Assembly: GCA_913048295.1 (NCBI GenBank)
Contig: CAJWWK010000014.1
Location: forward strand, 1 to 47,454
Direction: 5' to 3'
From: an uncultured Dehalococcoidia bacterium
GTDB lineage: Bacteria; Chloroflexota; Dehalococcoidia; Lucifugimonadales; Lucifugimonadaceae
Length of the DNA stretch: 47,454 bases
The notes below the pieces were generated by a model that was given only the letters and a program-made list of their open reading frames with translations, had not been told where the DNA came from and did no database searches. Positions 1 to 47,454 of this stretch are shown in pieces. A program made the position numbers and the translations under genes. Numbering within the stretch: the first letter of the stretch is position 1; every line of letters starts with the position of its first letter.

Positions 1-859
1 GACTTCTGGCAACAAATCCCGGGAAGATTTCGCGGCCCGTGTTCTGACCGATCGGATTGTACCGGAGGTCGAAGCTCCACCGAATCTGGTTGCTCACGTT
101 GGATAGCGAGCCATGAACGAGTTGCTTGTGCAAAAAAATGACATCTCCTCGTTTCGTAGGGAGCGGGATCTCCTCCTGTTTTTCGAACAGGCGCTGTGGG
201 ATCTGCCGGCCGCCCTTGAATTCCGGTCCGTTGCCACCGTAGTCGAGACAGTGAGTGAGCAGGCCGGCAGCGTGGCTTCCGGGAACTACGCGCAGAGGGC
301 CAGATTCAACCGGCGTGTCGGTAAGAGAAAACCAGGTTGTGATCATATCTGTGTCGTCAGCCTCTTCAGTGACGACGCCGTGATCCTGGTGCCAGGCTGT
401 GGGTCCGATCACAGCCATGCCGAGATCGTTCTTTGGCAGGAATTTTTCGGGCGGTTTGATCCGAACATGCTGCACCGGGTTCGAATAAATCTCGGGACCG
501 ATCAACTGCTCAACAATATCCAGCAGGTTCTCATTTACGAAAGCATTGAACACCGCAGGTCCCGTCCAGAACGGTGTGTCGTCGCGGACACCCTGAAATG
601 GAAGCGAGAAGTCGAAGTACTGCGAATGGGCCCGACCAGTCTCCTGATAGATCTTGATGAGACGCTTATCAAACGGAAGCTCCTCAAACCTTGAACTGAT
701 CTCCCCCGCCCCAAAGAGATCAGCAGCAAGGCTGTCCAGCACACCGTGATACTCCTCGATGACAGGGTCGAGCACGGTTGCAGGATCTAGAACGCCTTCA
801 ACCTTTACAAATCCCTTTTCCAAGAACTGCTCGGCGATCGTTTTACTCGCGGTGACCAT
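1..859 (-). CDS. Phytanoyl-CoA dioxygenase (PhyH) family protein, partial (C-terminus outside window)
   Basis: Reading the minus strand from the ATG at 859 gives 286 uninterrupted residues running off the left edge. It is a PhyH-type non-haem Fe(II)/2-oxoglutarate dioxygenase. The metal facial triad is visible as W-H157-Q-D159-H near residue 156 and a distal H249 (VHGSLSN). R260, eleven residues later, is the probable 2-oxoglutarate ligand. Family members hydroxylate small organic substrates; the substrate here cannot be told from sequence. The start begins MVTASKTIAEQF. The gene is transcribed divergently from the NHL-repeat gene starting near 1050, with about 190 bp between them. The fold assignment is secure; the specific reaction is not. 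A plus-strand ORF at 113-694 is only its shadow. Confidence 0.9.
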   Translation of the reverse strand, partial: MVTASKTIAEQFLEKGFVKVEGVLDPATVLDPVIEEYHGVLDSLAADLFGAGEISSRFEELPFDKRLIKIYQETGRAHSQYFDFSLPFQGVRDDTPFWTGPAVFNAFVNENLLDIVEQLIGPEIYSNPVQHVRIKPPEKFLPKNDLGMAVIGPTAWHQDHGVVTEEADDTDMITTWFSLTDTPVESGPLRVVPGSHAAGLLTHCLDYGGNGPEFKGGRQIPQRLFEKQEEIPLPTKRGDVIFLHKQLVHGSLSNVSNQIRWSFDLRYNPIGQNTGREIFPGFVARS

Positions 860-1049
860 CTGAATGTCTCCAGGTTTCTAGTCGGAATTCCCGAGGTCTC
901 GGAATAGTACAGCCGAAGCACGACGTTTTACATAATAAATAATCAAATACATCACAGATTACGTTCACGTTGTGCACCGTTGCCCTGAAACGTAGAATAG
1001 CCGCTCCCAGAATGTTTGGCTCGTCAGACCGGTGCAAAGGAAGCAGATC

Positions 1050-2087
1050 GTGCGAACTGGAAATTCTCCTTTCGAGTACGAGTGGATATCGGATTGGGCA
1101 GAAATTCCGCACCCGGAAAGCGCTCAAGTGGGCTGGGCTCACCATGGGATGGCCGTAACCGACTCTGGTGAAGTGTTGGGGATTCACCCGGCCGAATCAC
1201 TCGCACTGGTATTCGACCAAGACGGCACTCTCGTCAACTCGTTCGAAATCCCTGTGCGAGAGGCCCATCAACTTGCTCTCGCTACGCTCGACGGCAAGCA
1301 GTCACTCTGGATCGCAGATCCCGGACGTAAAAATCTCAAGTCGAATGGATCGTACGAACCTACCGGGGGCGAATGGGGTGGTCAGGTGGTCCGCGTTTCC
1401 CTGAACGGCGATGTAGAGATGCGCATTGGAGTACCGACCCATTCCGCATACGGCAGCCAGGAATTTGCTCCAACATCGGTGAGCGTGTTCGAGAGTGTGC
1501 GGGGTGGAAACGACGACATATGGGTGACCGACGGCTACGGGGCAAGCCTTATTCATCGGTTCGATTCTTCCGGTAAATTCCTGCAGTCCATAAGCGGCGA
1601 AGAAGGCGAGGCCGGTCGGTTCGACTGCCCGCACGGTATCTGGATCGACTACCGCAAGGAGGATCCCGAACTGTATGTTGCCGACCGTACGAACAGACGT
1701 GTTCAGGTTTACGACCTGCAGGGGAGATTCAAGAGAACCTTCGGTACCGGCCAGTTAACGAGTCCGAGCGCGTTTGCAATAGACGGTGATCACATGATCG
1801 TTGCAGAACTGCGGGCGCGTCTGGCGGTATTCGACATTGACGATCAGTTCGTCACCTTCATTGGTGAAAACGAGGCGATAGCGAGAGTCGAGCGCAACAG
1901 CCCGGAAGATGTACCGGGTTGGCCGAATGGGCTGGACAGCTCGGGTAACGTGGTTCGATCAACGGTTCTCGAGGAAGGCAAATTCAATAGTCCACACGGA
2001 ATCGCCGCTGATGCCGACGGGAATATTTACTCTGGCGAATGGTTGGTGGGCGGGCGCTACACGAAGCTGGCAAAAGTGCGGGTCTAA
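1050..2087 (+). CDS. NHL-repeat / SMP-30-like beta-propeller protein
   Basis: A protein of about 345 residues with repeated beta-propeller blades: D-x-x-LYVADRTNRRVQVYD-x-x-G around residues 205-230 and SPHGIAADADGNIYSGEW near the C-terminus are typical NHL blades (PHGI followed by a hydrophobic-VAD strand). Such six-bladed propellers occur in SMP-30/gluconolactonase-like enzymes, peptidyl-amidoglycolate lyases and binding proteins. No catalytic metal set could be assigned. Start choice: there is no ATG in frame near the N-terminus. GTG at 1050 is preceded by AAGGAAG (1037-1043) at six bases, which favours it over the GTG at 1032. No signal peptide is seen, so it is probably cytoplasmic. The gene is divergent from the PhyH dioxygenase and convergent with the SDR at 2334. 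Confidence 0.8.
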   Translation: MRTGNSPFEYEWISDWAEIPHPESAQVGWAHHGMAVTDSGEVLGIHPAESLALVFDQDGTLVNSFEIPVREAHQLALATLDGKQSLWIADPGRKNLKSNGSYEPTGGEWGGQVVRVSLNGDVEMRIGVPTHSAYGSQEFAPTSVSVFESVRGGNDDIWVTDGYGASLIHRFDSSGKFLQSISGEEGEAGRFDCPHGIWIDYRKEDPELYVADRTNRRVQVYDLQGRFKRTFGTGQLTSPSAFAIDGDHMIVAELRARLAVFDIDDQFVTFIGENEAIARVERNSPEDVPGWPNGLDSSGNVVRSTVLEEGKFNSPHGIAADADGNIYSGEWLVGGRYTKLAKVRV

Positions 2088-2260
2088 TTAGTCGATTCAT
2101 CTCGTCCGATTCGGTCGTCGAGGTACCAGGAGACCCCCGGTCGCTCCGCGATATTTAGGGCGGGCGTTCTCACTGACCATCGGTGCAAATCGGAACTCCT
2201 GAGCACGTGTGACCTCGTCGCCGATCTCGAATCCGCGTTCCAGAAGCAGCTCCTCTTTTG

Positions 2261-2324
2261 TAATGAGGAACCATGCTATCCAGCTCCGGCACCGAGTCGT
2301 GACAGAACCATCGGGGGCAGGTCA
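2261..2324. repeat. Degenerate IS6-type end abutting an IS3-type end (remnant)
   Basis: In the 2088-2333 intergenic gap. Bases 2261-2309 resemble the right terminal repeat of the IS6-like element at 44749-45757 (TAATGAGGAACCATGCTATC ... GACAGAACC, with several substitutions). Bases 2310-2324 (ATCGGGGGCAGGTCA) match the right end of the IS3-type elements found at 41199-41213 and 14918. Nothing of either transposase remains. I see no convincing gene in the rest of the gap. Confidence 0.6.
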
Positions 2325-2333
2325 CGCGGGATT

Positions 2334-3089
2334 CTAAAGTTTTGCCTTTTTCCAGAATTGGTCGAGCTGATCCTTCGGTTCCCATCCCAGTAACCGCCTT
2401 GCCTTTTCGCTGGAGAACTTCTGGTGTGGCAGATCGGGGAACACGAAAAACACTTCAGACCGGGAGGGCAACTTGTCCATCTCGACATACAGAGCGCACC
2501 GAATGGCTTCAGCGGCGTCACGCCAGGAAATCGTGTACGGGACAAGATCATGCCCAACGTTCGCGATCGGAGATCCGGATTCGACATTGTGAGTTTCCGG
2601 ATCCAGAAGCATGTAGAAAAGCAGGTCCATCACGTGGATATCGTGACTCTCGGTAAAAACCCTGCAGATCTCCTGCCCGAGTGATTTTGTGAGAGCGTAA
2701 AGGTACGTTCCGGGCTGATGAGGAACGTCAGGGCCGATCATATGGTCGAAGCGTTCGTAGGTCGGACCCGCAACGACGTAGAAAGGTCCTGTGTTGACAA
2801 CTCTGCGAATTCCGTGTTCCACCGCGGCAGTCATCATGTTGTAACAACCGCGAGCATTGACATCGAATGCCAGCCTGCGGTCCTTGCGGAGCACCGAGAG
2901 ATTGATGATGACGTCCATACCTTCGGCAGCAGCAACTACCTGATCAAGGTCAGCCGCGTCTGCTCTGAAGTACTCGTGTTGAGTCTCCAGATCATTAATA
3001 TCGGTCAGGCGCAGCTGATGGCGGTGTTCGAGGGCCCTGACCACATGAGGCCCGAGCTCTCCGTTGGCCCCGAGTATCAAAACATTCAT
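2334..3089 (-). CDS. NAD-dependent epimerase/dehydratase (extended SDR)
   Basis: A protein of 251 residues in the extended short-chain dehydrogenase family. The N-terminus has a Rossmann glycine motif G7-A-N-G10-E-L-G13, and the catalytic pair is Y131-A-L-T-K135. Family members are UDP-sugar epimerases, dehydratases or 3-beta-HSD-like enzymes; the substrate is unknown. The start at 3089 is chosen because MNVLILGANG is the canonical SDR beginning and is preceded by GGAGAGG; a longer reading frame upstream overlaps the neighbour. It is the last gene of a minus-strand cluster, 17 bp behind the second SDR at 3107-3817, with the hydrolase and flavin monooxygenase further upstream. The context suggests a catabolic pathway for an oxygenated organic compound. 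Confidence 0.85.
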   Translation of the reverse strand: MNVLILGANGELGPHVVRALEHRHQLRLTDINDLETQHEYFRADAADLDQVVAAAEGMDVIINLSVLRKDRRLAFDVNARGCYNMMTAAVEHGIRRVVNTGPFYVVAGPTYERFDHMIGPDVPHQPGTYLYALTKSLGQEICRVFTESHDIHVMDLLFYMLLDPETHNVESGSPIANVGHDLVPYTISWRDAAEAIRCALYVEMDKLPSRSEVFFVFPDLPHQKFSSEKARRLLGWEPKDQLDQFWKKAKL

Positions 3090-3106
3090 TTCTTCCTCTC
3101 CAATCA

Positions 3107-3817
3107 TCAACTCCGGGCCCGCGGTTCGTACCCAAGATTGAATGATGGCGAAACATCGTCGGCGCTCCACCACGGCTGGCCGGTCAGGTACCTGGCATTA
3201 GGAACAACCGACTGGATGTGATAAATGTCCAGCCATCCCGAATGATCAGCACCGAGCGCCTTCTCAATCGCGAGCGCCGCATCGTCCATGTAGAGAGTTG
3301 ATGTAGAAATCGCCGTTTTCGCCACTTTCTCCGAGGCAATGTCGCCCAGTCTCAGTATCACGACGCTAATCTTGTTTTCTCGGGCGAACTCTCTGCATAT
3401 CATCTCACCAAGGTGATAGCAGAGAACTGAAACGTCGGTCGTAGGTAGAGGCTTCCACCGTTCGGTAACTGCAAGGTCTGGATCGTAGCCGTCCATCAGG
3501 CGCAGGGAACTAAGATAAATAAAGCGCTGGACACCCTCTTCCGCCGCTGACCACAGGAGGTTGTACGTACAGCGCATCTGGTAATCGAGCTGATCGGACA
3601 CGCTGGCCGCGGGATCAATCTCCCCCGAATGGACGATCGCGTTCATGCCTCGAACAAGCTCGTTTGTCGGCGCACCGTGACCAAGGTCGGAGCAAACAAT
3701 CTCAAGATCGGTCGAAACCTCGTTTTTATCGGTCAGACGAACCTCGTGACTACCGCTGAGTGAACTGGCGATCTCTAGCGAGAGATGAGACGACGCCAGC
3801 GTGACCAGAACTTTCAT
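3107..3817 (-). CDS. Atypical NAD-dependent epimerase-like protein lacking catalytic Lys
   Basis: A protein of 236 residues with the overall pattern of an extended SDR: N-terminal beta-alpha-beta, a YLSSLRLMDG strand near residue 101, and Y134 in the catalytic helix. The usual YxxxK reads Y134-H-L-G-E138, so the lysine is missing. The N-terminal glycine motif is also absent (VTLASSHLSLE in place of GxxGxxG). It may have lost dehydrogenase activity and act as a partner subunit of the adjacent intact SDR (gap 17 bp), or be a decaying paralogue. It lies 38 bp behind the alpha/beta hydrolase in the same operon. The ATG at 3817 has an AAGGAGC sequence seven bases upstream. Confidence 0.75.
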   Translation of the reverse strand: MKVLVTLASSHLSLEIASSLSGSHEVRLTDKNEVSTDLEIVCSDLGHGAPTNELVRGMNAIVHSGEIDPAASVSDQLDYQMRCTYNLLWSAAEEGVQRFIYLSSLRLMDGYDPDLAVTERWKPLPTTDVSVLCYHLGEMICREFARENKISVVILRLGDIASEKVAKTAISTSTLYMDDAALAIEKALGADHSGWLDIYHIQSVVPNARYLTGQPWWSADDVSPSFNLGYEPRARS

Positions 3818-3855
3818 AGTGCTCCTTTGCTTGCGATCAGTGAATTCGTATGAAT

Positions 3856-4671
3856 CTACCTGGAAAGCAGCCTGTCGATCAGGCCAGCCACGATTTGAGG
3901 TTGCTCATCGACCACCATGTGGGCAGCGTCGGGCACGATGTGGACGGTAGCGTTGGTTATTTGCGCTGCGAAATGTTCAGCGTAGACCGGTGGGACGATA
4001 CCGTCACACTCGCCCCATATCACCAGGCCGGGCTGGCGCACGCGGTGCAGCCGCTTTGCCAGCCCCCGATTTGGGATCGGCCAAAGGTACTTCGCCGCGG
4101 TCGACATCGACTTAGCGCGGTCGACCAGGTATTTGATCGTCGCCTGCCCGGTCTCCGTCTCTGGATCGACCTCCGTCATTCGAGCCTGCGGTGCGGTCGC
4201 CACGGCCACGGCCGCCTCCGATTTCTCGTTGGCGTACATCGCCCTGGCCAGGTCGGGGAGTGCCATAGAAAACAGATCCGCAACCGGGTTGGCCTCGTCC
4301 CAAAGGCCGAAAGGCGAAACGAGCGTGACGTGGCTGAACCGGTCCGGCTGCGTCGCCGCCAATTCGGCAGCGAACATCCCACCGAGTGAATGTCCGACTA
4401 ACGGTATTTCGTGCAGACCGAGTTGGTCGAGTAGGTCAAGGTAAAAAAACACAAGGTCATGTATGTCGTCCAGATTCTCGGTGCCTGTAGATTCGCCAAA
4501 GCCCGGCGTGCGCGGCGCAATCACAGTGTGACCAACCGACAGCCGTTCGAGCAACGGCGTCCACTCCAGGCCGGAGACTCCGTGCAGGAAAAGCAGCGGG
4601 TCGCCCGACCCACCTTCAAGTAAATCCACCTCGAACCTGCCGTTTCGGACCGGTATCGCTCGCTCGTTCAT
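3856..4671 (-). CDS. Alpha/beta hydrolase
   Basis: A protein of 271 residues of the alpha/beta hydrolase fold (MhpC/haloalkane dehalogenase-like group). The oxyanion-hole segment is HGVSG (30-34), the nucleophile elbow G-H-S95-L-G-G, the acid D223 (WGECDGIVPP) and the base H251 (DAAHMV), so the triad is complete. With a serine nucleophile it should be an esterase, lactonase or C-C hydrolase rather than a dehalogenase. It has no signal peptide. It sits between the luciferase-like monooxygenase (67 bp upstream) and two SDRs, suggesting it hydrolyses an ester or lactone made by the monooxygenase; that link is inference. Confidence 0.87.
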   Translation of the reverse strand: MNERAIPVRNGRFEVDLLEGGSGDPLLFLHGVSGLEWTPLLERLSVGHTVIAPRTPGFGESTGTENLDDIHDLVFFYLDLLDQLGLHEIPLVGHSLGGMFAAELAATQPDRFSHVTLVSPFGLWDEANPVADLFSMALPDLARAMYANEKSEAAVAVATAPQARMTEVDPETETGQATIKYLVDRAKSMSTAAKYLWPIPNRGLAKRLHRVRQPGLVIWGECDGIVPPVYAEHFAAQITNATVHIVPDAAHMVVDEQPQIVAGLIDRLLSR

Positions 4672-4738
4672 GTTTCTCCCCGGATGCGGGCGGCGTTGCG
4701 CATTTCGATACGTCCTGGAATATATATGGGCGTGCCGA

Positions 4739-5962
4739 TCATTCTGGCATCGCCCCGATGTTGTCTCGCACTACTGCGTTTTGCGGCCACCAGTGGTCCT
4801 CGTATTCCGGCCACAGGTGACGCAGCTTAGGTACCACTTCCTGGGCGGTCCGCCGGATGTTTTCCTTGGCCAGATCATGAGGAATAGAACCGAACTGATT
4901 GAGGATCATGAGATGCCCGATACGCAGGTCGTTGATCACCTGTTCGAGTTGATCGGCTACCTGCCCCGGCGTCCCCGCGACCACGTTTCCGGCATCGCGA
5001 AGTTCGTCGAACGTCGACTCCTCTTGCCCGGCCCTGCCGAAGCTGGTCGTTTGCGCCATGAGCCCTGCCCTGATCGTATCGATCGTCCGGTAGCCGGGAG
5101 GGTCGGCAAACCCGGGGTAGATGTGAAGCATCTTGTTGAAGAAATACTCTGTATGCGCTGCATATTTGTCGTGCAGTTCCTGCTCGTTGTCCGCAACACA
5201 AACAAGTTGCAGAAACCCGGCGTGGTACGGGTTGTCGACGCCCGCGGCACGCGCGACTTTCCAGAAACCGTCCATCACCTGCTTGCCGCGTTTGAAACCG
5301 CTATAGGAAAGATAGGCGTAAAGGTGGCCCTTCTCTATGCATGTGTTCCATGTCTCGATCGACCCGGCACCTGGCACCCAGATCGGTGGACGGGGTTTCT
5401 GCAGCGGACGCGGCCACAAGTTGACATACCGCAACTGGGTGTACTTGCCGTCGAACGCGAAGACATCATCCTCTTCCCACGCTCGCAGAATCAGCTCTTC
5501 TGCCTCGGCGTACTTCTCTCTGAGAGTGGCCGGATTGACACCGTATCCGAACGCGGTGTCCATCGCCGAACCGACCGGGAACCCTGCGACAAGCCTGCCC
5601 CCGCTGATGCAGTCCAGCATGGCAAACTCTTCGGCCACACGAATTGGCGGGTCGTACAGGGCGATCGAGTTGCCCATCACGATAATTGCCACGTCCTCGG
5701 TCTCGCGTGACATAGCCGCGGCCATGATGTTTGGCGAAGGCATCAGGCCGTACGCGTTCTGGTGGTGCTCGTTCACGCAAATGCCGTCATACCCCACTTC
5801 GGCAGCATATTTGAGCTCGTCAAGCGTTTGGTTGTAGGTGCGGTTTGCGATCTCTCCGTCAAACAGGTGTCGGGGCACGTCCACCCACACGCTGTGGTGC
5901 TGCTCGCGGAAATCCTCCGGCAGGTCACGATACGGGCACAGATGAAACATCTCAATCTTCAT
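4739..5962 (-). CDS. Luciferase-like flavin-dependent monooxygenase (LLM family)
   Basis: A protein of 407 residues of the bacterial-luciferase-like superfamily of F420/FMN-dependent TIM-barrel oxidoreductases. Characteristic segments are VGYDGICVNEHH (about 57-67), SGGRLVAGFPVGS near 120-132, the RPRPPIWVPG strand near 191, and the C-terminal GTPGQVADQLEQVI that closes most family members. These enzymes use reduced flavin and oxygen to oxidise organic or organosulfur substrates. The ATG at 5962 has AAGGAA about nine bases upstream. It is the first gene of the minus cluster LLM - hydrolase - SDR - SDR. Expansion of this family is known in SAR202 bacteria, which supports but does not prove the taxonomic guess. 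Confidence 0.87.
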   Translation of the reverse strand: MKIEMFHLCPYRDLPEDFREQHHSVWVDVPRHLFDGEIANRTYNQTLDELKYAAEVGYDGICVNEHHQNAYGLMPSPNIMAAAMSRETEDVAIIVMGNSIALYDPPIRVAEEFAMLDCISGGRLVAGFPVGSAMDTAFGYGVNPATLREKYAEAEELILRAWEEDDVFAFDGKYTQLRYVNLWPRPLQKPRPPIWVPGAGSIETWNTCIEKGHLYAYLSYSGFKRGKQVMDGFWKVARAAGVDNPYHAGFLQLVCVADNEQELHDKYAAHTEYFFNKMLHIYPGFADPPGYRTIDTIRAGLMAQTTSFGRAGQEESTFDELRDAGNVVAGTPGQVADQLEQVINDLRIGHLMILNQFGSIPHDLAKENIRRTAQEVVPKLRHLWPEYEDHWWPQNAVVRDNIGAMPE

Positions 5963-6149
5963 GAATATCCATTCCTTAGCGAACCTCGGCAGCCGGTCGG
6001 TCCTTGACAGTCGTCACGTTGTAGGCCGCCGGCTTACAGGCGGGTGGAAGGATGAAGCCGGCAAGGTCTTTCGTTTTGAGTCGAATTTTCGTTATCCTGC
6101 TCTGGTGGGGCGCAACCAAACGAAGGTCATGTTACTACTGTGACCATCG

Positions 6150-6555
6150 TGACCTGCCCCCGCGATCGTTACCGCTCATTATCTCGGATTTGCAGCCAAC
6201 TGAAGCCTTGGCATGATCGTCTCAGGTACCGGCCACCAGCATCCAAGTCAGCTGTGAGGCCGTATCGTGTTGTACTCCCGCCTCCACCGCTCTGTCAGTA
6301 TCTGTACCTCCTTCAACGAATAAAAGATCTCGCCGTTCAGAAGTTCATCCCTCAACTTCCCGTTGAAGCTCTCGTTAGAGCCGTTCTCCCATGGACTGCC
6401 TGACCGACGCTCTTGCCGCATGCAACGGCAACCTCGACTTGACGGAGCTTTTGAGGATCTGTTCCGGTCTATGACCTTTCCTTGGCATCCCTGTCTCCCT
6501 TCAAAACGCCCAGTATCTGATCTTCCAACTGGATACGTTTGAGAGGGTCAGGTCA
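6150..6555 (-). mobile_element. IS3-family internally deleted, decayed element
   Basis: A 406-bp element read on the minus strand. Its left end (TGACCTGACCCTCTCAAACG, at 6555) and right end (GGGGGCAGGTCA, at 6150) are both retained. OrfA starts at 6488 (MPRKGHRPEQIL) but has lost one base shortly after, compared with the copies at 40944 and 47195. The frame then jumps to the C-terminal part of OrfB: ENGSNESFNGKLRDELLNG and REYNTIRPHS, a classic IS3-group transposase tail, itself broken by a stop in place of the residue after HS. The middle of the element is gone. It is non-autonomous but has both ends. Confidence 0.85.
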
Positions 6556-6825
6556 GTCATTTATCCTCAGAAACAATTTTCCGGCTGGTACTTCGGTCGA
6601 GGACTGACTTGGGCTTGTTGTCGGACTGGGGCTGAAGTGGAAGGTGATGACGCATTGCGTTACTGTTCCATCTACATCGATTGGCTGATGCAGTACACCT
6701 GAATTGTTATTCACTTTAGATCTCCATTGTCTTATTGGTAAACCAACGGCAGACTGATTTCTGAGGTTCAATTTCGGTAAGGTTCGGCCAGGCTCTAGAC
6801 AAATCATCAAGGTGGAATGATCACT

Positions 6826-7842
6826 ATGAAAGCTGCCGTGTATCGCAGTAAACAATTGTTCGAGGTGACCGACATCCCAAAACCAGAACCAGCTGCCGGG
6901 CAGGTTTTGATCAAGGTCAATCGATCAGCAGTATGCGGTACTGACGTACATGCTTTCATGTACGATCTCGCTCCCGGTGGAGCGGTCCTTGGGCATGAAT
7001 TCGCAGGTGTGATCGCAGCCGTGGGCCACGGTGTGACGCGCTGGAAAGAGGGCGATCGCGTGGTTGGTGGTGGTGGCGAATGGCCCGTGGGCAAGGAACC
7101 ACCTACAAAAAGTCATCCCAGATACAACTACCGCACGATGGGTTTTTCTACCGATACCCGTACCAGGGGGTACGCGGAGTACACCGTGCTAGATGATTGG
7201 GCGCCACTCCCGATACCCGACGGTGTTCCCGACGAAGCTGCTGCTCTGACTGAGCCGTGTGCGGTGGCCGTCCATGCTGTACGAAGATCATCGCTGAGAC
7301 TGGGGGATACAGTAGGCGTATTCGGAGCTGGTCCAATAGGTCTGCTGGTTACACAGGCTGCACGTGCTGCCGGGGCACAGGTGATCGTTTCTGAGCCTGC
7401 ACCCGGGCGTTCGGATGCAGCAAAGGCGGTTGGTGCAATGGCAGTGATCGACCCGTTTGAGCAAGATCCCGTGGAGCGGATGGTAGAACTTACGAACGGT
7501 CGCGGCCCCGATGTGGTGTTTGACTGCGCTGGTATGAAGAACACGCTACAACAGGCCTTTGATGCCGTTCGAAGGGCCGGTCAGGTCGTGTTGGTTGCGG
7601 TGCCCTGGGAGCCATTGCCGCTTCTCCCGGCAGAGTGGATGGCAAGAGAGATTGATTTCAGGTCAAGCTGGGGAGGGTTGCCTGAGGACTGGAAAATTTC
7701 CTTGGATCTACTCGCCGGCGGAAAGATCTCGGCATCATCCCTAATGTCGGATACAAGCATCATCACGCTCAATGAAATACAAGAAAATTTCGAAGCGCTG
7801 ATGAGCCCAACTACTCAGTTACAGACAGTTATCAGAATGTGA
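6826..7842 (+). CDS. Zinc-dependent alcohol dehydrogenase (MDR family)
   Basis: A protein of 338 residues, medium-chain dehydrogenase/reductase. Numbering from the upstream ATG at 6817, the catalytic zinc site is C40-GTD-V-H45 and G59-H60-E61, and the NAD(P) motif is G170-A-G-P-I-G175. The structural-zinc lobe normally with four cysteines is replaced by a cysteine-free segment (about 85-110), so it binds only the catalytic zinc. It resembles threonine/sorbitol dehydrogenase-type MDRs; the substrate is unknown. Start: ATG at 6826 (MKAAVY) has GGTGG ten bases upstream, while the ATG at 6817 is too close to it. It stands alone, after the IS3 remnant and about 270 bp of sequence in which I see no gene. 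Confidence 0.88.
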   Translation: MKAAVYRSKQLFEVTDIPKPEPAAGQVLIKVNRSAVCGTDVHAFMYDLAPGGAVLGHEFAGVIAAVGHGVTRWKEGDRVVGGGGEWPVGKEPPTKSHPRYNYRTMGFSTDTRTRGYAEYTVLDDWAPLPIPDGVPDEAAALTEPCAVAVHAVRRSSLRLGDTVGVFGAGPIGLLVTQAARAAGAQVIVSEPAPGRSDAAKAVGAMAVIDPFEQDPVERMVELTNGRGPDVVFDCAGMKNTLQQAFDAVRRAGQVVLVAVPWEPLPLLPAEWMAREIDFRSSWGGLPEDWKISLDLLAGGKISASSLMSDTSIITLNEIQENFEALMSPTTQLQTVIRM

Positions 7843-8057
7843 AACCGCGATGAAGGGGTTTGCCAGTTCTCAAAGCTTGTTCCATCATTCGAATGACCTT
7901 GTGAATTCTCAGGGAAACATCTGTCGCACTTTTGCCGACGACCAACACTCCGCAACTGTCGGAAATTCAACCATGAAAATAGTCACTTGGGGCAATGGAA
8001 TTGCTTAGGCGAACACATGAATGTCGCGGCAATTGCATGGAGGCTACTCGTGGTCGC

Positions 8058-8091
8058 AACCAGGCCTCATCCAAACGGATGAAGCCTGGTT
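8058..8091. terminator. Strong hairpin, possible terminator
   Basis: AACCAGGC-C-TCATCC, loop AAAC, GGATGA-A-GCCTGGTT: 14 base pairs with one mismatch, followed on the plus strand by TTGTGTTCTT. It could end transcription of the alcohol dehydrogenase (stop at 7842). It could also follow the tmRNA-3'-like sequence read on the minus strand, where no U-tract is present. I see no gene in the rest of 7843-8343. Confidence 0.5.
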
Positions 8092-8099
8092 TGTGTTCT

Positions 8100-8130
8100 T
8101 GGTGGAGATGGGGGAGAGTCGAACTCTCGG
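8100..8130 (-). other. tmRNA/tRNA 3'-end-like sequence
   Basis: On the minus strand this reads GAGAGTTCGACT, CTCCCC, CATCTCC, ACCA. It has a TTCGA T-loop and the CATCTCC-ACCA acceptor end typical of bacterial tmRNA (ssrA), with one base more than normal between T-loop and acceptor. I could not find the matching 5' end (GGGGATG or GGAGATG followed by TTCGAC) in the 350 bases upstream, nor a tag-peptide frame, and the ABC transporter gene begins at 8344. It is more likely a detached 3' fragment, such as an attachment-site copy, than a working tmRNA. Confidence 0.4.
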
Positions 8131-8343
8131 GTGAACACGAATGACCAATATATCTACTTGGTCGAGTCTCTGTTTGGGGATCTATGTATCGCCGCGGATC
8201 GGACTCCGACCCCTCGGAAAATGTCGAGCGCGACACACTTTGCGCCGGTCATTAACCAGTCGCCCGATCGTGTTCGTCGGGGTCGCCGGGTAATCAGGGT
8301 CGAAGAGGCATCTCGGTCCCCCGGACATTTCCGCCCATGCGAC

Positions 8344-9906
8344 CTAGTAACAGAAGTCGGTCACTTCCGGAATCGCTTCGATCGTTCCTTCGGCATAGTG
8401 GTAGCGGTACTCGACTCGCGGCGGAAGGTACGATCCGGGTTTCGAAGGATTATCTTTCAAATACAAGACGCGAGCAAATGATGCGTTTGAGAGATCGAGC
8501 TGAACCACAGCGTCCTCTCGAATGCAATCAAAACCGTCTATGAACTCATCGATCCTGCTTTCGATCACGGCGGAAGGCACGATGCTATGTTCCTTCTCTG
8601 CGCCGAGACCGAAATTACCGAGGTACATCGCTATCCAAACACCCAGTAAAACGACCCCGACGAGCATCGCAAGCCGACCTCTGGAAATGATTGGCTTGTC
8701 CCGTTGCGAAGAAGGCTCGGTCCCCAACAGACCAAACGGAGATTCTCTCGGCGGCCCGTCCCCTGCTGCAACCCGTCCTTCGCGAGATTCGAGAGGCCGT
8801 CCATTTATGCGCGCGTCGGGCGCGGCAATACTGCCTGAGTCGATTCCCCGGGACACCACATGACAGGCAATCTGCCGTCCATCGTGGAACGTGCGTGGCA
8901 GAGGAATATCCACGAAACACTGGTCCTCGGCAATCGGACATCGGGTGTTGAACACACACCCCTTCGGCGGGTTCAGAGGACTCGGCATATCGCCCTTCAG
9001 GACCACCCTCGCCCGCTTGCCTTCAACCTCGGGGTCGGGAATTGGCACAGCCGACAGCAACGCCTGGGTATAAGGGTGCTGTGGGTCGCGGTAAATAGCG
9101 TCGGCATCACCCTGCTCGACGATCTTGCCCAGGTACATCACGGCAACGGTATCGCTCACATGCCGTACAACTGATAGATCGTGAGCGATGAACAGGTAGG
9201 TCAGCTTTTGCTCCACCTTAAGGCGATCGAAAAGGCTGATGATCTGCGCCTGGATCGAAACGTCCAGCGCAGATACAGGCTCATCGCAAATCAGCAAACT
9301 TGGACCCGACGCCAGCGCACGGGCAATGCCAATCCGCTGCCTCTGGCCCCCAGAGAACTCGTGCGGGTAACGGGTCGCCATCGAACGGTTTAGTCCCACC
9401 GTATCGAACAGCTCCATCACCCGGTCCCTGATCTTCGACCTATCATCGAATATCTTATGGACCAGCATCGGCTCAGCGACGATGTTGCCCACCGTCATGC
9501 GGGGATTCAACGATCCGTACGGATCCTGGAACACCATCGCAATCTTCTGTTTAAGGCGCCGCATTTCGCGGCCACGCAGGGCGAGAACATCCTCCCCCTC
9601 GTACCGGATGCTCCCTCCCGAAGCGTCGCTCAACCTCAAGATCGCCCGCCCGAGAGTCGTCTTTCCAGAGCCCGACTCACCGACGAGCCCGAGCGTCTCA
9701 CCCGGCATGATCTGAATATCGACGCCATCAACGGCCTTCACCACGCCCACGATCCGCTGGATGATCAGGCCGCGCTTCACAGGGAAGTAAACCTTCAGAT
9801 CGCGCGTCTCCAGGATCGGGGTTGCCCCTCCGGAACTGACTGGTGTAGCGCGGTCCTCTGGCGCCCCAGGAGACGTCTGGCCGCTCGCAGCAGGAGGTAC
9901 GCTCAC
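8344..9906 (-). CDS. Oligopeptide/dipeptide ABC transporter ATP-binding protein (OppF/DppF type) with C-terminal membrane extension
   Basis: A protein of 520 residues; the family norm is about 320-350. Residues 1-30 are a Pro/Ser/Ala-rich leader. Residues 31-350 are a complete ABC ATPase: Walker A GESGSGKT (76-83), SGGQRQ (185-190), Walker B LLICDE (204-209), H-loop AHD (241-243), and the oligopeptide-binding C-terminal Cys segment GCVFNTRCPIAEDQC (316-330). After a polar linker (350-405) comes a single membrane helix (about 411-430, LAMLVGVVLLGVWIAMYLG). A tail of about 85 residues follows, ending VEYRYHYAEGTIEAIPEVTDFCY. The tail is not part of OppF and matches no family I recognise. It is the last gene of the importer operon, 30 bp after DppD. 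Confidence 0.9.
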   Translation of the reverse strand: MSVPPAASGQTSPGAPEDRATPVSSGGATPILETRDLKVYFPVKRGLIIQRIVGVVKAVDGVDIQIMPGETLGLVGESGSGKTTLGRAILRLSDASGGSIRYEGEDVLALRGREMRRLKQKIAMVFQDPYGSLNPRMTVGNIVAEPMLVHKIFDDRSKIRDRVMELFDTVGLNRSMATRYPHEFSGGQRQRIGIARALASGPSLLICDEPVSALDVSIQAQIISLFDRLKVEQKLTYLFIAHDLSVVRHVSDTVAVMYLGKIVEQGDADAIYRDPQHPYTQALLSAVPIPDPEVEGKRARVVLKGDMPSPLNPPKGCVFNTRCPIAEDQCFVDIPLPRTFHDGRQIACHVVSRGIDSGSIAAPDARINGRPLESREGRVAAGDGPPRESPFGLLGTEPSSQRDKPIISRGRLAMLVGVVLLGVWIAMYLGNFGLGAEKEHSIVPSAVIESRIDEFIDGFDCIREDAVVQLDLSNASFARVLYLKDNPSKPGSYLPPRVEYRYHYAEGTIEAIPEVTDFCY

Positions 9907-9936
9907 AGGTTGAACCTCTGGGACTTTTGCGACCTA

Positions 9937-10926
9937 TCAATCATGCAACGCAACCGATGCATGCTCGAAACAGGCCACCTGTTTTCCTGTTGAAATTTCC
10001 TCGAGCTCCGGGTCATCTGTAAAGCAGCGTTCGACCGCCCACGGGCATCGCGGGTTGAACGCACAACCGTCCGGCAAGTCCGTCAGGTCGGGTATCTCAC
10101 CGGCAATCGGAGTCAACGGCGCCCCTTTGTCAGAATCGAGCCTTGGCACCGACCGAAGCAGCCCAACCGTATAGGGGTGCTGAGGCTCGGCGTACATGTC
10201 AGACGCGTCACTCACCTCACGCAGTTTCCCCGCGTACATCACCGCCACCCTGTCGGCGTACCTGGCAACTATCCCCAGGTTGTGCGTAATTATCAACAGC
10301 GAGGTCCCAGATTGCTCGGTGACATCCTGCATCAGGTCCAGTATTTGCGCCTGGATAGTTACGTCCAGCGCCGTCGTCGCCTCATCCGCGATCAACAGCC
10401 GCGGTGCGCACGACATGGCCATCGCAATCATGATCCGTTGCCGCTGGCCGCCGCTGAGTTCGTGTGGATACTGTTGCAGGCGGGCCCTCGCATCGGGAAT
10501 GCCCACCATGTTGACCAGCTCCTCAGCGCGGTCGTTTGCCGCGCCGCTGGAGAGCTTCATGTGAATCTTGAGCGGCTCGGCCAGCTGCGATTGGATGGTC
10601 AGCACCGGGTTGAGCGAACTCATCGGCTCCTGAAAAATCATCCCGATCTTGGAGCCCCGGATGGCCCGCATTTCTCTGTTCCTGAGCTTGAGCAGGTCGA
10701 TGCCGTCAAACTCAACGGTTCCCGACGTGATTTCTCCCGGCGGGGTTGGGATCAATCTCATGATCGAGAGGGCGGTGACGCTCTTGCCGCACCCGCTCTC
10801 ACCGACAAGCGCGAAAGTCTCGCCCGCCCGGACCTCGAACGAAATGTTGTCGACCGCCTTTACCACACCACCCTCGGTGCGGAACAGCGTGCTCAGGTTT
10901 TTTACTTTTAAAAGAACTTCTGCCAT
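9937..10926 (-). CDS. Oligopeptide/dipeptide ABC transporter ATP-binding protein (OppD/DppD type)
   Basis: A 329-residue ABC ATPase with Walker A GESGCGKS (42-49), Q-loop FQEP (98-101), signature LSGGQRQ (157-163), Walker B LLIADE (177-182) and the C-terminal oligopeptide/dipeptide region with GCAFNPRCPW and RC cysteines. It energises import together with the OppF-like partner encoded just downstream. It is cytoplasmic and bound to the two permeases. It lies 27 bp behind the DppC-type permease in the minus-strand operon. Length and motifs are standard, unlike those of its partner. Confidence 0.95.
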   Translation of the reverse strand: MAEVLLKVKNLSTLFRTEGGVVKAVDNISFEVRAGETFALVGESGCGKSVTALSIMRLIPTPPGEITSGTVEFDGIDLLKLRNREMRAIRGSKIGMIFQEPMSSLNPVLTIQSQLAEPLKIHMKLSSGAANDRAEELVNMVGIPDARARLQQYPHELSGGQRQRIMIAMAMSCAPRLLIADEATTALDVTIQAQILDLMQDVTEQSGTSLLIITHNLGIVARYADRVAVMYAGKLREVSDASDMYAEPQHPYTVGLLRSVPRLDSDKGAPLTPIAGEIPDLTDLPDGCAFNPRCPWAVERCFTDDPELEEISTGKQVACFEHASVALHD

Positions 10927-10953
10927 CGGATATCACTCATACGGACCGGCTTC

Positions 10954-11877
10954 TCACGAATGTGCCGTCGTCTTGAGCCGCCCCCTCAACTTCGGATCAA
11001 GGTGGTCGCGAATTGAATCGCCAATCAACACGACCGCCAGCACCGTAATTGTCAGGAACAGGCCGGGGAAGAACGATATATGGAACCCGACCTGCATGTA
11101 CCCCTGACCGGTGGCGATAATGTTGCCCCAGCTGGGCACATACTCGGGCACGCCTGCACCCAGGAAACTCAAACTTGCCTCGGCGAGAATTGCCCCCGCC
11201 AGCGTGAACGTAGCCTGGACAATGATGATGCTCACGATGTTGGGCAAGACGTGAAGCATCAATATGCGGGGCACGGGCACCCCAACCGCCCTGGCCGCCT
11301 CGACATAGGTCGACTCCCGCAGGCTGAGGACCGCCCCCCGCACAAGGCGTATCTTCCCCGCGGTCGCAGTCACCGAAAGAGCAATGATTATATTGCCCAC
11401 GCTGGGCCCAATTAACGAAATGAGCGCAAGCGCAAGGAGAATCGTCGGGAACGCCAGGAACCCGTCAACAACACGCATTATGATCGAGTCCAACAACCGG
11501 AAATAACTGATGACCAGCGCAACGCTCACGCCGATAACCGTCGATACCACCGTCACAGAAACCCCGACCAGAAACGATAGCCGGGTGCCCACAATCGTCC
11601 GGTCAAATACGTCCCGCCCCCAGTTGTCCGTGCCGAACCAGTGATCGGTGGAAGGCCCAAGAAGCCTGTTCACCGGGTCGGTCCGTTCGTAATCGGTCCT
11701 CGCCAGCGTTGGTGCAAAAAATGCCAGGAATAGACCGATCAGCAGAACAGTAATCGAGGCGGCGAGCACCTTGTCCCGCCTCGCCGCCCGGTAAGTCGCC
11801 CCCAACGACCCGCGCAACCTGGCAGACATGGGCGGAGCGAGCTCCCACTCTGTCGCGGGATCAGTGATTGCAGCCAT
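10954..11877 (-). CDS. ABC transporter permease (OppC/DppC type)
   Basis: A 307-residue inner-membrane permease. The hydrophilic N-terminus is followed by a helix at about 38-58, then the OppC/DppC periplasmic stretch with HWFGTDNWGRDVFDR, and five more helices. The EAA loop that contacts the ATPases is seen as EAARAVGVPVPRILMLHVLPN. It forms the translocation pore with the DppB-type permease; their genes are separated by only two bases (11877/11880), implying coupled translation. Substrates of this transporter class are di- or oligopeptides, nickel or similar solutes; the specificity is unknown. Confidence 0.94.
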   Translation of the reverse strand: MAAITDPATEWELAPPMSARLRGSLGATYRAARRDKVLAASITVLLIGLFLAFFAPTLARTDYERTDPVNRLLGPSTDHWFGTDNWGRDVFDRTIVGTRLSFLVGVSVTVVSTVIGVSVALVISYFRLLDSIIMRVVDGFLAFPTILLALALISLIGPSVGNIIIALSVTATAGKIRLVRGAVLSLRESTYVEAARAVGVPVPRILMLHVLPNIVSIIIVQATFTLAGAILAEASLSFLGAGVPEYVPSWGNIIATGQGYMQVGFHISFFPGLFLTITVLAVVLIGDSIRDHLDPKLRGRLKTTAHS

Positions 11878-11879
11878 CG

Positions 11880-12878
11880 TTAGTACCTGATCCTCGGGTC
11901 GATATATGCGTAAAGAATGTCGACAATCAGGTTTACCCCGATCAGCACCGTCGCGACCACCATCAGCAGGGCCTGGATTATTGGATAATCGCGCCTGACT
12001 ATCGCGTCGACCAGCATCCGGCCCAGACCGGGGATGGCGAAAATCGTCTCGGTCAGCACGAAGCCGGTAGCCAGCCCCGCTATCGAAGCTCCGATAACGG
12101 TCGCAACTGGAATCGCAGACGGCCGGAAGGCATGCCGCAGGAACACTGAAAACTCCGATGCCCCCTTTGCCCTCGCCGTCCTGATGTAATCCTCACGGAG
12201 CACCTCGAGCATTGCCGAACGAGTAATTCGAGAGATAAATGCAGACGCGAGAATGCTGTTGACCATCACCGGCAAAAACATGCTGTGGAGGTGGGGTATC
12301 AACCCGGCCGAAAGCGGTTTATAACCAATTACAGGGAACCACCCGAGATTCACCGCAAATACCCAGATGGTCAGAAATGCGAGCCAGAACCCCGGGGTGG
12401 CAAATCCCAGAACGGCAAAGATCATCAGGTTCTTGTCCAGCCGCGTCCCGGCTTTCCAGGCCGCCAGCATCCCCGCGCTAATGCCGATAATCGTCGATAA
12501 CACCACTACCTGGAACCCGAGAGAGAGGGTCGGCTGGAGCCGCGGCGTGATGAGCTCGGTTATCTCACGACCGGAAAAGTACGATGTCCCGAGGTCCCCG
12601 CGCAGCAAATTCAAGAACCATTCGCCCATTTGAACCGGGAACGGCCGGTCAAAGCCAAGGTCGTGGCGAATCCTCTCCAGGATTTCAGGAGTCGCCTCGT
12701 CACCGGCAATGATCGCCGCCGGATCGCCAGGCCCGATATAAACAAGAGTGAACGTTATGATCCCGACCATGATTATCACGGGGATCGACACTAAAACGCG
12801 CTGGGCAATGTAACGCCACAAAGTAGGCTGGTCCGTTCCACACATGCACGACGTCTGTCGCGCGGTAATCGTCGCCAC
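11880..12878 (-). CDS. ABC transporter permease (OppB/DppB type)
   Basis: A 332-residue permease with the DppB hallmarks: an N-terminal helix (RVLVSIPVIIMVGIITFTLVYI), the segment GDPAAIIAGDEATPEILERIR LGFDRP, and the EAA-type loop DYIRTARAKGASEFSVFLRHAF. Six helices are expected. The annotated start gives a leader with two cysteines (SCMCGTD) that is unusual for the family; a start nearer LWRYIAQRVLVS is possible but no better start codon is obvious. It follows the SBP gene and the long hairpin at 12915-12971, and precedes DppC by two bases. Confidence 0.94.
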   Translation of the reverse strand: MATITARQTSCMCGTDQPTLWRYIAQRVLVSIPVIIMVGIITFTLVYIGPGDPAAIIAGDEATPEILERIRHDLGFDRPFPVQMGEWFLNLLRGDLGTSYFSGREITELITPRLQPTLSLGFQVVVLSTIIGISAGMLAAWKAGTRLDKNLMIFAVLGFATPGFWLAFLTIWVFAVNLGWFPVIGYKPLSAGLIPHLHSMFLPVMVNSILASAFISRITRSAMLEVLREDYIRTARAKGASEFSVFLRHAFRPSAIPVATVIGASIAGLATGFVLTETIFAIPGLGRMLVDAIVRRDYPIIQALLMVVATVLIGVNLIVDILYAYIDPRIRY

Positions 12879-12914
12879 GATTCCCGCGCTGCCGTCGCGC
12901 TGAAAATGAAGTTA

Positions 12915-12971
12915 CGCACTACTACGGGGGAGCGGGCCAAATGAATGGCACCGCTCCCCCGTAGTAGTGCG
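12915..12971 (-). terminator. Long perfect hairpin between SBP and permease genes
   Basis: Bases 12915-12935 (CGCACTACTACGGGGGAGCGG) pair perfectly with 12951-12971, giving a 21-bp stem with a 15-base loop that can itself pair (GCCA/TGGC). It sits in the 122-bp gap between the SBP stop and the DppB start and is followed on the transcribed strand by a moderately T-rich stretch (TAACTTCATTTTC). Such an intercistronic hairpin fits partial termination or protection of the upstream mRNA, giving excess binding protein over permease. That role is inferred from position. Confidence 0.7.
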
Positions 12972-13000
12972 AATTTACTGTCGGCTAACCGACAACATTT

Positions 13001-14719
13001 CTACTTGAACCACTTGTCGTAAGGGGTCTGTCCGCCGGCACCGCCGTGCAGACCTTCGACCTGGTTGCTGGCTGCCCAGTTGCTGAAGAACTCACCAACC
13101 TGGAGGAAGATAGCGTCGTCGTAGAAGTACTGCTGGAACGCCGTCATTGCCTCATCTATCTTCGCAGGGTCAGACTCGCGGGCGAACACGTCGAACAGTT
13201 CCCTCTGGGTCCCGTCAGTATCGGTGTAGTGGTTGAACCACGCATCGTACTGCAGTTCACCGAACCTCAAGTGTCCGATCGGACCCAGTCTCACGCTCTG
13301 ACCACTCCATGTGTGGAAGAACTCCCAGCGGTCCTTGGTCGCCCTGTCCTGGACCATCGTGGCCCAGTCCATCACCCTGAAGTCCACTTTGAACCCGATG
13401 TCTTCCAGCACCTCACGAGTTACCTGTGCGGCACCGTGGGCAGGCTGACGGTCAGCCGGATCCATTAATCGGATCGTGTAGCCCTCGTAACCGGCGTCTT
13501 TCACGATCTTTTTGGCATCTTCAACGCGCCTTGCGTTGTACATGTTCTCGCTGCCGGCGTTGTTTTCCCAACTCGTCCCACACTGCGTCAGCGACGCGCA
13601 CAGGTTAATCCGGTCCTGTGTCCCCGCGGCTGCCAACAACGCTTTCTCGTTGTCATAGGCCATCACAAGGGCTCGTCGCAGGTCTCGACCGTGTACTGGG
13701 TCGTTAAACGGAGGAATCTGGTAGTTGAAGTGACCAAGGAGCCTGTACGGCGGGCTGGCAATCAGCTGCACGTTCGGGTCATCCTTCAACCGAGGCAACA
13801 GGTCCTGTGAGAACTCCTGCACAAGGTCAACCGCGCCTGTCTGCAGGGCAGCAACACGAGTCGCCTGGTCGGGAATTTCAATGTACGAAACCCGGTCGAA
13901 GAACGCTGTGTGCGCACCCGACTGGCCGTCTGACGGATCAGAACTTGGCGAATAGTTTTCATACGGGATAGCCGACCAGCGGTCGCCCGGAGTCCATGAC
14001 TCGAAACGATACGGACCCGTACCGATCGGTGTTCCCGGAGCCGATTCCGTGGCAGGTAGCAGGTACCAGGACGCAAGCACGATCTGCGGAGTGAAGTTCT
14101 GCGGACCCAGCGCGTCAATCACGAGGCCGGTCTGCTCGGTCAGGTTCATGGTGAACTCAAGGTCATTGTCCTTCGTGATGAAGTCATCGAACGACTCAGG
14201 ACCAAATTTGTCCCACACCAGCTTGAACACCGGAGCGCGCTCGCTCTGGCGACGCAGCGTCCCGATAACCTGGTCTGTGGTCAACGCGGTTCCATTGTGG
14301 AACTCAACGCCTTCGCGGATTTTGAAAGTCCACTTCAGGCCGTCAGAACTCACATCCCAGCTTTCAACGAGCATCTTCCCCAGGGAGTTGTCCGCTTTGT
14401 AGGCAAACAGAGCTTCAAGGATCAGGGACGAAACGTTTCCGGTCGAAGACGCAGTGGTCCACAGCGGGTCAAACGATTGCACGCTGCCAACCGAAGAAAT
14501 CCTCAGGTGTCCGCCCTTCTTGGCGTTCTGCGAAGCCGAGGCTATGTCTTCTGGAGACGACGTCGGGGTGGCTACGACTGTGATCGTGTCTCCCTTGATC
14601 TGCTCAGTGACAATAACAGTCTGAAAAACGGTCTTCGTTTCTCCTGCACAGGCCACAACGGCAAGCATAGCTGCCGCAACCAACCAAATTACTGGCCGTG
14701 CATATCGAATTCCTCGCAT
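13001..14719 (-). CDS. Extracellular solute-binding lipoprotein, family 5 (peptide/nickel type)
   Basis: A 572-residue periplasmic-type binding protein of the SBP_bac_5 (DppA/OppA) family. The N-terminus is a lipoprotein signal: positive RGIRYAR, a hydrophobic helix, and lipobox V-V-A-C24. A low-complexity Thr/Val/Ser tether (25-60) precedes the binding domain, which starts GGHLRISSVGSVQSFDPLW. The family motif LKWTFKIREGVEFHNGTALT is present near residues 128-147. It captures the solute outside the membrane and delivers it to the DppBC pore encoded downstream. It is the first gene of the five-gene operon. GGGAGAG lies upstream of the ATG at 14719. Confidence 0.94.
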   Translation of the reverse strand: MRGIRYARPVIWLVAAAMLAVVACAGETKTVFQTVIVTEQIKGDTITVVATPTSSPEDIASASQNAKKGGHLRISSVGSVQSFDPLWTTASSTGNVSSLILEALFAYKADNSLGKMLVESWDVSSDGLKWTFKIREGVEFHNGTALTTDQVIGTLRRQSERAPVFKLVWDKFGPESFDDFITKDNDLEFTMNLTEQTGLVIDALGPQNFTPQIVLASWYLLPATESAPGTPIGTGPYRFESWTPGDRWSAIPYENYSPSSDPSDGQSGAHTAFFDRVSYIEIPDQATRVAALQTGAVDLVQEFSQDLLPRLKDDPNVQLIASPPYRLLGHFNYQIPPFNDPVHGRDLRRALVMAYDNEKALLAAAGTQDRINLCASLTQCGTSWENNAGSENMYNARRVEDAKKIVKDAGYEGYTIRLMDPADRQPAHGAAQVTREVLEDIGFKVDFRVMDWATMVQDRATKDRWEFFHTWSGQSVRLGPIGHLRFGELQYDAWFNHYTDTDGTQRELFDVFARESDPAKIDEAMTAFQQYFYDDAIFLQVGEFFSNWAASNQVEGLHGGAGGQTPYDKWFK

Positions 14720-14764
14720 TGACGATCTCTCCCGTTCTCTGATGTTTATCGCGATGTACTAATA

Positions 14765-14781
14765 CCAAAATACCAATAGAA
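14765..14781. repeat. Short direct repeat upstream of the ABC importer operon
   Basis: ATACCAAAATACCAATA at about 14763-14780 contains the heptamer ATACCAA twice in tandem. It lies 45-60 bp upstream of the SBP start on the minus strand and could be an operator or part of the promoter. No clear -35/-10 pair was identified with confidence. Confidence 0.3.
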
Positions 14782-14917
14782 TCTGCGTGTGCCCGATTAG
14801 GCCAACGCACGATGCCGGGACATTATACCGTAGTAGAAGGCATTGCAAGGGAACGTAAAAGGCGTTGCAAGGGATCTGTCAGCACTCAGCGTAGGGGCAG
14901 ACTAGCGCTACCAAAGC

Positions 14918-14939
14918 TGACCTGCCCCCGATAGCGTTA
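14918..14939. repeat. Solo IS3-type right end
   Basis: TGACCTGCCCCCGATAGCGTTA matches exactly (reverse complement) the right end of the IS3 derivative at 40880-41213. No other part of the element is present next to it. It directly abuts the amidohydrolase remnant starting at 14936, so the insertion or a later deletion removed the upstream part of that gene. Confidence 0.75.
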
Positions 14940-15058
14940 CCACTTTCGAAGACCCCCGTGTCCCGCCCGCCGGCATCATCCATGTTGCGGTCAACGGTAA
15001 GCTGGTGGTGATGGAAGGCAATCCCACCGGAGCGCTGGCTGGCGAAGCGATACCCTGA
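14936..15058 (+). pseudogene. C-terminal remnant of a D-aminoacylase-type amidohydrolase
   Basis: The plus strand encodes 40 residues ending in TGA at 15056: TTFEDPRVPPAGIIHVAVNG, then KLVVMEGNPTGALAGEAIP. This is the typical C-terminus of N-acyl-D-amino-acid deacylases and related metal-dependent amidohydrolases (FEDP...GI.HV.VNG..VV..G..TGA..G). The frame opens exactly at the solo IS3 end, so the N-terminal 90 per cent of the gene has been lost. It precedes the pdxA-like gene by 78 bp on the same strand and may once have been its operon partner. No function remains. Confidence 0.75.
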
Positions 15059-15136
15059 TGCGGTGGTTGGTGAAGTACGCGTGACGTTTCATCCAGGCTC
15101 CACTATTAACCCCCTGCCCCCGAGAAAAACGTTCAA

Positions 15137-16144
15137 ATGACAGACAAGCCCCTGCTCGCAGTAACTATTGGCGATCCTTCGGGGATCGGTCCCGAAGTGG
15201 TCGTAAAGGCTTTCCAGCACCGCGATCTGTACGACCTGATGCGGCCCGTGCTGGTCGGTACGGTTCTCGACGTGCAGAAAGGCGTGGATGCGATCAATTC
15301 GTCCGACACGGTAGTTGCTGTGGATTCACCGGCCGATGCAAACGGATTGCCAGGCACGTTTGAAGTCGTATCACCCGGCGACTGGGAAGGTACGGAATTC
15401 CCGACCGGCAATCACGATGCGGGCTCGGGCTCGGCATCTCACCTGTGGGTCGAGAGCGCCGCAACCATGTGCATTGAAGGTCAGGTCGCTGGAATGGTAA
15501 CCGCCCCGGTTAACAAGGAGTCCTGGTACATGGGTGGCAGCAAGGACACCGGGCACATGGAGGTCTTCAAGCGGCTGAGCGGGTCCGACTACGTGGCGAC
15601 CATGCTGGTGAGCGGGCCAATGCGGTGCATGCACCTATCGACCCACAAGCCGCTTGCCCAGGCGGTTGAGTACGTGACGACCGAAAACATCATGACGGCG
15701 CTGAGACTTACGCAGAAGCACTTTAATGAATGGGGGTTCGACAGGCCCCGTATCGCCGTGGCAGCCCTGAACCCACATGCTTCTGACAACGGCCTGATCG
15801 GCAGCGAAGAAGCCGATGAAATTGCACCTGCCATAGCCCAGGCGAAAGATGAGGGGATTAATGCTACCGGGCCACACCCTGCCGATTCGGTCTTCAACCA
15901 GGTTGCCGCTGGCAAGTACGACGTTGTGCTGGTCATGTACCACGACCAGGGACACATCCCGATTAAGGTTTACGGCGTCGAAGAGTCGGTGACGGTAAAC
16001 CTCGGTCTACCGTTCCTTCGGACTTCGGTCGATCACGGAACCGCCTTCGACATCGCTGGCAAGGGGATCGCGGGAGAAACGAGCATGATCGAAGCGCTGA
16101 AACTCGGGGCTTCGCTGGCTTCACGCAAAGGTCTTCAGATTTAG
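15137..16144 (+). CDS. 4-hydroxythreonine-4-phosphate dehydrogenase family (PdxA/PdxA2)
   Basis: A 335-residue NAD-dependent metal enzyme. GDPSGIGPE (12-20) opens the fold. The divalent metal is bound by H170 (STH), H214 (LNPHA) and H269 (YHDQG), the spacing of the PdxA family. RTSVDHGTAFDIAGKG closes the active site. PdxA oxidises 4-phosphohydroxythreonine in pyridoxal phosphate synthesis; close paralogues (PdxA2) oxidise four-carbon acid sugar phosphates. The family is certain, the choice between the two is not. No other vitamin B6 gene is nearby, and the upstream neighbour is an amidohydrolase remnant, which leans towards a catabolic role. Confidence 0.88.
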   Translation: MTDKPLLAVTIGDPSGIGPEVVVKAFQHRDLYDLMRPVLVGTVLDVQKGVDAINSSDTVVAVDSPADANGLPGTFEVVSPGDWEGTEFPTGNHDAGSGSASHLWVESAATMCIEGQVAGMVTAPVNKESWYMGGSKDTGHMEVFKRLSGSDYVATMLVSGPMRCMHLSTHKPLAQAVEYVTTENIMTALRLTQKHFNEWGFDRPRIAVAALNPHASDNGLIGSEEADEIAPAIAQAKDEGINATGPHPADSVFNQVAAGKYDVVLVMYHDQGHIPIKVYGVEESVTVNLGLPFLRTSVDHGTAFDIAGKGIAGETSMIEALKLGASLASRKGLQI

Positions 16145-16231
16145 CGGGCTGGTCGCCAAATAAGCGTAAAACACCCCGTATACACCTCAACGAAGCACCG
16201 GTATAACGGGAATTCTGTCGCAGGTCGTCCG

Positions 16232-16237
16232 TATAAT
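16232..16237 (+). promoter_or_regulatory. Possible -10 element upstream of proC
   Basis: A perfect TATAAT lies about 90 bp before the proC start codon in the gap after pdxA. No good -35 hexamer is seen at the usual distance, so this is a weak call. Confidence 0.3.
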
Positions 16238-16327
16238 CGGAACACGCAGCTTGTTGATTCACGCTGGCTATTTTTCATGCGGACCCGGATGGGCCCGGCT
16301 GGACGAGACCGGACACAGTTTACGAAT

Positions 16328-17128
16328 ATGCGAATTGCATTTATTGGCGGAGGTGTGATGGCTCAGGCCATCATCTCCGGGGTTAAAGACGCAGGGCTTG
16401 ATGCCAGCATCATTGTTGGCGAGCCGTTCGAGGCGCGTCGCGAATCATTGAAGAGCGATCTTGGTGTCGAGGTCACGGCGAGCAATCGTGAGGCGATTGC
16501 CGGTGCCGATATCGTTGTGTTATCGGTGAAACCTCAGCAATTGGAAGCGGTTGCCGAGGAGTTGGACGGTGCGCTGAACGCCGATCAGACCGTTCTGTCG
16601 ATTATGGCCGGTGTGAAGATTCACTCGATCGGCCTCAAACTCAATCACACCAAACTTATTCGGGTGATGCCCAACACACCTGCCCAGATCCGCAAAGGTA
16701 TATCGGCGTGGACGGCTTCTGATGATGTCGAGCAGGCCACACTCGACTTCGTGGCAAGCATGTTGAGTGCGATCGGCGACGAGCTAAAGTTCAGCGATGA
16801 AAAAAATATCGATATCGCGACTGCCCTGAGCGGCAGCGGCCCCGGCTATGTGTTTGTGTTTATCGAAGCCCTCACCGATGCTGGTGTCGAGTTGGGGCTG
16901 CCCGTTCATGTTGCCCGCCACCTGGCGTCGCAAACGGTGCTCGGCAGCGCGGCCCTGCAACGGGAATCGGGCAAGCACCCGGCCGAATTGCGCAACATGG
17001 TCACATCGCCCGGTGGAACTACCGCGGCTGGCCTGGCGGCGCTTGAAATGGGCGGCTTCAGGGCGAACGTCGCGGAGGCCGTGCGTGCGGCGTTTGAGCG
17101 GGGCGAAGAACTGGCTGGTGGCAAATGA
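16328..17128 (+). CDS. proC: Pyrroline-5-carboxylate reductase
   Basis: A protein of 266 residues catalysing the last step of proline synthesis, NAD(P)H-dependent reduction of 1-pyrroline-5-carboxylate. The N-terminus MRIAFIGGGVMAQAI is the dinucleotide-binding motif. VLSVKPQQ, the RVMPNTPAQI segment and the signature ALSGSGPGYVFVFIEAL are all present, as is the C-terminal MVTSPGGTTAAGL. Start: ATG at 16328 places the Rossmann strand at the N-terminus; an upstream in-frame ATG at 16277 adds an unrelated polar leader. Its stop overlaps the start of yggT by four bases (ATGA), a conserved proC-yggT arrangement. Confidence 0.93.
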   Translation: MRIAFIGGGVMAQAIISGVKDAGLDASIIVGEPFEARRESLKSDLGVEVTASNREAIAGADIVVLSVKPQQLEAVAEELDGALNADQTVLSIMAGVKIHSIGLKLNHTKLIRVMPNTPAQIRKGISAWTASDDVEQATLDFVASMLSAIGDELKFSDEKNIDIATALSGSGPGYVFVFIEALTDAGVELGLPVHVARHLASQTVLGSAALQRESGKHPAELRNMVTSPGGTTAAGLAALEMGGFRANVAEAVRAAFERGEELAGGK

Positions 17129-17388
17129 ACGGCTCGCCACTGGAGTTCATCGGATTTATCCTGCAGATTTTCGCGTATCTGGTGATTGCGAGGGCACTGA
17201 CCACCTGGTTCCCGAACGCCCGGCAGTATGCGATCGTTCAGTTGCTCTATCAGATCACGGATCCAGTGATGACCCCGATTTCGAAGTTGATTCCACGTAT
17301 CGGCATGATCGACCTCAGCCCGACGATACTGGTATTCACTTTGTTGATCATTTCGCGTGCGCTTGGTGCCCGTCCAATACTTTTCTGA
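17125..17388 (+). CDS. yggT: YggT family membrane protein
   Basis: A protein of 87 residues with two hydrophobic helices (about 7-27 and 64-84) flanking a loop containing the family motif (R)ALTTWFPNAR ... ITDPVMTPISKLIPRIGMIDLSP. YggT proteins are small integral membrane proteins of poorly defined role (osmotic tolerance or envelope functions). It is translationally coupled to proC by a 4-bp overlap. Its 3' end overlaps the convergent yggU gene by about 40 bp. Confidence 0.88.
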   Translation: MNGSPLEFIGFILQIFAYLVIARALTTWFPNARQYAIVQLLYQITDPVMTPISKLIPRIGMIDLSPTILVFTLLIISRALGARPILF

Positions 17389-17674
17389 GCACGGGTTCCG
17401 GTACGCCCTGCACTTCAACGATCTTGTTGCGCGCAGTCGTTCCCGAAACCAGGGTAACTTTGCTTTTTGCGACTCCCAGATGTTTTGCCAGCAGTTGCAC
17501 TAGCGCGGCGTTTGCAGCTCCGTTAACCGGTGGCGCCTTGACTCTCACCCACAGCGCGCCGTCTTCCTTCCAACCGAGGATCTCGTCTTTTGATGCCCGC
17601 GGCTGAAGCCGAACGCGAATACGGGCTTTCCCAGTCTTCCGGGGAATGTGGATTCTCGGGGTCTTCTGGGGCAT
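17348..17674 (-). CDS. yggU: UPF0235 / DUF167 family protein (YggU)
   Basis: A protein of 108 residues. The core RIRVRLQPRASKDEILGW, VRVKAPPVNGAANAALVQLLAKHLGV and VTLVSGTTARNKIVEVQGV is the full DUF167 signature. A basic N-terminal extension of about 20 residues precedes it. Biochemical function is unknown. It is convergent with yggT, and the 3' ends overlap by about 40 bp. Despite the opposite strand, yggT and yggU being together is a conserved association. It lies 20 bp behind birA on the minus strand. Confidence 0.88.
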   Translation of the reverse strand: MPQKTPRIHIPRKTGKARIRVRLQPRASKDEILGWKEDGALWVRVKAPPVNGAANAALVQLLAKHLGVAKSKVTLVSGTTARNKIVEVQGVPEPVLRKVLDGHQAHAK

Positions 17675-17694
17675 TTGAGGGCGCTAAATCTTCG

Positions 17695-18555
17695 TCACGA
17701 CGTATCCTGCAGTGTGACCTCGCCCGCTGAAACGGGCCAGTTTCGCCCATCTGCATCTCGCACTATCAGTCGCCCAATCGAATCGACATCGTGCGCGAGT
17801 CCGTGCATTTTTGTCGAACCGCCCGGGCTGCCGCTCGTTATCGTAACCATCTTTCCCAGCGTTGTGAGCTTTGCGCGCCATGCGGGCACAATGGTGCCGC
17901 CCGCCGACAGTTCGGAATAGTGCCCATCGAGTGACCTCAGCAACCTTTTGAGCACCACTACACGATCGACTTGCCCTCCGAGTTCAGCGCTAATGCTCGT
18001 CGGGTCCGGCATGGTTCCTTCGTAGCCCGTGAGGTTGAAATTCACGTTCAACCCGATACCGATGACTGCTAGGACGTGCTCGGCGGCATTTTGGTCCTGG
18101 GATTCGCAGTCTGGACCGGGGTCATTGGATTGATCCCGTTCGTGGGCGACCGGGCCGTATACTGATTCTGCGATGACCCCGGCCAGTTTTTTCCCCGCCA
18201 CCTGAACGTCGTTGGGCCACTTGATCCCAGCATCGATGCCGAACGACTTTGCGACATCGACCACTGCGAGCGCGGCAAGCATGAGGAGTTCGCCTGTCAG
18301 CGACACTCTCGGGCGTAGTACGACCGAGCACAGAATGTCCTTCCCAGGTTCGGACACCCACGAGCGATCGAACCGACCGCGCCCCTGAGACTGGTGGTCG
18401 GCCACGATAACCGTACCGTCAACTGCGCCCTTGTTGGCTTGCTCCCATGCAACATCCATGGTTGAGGTAACTGCCTCGAAATGGTGAATCACTGAACCGA
18501 CCGTGTGATCTGAACCGGCAACGGGACCAGCAAGATTTTCGAACTCGCGCTGCAT
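17695..18555 (-). CDS. birA: Biotin--[acetyl-CoA-carboxylase] ligase, without regulatory domain
   Basis: A protein of 286 residues that activates biotin with ATP and transfers it to the biotin carrier protein. The signature QGRGRFDRSW (57-66) forms the biotinyl-AMP loop. IKWPNDV (111-117), GKKLAGVIAE (121-130) and GIGLNVN follow in family order, then a short SH3-like C-terminal domain (GKMVTITSGS ... VDSIGRLIVRDADG). There is no N-terminal HTH, so it is the monofunctional class. An insertion of about 20 polar residues after IAESVYGPV (with DQSNDPGPDCESQDQN) is unusual. It is divergent from the gene at 18792 and followed by yggU. Confidence 0.92.
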   Translation of the reverse strand: MQREFENLAGPVAGSDHTVGSVIHHFEAVTSTMDVAWEQANKGAVDGTVIVADHQSQGRGRFDRSWVSEPGKDILCSVVLRPRVSLTGELLMLAALAVVDVAKSFGIDAGIKWPNDVQVAGKKLAGVIAESVYGPVAHERDQSNDPGPDCESQDQNAAEHVLAVIGIGLNVNFNLTGYEGTMPDPTSISAELGGQVDRVVVLKRLLRSLDGHYSELSAGGTIVPAWRAKLTTLGKMVTITSGSPGGSTKMHGLAHDVDSIGRLIVRDADGRNWPVSAGEVTLQDTS

Positions 18556-18679
18556 GGTCGGTCCCTGTCAGTTCTTAATTTGGGTTCGGTGGTGCATTTT
18601 GGCCAGGACCGGTAATTTTTGTGTGTGCACACGCAGTGCATAACGCAGTTAGCGACGTGGGGGAAGGCGCAACACCAAG

Positions 18680-18694
18680 GCTACGATACGTAGC
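18680..18694. promoter_or_regulatory. Inverted repeat in the birA/18792 divergent intergenic region
   Basis: GCTACG-ATA-CGTAGC is a perfect 6-bp dyad in the region between divergent birA and the small gene at 18792. It is followed by two copies of GTGAACAA (about 18702 and 18713). It may be an operator; no regulator is assigned. Confidence 0.3.
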
Positions 18695-18791
18695 GTCAGG
18701 TGTGAACAAGGCGTGAACAATGAATCGCGCGAGTACAGTTCACGAACGGGCGCCGAACGGCCGGGGGCAACAAACGCAAATGAGGAGAACC

Positions 18792-19100
18792 ATGGCCCAG
18801 CGATCTAACAAAAGCTCACTGCTAGCCAGTCTGAGCTCGTTGCCGACCGACAACGCATCGGTCGAGGCAGCATGGCGACAGGTATTGCTCCTCCGAGAAC
18901 TCTCTCGGGATGAGCGGGTCATCGCCCGACAACGCCGCGCAGAGGCAGAAGCTGCCAAAGAAGCAGCCGAGAACGATTACGGGATGAGCCAGGGCGAAGC
19001 GTATATGTTCCTTTCGCAGTGCCTTGAAGCCCGGGTAACTCAGTTCGTGAACCCCAGCTACAGCTACGTGGCCAAAGTAGCCAGTAAGTACCTGGTCTAG
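18792..19100 (+). CDS. Small coiled-coil protein of unknown function
   Basis: A protein of 102 residues. I do not recognise a family. ATG at 18792 has GAGGAG five bases upstream, which decides against the longer frame opening at 18720. The sequence has a Ser-rich start (AQRSNKSSLLASLSSLP), then a long charged helix (RELSRDERVIARQRRAEAEAAKEAAENDY, shown here in two heptad-rich halves about 40-68) and a C-terminal half with GMSQGEAYMFLSQCLEARVTQ. It has no signal peptide or membrane segment. It is three bases before the HAD gene, so the two are probably co-transcribed. Confidence 0.7.
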   Translation: MAQRSNKSSLLASLSSLPTDNASVEAAWRQVLLLRELSRDERVIARQRRAEAEAAKEAAENDYGMSQGEAYMFLSQCLEARVTQFVNPSYSYVAKVASKYLV

Positions 19101-19103
19101 TTG

Positions 19104-19835
19104 ATGGGAACACGTAAAAGCATCAGAGCGGTATTGTTCGATGTGGGCGGCCCGCTCGATACCGAAACGATCATGGACCGCGAGATCGACGAGCAACTCA
19201 AGGCTTCGTTTCGTGCCCGTGGTGCATCGATTTCCGATGACGAGTACGACTCGGTCGCAGCATGGGCAGTCGAGGTATTCGCTCCAAGGACCTACGATGC
19301 GATCATCTGGAAGATTTCGGGGAACGACCGCATTCTTGGAGATTCGGTTTTCGATGAGCTTTACGCAACCGTCCCGGCGCGAAACGATGCCCGTGGCCGG
19401 ATCGAACTTCGACCGGGTATTGCAGAGTTGTTGGAAAAACTTTCTGGCGAAGGTTTGTTACTGGGGTTGGCTGCAAACCAGCCACAGCAGTCACTTGAAA
19501 CCCTGGACAGCGCCGGAATTCTCAAATATTTCCAGTATCAGGAAGTCTCGGGTTCTATCGGGCTGGCCAAGCCCGATCCCCGACTGCTTTTACGTTCCTG
19601 CGAAGGCCTGGGTGTGGAGTCGGAAGAAGCGATCATGGTAGGCGACAGGATCGACAACGACATCGTCCCGTCTAAGATACTCGGGATGACTGCGATTCGT
19701 TTTGTTTCGGGCCGTCACTCGCGGCAGCAGCCGAGATCATGGAGAGAGGTACCTCACGCCGACGTACATTCGATCGAAGAACTTGACGACGCAATTCACC
19801 GGTTCGTGAAAAAACCTTCTGGATCGGGCAAGTAA
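19104..19835 (+). CDS. HAD-superfamily hydrolase
   Basis: A protein of 243 residues with HAD motifs in order. Motif I is FDVGGPLDTE near residue 13 (nucleophile Asp kept, the usual second Asp replaced by Gly). Motif II is LAANQPQQS, motif III the lysine of GLAKPDPRLL, and motif IV GDRIDNDIVPSK. The cap is an alpha-helical C1 type. Loss of the second Asp, the general acid/base in phosphatases, occurs in some HAD subgroups and may alter or remove phosphatase activity. Start at ATG 19104, three bases after the preceding stop. A strong terminator follows at 19867. Confidence 0.85.
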   Translation: MGTRKSIRAVLFDVGGPLDTETIMDREIDEQLKASFRARGASISDDEYDSVAAWAVEVFAPRTYDAIIWKISGNDRILGDSVFDELYATVPARNDARGRIELRPGIAELLEKLSGEGLLLGLAANQPQQSLETLDSAGILKYFQYQEVSGSIGLAKPDPRLLLRSCEGLGVESEEAIMVGDRIDNDIVPSKILGMTAIRFVSGRHSRQQPRSWREVPHADVHSIEELDDAIHRFVKKPSGSGK

Positions 19836-19866
19836 CGAGGTGCGACTCCGGTCGGAGCTTAAGTTG

Positions 19867-19898
19867 AAAGCCCCGGGCGGTTAGTTGCCCGGGGCTTT
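19867..19898 (+). terminator. Rho-independent terminator
   Basis: AAAGCCCCGGGC, an eight-base loop, then GCCCGGGGCTTT, a perfect 12-bp GC-rich stem followed by CGTTCTCGT. It lies 31 bp after the HAD stop. The A/T-flanked stem could also work on the minus strand. Confidence 0.85.
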
Positions 19899-19928
19899 CG
19901 TTCTCGTCATCTCAGTCGAAGAAAAAGG

Positions 19929-20039
19929 TCAGTGCGCACTAAACGTCGCCTCACCCTTCTTGATCGTGAGTGTGCCCGATGTGCCGATTGCCGACAGTGA
20001 ATCGTTGTGGCCGCAGATCGTCTCTCCGGTCTCTGACAC
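19929..20039 (-). CDS. Possible small ORF of unknown function
   Basis: A minus-strand frame from GTG 20039 gives 36 residues (MSETGETICGHNDSLSAIGT, then SGTLTIKKGEATFSAH) that look protein-like rather than random. It is followed by the strong hairpin at 19867-19898. No Shine-Dalgarno sequence is evident. An in-frame stop lies just upstream, so it could also be the tail of a lost gene. The rest of 19836-20171 shows no gene. Confidence 0.25.
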   Translation of the reverse strand: MSETGETICGHNDSLSAIGTSGTLTIKKGEATFSAH

Positions 20040-20171
20040 AGCGCTTACGCGCTAGATTTCGCCGCGACCAGGTGTCAGTTCACCCGCCAGGCAGGCAGAA
20101 GTTCGACCGATCGCGCTTTACACTTGTGGCTGTCACTTTCGGCCCCGGCATCTGCAACAGGTAAACCACTC

Positions 20172-21479
20172 ATGAACCACGAACGATCGGTGCGTCTATT
20201 TGACCGGGCAAGATTGCTGGTCGCCGGGGGTATTTCCAGCCAGATCAGGGTCAACGAACCGGCCGATGTTCCACTGTTCTTCACTCATGCCCGCGGTTCC
20301 AGAATGTGGGACGTCGACGGAAACGAATATATCGACTACATCCAGGGCATGGGCCCGAACCTTTTCGGACACTCGCCTGAGTTCATTAATCGCCAGGTAA
20401 GAGAAGACATGGAGAAGGGTTACATATTCGCAGCACAGTTCGAGCGCGAACTCGAAGTAGCCGAGATGGCCCTGAACATGATCCCGATGGAAGACGCCAC
20501 CGTACGGTTCGCATCGTCTGGAACCGAGATCGACCAGTTGCTGTTCCGCACAATGCGGGGATTTACAGGTCGGCCAAAGATCATCAAGTTTGAGGGCCAT
20601 TACCACGGCTGGATGGACTCCGTGAACTGGAGCGTTCACCCACCGCTAAATGAGGCAGGGCCGGAAGACGCTCCGTTGGCGGTTGGGGAGTCGGCGGGCA
20701 TGGAACAGGCTACCGCCGAGGGTCTTGTCATTTGCCAGTGGAACGATCTGGAAAAACTGGAAAAAGCGTTTTCTAATCACCGGGGTGAGATCGCCGGGAT
20801 TATCACCGAGCCGATTCTGGCAAACACGAACTGCATTTTTCCGGCACCCGGCTATATGGAAGGCATGCAGCGGTTGTGCCGCGAAAACGGTGCTCTTCTG
20901 GCCTTCGATGAAGTAATTACCGGTTTTCGTGTTGCTGCAGGCGGGGCCCAGGAAATGCTGGGAATTATCCCCGACCTTGCAACCTACGCAAAGGCGATGG
21001 CCGGGGGCTTCCCGATCGCCATGATTGCAGGCCGCAGAGACGTGATGGATTACATCGGCAACGGGACGGTCTATCACGGTGGGAGTTTCAACTCGAACGT
21101 CATGTCGATCGCGGCCGCATACGCATCGCTTAAATACATCCAAGACGGGGGTGCCGAGTTCTATCGCGATTTAAACGAAAAAGGACACCGACTGATGGAC
21201 GGATTGCGGAGTGTTGCAAAATCGCAAGAGTCCGACTTGCATGTTCAAGGTCTTGGCTCGGTGTTCGCGATATCGTTCACAACGAAGCACGAAATCATGA
21301 ACTGGCGAGATCACGCACGGAATTGCGATGATGAGAAGTACGGGCGGTTCGCCAGGGAGATGCTGAAAAAGGGAATCCGGCTTGCCTCAAACGGGCGGAC
21401 GCACCTTTCTTCAGCTCATACAAACGAAGATATAGACGAGACGATCGCGGCAGTGGCTGCTGTCTTGCCGACTCTGTAG
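20172..21479 (+). CDS. Class III PLP aminotransferase, glutamate-1-semialdehyde aminomutase-like
   Basis: A protein of 435 residues, fold type I. PLP is held by K274 (YAKAMAGGFP), D246 (FDEVITGFR) and the FASSGTE phosphate loop (113-119). EGHYHGWMDS (141-150) is typical of the GSA-aminomutase/omega-aminotransferase group. The C-terminal part (YHGGSFNSNVMS) differs from true HemL, and no other tetrapyrrole gene is nearby, so I do not call it hemL; a catabolic or beta-amino-acid aminotransferase is more likely. Start: ATG at 20172 follows ACAGGT; an upstream frame to 20124 adds an implausible leader. It has no obvious operon partner. Confidence 0.85.
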   Translation: MNHERSVRLFDRARLLVAGGISSQIRVNEPADVPLFFTHARGSRMWDVDGNEYIDYIQGMGPNLFGHSPEFINRQVREDMEKGYIFAAQFERELEVAEMALNMIPMEDATVRFASSGTEIDQLLFRTMRGFTGRPKIIKFEGHYHGWMDSVNWSVHPPLNEAGPEDAPLAVGESAGMEQATAEGLVICQWNDLEKLEKAFSNHRGEIAGIITEPILANTNCIFPAPGYMEGMQRLCRENGALLAFDEVITGFRVAAGGAQEMLGIIPDLATYAKAMAGGFPIAMIAGRRDVMDYIGNGTVYHGGSFNSNVMSIAAAYASLKYIQDGGAEFYRDLNEKGHRLMDGLRSVAKSQESDLHVQGLGSVFAISFTTKHEIMNWRDHARNCDDEKYGRFAREMLKKGIRLASNGRTHLSSAHTNEDIDETIAAVAAVLPTL

Positions 21480-21592
21480 GGCAGCTATGCCCCGCTCCGC
21501 TGGCAAGTCCCGGGGCGCACGGCGGTTGCACTTTCCCTGCCGAGATTCGATCTTGCGGTCGCTGTTCCGCGCAGGACAGGAGAAGCAAAAAG

Positions 21593-22792
21593 TTGCAATG
21601 GAGTTCTGCCGTTTCTGACTCGACCTCATTTACCGAGGCGGTCAACGAAGCATCTGAGCAAATTCTGGCGAGTCTGGGTGGACAAAGTCCCGACCTCGCC
21701 GTGGTATTCGTTTCATCTCACCACTCGCCTGCGTATTTCACCGCGCCCGAGGTGTTTGCCCAGGCGCTCGGCGCACGGGTGTTGATTGGCTGTTCGGCCG
21801 CGGGGGTAATCGGTGGTGGGCAGGAGGTGGAGCGCCGTCCGGGAATCGCGATTTCGGCGGCAATACTGCCTGGGGTCGATATTATTCCGTTCGATCTGAA
21901 CCAGGACGAACTTCCAAGTCCCGACGCCGCTCCGGAAAAATGGCAGGCCCTGCTCGGGATTCGGCCCGAAGAGTGTCCGGCGATCATGCTACTGCCCGAC
22001 CCATTCACTCTCCGCAGCGATCATCTTTTAGCCGGACTCGATTTTGCGTACCCGTCAACGGTGAAAATCGGTGGGCTTGCGAGTGGCGGTGGGCAACCCG
22101 GGACCAACGCGCTCTTCCTGAACGACAGGATGATCGGATCCGGGGCGGTCGGAGTCGCCTTTACCGGTGATCTCGCTGTGGAAACGGTGGTAGCGCAGGG
22201 CTGTCGACCGATCGGTAAGCCGTTGATGGTGACCGAATCCGAAATTAACGTAATTTCCAAACTCGGCGATCAAACTCCTCTGGACGTACTACGCGACATT
22301 TTTGAGACTGCCACCACGCGCGAAAAACGTTTGATCCGGCGATCGCTCCAGATCGGAATCGTGATGGACCGGTTGGCGCAGGACCGAAGGGAGGGCGAGT
22401 TCTTGATTCGCAACGTTCTGGGTGCCGATGAAGAAGATGGCACCCTGGCGGTTGGTGAGCTGGTGCAAGAAGGCCAGGTGGTTCAATTTTTCATCAGGGA
22501 TGCCCAGGCGGCCGACGAAGACCTTCGCATGATGCTCGAAGAGTACATCGACAACCTTGACGAGGGCGATACGCCGGCATCTGCCCTGCTATTCAGCTGT
22601 CTGGGCCGGGGACAGTATCTGTACGGCTCACCCGATCACGACATCGGTATGTTCACCGAGATGGTGGCCGATATTCCGATAGCTGGCTTCTTTTCGAACG
22701 GTGAGATCGGGCCGATCGGAGATCAGACTTTCCTGCACGGCTACACGGCCAGCTTCGCCCTGTTCAAGCAGCGGTCGAAATCAACAAGTTAG
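21593..22792 (+). CDS. FIST N- and C-terminal domain protein
   Basis: A protein of 399 residues. The N-terminal FIST domain contains the segments VVFVSSHHS, LIGCSAAGVIGGGQEVERRPGIAIS (here split around residue 70) and the C-terminal FIST_C domain ends with the conserved FSCLGRG ... IAGFFSNGEIGPIGDQTFLHGYTASF. FIST domains are proposed small-ligand (amino-acid) sensors linked to signal transduction. Start: no ATG fits; TTG at 21593 has AGGAGA ten bases upstream. No kinase or other output domain is attached, so it acts alone or with a separate partner. It is convergent with the APH-like gene, overlapping by four bases. Confidence 0.87.
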   Translation: MQWSSAVSDSTSFTEAVNEASEQILASLGGQSPDLAVVFVSSHHSPAYFTAPEVFAQALGARVLIGCSAAGVIGGGQEVERRPGIAISAAILPGVDIIPFDLNQDELPSPDAAPEKWQALLGIRPEECPAIMLLPDPFTLRSDHLLAGLDFAYPSTVKIGGLASGGGQPGTNALFLNDRMIGSGAVGVAFTGDLAVETVVAQGCRPIGKPLMVTESEINVISKLGDQTPLDVLRDIFETATTREKRLIRRSLQIGIVMDRLAQDRREGEFLIRNVLGADEEDGTLAVGELVQEGQVVQFFIRDAQAADEDLRMMLEEYIDNLDEGDTPASALLFSCLGRGQYLYGSPDHDIGMFTEMVADIPIAGFFSNGEIGPIGDQTFLHGYTASFALFKQRSKSTS

Positions 22793-23880
22793 GGCAAAAA
22801 CTCGCTCAGTTCGGCCGGGTCTATCAGGGCGAGCGCCCTGATGACCGCATGGGTGGAGTCGCCCGACGAATGGGCTACTGAGCCATCTGCCGACCGTTCG
22901 ACACCGGCTATCGCGTAGTTACCGAATACCATGACCTGCGCCCGGCGGTAGTCTCGCCAGCACTCATCGATTGAGTAATCGCGCACTCCCTGTGCCCACA
23001 GACAGTCGGAGTAGTGTTCGACCAGGCTCCGTTCGCTTTCGGCAAGTAACTCGAACGGAACTGCCGTCATCAGGAATTTTGCGAGGTCGTTTGTGCCGCC
23101 TGCACAGGCCGTCAGCTGCCAGTCGATGATAACGGGTCTTTGCCCGACTTCAGTTTCACGCAGCAGAATGTTGCCCTGGTGGAAGTCGTTGTGAGTCAGG
23201 GTGTTTGGACGGTTCCTCATGGCCACCTGGAGATCGATCAGGCGTTCTCCGAGGTAGTCCCCTGCTGCAATCAGACCGCCGGACTTCTCGAATCGGCTGT
23301 CATATCGGATGGCCTGCCAGCCGACAGCAGCTTCACGTGGGTCGGCATTGAACAGGTTCGCCCAGTCATTGCCGCGAATCCAGCTGTTCTCAGCCAACTT
23401 GTCGTCGTTCCAGAACCTGGCGTGGTACGCACCCATGAATTCAACTGCTGAACGGGCTATATCAAGGTCGATCAAGGCGTATTTTTGCCCGTTCGGCAAC
23501 GGTCCGAGATCCTCGAATACGAAACAGGCAGTTTGCTCTATCGGGTCTTCGACTGCCGAGTACATGCGCGCTATTTCTCGCCCCTGGAACGATTCCAGAA
23601 GTCGATAGGCCCCCAATTCACTGGCATACGGACCGAATGCTGCCTCTCGGGCACGATTTCGGGCATCGACCGGGGGGATTTTCACGATCACTATGTCCGG
23701 TTGTGCCGGGGTTCTGCTCGCGTACCTAATGTGCGTACGGAACAGTTGTGAAAGCCCCGGATTGTGGCCGGTCAATTCCTCGTGCTTGAGCGATGCAATC
23801 TCGCAATTGCCCGACCCTGACAGCTGGTCCGCCAGCCAAATCTCTGTAATTTCTTCTCGGTGGACCGGGATTTTCGACAT
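22789..23880 (-). CDS. Aminoglycoside phosphotransferase / ecdysteroid kinase-like protein
   Basis: A protein of 363 residues with the APH/choline-kinase fold. The catalytic loop is THNDFHQGNILL and the metal-binding motif IIDWQ follows about 20 residues later. The N-terminal lobe has VIVKIPP (ATP-binding Lys) and the hinge FVFEDLG. It phosphorylates a hydroxyl on a small molecule; in this fold that ranges from choline and homoserine to sterols. The similarity in layout to CHK/EcKinase proteins is an impression. A resistance function is not implied. Start: ATG 23880 (MSKIPVHREE) rather than the longer frame from 23940, which would run into the divergent SDR promoter region. Confidence 0.78.
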   Translation of the reverse strand: MSKIPVHREEITEIWLADQLSGSGNCEIASLKHEELTGHNPGLSQLFRTHIRYASRTPAQPDIVIVKIPPVDARNRAREAAFGPYASELGAYRLLESFQGREIARMYSAVEDPIEQTACFVFEDLGPLPNGQKYALIDLDIARSAVEFMGAYHARFWNDDKLAENSWIRGNDWANLFNADPREAAVGWQAIRYDSRFEKSGGLIAAGDYLGERLIDLQVAMRNRPNTLTHNDFHQGNILLRETEVGQRPVIIDWQLTACAGGTNDLAKFLMTAVPFELLAESERSLVEHYSDCLWAQGVRDYSIDECWRDYRRAQVMVFGNYAIAGVERSADGSVAHSSGDSTHAVIRALALIDPAELSEFLP

Positions 23881-24018
23881 CCCGAAAGTGTCACATCTGT
23901 TGCGTTGATCGTCCACCCAAATCGAGCTGTCGGTTACCATTTCGCCAGTTCAACTATTTGGGTGGACAATCTGCTGGCTAATTTTTTTATCGTCGGCGAA
24001 ATGGTTTGTGGGGGAGTC

Positions 24019-24858
24019 ATGAGCAGGTTTGAAGGCCAGGTTGCGATTGTCACTGGCGGCGCGCTCGGAATCGGCGGAGCTACCGCTCGGAAGCTGGCGT
24101 CTGAGGGGGCCTCGGTGTTCATCGCCGATATCGACGATGCAGCGGCGGCTGACAACCGGGATCGCATCGAGCGCGCCGGTGGCATGGCCTCAACGAGTCA
24201 TGTCGACGTTTCGCAAAGTGGCGATATCTCCCGAATGGTGAACGAAGTGGTCGATCAGTACGGACACCTCGACATTCTTGTTCAAAACGCCTTTGGCGTA
24301 ATCGCCGGAGAATCGAGGATTCACGGCGGTGCCACCGCCGTGAATGAAAGCGACTGGGATTACGGTTTCGACGTGCTGCTGAAGGCGCTGTACCTGGGTG
24401 CGAAGTACGCTATCCCTCACATGAAGGCCTCAGGCGGTAACATCATCAACCTTGCCTCGGTCCACAGTTTCCTCCAGGAGCCCGGAATGCTCGTCTACGA
24501 GGCCGCAAAGGCCGGTGTTGTGGGGTTGACCCGGCAGATGGCGACCGAATACGGCCCCGATGGCATCAGGGTAAATGCAATCGCACCCGGCCATATCGTG
24601 AGCGAGGGGCTGGCGAAGATGTGGGAAGACAACCCCGACGGCCTGGCGTTTTATGCCGACCAGTACCCGGTTCGCCGAACAGGCACTCCGGACGACATTG
24701 CAAACGGCATCGCCTTTCTCTGTTCAGACGAGGCGTCGTTCATCACGGGTCACACGCTTGCTATCGATGGCGGTCTGACCGTGCAGTTGCAGGAGACGTT
24801 CGGACTTCGACAGGCCGTTTATGCTCGCGAACATCCCGACAGACGCCTGCCCGACTAA
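24019..24858 (+). CDS. Short-chain dehydrogenase/reductase (classical SDR)
   Basis: A protein of 279 residues. TGGALGIGG (cofactor site, residues 13-21), the central NLASVHS serine strand, the catalytic YEAAK, and the C-terminal DGGL signature are all present. After AIDGGL an extra tail of about 25 residues (LQETFGLRQAVYAREHPD) extends beyond the usual family length. It oxidises or reduces an alcohol/ketone with NAD(P); the substrate is unknown. ATG 24019 starts at the canonical MSRFEGQVAIVTGG; GGGGGAG is very close, so ATG 24001 (MVCGGVMSRF) is the alternative. It is convergent with the nitroreductase. Confidence 0.88.
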   Translation: MSRFEGQVAIVTGGALGIGGATARKLASEGASVFIADIDDAAAADNRDRIERAGGMASTSHVDVSQSGDISRMVNEVVDQYGHLDILVQNAFGVIAGESRIHGGATAVNESDWDYGFDVLLKALYLGAKYAIPHMKASGGNIINLASVHSFLQEPGMLVYEAAKAGVVGLTRQMATEYGPDGIRVNAIAPGHIVSEGLAKMWEDNPDGLAFYADQYPVRRTGTPDDIANGIAFLCSDEASFITGHTLAIDGGLTVQLQETFGLRQAVYAREHPDRRLPD

Positions 24859-24864
24859 GAGCGC

Positions 24865-25455
24865 TTACTGGGAAAAGCGACCCTTAAACGCGATCTCTCC
24901 GGCGGGTTTGCGGTCGTTCGCAAAATTCTGTTTCACGATGTGTGGGTCAAGATCGGAATCGGTTCCACGCGTGCCCACCGCGATAGCACATATCGATTCA
25001 AACGTTTCGCGCGGGACTCCCGCCGCGTCGTAAGCCGCGTCCCGGTCGATCCCACCCATCCCCCGAGTGTTCAGTCCCATCCTGTTCGCCTGCAGCGCCA
25101 GCGACATCCAGGCGGCCCCGGTGTCGAAATGGGCGGTATGGATGTTCTTTCCGTCCTCGGTGACCTTGCGTGCAAATACAAGCATCAGCATCGGGGCTTT
25201 TGGTGCCCACCGGGAGTTGCCCTCATTGAGGACAGAGTTAAGTCGTTCGCGGTCCGGACCGTCAGTAGCGTAGACGAACAGCCAGGGTTGCCTGTTACCG
25301 CTTGATGGTGCCCAGTGGGCGGCCTCAAACAGCGAGGCAATTTGATCGCTGGTCAACGGCTTGTCCGTAAACGACCTCGAGGACCACCTTTCGACGAACA
25401 TCGGCTCGATCGACGCGGCGGCATGGCGTGAATTTTTCAGGTCGGTTGCGATCAT
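24865..25455 (-). CDS. Nitroreductase family protein
   Basis: A 196-residue FMN-dependent oxidoreductase. The FMN phosphate/ribityl motif appears as RWSSRSFTDKPL (23-34) and APSSGNRQPW (49-58), and the central helix is GAAWMSLALQANRMGLNT. Members reduce nitro groups, quinones or act as dehydrogenases; the specific reaction is open. It lies seven bases from the convergent SDR stop at 24858. The ATG at 25455 is preceded by an AAGGAAC sequence about eleven bases upstream. The gap to the next minus-strand gene (25547) is 91 bp. Confidence 0.88.
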   Translation of the reverse strand: MIATDLKNSRHAAASIEPMFVERWSSRSFTDKPLTSDQIASLFEAAHWAPSSGNRQPWLFVYATDGPDRERLNSVLNEGNSRWAPKAPMLMLVFARKVTEDGKNIHTAHFDTGAAWMSLALQANRMGLNTRGMGGIDRDAAYDAAGVPRETFESICAIAVGTRGTDSDLDPHIVKQNFANDRKPAGEIAFKGRFSQ

Positions 25456-25546
25456 TTTTGTTCCTTATTGAATTTTTTATAGCGCGAATAGCTATAGGTC
25501 TTCGATACACGGGGCGGAACTCCGGTGCCGGGCTGTTTGTCATCTC

Positions 25547-26161
25547 TCATTTCGAGCGGTTCCGCAGTTCAGTTGACGATATATCTGAACGAAACTGAGA
25601 TTCGCTCAGTCCGATGAACATCTTCCTGTAGCGCGGCGGAATATCGACCACCGATAATTCGTTGAACACTTCCTGGTTATCTTTTCGGCCCGCGACAACG
25701 AACTTGCAGCGGTTCTCTTCGATGAGGTTGAGGGAATTTTCCACCGGTGAAGCCTCGCCGGCTACGTGGTCCGGATAATATTTTTCGTCAAGCAGGCGAA
25801 CGAACGTATCGAAACCGATCACAAAACTTGCGCCGGGCAGTACAGATGATTTCTCGGTAAACCGGGGTGCGCTAGTCACGATCAGGGACACGCCTTCCGA
25901 CGTAATAGCCGCTGCGCGTCTCCCGAGTTCTGGTCGCGGGAGCAGTGGCTTGTCGACGTTCTGAATAGATATTTCCAGGTAACCGACTTTCCCGGTGAGT
26001 TGCGAGGCCGCGGTGAGCATTTCGCGGTGGCCATCGTGGAATGGGTTGAACGACCCTGCGAGCACCAGCGGTTTTTCTGGCAACGATTCGCTGATCTCGT
26101 CCGATGGCGCGATTACGAGTGCCGGAATTTCCTCGGAGTACAACCTGTCAATCGAGTTCAT
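25547..26161 (-). CDS. NadD-like cytidylyltransferase-fold nucleotidyltransferase
   Basis: A protein of 204 residues. The nucleotidyltransferase HxGH site is GSFNPFHDGHREML and the second signature is ISSTELR at the C-terminus, as in nicotinate-nucleotide adenylyltransferases. The segments between (FVIGFDTFVRLLDEKYY, KFVVAGRK, MFIGLSESQFRSDISSTE) resemble the C-terminal half of a plant/fungal protein that fuses a CinA/PncC-like domain to this fold. Here the PncC-like half is the gene immediately upstream, overlapping by 14 bp at the chosen ATG (26161), which indicates translational coupling. Substrate unknown; nicotinamide mononucleotide metabolism is a guess. Confidence 0.8.
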   Translation of the reverse strand: MNSIDRLYSEEIPALVIAPSDEISESLPEKPLVLAGSFNPFHDGHREMLTAASQLTGKVGYLEISIQNVDKPLLPRPELGRRAAAITSEGVSLIVTSAPRFTEKSSVLPGASFVIGFDTFVRLLDEKYYPDHVAGEASPVENSLNLIEENRCKFVVAGRKDNQEVFNELSVVDIPPRYRKMFIGLSESQFRSDISSTELRNRSK

Positions 26162-26699
26162 CAAGCCGTTCCGTGTCAAGCACATCGATCTCCAGCCGCT
26201 CTTCAACGCCAGTAACTTCGGCGATTGAGTTCAGAACGATAGCAGACACGATAACGTCTTCTTGTTCGCGTGTGCGGGCGCTCTTGTCGAACCATATCGA
26301 GGCACCGCCCGATCGAGTGCCATCGGTCCAGGCGACATGCGCACGGTCTTCGCCGCGCCGGATCCGATCAGTTGCGATAGCGGCAGTGCAGCCAACGCCA
26401 AACAACTGCTCTTCCGGGTCATCGCCGGCGCCCTTATCGCCAGCAAGGTGACGGGCGCGTTTCAGGGCGGCCTCGGCGATCAGCATAGCTTCCTCGCTTG
26501 AAACGTGTTGATCGGCCTGAAAGCCCACGAAATCATCAAGGGCTTTTCGTGCGTATGGAACCTGCGCTTCAAGTATTGTGCGTGAAGTACCGGGCTGCGA
26601 AAACAGGTCGCTGATCGCCCTGATACCGGCCCCTGTCACCACTACGCAGCCCCTTCCCGGAACGCTGTGAAGTTTCTGCGCAAGTTCTTGCGGCGTCAC
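26148..26699 (-). CDS. CinA C-terminal / PncC-like protein
   Basis: A protein of 183 residues. GRGCVVVTGAGIRAISDLFSQ replaces the usual ESCTGG-type PncC motif, followed by PGTSRTILEAQVPYARKALDDF, VSSEEAMLIAEAALKRAR and LFGVGCTAAIATDRIRRGEDRAHVAW, the order seen in CinA-like domains of eukaryotic cytidylyltransferase fusions. Start: GTG 26699 has GGAGGA exactly six bases upstream; the longer frame from ATG 26780 lacks a ribosome site. It overlaps the NadD-like gene by 14 bp and probably forms a complex with its product. PncC deamidates NMN, but the altered active-site motif makes that uncertain. Confidence 0.78.
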   Translation of the reverse strand: MTPQELAQKLHSVPGRGCVVVTGAGIRAISDLFSQPGTSRTILEAQVPYARKALDDFVGFQADQHVSSEEAMLIAEAALKRARHLAGDKGAGDDPEEQLFGVGCTAAIATDRIRRGEDRAHVAWTDGTRSGGASIWFDKSARTREQEDVIVSAIVLNSIAEVTGVEERLEIDVLDTERLDELD

Positions 26700-27068
26700 A
26701 AACGGTCCTCCAGAAGTCGTATGTCTCGAGCATGCGAGTAGTTGACGCGCTGATTGCGACAACCCATTCGACAGGCTCATTGCAGGTCTTGCACCAGCCT
26801 ACGCTACGCAGGGGCACAGCGAGCCGGTTTGAAAGTGGGTCATCACATGCGCGGGGTCCCTACTTGGGACGCATCGGCGACGGTGGTCGGTCGCGAATAA
26901 TAACGATTACCGCTTCGAGCCGGCGATATTTCATCCCAAAATTGACCGTCCGCCGAGATCGGACGTTTACGTGCAGTAAAATGACGAGTACGGTTTGCCG
27001 CGCGATAGGCGTCCGGCCAATCGGCAGTGCCGGTCCGCTGGATAACAGGGTCAGACTCACATAAAAAC

Positions 27069-28157
27069 ATGCTCGAACATTTTCACGTTCCGCCTGAAGA
27101 CGAAGTCCGGATCATGCCGGACGCCCTTCGGTTTACGGTCAACGAACTATTTCTGAAGATGGGCCTTTCCGAGCGTGACGCCTGGCAGGCCACCGACGTG
27201 CTGCTGCTTTCGGACACCCGCGGGGTCGACACCCACGGCGTTTCAAACATGCTGCGCAACTACATGGAGAGTTTTGCGGCCGGGTTCATCAATCCCAACC
27301 CTAACTGGACGATCACCAGGGAGACCGCGACGACCGCAAACGTAGATTGCGACCGTGGACTCGGGATAACTGTGATTCCGCAGGTGATGGAACTGGCGAT
27401 CGAGAAGGCCCGCGAAACGGGTATCGGTGCGATCACCATGGGCAACGGTCGCCACGCCGGGATGATCGCATATCACGCCATGATGGCCATACCCCACGAC
27501 ATGATCGGCTATGCGATCACGGCGGGTGGGCAGAGCATGCTTCCGACCTTTGGCGCCGAGCCGCGGCTTGCTCCGAATCCCCACGCCTGGGCCGTCCCGG
27601 CCGATAAGGAACCACCGTTTGTGCTCGATATATCGTCGTCATCGGTGGCGGCAAACAAAATCCAGCTGCTCAGGCGAATGAAATCGATGACCATCCCCGG
27701 CCTTATCGCCGATGACAAAGGCAACCCGATCATGGATGAGCGGGAGATTCCTGACTACACGTGGATCCTCCCAAACGGTGCCACCCGCGAACTTGGCTCA
27801 CACAAGGGTTACGGCATGAGCGCGGTGGCGCAGGTGTTCGGTGGGATTCTGTCCGATGGCGCTTTTGGAGCCTACGAGCGCGGGCACATGTCGCATTTCG
27901 TCGCCGCTTATTCGATTGAGGCCTTCACCGATGTGGCGCGTTTTAAAAAATCGATGGACGAGTTTTTGAAATATCTGAGAGAGACCCCGCCCGCTCCCGG
28001 TCACGACCGCGTCTTTTACGCGGGTCTTCCCGAGCACGAGGAGTCGATCGACCGCCATGAGCGCGGGATCCCGCTTCACAGGGAGGTGATCGACTGGTTC
28101 GACCAGACAACGGCAGAGTTCAACATGGCACCGCTGGAACGCGCAGAAGGACAGTAG
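27069..28157 (+). CDS. Ldh2-family malate/L-lactate-type dehydrogenase, copy 1
   Basis: A 362-residue NAD(P)-dependent 2-hydroxyacid dehydrogenase of the Ldh_2 (malate/lactate/ureidoglycolate) family, unrelated to classical LDH. The catalytic His is H56 in DTHGVSN. GNGRHAGMIAYHAM corresponds to the substrate/cofactor loop (often SNHFG in the family), and ELGSHKGYGM is the conserved GYGL-type segment. Start: ATG 27069 begins MLEHFHVP exactly as copy 2 does; the frame opening at 27027 adds an unrelated leader. It lies 11 bp before copy 2 and clearly shares an operon with it. No permease or regulator is linked. Confidence 0.88.
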   Translation: MLEHFHVPPEDEVRIMPDALRFTVNELFLKMGLSERDAWQATDVLLLSDTRGVDTHGVSNMLRNYMESFAAGFINPNPNWTITRETATTANVDCDRGLGITVIPQVMELAIEKARETGIGAITMGNGRHAGMIAYHAMMAIPHDMIGYAITAGGQSMLPTFGAEPRLAPNPHAWAVPADKEPPFVLDISSSSVAANKIQLLRRMKSMTIPGLIADDKGNPIMDEREIPDYTWILPNGATRELGSHKGYGMSAVAQVFGGILSDGAFGAYERGHMSHFVAAYSIEAFTDVARFKKSMDEFLKYLRETPPAPGHDRVFYAGLPEHEESIDRHERGIPLHREVIDWFDQTTAEFNMAPLERAEGQ

Positions 28158-28168
28158 GAACACAGCCG

Positions 28169-29254
28169 ATGCTTGAGCACTTTCATGTTCCCGAAGAAGA
28201 CCAGGTGCGGGTCCGCCGCGACGACCTTGAGCGTACGACGGCGGCGATTTTCGGGGCGATGGGCATGCCCGCTGAAGATGCAGCGCTGGCGGCCGACGGG
28301 TTGGTTACTGCGGATATCAGGGGCTGTGAGACGCACGGCGTTTCAAACATGCTCAGGAACTATGTGAAGACGTTTGGCGAAGGGCAGATCAACCCGACAC
28401 CTGACTGGAAGATCACCCGGGAAACGTCTGCGGTCGCAACTATCGAGGCCGACGGCTCGCACGGCCTTGTGATGTGCCCGAAGGCGATGGACATCGCGAT
28501 CGAAAAGGCCAAAGAGGTCGGCATCGGGGCGGTGACGATCCACAACAGCCGCCATGCCGGGATGATGGCCTACCACGCGATGCGGGCGATGCCCCACGAC
28601 ATGATCGGCTACGCGATCACAGGCGGTGGTGCTGTGATGGTGCCTACTTACGGGGCAGTCCCGCGGGTCGGTGCGGTGCCGCATGCATGGGCGGTTCCGG
28701 CCGACAAGATGCCGCCGTTCGTTCTCGATATCTCTTCATCGGCCGTCGCGGCCAACAAGATTCAGTTACTCAGGCGCACCGGTGCCCAGCTGCTACCAGG
28801 TCTGCTCGCCGACGAGAAAGGCACTCCGATCATGGAGGAGCAGGACGTGCCTGCTGAGACCCGGCTTTTGCCCTGGGGTTCAACCCGCGAACTCGGGTCG
28901 CACAAGGGCTACGGCATGGCCGTTATCGGGCAGGTGTTTTCGGGAATTCTTTCGGCGGGCCTGTTCGGTGTGAGCAATCCACCGGGGAACGGTTCACAGT
29001 TTGTTGCCGCTTTCTCGATCGACGCGTTCCGGGACGTTTCGGAGTTCAAGCAGTCGATGGACGAGTTCCTTACGTATCTGGTCGAAACGCCGCCGGCGCC
29101 GGGGCACGACCATGTGTACTACGCGGGACTACCCGAGCACGAGGAGACGTTGGTCAGGGAGCGGGACGGCATACCGCTGCACCGCGAAGTTGTCGAGTGG
29201 TTCGACAGCGAGACCGATGAACTGAAGCTTGAACGGCTGGTGCGGGCCAATTAG
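28169..29254 (+). CDS. Ldh2-family malate/L-lactate-type dehydrogenase, copy 2
   Basis: A 361-residue paralogue of the preceding gene. It shares MLEHFHVP, the catalytic H56 (ETHGVSN), RHAGMMAYHAM, the MPHDMIGYAIT stretch, PPFVLDISSS, IQLLRR and LGSHKGYGM at nearly the same positions, so the pair arose by tandem duplication. Differences cluster around residues 140-170 (GGGAVMVPTYGAVPRVGAV against GGQSMLPTFGAEPRLAPN) and 225-245, near where substrate specificity would be set. Either the two act on related hydroxyacids or they form a hetero-oligomer. It ends an apparent two-gene operon. Confidence 0.88.
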   Translation: MLEHFHVPEEDQVRVRRDDLERTTAAIFGAMGMPAEDAALAADGLVTADIRGCETHGVSNMLRNYVKTFGEGQINPTPDWKITRETSAVATIEADGSHGLVMCPKAMDIAIEKAKEVGIGAVTIHNSRHAGMMAYHAMRAMPHDMIGYAITGGGAVMVPTYGAVPRVGAVPHAWAVPADKMPPFVLDISSSAVAANKIQLLRRTGAQLLPGLLADEKGTPIMEEQDVPAETRLLPWGSTRELGSHKGYGMAVIGQVFSGILSAGLFGVSNPPGNGSQFVAAFSIDAFRDVSEFKQSMDEFLTYLVETPPAPGHDHVYYAGLPEHEETLVRERDGIPLHREVVEWFDSETDELKLERLVRAN

Positions 29255-29317
29255 GGGTGGTCGTTGGCCGGGGTGGAGTGCTATTTGGCTAAGCCGGGCA
29301 TTCACGGGTTGATCGCC

Positions 29318-29344
29318 GATCCTGAATCAAGTTCGGGTTGACAG
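29318..29344. repeat. Dispersed short repeat copy (GATCCTGAATC type)
   Basis: GATCCTGAATCAAGTTCGGG followed by TTGACAG is an imperfect copy of the small hairpin repeat at 31659-31682 (GATCCTGAATCGTTCAGGAT then GACAA). Both are intergenic. Confidence 0.45.
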
Positions 29345-29368
29345 TAATGCCGTGCGGAACCAGGTGGC

Positions 29369-29686
29369 CTAAATCGCGGCGGCTTCTTCCTCGATTACCA
29401 ACTCTTCCAGTTCGTCCTCGTACAAACCCATGTCTGGCTCGTCCTCGAATTCGTCGGAGTCGGCCGCAAAGTCGTAGGCCGTGGCAACTGGCGTCTTTCC
29501 GGGTGCAGCGGCCATTGCGAGATCGTCATCGAGGGTCATGGGTTCCTCGATAGAACCGTTGGCGCGGATTGAACGAGAGTTAATCGTGTATCCGCAGGTC
29601 AGGCAGGAAAGGAACGAGCCGAAATTGTCGGAGCCAAGCTCGACAGTTCCGTCCTTGCAGCGCAGACATGATTTGAAGTACAGCAT
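29369..29686 (-). CDS. Zinc-ribbon protein with acidic tail
   Basis: A protein of 105 residues. Two CxxC knuckles, C7-L-R-C10 and C28-L-T-C31, form a zinc ribbon in the first 35 residues. The rest is strongly acidic and low in complexity (ADSDEFEDEPDMGLYEDELEELVIEEEAAAI in the last 32 residues, quoted here as its composition: mostly D and E). It resembles small Dehalococcoidia-type hypothetical proteins; no function is known to me. It is convergent with the Ldh2 pair and lies alone. The 328-bp gap that follows (29687-30014) shows no gene on either strand. Confidence 0.65.
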   Translation of the reverse strand: MLYFKSCLRCKDGTVELGSDNFGSFLSCLTCGYTINSRSIRANGSIEEPMTLDDDLAMAAAPGKTPVATAYDFAADSDEFEDEPDMGLYEDELEELVIEEEAAAI

Positions 29687-30014
29687 CGTTACGCCTCCCT
29701 GGATTGTCGAGGATCACTGTGGATCACCGGCCTCACGGCGGACACCGCGACTATCGCCAACTACCCGGAGTTACCGGGGTGTTATCTGAGTGCGACCTGG
29801 CGGCACTTTATCCGGTAACGACTAATTCACTCCCGTTGGATTTGCTACGAGTTTTGGCGAATTCTGCAATTTCCCGCTTTTCGTCGCTGCTGCAACCAAT
29901 GGGGCAGGGATATCCTTCATCGAAATTTGGCGTCGGAATCAAGTGCACGAAATGGGACCGGTTCGTGATGTTCAAACCGGCTATATCAACCCGAGGCCCG
30001 GGAGGTTTTATCGC

Positions 30015-30878
30015 ATGGCAAGGCTGTACATAATCGGTGCGGGAACGCCTACGCCAACGCCTACCCGGTTCGGATCGGCTTACGTTCTCGAAATCGAGGG
30101 CGAGAAGATCATGTTCGACTGTGGCCCTGCGACGACCCACAAGCTGGTGCAGGCGGGTCTGTGGCCGACCGATATCGATTACATCTTCTTCACGCACCAC
30201 CACTTCGATCACGACATCGACTATCCGTGCTTTCTGCTCACTCGTTTCGACCAGTCGATAGGCAAAGAGAACCAGCTCCAGGTGTTTGGGCCGACGCTTA
30301 CCGAGATGATCACGGAAGGCGTAATTGGGGAAAATGGCGTCTTCTCGCACGACTGGAAGGCCCGGATCTATCACCCGCTATCGCAGAAGGTTTACATGAA
30401 CCGGGGCGGGGTTATGCCGCGGCGCGCTCCGAAGGTTTCGGCACGTGACGTGGGGGTTGGGACTGTCCACACGGCGAAGAACTGGGAAGTTACTTCGGCC
30501 AATGCCGAGCATGTGCAGCCGTATCTGGATTCGCTCGCGTACCGAATCGAAACGAAGTCGGGCAAGTCGGTGGTGTTTACCGGCGATACGCAGCCGTGCC
30601 AGTCGATAGTCGACCTGGCGAAAGACGCCGACGTGATGCTGTGCATGTGCTGGGACGACCAGGAATTGATGGATGCTGATGGCGAGGCGCCGGGTCAGTG
30701 CGGCACGACCGGCGCTGCCCGCATGGCTGAAGAGGCCGGGGTGAAGAAGCTGATTCTCGTCCACATGGGAGCGCACATCTCGCAGCACGGACCGCTCGAG
30801 AAGGGTCTCGGCGACATCCGTGAGGTCTACGGCGGCCAGGTCATCTACGCAGAGGAACTGATGGCCATCGACGTTTAG
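30015..30878 (+). CDS. Metallo-beta-lactamase-fold hydrolase (RNase Z-like)
   Basis: A protein of 287 residues. The metal motif HxHxDH is H61-H-H63-F-D65-H66 (FTHHHFDHD), followed by the strand FTGDT and a distal VHMGAH. The N-terminus MARLYIIGAGTPTPTPTRFGSAYVLE is like ribonuclease Z/arylsulfatase-type MBL proteins. No exosite typical of tRNA-processing RNase Z is evident, so a small-molecule hydrolase is equally likely. Start: ATG 30015 has GGGAGG eleven bases upstream; the frame opening at 29943 lacks one. plsY follows 62 bp downstream on the same strand. Confidence 0.85.
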   Translation: MARLYIIGAGTPTPTPTRFGSAYVLEIEGEKIMFDCGPATTHKLVQAGLWPTDIDYIFFTHHHFDHDIDYPCFLLTRFDQSIGKENQLQVFGPTLTEMITEGVIGENGVFSHDWKARIYHPLSQKVYMNRGGVMPRRAPKVSARDVGVGTVHTAKNWEVTSANAEHVQPYLDSLAYRIETKSGKSVVFTGDTQPCQSIVDLAKDADVMLCMCWDDQELMDADGEAPGQCGTTGAARMAEEAGVKKLILVHMGAHISQHGPLEKGLGDIREVYGGQVIYAEELMAIDV

Positions 30879-30940
30879 GGTCCCATCAGCAGACTTAGTC
30901 ATGCTGCAACCGAATTGTGTTCCCCGGCATCCAATGATCG

Positions 30941-31561
30941 ATTACGCCCGAACTACTGATCGCCGTCCTGCTCACCGCCGTTTCGTACCTGTTCGGCGGG
31001 ATACCTGCTGCCTACATAGGTGGCAGGTTCTGGGGCGGTATCGAAATTCGGCAGCATGGAAACGGCAACGTCGGAACGGTCAACGCGGTTCGGACGCTCG
31101 GGATGCGCGCCGGCTTGCTGGTCCTTACTGCCGATGCTGCCAAGGGTGCCGTGGTGGTTGGTATCGGGCGGGTTGCCGGGATATCCGACTACACCCTGTT
31201 TGCCATGGTGATTGCGGTGACTGCCGGTCACAACTGGTCGCCGTATATTGGCTTCAAGGGCGGCAAGGGCGTCGCCGTTATCTTCGGTATATCACTGGCG
31301 ATGGCACCTTTGATATCGGTGATGGTCGGCCCGCTCGTGTTTGCCGTGTACTACGCGTCGCGAAGCTGGGTATGGGCGTTTGGCGCGGGGATTATCGCCA
31401 TCAACGTCCTGCTTATCTGGTTCGGCGCCAAGGTGATGAAGATTACGCTCTGCCTGGTGTTGAGTGTGCTGGTAGTCACTACTCACTTCGCCCCCGAGTA
31501 TCGCGAACTAAGGCAGGCTCTTCGCGACCGCAACTGGCGCAAGCTGGGATTGCTGGAGTAA
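30941..31561 (+). CDS. plsY: Acyl-phosphate glycerol-3-phosphate acyltransferase (PlsY)
   Basis: A membrane protein of about 206 residues making lysophosphatidate from acyl phosphate and glycerol 3-phosphate. The motifs are QHGNGNVGTVNAVRTLG (standard GSGNIGATN motif, altered), then GHNWSPYIGFKGGKGVA (the GHxFPVFLKFKGGKGVAT motif). Five hydrophobic segments are seen. An ATG at 31103 would delete the first motif, so the true N-terminus lies upstream, where the frame reads ITPELLIAVLLTAVSYLFGG. In that frame only ATT (30941) or CTG (30956) are available after the stop at 30935. Either a rare start codon is used, or the ATG at 30934 has been shifted out of frame by an indel. Confidence 0.82.
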   Translation: MTPELLIAVLLTAVSYLFGGIPAAYIGGRFWGGIEIRQHGNGNVGTVNAVRTLGMRAGLLVLTADAAKGAVVVGIGRVAGISDYTLFAMVIAVTAGHNWSPYIGFKGGKGVAVIFGISLAMAPLISVMVGPLVFAVYYASRSWVWAFGAGIIAINVLLIWFGAKVMKITLCLVLSVLVVTTHFAPEYRELRQALRDRNWRKLGLLE

Positions 31562-31658
31562 CAAGTTTGCGGGTGGAATATTTTTTAGTACCGGGGGAAC
31601 ACAAGGGCACGGACATTCCGGACTTGATTCAGAGCAGTTGGCGGCAACGTGCAAGTGG

Positions 31659-31682
31659 GATCCTGAATCGTTCAGGATGACA
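31659..31682. repeat. Small hairpin repeat
   Basis: ATCCTGAA-TCG-TTCAGGAT is a perfect 8-bp dyad followed by GACAA. A degenerate copy is at 29318. It is a short intergenic repeat of REP type, downstream of plsY. Confidence 0.5.
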
Positions 31683-31698
31683 ATACATCTTCGGCAAG

Positions 31699-31978
31699 CT
31701 ACCCGACCCGCTGGGCGACGATGAGGCAGTATCCCAGCGGGCCGTCGTCGACGAGATGTTTTTTGCAAACTTTAGTGATTCGCGCGCATCAACTAACAGC
31801 GACCGGTCGACGGGAAGGCTCCCGAGTCCGATTGCCGCCTCGGCCATCATCAGCCGGGTGCCGATTTTCCTGATGAACTGGTGAACTGCCTCTTTCGCCG
31901 AGCGGTATTCCCTGACGCGGAAACCTTTTCGATGCCGTCTGGAGTGTGAAAGATTACGGCAATGAGTGCAGGAACCAT
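31699..31978 (-). pseudogene. Small gene of unknown family with two frameshifts
   Basis: The minus strand encodes coherent protein in three consecutive frames. It runs MVPALIAVIFHTPDGIEK from ATG 31978, then FRVREYRSAKEAVHQFIRK and IGTRLMMAEAAIGLGSLP, VDRSLLVDARESLKFAK, and finally KHLVDDGPLGYCLIVAQRVG with TAG at 31699. Joining them needs one extra A in each of two A-runs (31926-31929 and 31759-31764 on the plus strand, as T). The 280 bases then become 282, a whole number of codons (93 residues). Either the gene is broken or both homopolymers were miscounted in the assembly. The family is not recognised. This explains most of the 31562-32060 gap. Confidence 0.6.
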
Positions 31979-32006
31979 TGAAAGTGTCTCTCTTCGAAGC
32001 GACATT

Positions 32007-32040
32007 CCTCTCACCGTAACCATCTCCCGAGGGAGAGGGG
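32007..32040. repeat. REP-like palindromic repeat
   Basis: CCTCTCACCGTAACCATCTC followed by CCGAGGGAGAGGGG contains the perfect palindrome TCTCCCGAGGGAGA. The pattern is like dispersed intergenic palindromes found in many bacteria. It lies between the broken small gene and the DUF885 gene. Confidence 0.5.
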
Positions 32041-32060
32041 ATTCGAAGCCGAGTCCGTGT

Positions 32061-33731
32061 TCAGGTCAGTTCTCGCTTCATCTGGGCAAGTCCCATCGGG
32101 CCAAGTTTCAGCGCCCGGTTGTGCCATTCCTTCAGGTCGAACCCCTCACCGGCTTTCTGCTTCGCCGACTCCCGCGCTTCGAGCCACACGCGTTCGCCAA
32201 CCTTGTAGCTGATCGCCTGGCCCGGTATGCCCAGGTACCTGTCGACCTCCGACGTCACGAAATCGGCCGGGAAGTGCACTCGCTCTCGCATGAACTCGAG
32301 TGCCAGATCGCCGGTCCAGATTTCGCCGGGGTGAAAATCCGAGTGCGCAGGGATTTTCAGGCCCAGATGCATACCGATATCGACGATCACCCGTACGCTG
32401 CGCAGGGCCTGAGCATCTAGCATGCCCATGTAGTAGTCGGGATTTTCGAGATAACCCAGCTCGCCCATCAGGCGCTCCGCATAAAGCGCCCAGCCTTCTG
32501 CATGGCCTGAAGTGCCCGCTAACAGGCGTTGGTATCTCGAAAGATCTTCGGTCATTGCGACGTTCGTTGCGATCTGAAAGTGATGACCGGGAACACCTTC
32601 GTGGTACGCGATCGAGACCTCACGCCAGATCGGGAATTCCGTTTTACCACCTGTCGGGTACCAGGTTCGGCCCGGACGCGAAAAATCTTCTGATGGTCCG
32701 GTGTAGTACATTGCCAGCGCGCCGCCGGGAGGGGCTATCAGAGTTTCGATCTTGCGGACAGGGTCGAGAATGTCGAAGTGGACGCCGTCCATCTCCCCGA
32801 TCGTGCGATCCTGGAGGTCCTGCATCCATTGCCTGAATTCGTCTTCACCAGTGATCATTCGCGCCGGGTCGGTTTCGAGGATTTCAACCGCTTCACCGAT
32901 CGAAGCGCCGGGTTTGATCTTGTGTGCGGTTTCGGTCATTTCCGATCTGACCCATGCGAGCTGCTCCCAGCCCCAGTCGTAGGTCTCTTCGGGATCGATT
33001 TCAGAACCGAGATAGCCGCGTGCTGCGAGGGCGTATCTGTCTCGACCAACGCCATCGACAGGAATCGCATCGGGCAGGTACGACTTATAAAGATATTCGG
33101 CCATATCGCTATAGGCGGCCGTGGCGATGGCGGCAGCGTCTTCAATCCTAGTACTCAAAGGATCGTCGTTGATTTCGGAAGCTGCCAGGGCGTTCACAAG
33201 CGAATCGAAAAACGGCGGGTTGTCGCCCGATCCCGCCCATGTCTCGCACTGTTGAGCGCAGCCATTCACCTGGCGTTGCGAAGTAACAAAACCTTCGGCG
33301 CGCCCAACGTCCAGCGTCTGCCGGTAGCCGGCAAAGGCTTCTCCGATCATTTCCATTCGGGAAGCGATGTTCTCCCAGGCCTCGACCGAGTCCTGTGACA
33401 TGAGATCGAATATCGAGCGGACGCTCTGGATTGGAGAGAACAGGACGTTCATATCCCGCAGGTGCTCGCGGGATTCGTATTGCTCGACCGCAATCGTCAA
33501 CTCATCGACAAACGTGTCTTTGCACATTCGTTCCCGCTCGTTCGCGGAGACGGCCGCGTTCATTTCCGCCAGGGACGTCCTGACATCGGCGTGAAAGGCC
33601 TCCCCGGCTTCGAGCGAGTAATCGGCCATGAGGTGATCGAAGCCGGGAACCCCCATCTGGGTCGCGGATAGCGGGTGGTGTTTGGCGACGGTATCGATGA
33701 ATCCATCGGCAATTTCAAAAACTCCGGCCAA
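32061..33731 (-). CDS. DUF885 family metalloprotein (M32-like carboxypeptidase fold)
   Basis: A protein of 556 residues. The zinc site is the DUF885 motif H377-E-G-V-P-G-H383-H384, followed by HAEGWALYAE with E412 as the likely third ligand. C-terminal segments RVIVDIGMHLGLK and VDRYLGIPGQAISYKVGE are also typical. DUF885 proteins resemble thermostable carboxypeptidases and are thought to be metallopeptidases. No signal peptide is seen. It ends a minus-strand group, 23 bp behind the beta-lactamase-like gene; together they suggest peptide or ester turnover. Length is normal for the family. Confidence 0.88.
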   Translation of the reverse strand: MAGVFEIADGFIDTVAKHHPLSATQMGVPGFDHLMADYSLEAGEAFHADVRTSLAEMNAAVSANERERMCKDTFVDELTIAVEQYESREHLRDMNVLFSPIQSVRSIFDLMSQDSVEAWENIASRMEMIGEAFAGYRQTLDVGRAEGFVTSQRQVNGCAQQCETWAGSGDNPPFFDSLVNALAASEINDDPLSTRIEDAAAIATAAYSDMAEYLYKSYLPDAIPVDGVGRDRYALAARGYLGSEIDPEETYDWGWEQLAWVRSEMTETAHKIKPGASIGEAVEILETDPARMITGEDEFRQWMQDLQDRTIGEMDGVHFDILDPVRKIETLIAPPGGALAMYYTGPSEDFSRPGRTWYPTGGKTEFPIWREVSIAYHEGVPGHHFQIATNVAMTEDLSRYQRLLAGTSGHAEGWALYAERLMGELGYLENPDYYMGMLDAQALRSVRVIVDIGMHLGLKIPAHSDFHPGEIWTGDLALEFMRERVHFPADFVTSEVDRYLGIPGQAISYKVGERVWLEARESAKQKAGEGFDLKEWHNRALKLGPMGLAQMKRELT

Positions 33732-33754
33732 GTAAACTTCTCCCTTTCGAACAA

Positions 33755-35155
33755 TCAGTCGATTCGTTTGTACAGGAATCCGCCGAGCCTGAACGACTCC
33801 GGTCTCCCATTTCTGTCGAGTGAAAATTCGGCCAGCTCCCCAGCGCCCCGGCCGCTCGCAATTCGAAATACGCGTTGGTCGCCGACCGCCGGGTCGTTTT
33901 TCAAGTCGGCCGGTCCGTGAAGCGAGTAATCGCCCTCACCCGGAGTTCCCAGTCCGAATCCCGTTTCACCGAAAACCACGTCGACGTATGCACCCGGTTC
34001 TGCCCAGTAGCGCCCGAGATATCGCGAAGCGTGATCTTGAGATACATCACCCAGATCGGATGCGACCTGCTCTGCGACAGGGCCTATTTCTTCGATCACT
34101 AATTCTGTGATGTCGGCGGGCAGGTTGTACGGTGTGGGTGCGGGCCAGATGTTAGCCAGCATTATCACCCCGGTCTGCGATTTGATGTCGAACGTGATGT
34201 TCGAGGAGAATCCCTGGATGCCACCTCCGTGACCGTGAAGCACAAGATCGCCTCGTCTGAGCAGCAACCACGCAATTGCCTGGCCACTGTTCCAGCCGTC
34301 CCCGAGATAGACCGGCCTGTGCATTTCGGCAAGTGTGGTCGCGGCAAGCACCTTACTCGGGTGGTTTTTTCGGCCTGACGAAAACTGGAACGACACCCAC
34401 TTTGCAAGGTCTTCGACGTTCGAATGCAGCTGGCCCGCAGCCGCGATTCCCAGCAACGGGGCATAGGGAGCCTCACGAAGGTCATCGGAGCCGGGAGTCG
34501 GTGGACTGTAGCCGGTCGCTTTCAACCTTTTTTGCTCGGGGTCGAGTTCGAACCGGGTGTTGCCAAATCCGAGTGGCCCGGTAATTTCCTCGTAGATGTA
34601 CTGTTCGTACGGGACCCCGCTGACTTTTTCGATGACATGACCGAGCAGGCCCACAGCAAGGTTCGAGTACTTCCACTGGCTGTCCTGTGGGATCACAATT
34701 TCGATTTCGGCCAGGCCGTTGAGCAACTCTTCGGTACTCACGAACGACGGCGCATCCCAGTCGGTGAGCGGGTGTTCAGTGCGCAGGCCAGAGTAGTGCG
34801 TCATCATCCTGCGGAGGGTCACTTCTTCGAGTGTGCCGTGCAGGGCCGATGCGACGGTGAAGTCGGGCAGGTGGAGCAGCAGCGGGTCATCGAGTTCAAG
34901 TTTCCCGAGGTCGCGAAGTTGAAGAATCGCTGTCGCGGTGAAGGTTTTCGTGATCGATGCCACCCGCGAGATGGTGAGCGGTGTGGGTGACAGATCGGTC
35001 CCCAGGCGCTGGGTGCCGAACGAATAATAGGCGATCAGTGAGTCGCCTCGAACGATACCGACCGACATTCCTGGAATTCGGTCCTTGCTCATCGAATATT
35101 GGACCAGATCCCTGATTTTCTGTTCGATCGCGGCCAGATCAACGTCGTTCGTCAA
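33755..35155 (-). CDS. Serine beta-lactamase-like hydrolase (class C / EstB type)
   Basis: A protein of 466 residues of the penicillin-binding-protein fold. Active-site motifs are S67-I-T-K70, Y163-S-N165 and HGHGGG near residue 320 in place of KTG. The N-terminal 350 residues are the beta-lactamase domain; the C-terminal 110 residues form a beta-rich DUF3471-like tail (YLGRYWAEPGAYVDV...). No signal peptide, so it is likely a cytoplasmic esterase or peptidase rather than a resistance enzyme. It lies 23 bp upstream of DUF885, with a terminator (35171-35202) separating it from the next gene. Confidence 0.88.
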   Translation of the reverse strand: MTNDVDLAAIEQKIRDLVQYSMSKDRIPGMSVGIVRGDSLIAYYSFGTQRLGTDLSPTPLTISRVASITKTFTATAILQLRDLGKLELDDPLLLHLPDFTVASALHGTLEEVTLRRMMTHYSGLRTEHPLTDWDAPSFVSTEELLNGLAEIEIVIPQDSQWKYSNLAVGLLGHVIEKVSGVPYEQYIYEEITGPLGFGNTRFELDPEQKRLKATGYSPPTPGSDDLREAPYAPLLGIAAAGQLHSNVEDLAKWVSFQFSSGRKNHPSKVLAATTLAEMHRPVYLGDGWNSGQAIAWLLLRRGDLVLHGHGGGIQGFSSNITFDIKSQTGVIMLANIWPAPTPYNLPADITELVIEEIGPVAEQVASDLGDVSQDHASRYLGRYWAEPGAYVDVVFGETGFGLGTPGEGDYSLHGPADLKNDPAVGDQRVFRIASGRGAGELAEFSLDRNGRPESFRLGGFLYKRID

Positions 35156-35170
35156 CCGAACCTCCAGAAA

Positions 35171-35202
35171 TAAAAATACGGCACCCGCATTACGTGTGCC
35201 GT
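35171..35202 (-). terminator. Rho-independent terminator
   Basis: Read on the minus strand: ACGGCAC, an 11-base loop, GTGCCGT, then ATTTTTATTT. It lies just after the coiled-coil gene stop at 35207 and before the beta-lactamase-like gene, so the latter needs its own promoter or read-through. Confidence 0.75.
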
Positions 35203-35206
35203 CAGG

Positions 35207-35761
35207 TTACTTCCCTGGAGAGCCCGAGAGGGCTGAATCAAGGCGAATCAGATGCATCTCAGGCTGATTTTGCTCTGGCAATTTCCTGAACTGGACCATC
35301 TGACGCAAGACCTGTTTGCGATCGATCTCCATGCGGTCGTCGATCGCCCGCAGCGTACTTAGCTTGACGCGGATGCTCTGCCTGATGTCACCGACAGCTT
35401 TCATGGCATCCTGGTACTCGTCTTCAAGGTCAGCGAGCGCCAGGCTAAGGTCCTTGCTGAATGCCGCAATATCGGCGTCGGGATTCTGGCCGAGCAGGTC
35501 CTGTTTTGCCTGTTCAAATTCGATCTTGATGCCGTCGGCGTGGCGGCTCCTGTTATCTATAAGGTCTTTTTTCTTTTCCCACAGGGCGATCAACTCGTCG
35601 TGGTCGCTTGTTACCGCCCGGAGTTCTGCCAGCCGCGGCTCAGCCCTCATCATGATCTGGCTAACCTGTTCGGCCACAAACGCGATCCGAGTCGGTTTCC
35701 CGGTCTTATCGAGCTGAGTCATTAGTGAATGGATTCTGGGGTCGTCTGTCCAATGGACCAT
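35207..35761 (-). CDS. Coiled-coil protein of unknown function
   Basis: A protein of 184 residues. It is rich in Asp, Glu, Lys and Leu with long predicted helices, for example LAELRAVTSDHDELIALWEKK, and a second stretch from DAMKAVGDIRQSI to DRMEIDRKQVLRQM. No motif is recognised. The pattern is of a cytoplasmic coiled-coil, possibly dimeric, protein. Start: ATG 35761 is chosen; GTG 35773 is in frame but sits on top of the GGGAG sequence. It is followed directly by a terminator. It is divergent from the enolase-superfamily gene. Confidence 0.65.
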   Translation of the reverse strand: MVHWTDDPRIHSLMTQLDKTGKPTRIAFVAEQVSQIMMRAEPRLAELRAVTSDHDELIALWEKKKDLIDNRSRHADGIKIEFEQAKQDLLGQNPDADIAAFSKDLSLALADLEDEYQDAMKAVGDIRQSIRVKLSTLRAIDDRMEIDRKQVLRQMVQFRKLPEQNQPEMHLIRLDSALSGSPGK

Positions 35762-35780
35762 GAATTTGCACACACTCCCA

Positions 35781-35803
35781 ACTGCGGCGAGTTATGCCGC
35801 AGT
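35781..35803. promoter_or_regulatory. Perfect dyad in divergent promoter region
   Basis: ACTGCGGC-GAGTTAT-GCCGCAGT, an 8-bp perfect inverted repeat 20 bp upstream of the coiled-coil gene start and about 200 bp before the enolase-superfamily gene. Possible operator or leader hairpin. Confidence 0.35.
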
Positions 35804-36007
35804 TACTGATTTACTGACCGCGGGTTTAATTGTCTCCAACATCGTGGGTCAATCGAAACAGTGGATAGTCCAACTGAAGTAGGAGAAACGTTCTGTTAAA
35901 GGCACTGACCTCCGGGCCGATGTAGTATCACCCCGAACTGGCGGCGAGCCCTGATCCTTATGCCTTTGAAATCTCTCGCGGGGTCCAGAAGAGTACGCGA
36001 CAAACCC

Positions 36008-37123
36008 ATGAAAATCACCGAAATCACAATCGATGTCATTGAACGTACAGCGCCGGCAGTACATGTGCAGGACGAACGAAACGATCTTGGCGGGATCACG
36101 ACTCAGGGTGTGCTGAGGGTCAGGACCGAGGACGGGCTCGAAGGACACGCCTTTGTGGGGGATCAGGCTGGCGATTCGACGCAAAGAATGGAATTGATTA
36201 TCAGGAACCTGAAACCGGTAATGATGGGTCGCGATTCGTCGGACCGCGAATGGCTGTGGAACCAGCTACCGGTAATTTCCGGGCACGGCGGGGCTCTTGA
36301 GCCGGTCTGGGCACCGCTCGATGTGGCATTGTGGGACATTGAGGGGAAAGCTGCGAATACGCCTGTTCACAAACTGCTCGGGACCGCGAGGACCGAGGTG
36401 CCGCTGTACGCGACATACCCTCCCCGTCATGGCACAGCGGCGGGATTTGTCGAAGAGGCGTTGCAACTCAAAGCGGAGGGGTTCAGGGCATACAAGATCC
36501 ACCCCGGCCCCCTGTCGGCCCGTGACGCTGCCGCCACTGCTGAAAAAGTGCGTGAGGCTGTTGGCGACGAAATGACCTTGATGCTTGATCGCAATCACGG
36601 TTACGACTTCCGGGCGGCGCTCTTTGTTGGGCACGCCCTCGACGCCAACGGCTTTTACTGGTTCGAAGATCCGGTGCCGGTCAGCGACGTTGAGTCGATA
36701 CGGGAGCTGACTCGCAGGCTCGACACACCGCTGAATATGAGCGACACGTCTGAATTCCTGCTACACGAGGCTGCCAATTTCCTGCAGCTGGGCGCGGTAC
36801 GGCTGATACGCGGGACGGTGCGAAAAATCGGGATCACCGGGCTGAAAAAACAGATGTCGCTTGTCGAAGGTTTCAACCGGGTTTGCGAGATCGGTCTGGC
36901 CGGAAATTCGGCTCTCAACGCGGCAAATCTTCACGTAATGATGTCGTCTTTGAATTGCACTTATTTCGAATACTGGCTTCCTAAAACAGTTCACCAGTGG
37001 GGTGTGATCAGCCAACTCGAAATCAACGAAAACGGAAATCTGGATGCGCCAACCGGACCAGGTCTGGGCATTGAACTTGACGAAGACTGGATTGCTTCGC
37101 ACAGAGTTGCCACGCTTTCTTGA
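36008..37123 (+). CDS. Mandelate racemase/muconate lactonizing enzyme (enolase superfamily)
   Basis: A protein of 371 residues. The N-terminal capping domain (1-125) begins MKITEITIDVIERT. In the barrel, K163-x-H165 (YKIHPG) is the base on strand 2, D194-x-N196 (LMLDRNHGYD) and E220 (WFEDPVP) are metal ligands on strands 3 and 4, and D246 or E249 (NMSDTSE) supplies the third. The usual His-Asp dyad on the other face is not seen, so an acid-sugar dehydratase or lactone enzyme of unusual subgroup is likely. Start: ATG 36008 rather than 35960. Expansions of this superfamily are a known SAR202 trait. The SelA-like gene follows on the same strand about 200 bp later. Confidence 0.88.
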   Translation: MKITEITIDVIERTAPAVHVQDERNDLGGITTQGVLRVRTEDGLEGHAFVGDQAGDSTQRMELIIRNLKPVMMGRDSSDREWLWNQLPVISGHGGALEPVWAPLDVALWDIEGKAANTPVHKLLGTARTEVPLYATYPPRHGTAAGFVEEALQLKAEGFRAYKIHPGPLSARDAAATAEKVREAVGDEMTLMLDRNHGYDFRAALFVGHALDANGFYWFEDPVPVSDVESIRELTRRLDTPLNMSDTSEFLLHEAANFLQLGAVRLIRGTVRKIGITGLKKQMSLVEGFNRVCEIGLAGNSALNAANLHVMMSSLNCTYFEYWLPKTVHQWGVISQLEINENGNLDAPTGPGLGIELDEDWIASHRVATLS

Positions 37124-37324
37124 ATGGTCTGATTATTCGCTCTTTACAAGAGGGCCGGGTGTGTGATTTTGTGATGGCAGCGGCGACCAACCCCGGTTCT
37201 TTTTCGAGATATGCAAGAACGATTTTTGTGGTAGATTCGCCGACACACGGTACCGCGCGATTGGTTCAAGAATTTCTGGGTGATCACCAGCCAAACCGAA
37301 CGGAATATTTAAGCAAGTTTGAAG

Positions 37325-38488
37325 ATGAAATTAAACCGGATGGCGGAACGACTCACCGGGGCTGCGATAACCAAATATCTCGGGATCACACCTCTCATCA
37401 ACGCGGGCGGTCCGAATACCCGGCACTCGGGCTCGCGCCCTCGGCCTGAGGCGATCCGGGCCATGGAAGCAATGAGCGAAGTTTTCGTTCAAATCGACGA
37501 GCTGCTTATTGCCGCTGGCGAGCGTATCGCCGAGTTGACGGGCAACGAAGCTGCGACGATCACATCGGGAGCGTCGGGAGGTCTTGTGGTCCAGGCAGCC
37601 GCGGCGATGGCGAAGGACGATCCCGACCGGATTTCACAGCTGCCAATCACCGATGGCATGCCGCACGAACTGATCATCCAGCGGGGACATCGGTTTATCT
37701 ACGATCACCTTTACCTGGCCGCGGGTGCCAGGTTTGTTGAGGTCGGGAGTACAGATGGCTGCACCCTCGACGAGGTCGAGGCCGCTATCACGGCCCGCAC
37801 CGCCGGGATTATTCATCTTGAATCCCCGTTCAAGAGCGTCGGTGCGGTGCCCCTTCCCGACCTTGCCGACCTCGCGCACAGCCGTGGCCTGCCGGTCCTG
37901 GCAGACTGTGCATCGATGCTACCGCCGCGGGCGAACCTCACAATATTCACCGACCAGGGGGCTGACCTCGTCAGTTTTTCGGGCGGGAAGGCGGTCCGCG
38001 GGCCACAGAGCACCGGGTTTCTAATAGGGAAGCCTGAGTGGGTTGAGTATGCGCGCCTGAACAACGCACCGAATCCGGGTGTTACCAGGGCGCAAAAGGT
38101 TTCCAAGGAGGAGATCGCAGGGCTGCTTGCAGCACTTGAAGTTTTCGTGGACATCGACGAGGAGATCGAGACGCGGCATTACCGGGAACAGATGAACCTT
38201 GTCGTCGATCAGATCGCCGAAATTCCCGGGATGGCAGCTGAAGTGAAACACAACTACGACCACTACATCCCGCAGGCGGTCGTGACATTCGGGGACGACT
38301 GGCGCGGACCTTCCACTGCAGAAATTGTCGAGCGATTGAAAGCGGGGACGCCCCGGGTTTTTGCGGCCGATGGACAGGGGCCCTCGAACACGATGTGGAT
38401 TGATCCACTGAACCTCCAGGATCGCGAGGTGGAGATTGTCGTGGAGCAGTTCAGGAACATACTGATCGAGGCAGCATCGGGCCGCTAG
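37325..38488 (+). CDS. SelA-like PLP-dependent enzyme (DgaE-type lyase group)
   Basis: A protein of about 387 residues, fold type I, of the L-seryl-tRNA(Sec) selenium transferase-like family. The PLP lysine (K224 counted from 37319) is in SFSGGKAVRGPQSTG, and D196 in VLADCASM pairs with the ring. Phosphate-binding TSGASGG is near residue 83. It is shorter than true SelA (about 460 residues) and lacks its N-terminal RNA-binding part, so it is more like the D-glucosaminate-6-phosphate ammonia-lyase/dehydratase branch. Downstream of an enolase-superfamily dehydratase, a sugar-acid catabolic role is plausible. The start is uncertain (37319 or 37325), with no clear Shine-Dalgarno. Confidence 0.8.
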   Translation: MKLNRMAERLTGAAITKYLGITPLINAGGPNTRHSGSRPRPEAIRAMEAMSEVFVQIDELLIAAGERIAELTGNEAATITSGASGGLVVQAAAAMAKDDPDRISQLPITDGMPHELIIQRGHRFIYDHLYLAAGARFVEVGSTDGCTLDEVEAAITARTAGIIHLESPFKSVGAVPLPDLADLAHSRGLPVLADCASMLPPRANLTIFTDQGADLVSFSGGKAVRGPQSTGFLIGKPEWVEYARLNNAPNPGVTRAQKVSKEEIAGLLAALEVFVDIDEEIETRHYREQMNLVVDQIAEIPGMAAEVKHNYDHYIPQAVVTFGDDWRGPSTAEIVERLKAGTPRVFAADGQGPSNTMWIDPLNLQDREVEIVVEQFRNILIEAASGR

Positions 38489-38541
38489 CGTTCAGACTCC
38501 AAATAATCACCTAACAGTACGCACACAAAAGGACCCAGGAA

Positions 38542-39027
38542 TTAACACGCATCGCGGGCAAGCACGCTCTTTTGAAAATGTTTGAGTCCGAGGGAGTCGA
38601 ATACATGTTCGGCAATCCGGGAACGAGCGAGGCGCCGATGATGGCGGTGATGGACCAGTACCCGTCGATCGAGTACGTGCTGGTGCTCCAGGAAGGTGTA
38701 GCTGTTGGACTCGCCGAGGGCTACGCACGCTCGACTGGCAAGGTCCCGCTCGTAAGCCTTCACATCGACAACGGGATGTCGAACGAACTGTCCCTGATGA
38801 TCGACCAGCTATACAGCGGGACCCCGATGGTCATGACCGCCGGAAACAAGGACATTCACAAGATTGCACCCGGCAGGTCGGACCTCGCAAATATGGCCCG
38901 GCCGTACGCAAAGTAGAGCACCGAAATCACCCACGCTGAACAGGTTCCCGCAGTAATCCGGCGGGCGTTTCAGGAGGCCCGGACCGTACCTACCGGACCG
39001 GTTTTCGTTGCGAAGTCAGATTGCTGA
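38542..39027 (+). pseudogene. Thiamine-diphosphate-dependent enzyme, N-terminal fragment, broken
   Basis: The frame reads TRIAGKHALLKMFESEGVEY, MFGNPGTSE and so on, the N-terminal PYR domain of ThDP enzymes such as benzoylformate decarboxylase or acetolactate synthase; the catalytic Glu is in LVLQEGVAVGLAEGYAR. Three lesions are seen. The expected start position (38542) is TTA. An in-frame TAG (38914-38916) follows RPYAK, where TGG would encode the usual Trp, and the frame then continues sensibly (STEITHAEQVPAVIRRAFQE). Coding sequence ends at a TGA (39025), where an IS3 orfB fragment in another frame takes over. It was probably truncated by IS insertion. Confidence 0.8.
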
Positions 39028-39196
39028 CCGTGATCGATGAATACACGAGAGAATGCATGGCAATTCAAGCAGCAAGGAGGATCCGCTCAGACGATGTGAT
39101 GCACACCCTCACCGGACTGTTCACATCGAACGGTGTTCCCGAGAACATCAGGTCAGTAATCTGCGATTATTCCGTCAAAAGCACCTTTCCCAGATG
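39012..39196 (+). mobile_element. IS3-family orfB internal fragment
   Basis: The frame gives RLLTVIDEYTRECMAIQAAR, RIRSDDVMHTLTGLFTSNGV and PENIRS, the centre of an IS3-group integrase-type transposase around the second catalytic Asp (VIDEYTREC). It then degrades (VICDYSVKSTFPR) before a stop. Neither end of the element is present here. It is fused directly to the broken ThDP-enzyme gene. Confidence 0.8.
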
Positions 39197-39365
39197 AAGT
39201 CAAAGCAACTAATTACATACATCTCACTACTGTGACAAATCTACTGGTGGGTGCCAGGGTGCTGAAGACTTCGATCCCGTCCAAGAGTCCACCGCCGTCG
39301 GTGTCAACGTCCAGAGTCTACTGGTCGGTGATGGAAGTGTCCTCCTCGCCGGTTTCGGCAACCGG

Positions 39366-40163
39366 CTAGTCTGCTGGGGCCATGGCTCCAGCATCCGACG
39401 CTTCGACGTCAAAGGCTGTCGCCACGGTGTCGGTGGCGGCCTGGAGGGCGTCGGTGAAGTCCTTGTGAGCATCATCCCTAGCCAACTTGAAGCTGGCCTT
39501 GAAGGGCGCCATCAGGTCCTCCATGGGGGGAAAGGCGGCGATATCGGCATTAAGTTGGTCTTTGGAGGCCGTGATGGCGCCCTTGTGCGTGGTTCCGATA
39601 GTTTTAGGCACGATGCCCCCGTTGCAACTGTCCGCCGCCTCCGCGTAGGCGCTCCAGACGGCGGCGGTTTGGGTGGCGACGAGGCTGTCGGCCAGCGCTA
39701 TGCGTGAGCTGCGGACCCCGTCTCCTTCATTGTGAAAAACGCCGATGGCGGTGTTGACTGCGGCAGCGCGGGCCGCCATTGCTGCCTCGACCTCGGTAAC
39801 GAAGGTGGCAACTGCGGCCGTCTGAACGTCCGTGGCAGCGGCGGCGTAGAGGGCTTCAGCTTTGGCGGCCAGCTTGGCTTCCCCGCCGGTTAGCTTCGCG
39901 GCACGCTCATTCTCCTTGTCAGATCGCTTTTGATTCAGCTTTGCCTGCTTAGCGGTGCGTTTCCCTTCGATATTGTTGAGACGGTTTTGCATATTCAGTT
40001 CGGTATTGGAAGTCTTACTTGAGAGCTTCGCACAGATTCCCTTTGGTTCGGGGGTCTGGGCACTGAGGAGCCCCGGCCCAGCAACGGTAAACCACACTAA
40101 GAGACCGGCCGCAACCAATGTCACGGACAGCCGGAATACTCGCCTGTCGAGTCGTGATGTCAC
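39366..40163 (-). CDS. Secreted Ala-rich coiled-coil protein, unknown function (possibly truncated)
   Basis: A protein of 265 residues. GTG 40163 has AGGAGAG upstream and is only four bases after the previous stop, so the pair is an operon. The N-terminus is a signal peptide (RRVFRLSVTLVAAGLLVWFT, cut near LLSAQ). The mature part has a basic heptad stretch (NIEGKRTAKQAKLNQKRSDK) and an Ala-rich helical region (residues about 100-200) with two Cys. After the TAG at 39366 the same frame continues as PVAETGEEDTSITDQ, a second TAG at 39318, then TLDVDTDGGGLLDGIEVF, a calcium-binding thrombospondin-3-like motif. A longer ancestor may have been cut by two amber codons. Confidence 0.65.
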   Translation of the reverse strand: MTSRLDRRVFRLSVTLVAAGLLVWFTVAGPGLLSAQTPEPKGICAKLSSKTSNTELNMQNRLNNIEGKRTAKQAKLNQKRSDKENERAAKLTGGEAKLAAKAEALYAAAATDVQTAAVATFVTEVEAAMAARAAAVNTAIGVFHNEGDGVRSSRIALADSLVATQTAAVWSAYAEAADSCNGGIVPKTIGTTHKGAITASKDQLNADIAAFPPMEDLMAPFKASFKLARDDAHKDFTDALQAATDTVATAFDVEASDAGAMAPAD

Positions 40164-40167
40164 CAAA

Positions 40168-40698
40168 TTACTCTCCTGCCCCGACCAGGGCTTGCTCGTC
40201 GTCCGCCAGGAGCGCGATCTCTGCCTCCACTTCCTCCTCAAGGTCACGCAGGTCCATCATGGCGTCGTTAAGGAGTACGGCTAAAATGCCGTTGATAATG
40301 GCCTCGATGTCCTCCTGTGTCGCGGTCGCAGTCGAATCAGAGGTATCGGTGGTTTGACCCTCTTCCTGGGTCGATTGGTCCTGGGAGGTTTGACCAGCCA
40401 CCTGGTTGCCAGACTCGTCCCCGGCGTCGCCTGGCGCGGAGGTTGGGGTGGCGACTGGTTCGGCAGTAGGGGTGGTGTCGGTGGTCTGACCCTCTTCCTG
40501 GGTCGATTGGTCCTGGGAGGTTTGACCAGCCACCTGGTTGCCAGGCTCGTCCCCGGCGTCGCCTGGCGCGGAGGTTGGGGTTGCAACTGGCTCTACAGCA
40601 GGGGTGGATGAGGGCTGCTGAGAACAGGCGCCAACTATGAACAGTGTGACGATTGGGGTGCAAAATGCTGCAATATGCCAGGTGCTCAACCTTCGCAT
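40168..40698 (-). CDS. Repeat-containing lipoprotein, unknown function
   Basis: A protein of 176 residues. The lipoprotein signal peptide ends in the lipobox V-G-A-C25. The central part is two tandem 44-residue repeats beginning EPVATPTSAPGDAGDE and continuing GNQVAGQTSQDQSTQEEGQT, rich in Pro, Thr, Gln and Asp and probably an unstructured stalk. The C-terminus (EDIEAIINGILAVLLNDAMM, then DLRDLEEEVEAEIALLADDE) is an acidic helix. The first gene of a two-gene unit with the secreted coiled-coil protein. A surface-exposed role is inferred from the lipobox and the repeats. Confidence 0.7.
   Translation of the reverse strand: MRRLSTWHIAAFCTPIVTLFIVGACSQQPSSTPAVEPVATPTSAPGDAGDEPGNQVAGQTSQDQSTQEEGQTTDTTPTAEPVATPTSAPGDAGDESGNQVAGQTSQDQSTQEEGQTTDTSDSTATATQEDIEAIINGILAVLLNDAMMDLRDLEEEVEAEIALLADDEQALVGAGE
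40343..40606. repeat. Tandem repeat, two copies of 132 bp, within the lipoprotein gene
   Basis: The motif GACCCTCTTCCTGGGTCGAT occurs at 40356 and again at 40488, exactly 132 bp apart, and the identity extends over nearly the whole unit. The unit length is a multiple of three, so copy-number change would keep the frame. Differences are few (for example CAGACTCGTC against CAGGCTCGTC). Confidence 0.85.
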
Positions 40699-40879
40699 GA
40701 TGAATCCGCAATTTCCCGATCTCGGTGGTCTCTTGTCTTCAGCGTCGACCGAAATATCGTGGCCTTAGTATGTGTAGCCTGAAAAAGGCTGTCAACCTGC
40801 TTTTTGTTTTTGGGCACAAGGCACGGATTCCCAACCGTGGTTTATCCGCGTGAATATCTTGCTATCCTGGCACCTATAA

Positions 40880-41213
40880 CCTGACCCCCTCGAACGTATC
40901 CAGTTGAAGAATCTGATACTGGATGAATTGAAGGGAGGCAGAAATGCCAGGAAAAGGTCATAGCCCGGAGCAGGTCTTGAACAAGCTCCGGCAAGTCGAA
41001 GTTGCCGTTGCAGGTGGCAAGAGCGTTGGGCAGGCAGTACGTGGGATCGGCGTCACCGACCACACTTGCTACAGGTGGCGGCAGGAGTACAACACGATCC
41101 GACCGCACAGATCACTCGGATACCGGGCACCAGTGCCTGAGACGATCATGCCCAAGCTTCAGCTGGTTGCAAATCCGAGATAATAAGTGGTAACGCTATC
41201 GGGGGCAGGTCAG
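40880..41213 (+). mobile_element. IS3-family internal deletion derivative with fused OrfA-OrfB ends
   Basis: A 334-bp element with left end CCTGACCCCCTCGAACGTAT and right end CGGGGGCAGGTCA. The ORF from ATG 40944 to 41183 (79 residues) is the OrfA helix-turn-helix part (MPGKGHSPEQVLNKLRQVEV ... ITDHTCYRWRQ-type end, here VTDHTCYRWRQ). It is joined in frame to the OrfB C-terminus (EYNTIRPHRSLGYRAPVPE). The junction falls where both ORFs encode W-R-x-E-Y, so a deletion between short similar sequences removed the transposase core. AGGGAGG precedes the ATG. It cannot transpose itself, but both ends and a small DNA-binding protein remain. Confidence 0.85.
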
Positions 41214-41313
41214 GCTCACATGTGCACGGTGATCGTTCATGGGTAACTTGTACCTCCCGTCCATAACGATCTGTGCCCGAGTACTCGTTAACTCTGGCTC
41301 GCACGCAAGGGAG

Positions 41314-41358
41314 GTGCGGTTGTTGGGATTTTTTCTCATCGAGTCCCGACAACCGCAC
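41314..41358. other. 15-bp stem-loop of unknown role
   Basis: GTGCGGTTGTTGGGA pairs with TCCCGACAACCGCAC (one T-G wobble) across the loop TTTTTTCTCATCGAG. It lies in the 41214-41710 gap, where I see no gene. On either strand there is no U-tract directly after the stem, so it is not a standard terminator. A structured leader, a small RNA or a mobile-element end are possible. Confidence 0.4.
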
Positions 41359-41650
41359 TGTTCCCACGATCTTCACTGCAGTTTTCTTACTTTTAATCCA
41401 CCGAGAGCCCTCGCCAAGAACTACGCGCTCACCCTGTCGAGTCCACACTGCCCATCACGTGCAGTAGCCCCAACAACAATCGCTGACTGAAACGAGGTCG
41501 ACGGACGCCGCCGCGGGTCGAAGCCGGTGAGTTTTTTTCCCGAAAACGATCGATTAGATACGCCCGTGGCAAGTTACATCCACAGCAGGCGCCAAAATTC
41601 GATCGCTAGGTTGTACGAACCACCTGGACCACCCTCTCGTCCGGGATCAG

Positions 41651-41665
41651 CCGGTATAGTACCGG
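41651..41665 (+). promoter_or_regulatory. Dyad overlapping a -10-like hexamer
   Basis: CCGGTA-TAG-TACCGG is a perfect dyad centred on TATAGT, 46 bp before the Gfo/Idh/MocA start. It could be an operator covering the promoter. No good -35 is visible. Confidence 0.35.
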
Positions 41666-41710
41666 TCACACACCGCTGAGGCATATTGAGTGATTGACGG
41701 AAGGTGAACC

Positions 41711-42811
41711 ATGCCCGACCGAATACGACTGGGAGTTATCGGAGCCAGCCCCACAGTTGGGTGGGCGCACCGGGCCCACCTGCCCGCAGTACCCTCGATT
41801 CCCGGGTTCGAGTTGACGGCGACCTGCACGACACGCATGGAGACGGCGGAGGAATCGGCCCGGCAGTACGGCGCGAGGATGGCGTTCGACGATTATCACA
41901 AGATGATTGCGCACCCGGATATCGACGCAGTTGCAGTCGTTTTGCGGGTCCCCGCACATTTCGACATCACGAGAGAGGCGATCAACGCTGGCAAGCACGT
42001 CTTCACGGAATGGCCGCTGGGCCGCACGACCGAAGAGGCGCGCGAACTGGCTGCTCTGGCAAGGTCAAAGGGAGTGCGGACGATCGTCGGTCTCCAGTCG
42101 CGGACGGCCCCGGCCGTCATGCATATGAAGGAACTTATCGAGGCTGGCTATGTGGGAGAAGTCCTCTCGTGCTCACTGCGTCAGATCACCTCCGGCGTTC
42201 TGACTCGCGATTCGGGCCGAACCTGGCAACGCGAGGTGGAGCTTGGTGCAAACACGCTGACCATTTCGGCCGGCCACGCTATCGACGCACTACGCTTCGT
42301 GGCAGGTGACTTTGCGCGCGTGTCGGCGAAACTCACAACACAGGTTCCGCAGTGGCACGAGATCGATACCGACGTGATGGTGGACGTCACTTCACCGGAT
42401 ACCATTCTCGTTAACGGCACGCTCGAAAACGGTGCTATCGCATCGGTTTTTGTTGCGAACATCCCATGGGGCGGCAACGGTCTGACGATGGAGATTTTCG
42501 GTCGGAACGGGACCCTAAAAGCAACGTCTGGCGGGTCGACGAACGTGGGCAACGTGAGGCTCGAGGGCGCGCAGGGGTCCAACGATCTCGCTGAAATCGA
42601 CATTCCGGTCCATCACACATACGTGGGCGAGGAGACGCCGAAAGGCCCGCCGTTTAACGTGGGGCAGATGTACGACCAGTTCGGCAAAGGCATACAGGGC
42701 GACGACAGCAGTCACCCGGACTTCGACACAGCGGTGGAGCTGCATGTGCTGATCGATGCGATGCGCCAGTCGTCGGAGGAGAGGCGCGAGATCGACGTCA
42801 GCGGGGGCTAG
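41711..42811 (+). CDS. Gfo/Idh/MocA family oxidoreductase, Gal80-like
   Basis: A protein of 366 residues. N-terminal Rossmann motif GVIGASPTVGWAHRAHL (8-24) and the two-domain Gfo/Idh/MocA fold. The family's conserved E-K-P is E100-W101-P102-L-G here, so the catalytic lysine is replaced by tryptophan, the same EWPLG form as in fungal Gal80-type proteins. It may bind NAD(P) without normal dehydrogenase activity, or use another residue. GGAAGGTGA lies seven bases before the ATG at 41711. It stands alone between an IS-derived region and the convergent cyclase gene. Confidence 0.85.
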   Translation: MPDRIRLGVIGASPTVGWAHRAHLPAVPSIPGFELTATCTTRMETAEESARQYGARMAFDDYHKMIAHPDIDAVAVVLRVPAHFDITREAINAGKHVFTEWPLGRTTEEARELAALARSKGVRTIVGLQSRTAPAVMHMKELIEAGYVGEVLSCSLRQITSGVLTRDSGRTWQREVELGANTLTISAGHAIDALRFVAGDFARVSAKLTTQVPQWHEIDTDVMVDVTSPDTILVNGTLENGAIASVFVANIPWGGNGLTMEIFGRNGTLKATSGGSTNVGNVRLEGAQGSNDLAEIDIPVHHTYVGEETPKGPPFNVGQMYDQFGKGIQGDDSSHPDFDTAVELHVLIDAMRQSSEERREIDVSGG

Positions 42812-42893
42812 CAGCGCACTTCACGACCAAAATTTTCGACCTACGCAAATCTCACGCCAGTTGAATCGGTTTTTACTTGAGATTGCGCGTCAC

Positions 42894-43811
42894 TTAGAAA
42901 ACTGCGATCGGGTTTGCTGGTGAGCCGGTGCCGCCGACGACAAACAGGGGGTTAAGGCTGAACATGAATTCATATCGACCCTCGTCAGCGCACACGTTCG
43001 CCAGCGGTTCGAGCAGCGAGTTGTCGACTAACGAGACGCCGTAAGCAAAGATGGCACCGTGGACTGTCCAGGGAATGTTGTACTCGTTGGGGGCGGCATC
43101 CATCATGTCCCACACAAGCAACGAGATGTCGTTGTCACGGATGAACGGCAGACACGAGGCATGGAGGCCGGGCCGTTCCGCTCCATGCGTCCAGACACCA
43201 CCGTTTTGAGCTGCAAACCTCTCGCGACCGCTGTACACACACACAGCGTCGCCCGGTTCGAGTTTGACACCCTGGGCCGCCGCGATCTCTTCGAGTTCCC
43301 AGCCGTGGACCGGTGTATCGAGCGTTACGTGCGAGACACCGCGGTGCCGCGGTACGTCCAGCAACACACCGCGGGTGAGGATGCCGTCTGACCACTCGTC
43401 GACGGTGCCGTACTGCACACCGTCGAAAAGCACGTTCTCGTCAGGATCGCGACCGTCCCAGCCTCCGTTTTCATCCCACACGTGGCAAAGGGCGTCGATA
43501 TGGGTCGTCGATGTCCCGTGATAGGCGACGCCGTAGTAATCGGTGGCAGACCCGCCACCCGGTGGCCGGTCGCCTTTCATCAGGAACTTCACGGCGGGCC
43601 GGGGGTTTTCGGCTGAAGGCTCGACTGGGAATGGCCGGCTCAATGAGACGGTGCGGCCCGTCTTGACCAGCGAAACAGCACTGAGACGCTTGGCATCGTC
43701 GATCAGGTTCATCGCCCCGGCTGCGCCCGCATCGCCCCAGCGACCCCAGTTGCGCCTGTCTCTCAGGTATGAGTCGACTTCTTCGCGAGTTGGCAGTGCG
43801 TGGTCGGTCAT
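42894..43811 (-). CDS. Cyclase family protein (kynurenine formamidase-like metal hydrolase)
   Basis: A protein of 305 residues of the cyclase family (PF04199). The metal site is YHGTSTTHIDALCH near residues 98-111, the form HxGTHxDxxxH. ETGDAVCVYSGRE-like segment (EPGDAVCVYSGRE) and the HGAERPGLHASCLPFI part also fit. Members hydrolyse N-formylkynurenine, isatin or related amides. Start: ATG 43811 has AAGGAG seven bases upstream; the frame reaching 43913 adds a non-homologous leader. It is convergent with the Gal80-like gene and divergent from the selenoprotein candidate. Confidence 0.86.
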   Translation of the reverse strand: MTDHALPTREEVDSYLRDRRNWGRWGDAGAAGAMNLIDDAKRLSAVSLVKTGRTVSLSRPFPVEPSAENPRPAVKFLMKGDRPPGGGSATDYYGVAYHGTSTTHIDALCHVWDENGGWDGRDPDENVLFDGVQYGTVDEWSDGILTRGVLLDVPRHRGVSHVTLDTPVHGWELEEIAAAQGVKLEPGDAVCVYSGRERFAAQNGGVWTHGAERPGLHASCLPFIRDNDISLLVWDMMDAAPNEYNIPWTVHGAIFAYGVSLVDNSLLEPLANVCADEGRYEFMFSLNPLFVVGGTGSPANPIAVF

Positions 43812-44106
43812 TCTTTTTTCTCCTTGTCCATTACCTTTAGTCGGTTCTGTGGGATAAGAAACATGCGTGCTGGGATCGAGTTGTAGCGTTAGCGTTATTT
43901 GGTCCGGAAACATCGGATCGACGAAACATTCATCGTTCTTTGGGCAGCGGGCAATCCGGTCGGAATTTGGTGTGTTGGATTAATGTTGCAATCGGCATAA
44001 TCTCGTAATGTTGTTAATGTTCACCGACTGCGCAGATGGCGAGCGGTCTCGGTAGAGAAGGTGGATGGTGGTGTCGGTGATTGGGCCGCTTCACGAGGAG
44101 AAAGAC

Positions 44107-44466
44107 TTGATCATTATCTACGATGCCGGATGTGGTGTGTGACGTGCTTTTGTCCGTTGGGTACAACGGAGTGGTCAGCATGATGATTCTAGGTTCATTC
44201 CGAACGATCCCGCTTCCGTAAGAGAAGCTTCGGACAACGTGGACCCGGTCGTTGCCGCCAGGACAATCGTCGCTGTTGACGACCAGGGCCGCGTTACAAA
44301 AGGCGCTCAGGCTGTCTTTTCCATAGCCGCTGATACCGGTGGAATAATCGGGTTCATTTCTCGCCTGCTGAAATATCGATTCGTCAGCTTATTGTTAGAA
44401 CCGGGCTATCGAGTATTTGCACGGCATCGGGGTCGGTTCGCCTGGTTTTTCCGGGAGTCCACCTAG
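44107..44466 (+). CDS. Candidate selenoprotein: DCC-family (DUF393) thiol-disulfide oxidoreductase with CxxU
   Basis: Read through one TGA (44140-44142), the frame gives 119 residues. It starts at TTG 44107, which has GAGGAGA (44095-44101) five bases upstream. Its beginning is MIIIYDAGCGV-U-RAFVRWV. DCC-family proteins normally start with YDGDCGxC followed by xxxVxW, so the UGA is at residue 12, the second redox cysteine. The C-terminal part (VVAARTIVAVDDQGRVTKGA, GGIIGFISRLLKYR, GYRVFARHRGRFAWFF) matches the family to its end, with no other stop or shift. A perfect 7-bp hairpin follows the UGA. A simple nonsense mutation is the alternative. An annotation from the ATG-like start downstream (44239) would give only a 75-residue tail. 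Confidence 0.7.
44153..44170 (+). promoter_or_regulatory. Putative bacterial SECIS hairpin
   Basis: TCCGTTG-GGTA-CAACGGA: a 7-bp perfect stem with a GGTA loop. The loop begins 17 bases after the UGA at 44140-44142. Bacterial SECIS elements lie just after the Sec codon within the coding region, have a G among the first two loop bases and place the loop about 16-37 bases from UGA. All three conditions are met. The hairpin is inside the coding sequence. Confidence 0.65.
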
Positions 44467-44748
44467 ATTTGGGACAACGATTGATCAAAGACTGCCACTA
44501 CCCTGATTGTTGAATCGTCATTGATCGTCCGAGATGTCGACGTTGCCCGCCCGCAAGCCCACTTAACGGACCAATCCGTGCGAACTCGCGACAGCTGACT
44601 GTTACCTCAATCTGGCCCATGACCATTGCCTGAGCCGCGCCGCATTTTCACCATTCGGTAAGCATCCAGATCTCCGGCTGTAATTCTTCCAAATCCCCAC
44701 TAATCTCACCGTAAATCGCGGCTGACGCACGTACGTGGGCTATTGCTT
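44467..44748. other. Intergenic stretch with no recognisable feature
   Basis: No plausible gene, repeat or RNA was found between the selenoprotein candidate and the IS6-type element, on either strand. Confidence 0.5.
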
Positions 44749-45757
44749 GGTTCTGTCAGAACTCAGCGTCGGGGGCAGAATAGCATCGTTCCTCAATAGC
44801 TGAGGAGACCTGCTCATGTCCTGCCCGCACTGCCTATCCACGTCCACGTCGAAGAGAAAACATCGGACCTCACTCGGCTACCGGACATATTTCTGTCCAG
44901 GCTGCGGGAGGTGCTTCAATGAGCGAACAGGTTCACCGTTCAACGATCTGCAGTTTCCGACGGACATCGTATTGCTGGCTGTCTTCTGGCGTTTGAGGTA
45001 CAAGCTCAGTTTCCGCGATGTGGCAGAGCTGCTCTTACAACGCGGGTTCGAGATCAGCCACGAGACGATCCGGGCCTGGGAGTTCCGCTTTGCACCGATG
45101 GTCAGCGAGAATCTTCGCTCCAAGCACCGCGGCACGGCCGGGGTCTCCTGATATTTGGACGAGACCTACATTAAGGTCAGTGGTCACTGGCGTTACCTGT
45201 ACCGTGCCATCGACCCAGATGGAAACCTACTAGATTCGATGCTCAGTGAGCACAGGGACAAGCATGCGGCACGTCGTTTCTTCTGTCGCCTACTGGATAG
45301 TGCAGGACGGAAGCCGTTGCGCCTGACCACTGACCGGCATCCGGCTTACACGAAGGCAATTCGCTGGATCGCCGGTCGTAAAGTTCTGCATCGACACAAT
45401 CAGTATTTGAATAATCGTATCGAGCAAGATCACAGATCGATCAAACAACGTTATTACCCGATGCTCGGCTTCGCCAAATTCGAATCAGCGAGCCGATTTT
45501 GCAGCGCGTTCGACAAATTGAGAAATTATCTGAGAGTCAGGGCAGTGGCCGGTCAACAAATATCAGCATCCAGTCGGAGAGAGATATTCACAGATAGGTG
45601 GTCGACTCTAATGACTGAGCTGTCGGCTTAAATACAGAGACCGATGATGTATTCAAGTCGATCTGTTTTCGACTGCAGCGCTGAGTTCTGACAGAACCCT
45701 CCTCGGCGAATGAGGAACGATGCTATTCTGCCCCCAACGCTGAGTTCTGACAGAACC
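44749..45757 (+). mobile_element. IS6-family-like insertion sequence
   Basis: A 1009-bp element. The left end from 44749 (GGTTCTGTCAGAACTCAGCG, then TCGGGGGCAGAATAGCATCG and TTCCTCA) is repeated inverted at 45757 with one mismatch over about 47 bases. Inside the right end a second copy of the outermost 20 bases is nested, ending at 45698, so the right terminus is partly duplicated. One transposase gene fills the element. Flanking target duplications were not identified. Confidence 0.85.
44816..45631 (+). pseudogene. IS6-family transposase with an in-frame stop
   Basis: A frame of 271 residues. The N-terminus has a zinc finger (CPHC ... CPGC, residues 3-27), then the helix-turn-helix RYKLSFRDVAELLLQRGFEI, then the DDE catalytic domain: D in LDETYIKV, D in TTDRHPAY and E in NNRIEQDHRS. 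A TGA at 45149-45151 interrupts it just before YLDETYIKV; Trp (TGG) is expected there. Both halves are in the same frame and otherwise intact, so it is a recent nonsense mutation. A re-start at TTG 45155 would give the catalytic domain without the zinc finger. GAGGAG precedes the ATG at 44816. Confidence 0.88.
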
Positions 45758-45840
45758 CTGAACGCTGACTTTTTTTTACCGGGAACAGGCCGAATCGGCC
45801 ACACCCACAGCCTGTCTGTACCAGCCCCCGCACACGTCCG

Positions 45841-47076
45841 TTGCAGTCACACCGCCAGCCAAAACTCCTGCGTAATCCCCAGTTCCTCAGGCTCTGGGCC
45901 GTCGGCTGGATGACCGGCACGATGATGTGGCTTGAAATGCTCGTTATCGCACTGCTGGCACTCGAACTTACCGACTCCCCGTTCCTCGTCTCATTCACGT
46001 TTTTCCTTCGCTTCATTCCCATGCTGTTCGGATACGGAATGGGGGTTGTATCCGAACGGATGAACCGCAAGTACCTGATGATCGCAGGACTGGCATTGCA
46101 GGCTGCTGTTTCTGCTGTGATCGCAGGCCTCATAATCACCGGTTCACTTGAATACTGGCACCTTGCGGTCGGGAGTTTTCTGATTGGTGCCGTCATGTCG
46201 AGCGAGTTCCCGATACGGCGCACCATGATCGCTGAAGTCGTGGACCGCGGGTCGATCGGCCGGGCCATCTCGCTCGAACAAACTTCAAACTCGCTCTTCC
46301 GAATACTCGGTCCGTTTATCGGTGGAGTGTTCCTGGCGACCATTGGCGCACAGAGCGGGTTTCTGCTGGGCGTCGCCCTTTATTCGATCGGAGCGATCAT
46401 TGCACTCAGCATGAAGTACCGGCGGCCCGAGGTCCTTCAGCAAATTCAGAGTGCCAGGACCCAGGTGATCGAAGGCGTCAGGTACATCTCACGGAGCCAG
46501 CTGCTGGTGGGGACACTGGCGGTGACGCTCGTGCTTAATGTTTTTGCATTCCCGTACATGAGCCAGCAGCCGATTGTGGCGCGGTTGGAATTGGGGGTCA
46601 GTGACGTGCTGATCGGTGTGATGCAGTCTGTCGAAGGGGCCGGGGCATTTCTGGGGGCTGCCCTCATAGCAATCTTCGCCCGTCCGCGCCACTACACGAA
46701 CATCTACATGTGGGGTTCGCTGCTATTTCTCGTGGCGATCGTGGCGTTCTCACGGTCCAACACATACTGGCTGACGCTGGTTATTCTGTTCTTCGCCGGC
46801 GCGGGAATGTCGGGCTTTGCAACCATGCAGAGCGCAATCATGATTTACGTGTCCTCACCCGCGATGCGGGGCAGAGCGCTCGGGGCGGTCACCGTGTTCA
46901 TCGGGATCGGGCCCTTCGGTCAACTCGGCATTGGCCTGCTGGCCAGCATCCTCGACCCGGCGACCGCAGTGCTAATCGTCGCCTCAATCGGAATCGCCGC
47001 GATGGTCGCCGTATTTTTCGTTTTCCCGATCATGCGCAATTCCGCGGCCCTTGAACGAGATTCTGCCGATACCTGA
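45841..47076 (+). CDS. Major facilitator superfamily transporter (MFS_3 / EntS-like)
   Basis: A protein of about 411 residues with twelve predicted membrane helices, beginning LLRNPQFLRLWAVGWMTG, which is typical of the drug/siderophore-exporter-like MFS_3 branch. The cytoplasmic loop between helices 2 and 3 carries a degenerate MFS motif A (GVVSERMNRKYLM). It exports or imports an unknown small molecule by proton coupling. The only start near the first helix is TTG 45841, with no good ribosome site; the IS6 right end is 84 bp upstream, so the native 5' end and promoter may have been displaced. Copies of IS ends flank it on both sides. Confidence 0.87.
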   Translation: MQSHRQPKLLRNPQFLRLWAVGWMTGTMMWLEMLVIALLALELTDSPFLVSFTFFLRFIPMLFGYGMGVVSERMNRKYLMIAGLALQAAVSAVIAGLIITGSLEYWHLAVGSFLIGAVMSSEFPIRRTMIAEVVDRGSIGRAISLEQTSNSLFRILGPFIGGVFLATIGAQSGFLLGVALYSIGAIIALSMKYRRPEVLQQIQSARTQVIEGVRYISRSQLLVGTLAVTLVLNVFAFPYMSQQPIVARLELGVSDVLIGVMQSVEGAGAFLGAALIAIFARPRHYTNIYMWGSLLFLVAIVAFSRSNTYWLTLVILFFAGAGMSGFATMQSAIMIYVSSPAMRGRALGAVTVFIGIGPFGQLGIGLLASILDPATAVLIVASIGIAAMVAVFFVFPIMRNSAALERDSADT

Positions 47077-47092
47077 GCGTGAGCGCGATACC

Positions 47093-47127
47093 GGTTCTGT
47101 CAGAACTCAGTGCCGGGGGCAGAATAG
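47093..47127 (+). repeat. Solo IS6-type terminal repeat
   Basis: GGTTCTGTCAGAACTCAGTG then CCGGGGGCAGAATAG repeats the left end of the element at 44749 with two differences, and abuts the IS3 left end directly. With the 44749-45757 copy it brackets the MFS gene. Confidence 0.8.
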
Positions 47128-47278
47128 TGACCTGCCCCCCTCAAACGTATCCAGTTGAAAAATCAGATACTGGACGAATTGAAGGGAGGCAGAAATGCCA
47201 AGAAAAGATCACAGCCCGGAGCAGGTTCTCAATAAGCTCCGGCAAGTCGAGGTTGCCGTTGCGGGCGGTAGGAGCGGA
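47128..47278 (+). mobile_element. IS3-family left-end fragment with truncated orfA
   Basis: TGACCTGCCCCCCTCAAACG, the orfA leader AAGGGAGG and OrfA from ATG 47195 (MPRKDHSPEQVLNKLRQVEV, then AVAGGRS) match the copies at 40880 and 6555. Similarity stops at about 47275, where unrelated sequence begins. The right end is absent. Confidence 0.8.
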
Positions 47279-47356
47279 ACAAGGTGTATCTACAAGGTCT
47301 CTAGAAAATCCCGACTTTTTCGTCCGCTAGGTGTCTTTAGGGTGTCAATATCGAAA

Positions 47357-47382
47357 AAGCCCCCGCATCACTGCGAAGGCTT
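47357..47382 (-). terminator. Rho-independent terminator after tRNA-Gly
   Basis: Read on the minus strand: AAGCCTTCGCA, loop GTGA, TGCGGGGGCTT, then TTTTCG. An 11-bp stem (two G-T pairs) 18 bases past the tRNA 3' end. Confidence 0.8.
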
Positions 47383-47399
47383 CCGAGTTCGGCTTGAAC

Positions 47400-47454
47400 T
47401 GGAGCGGGAGACGAGGATCGAACTCGCGACCCTTTGCTTGGGAAGCAAATGCTC
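47400..47454 (-). tRNA. tRNA-Gly(CCC), 5' part outside window
   Basis: On the minus strand the visible 55 bases read GAGCATTTGCTTCCCAAGCA and so on. The anticodon stem is TTTGC/GCAAA with loop TTCCCAA (anticodon CCC), the T-arm GCGAG-TTCGATC-CTCGT, the acceptor strand CTCCCGC, discriminator T and an encoded CCA ending at 47400. The 5' acceptor and most of the D-arm lie beyond 47454. A terminator follows. Confidence 0.92.

Follow-up and report, generated by a model that had tools for sequence, protein, structure and literature searches.

We asked whether the TGA that interrupts a short reading frame in the window (the whole stretch of 47 454 nucleotides analyzed here) is a stop codon or a codon for selenocysteine (Sec). 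The evidence given below makes us highly confident that this locus, as judged from its sequence, is an intact gene for a predicted Sec-containing oxidoreductase of the DCC family (DUF393, PF04134) in Chloroflexota of the SAR202 cluster. The features of the locus are as follows:

44107–44466, plus strand: candidate DCC1-like (DUF393, PF04134) selenoprotein gene, encoding 119 residues when the UGA is taken as Sec, stop codon TAG at 44464–44466
44095–44101, plus strand: Shine–Dalgarno-like GAGGAGA, 5 nt upstream of the TTG
44131–44133, plus strand: Cys9 codon TGT, position 1 of the redox pair, encoded by TGA in relatives of the UxxU and UxxC forms
44140–44142, plus strand: UGA, putative Sec12, position 2 of the redox pair; TGA in 32 of the 36 UGA genes and TGC in the remaining 4
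44143–44182, plus strand: SECIS-like hairpin with core stem 44153–44159/44164–44170 and GGTA loop 44160–44163
44143–44148/44177–44182, plus strand: lower stem of the hairpin, predicted by folding

Direct inspection of the sequence showed that the window frame opens with a TTG codon at 44107–44109, and that the frame following the UGA stays open for 107 residues up to the TAG. Two relatives (L003/L004) carry GGGAG/AGGAG ahead of an ATG that is offset by one or two codons relative to the TTG in the alignment, and the TTG is the likely, predicted start of translation. A listing of open reading frames with translation table 11 gave only a 75-residue ORF starting at 44239 at this locus. When read through the UGA, the frame matched PF04134 (DCC1-like) with an E-value of 3.5e-16 (60.9 bits versus a cut-off of 27.8), with residues 3–111 of the protein covering positions 1–110 of the 113 in the profile. 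This was the sole Pfam family found for the protein at E ≤ 1, and the genome gave no DCC match other than the window gene at E ≤ 10. The DCC1-like family is characterized by a DxxCxxC motif, also seen in the Cys homologues studied here, and is predicted to have a thioredoxin-like fold and thiol-disulfide oxidoreductase activity. In the window protein D6, C9 and residue 12 form DxxCxxU, and D6, C9 and C12 were invariant over 34 alignment rows (U written as C), while the RWVQR stretch (R17, W18, V19, Q20 and R21) and N33 were invariant in the UGA relatives. Residues 13–44, encoded upstream of 44239, were likewise conserved in all UGA relatives. A sequence search for a solved relative found none, with a ribosomal protein as the best match (E=0.58).

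Immediately following the UGA, the core stem of the hairpin forms a perfect 7 bp helix that starts 10 nt after the UGA, with the loop 17 nt after it. Bacterial SECIS elements have an apical loop of 3–9 nt and an upper stem of 4–16 bp (PMC13188914, Fig. 2 legend), with a G in the first two loop positions, a distance of 16–37 nt from the UGA and a minimum free energy (MFE) of ≤ −7.5 kcal/mol (PMC13188914). The window hairpin agrees with these rules, having a 4-nt loop, 7 bp, GG, a distance of 17 nt and an MFE of −17.6 kcal/mol computed over the 42 nt immediately 3′ of the UGA. With the protein kept fixed, the stem score of the window copy was reached in 0.55% of 4000 synonymous shuffles, with the stem register picked after inspection of the sequences, and 1.1% of 1000 such shuffles folded at least as stably. 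The Shine–Dalgarno sequence and TTG, the UGA in place of the second redox Cys after the TGT at 44131–44133, the 107-residue continuation, the family membership, the hairpin with its loop and spacing and the lone 75-residue ORF had all been described in an initial annotation of the window, and each was found as described.

That annotation had also proposed that orthologues and signs of decay be examined. With regards to decay, other in-frame stops were absent from the window copy and the gene showed purifying selection, with a dN of 0.10 versus a dS of 1.08 over the 99 codons 3′ of the UGA when compared with its nearest relative (G188). Over the same 99 codons dN was lower than dS in six of seven gene pairs, the exception being G160 versus G086 (dN 0.023, dS 0.014), with only six differing sites. 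As for orthologues, a draw of 197 genomes at the order level gave a DCC match in 22, with internal TGA in 10, and all 76 genomes of the GTDB family of the window gave a match in 24. Residue 12 was encoded by TGA in 12 of these 24 genes, nine being CxxU and three UxxU (G166, G180 and G216), with the other 12 being CxxC; in G214, the second TGA counted was the terminal stop. The recurrence of UGA at the same residue in half of the family genes bore out that its placement at the redox position is beyond chance. The same UGA was found in the complete chromosome of an isolate, Candidatus Lucifugimonas marina JH1073 (G086, L085), which belongs to the SAR202 cluster of the Dehalococcoidia and shares its GTDB genus with the window genome. 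According to the accessible part of PMC10444878, the JH1073 genome was obtained from PacBio reads as one closed contig, and a sequencing error is therefore unlikely. Scanning genome contigs with patterns from the window-family forms gave nine loci, all in the family of the window.

UGA forms were also found outside this family. A draw of 400 genomes over the phylum gave a DCC match in 62, and besides the window genome 15 of the drawn genomes had internal TGA, all from a family labelled as another class (f82). In f82, 33 of 42 genomes had a DCC match (36 rows), and the 30 loci that were read, leaving out six match rows without a locus, comprised 14 UxxU, 4 UxxC, 6 CxxU and 6 CxxC genes, i.e. 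24 UGA genes. The CxxU reading of the initial annotation stood, while the UxxU and UxxC forms and the second class had not been foreseen. One f82 genome (G624) had a CxxC gene (L108) together with a second DCC match, at C178:9032-9361, with two TGAs.

Considering the 36 UGA genes together, all 53 internal stops were TGA and all were located at residue 9 or 12 (residue 9 in 21 genes, residue 12 in 32), with the frame open for at least 99 residues beyond residue 12. UGA retains its stop function elsewhere in these genes, as 24 of the 36 also terminate with TGA. In a tree of 57 proteins, built with masked redox states, no fewer than 11 state changes are needed to account for the four forms, with the firmly supported branches forcing fewer, 1 to 3 per state.

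We next compared the hairpins. In 18 of 18 genes (the 12 of the window family and the 6 CxxU genes of f82), a stem of 6 bp or more carries a GGTN loop at precisely 17 nt from the UGA, and in the 17 distinct sequences of these genes 102 of 102 cells of the 6-bp stem were paired. The outer pair occurred as CG in seven sequences, GC in six, UA in three and UG in one, and at the fourth pair both sides had changed once, in a compensatory manner. The resulting covariation score of 0.282 was equalled or exceeded in none of the 500 shuffles and none of the six slides, with four of the six pairs never varying because the RWVQR codons fix them. In the Cys homologues 40% of the cells of the same stem were paired (20 of 21 genes, leaving out the near-copy L075); part of this contrast is due to composition, as a number of the Cys controls came from A+T-rich genomes, and the cells are not independent because the family members are related. 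With looser scanning, 5 of the 21 Cys genes gave a hairpin of some kind, and the Cys gene L123 keeps a stem. The hairpin was hence conserved in the UGA forms and not in the Cys forms, in line with the proposal. Among the UxxU and UxxC genes of f82, 15 of 18 had an 8-bp stem whose loop follows codon 12 at a distance of 18 nt, and thereby codon 9 at 27 nt, and in L115, L121 and L133 (3 of the 36 UGA genes) the hairpin was absent in the expected register. Synonymous shuffles reached the observed stem score in 0.6–5.8% of trials for 33 of the 36 genes and in 21–33% for the other three, again with registers picked after inspection of the sequences and the rates uncorrected for this choice, and the folding energy of the whole region was unremarkable in 9 of the 36, with more than 30% of shuffles folding equally well.

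To be read as Sec, the UGA would need the Sec machinery, which the initial annotation had suggested looking for and which was indeed found. Profile searches of the window genome (G000; 2.43 Mb, 110 contigs, 89% complete) identified selB on C22 (323 bits versus a cut-off of 242), selD on C10 (362 versus 125) with one in-frame TGA, and selA on C56 (508 versus 268), the selA search covering the window genome only. A tRNASec at C36:2-89 had the loop CTTCAAC with anticodon TCA; it scored 45.3 versus the Rfam cut-off of 47 because the gene is cut by the contig start, and the remainder was identical, by eye, to the tRNASec of JH1073. ARAGORN made no call on this truncated gene. The genome hence holds selA, selB and selD over their cut-offs together with an end-truncated selC. 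Its SelD (C10:15984-16913, locus L135) reads ASCAG-U-AGK, which fits the UxxK motif of Sec-containing SelD (PMC13188914). An in-frame UGA was present in nearly all of the over-cut-off selD matches listed for the GTDB family.

Within that family, 55 of the 76 genomes had selB over the cut-off, including 12 of 12 UGA carriers versus 4 of 12 genomes with the Cys form (Fisher p=0.0013, indicative only, as these counts come from related genomes and are not independent). All 12 UGA carriers also had selD over the cut-off, and a complete tRNASec with a TCA loop was found in G086, G188, G160, G166, G192 and G180; a search of G114 and G136 gave no high-scoring tRNASec match. In f82, selB was over the cut-off in 34 of 42 genomes, including 19 of the 24 with a UGA gene and 5 of the 6 with the Cys form, and therefore does not separate the forms there. 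Five of the 24 UGA carriers (G631, G636, G628, G329 and G644) gave no selB match at E ≤ 1e-65, and of these G329 is 95% complete.

Three other explanations of the UGA were weighed against these data. A nonsense mutation could have introduced it into a Cys gene undergoing decay, or it could be a sequencing error in such a gene, and decay does occur nearby, since the IS240-type transposase 350 bp downstream is broken and has an in-frame TGA. However, decay would not be expected to place a UGA identically in 12 of the 24 family genes, among them that of an isolate with a closed genome, or to give stops that are TGA at two residues in 53 of 53 cases, and the low dN relative to dS and the covarying hairpin also argue against it, making this explanation very improbable. 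We hold it to be even less probable that some other amino acid, e.g. Cys or Trp, is inserted at the UGA, whether through near-cognate read-through, through a suppressor tRNA or because the code has changed. The identity of the residue at the UGA is here deduced from sequence, which gives such a reading some room, but termination with TGA in 24 of the 36 UGA genes shows that the code is not changed wholesale, the genome carries selA, selB, selD and a TCA tRNASec, and the UGAs are confined to two redox positions and are followed by a hairpin that fits the bacterial SECIS rules. The smallest probability of all, in our view close to nil, is that of a true stop, with an 11-residue peptide followed by a separate 75-residue protein from 44239; the ORF obtained by mechanical ORF calling is what this explanation predicts, but the Pfam domain spans the UGA and the conservation of residues 13–44 begins well ahead of 44239. 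A pseudogene, a separate downstream ORF and a changed genetic code were all rejected on this evidence.

In bacterial Sec decoding, SelB carrying Sec-tRNASec binds the hairpin. For the selenoprotein gene that we propose, translation would start at the TTG, the hairpin just 3′ of the UGA at 44140 would recruit SelB with Sec-tRNASec, and decoding of the UGA as Sec12 would allow the ribosome to complete the 119-residue protein. The D-x-x-C9-x-x-U12 site could then cycle between a selenolate/thiol and a selenenylsulfide form, whereas in the UxxU relatives a diselenide would be expected at the redox site, with one hairpin probably serving both UGAs. From the pattern of the stops, its conservation, the covariation and the machinery, all of them observed, we infer Sec insertion, this redox chemistry and a physiological role, for which the likeliest guess would be that of a small reductant or an oxidative-stress protein.

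Searching the selenoprotein literature together with DUF393 or DCC-family thiol-disulfide oxidoreductase gave no match. A 2026 review counted 119 families and subfamilies of prokaryotic selenoproteins (PMC13188914); the DCC family is missing from its Table 1, as are DCC and PF04134 from its main text. DCC was also absent from the accessible parts of the texts of PMC9312934, PMC12013277, PMC2398784, PMC1088965, PMC5029168 and PMC9402790. A search of NCBIfam 20.0 was negative for the window protein and L005 and yielded only a weak unrelated match for L095, and the single mention of DUF393 in a heliorhodopsin paper gave no lead. Within these sources, we regard it as a previously undescribed, predicted Sec form of an established protein family as well as a new bacterial selenoprotein family, and the remark in the initial annotation that no DCC selenoprotein was known holds in the literature searched, with PMC12013261 and Deng et al. 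2026, outside its scope, being sources that may hold candidates. We consider it probable, with good though lesser confidence than for the window gene itself, that this selenoprotein family, absent from the lists consulted, occurs in two Chloroflexota classes, that both of its redox positions exchange Cys and Sec (CxxC, CxxU, UxxC and UxxU), and that one hairpin acts on both UGAs where two are present at a spacing of nine bases, its loop being 26–27 nt from the first and 17–18 nt from the second.

Compared with the DCC1-like family (PF04134) as known, all four forms had a full-length domain match and the D-x-x-C/U-x-x-C/U motif, but the UGA forms differ in having predicted Sec at one or both redox positions and a SECIS-like hairpin. 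SelW-like, AhpD-like and other CxxU selenoproteins (PMC13188914, Table 1) share the CxxU motif, a bacterial SECIS and the expected SelB-dependent decoding, but belong to separate domain families. A UxxU motif is known in a Prx-like thiol:disulfide oxidoreductase (PF00578), in the metal-binding NF041115 and in the FmdB family (PMC13188914, Table 1), which likewise have two Sec two residues apart; these are other families, while here CxxC, CxxU, UxxC and UxxU occur within the DCC family. The Sec-containing SelD (TIGR00476) of the same genome, also with an in-frame UGA (UxxK), served as a positive control, but is a well-known selenoprotein with an unrelated fold.

The bacterial selenoproteome would thus gain a family, and SAR202, abundant in the ocean, a kind of selenium-dependent protein, with the gene being testable as it is present in the closed genome of an isolate. 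No word beginning with 'selen' was found in the accessible part of the text of the cultivation paper (PMC10444878). Having four Cys/Sec states in one short protein provides a natural series for the effect of selenium at each redox position, and the UxxU genes with one hairpin raise the question of how a single SECIS element can direct decoding at two neighbouring UGAs. Gene prediction with the standard code truncates these genes, as seen in the ORF listing for this locus, and DCC genes in Sec-using genomes are therefore probably missed.

Finally, we compared the surroundings of the gene. Over 12 sequences (the window slice, L002, L007 and L083–L091), the DCC gene was the sole notable shared neighbour, except within genus g9 and in the near-twin pair L084/L085, and function is therefore not readable from context in the genus of the window. 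The IS240-type DDE transposase at 44816–45631 (plus strand) consists of two same-frame ORFs split by a TGA at 45149–45151; the redox-cysteine logic is inapplicable to this protein, so that its TGA looks like ordinary decay, in contrast to that of the DCC gene. In f82, a YndJ-like gene was located upstream in 6 of 26 loci and a TMEM164-family gene downstream in 13 of 26, with these Pfam names taken from L113 only, and this arrangement in part of the second class is a possible functional lead. At L113 (587–2576), a UxxU DCC gene is located between the genes for the YndJ-like and TMEM164-family membrane proteins.
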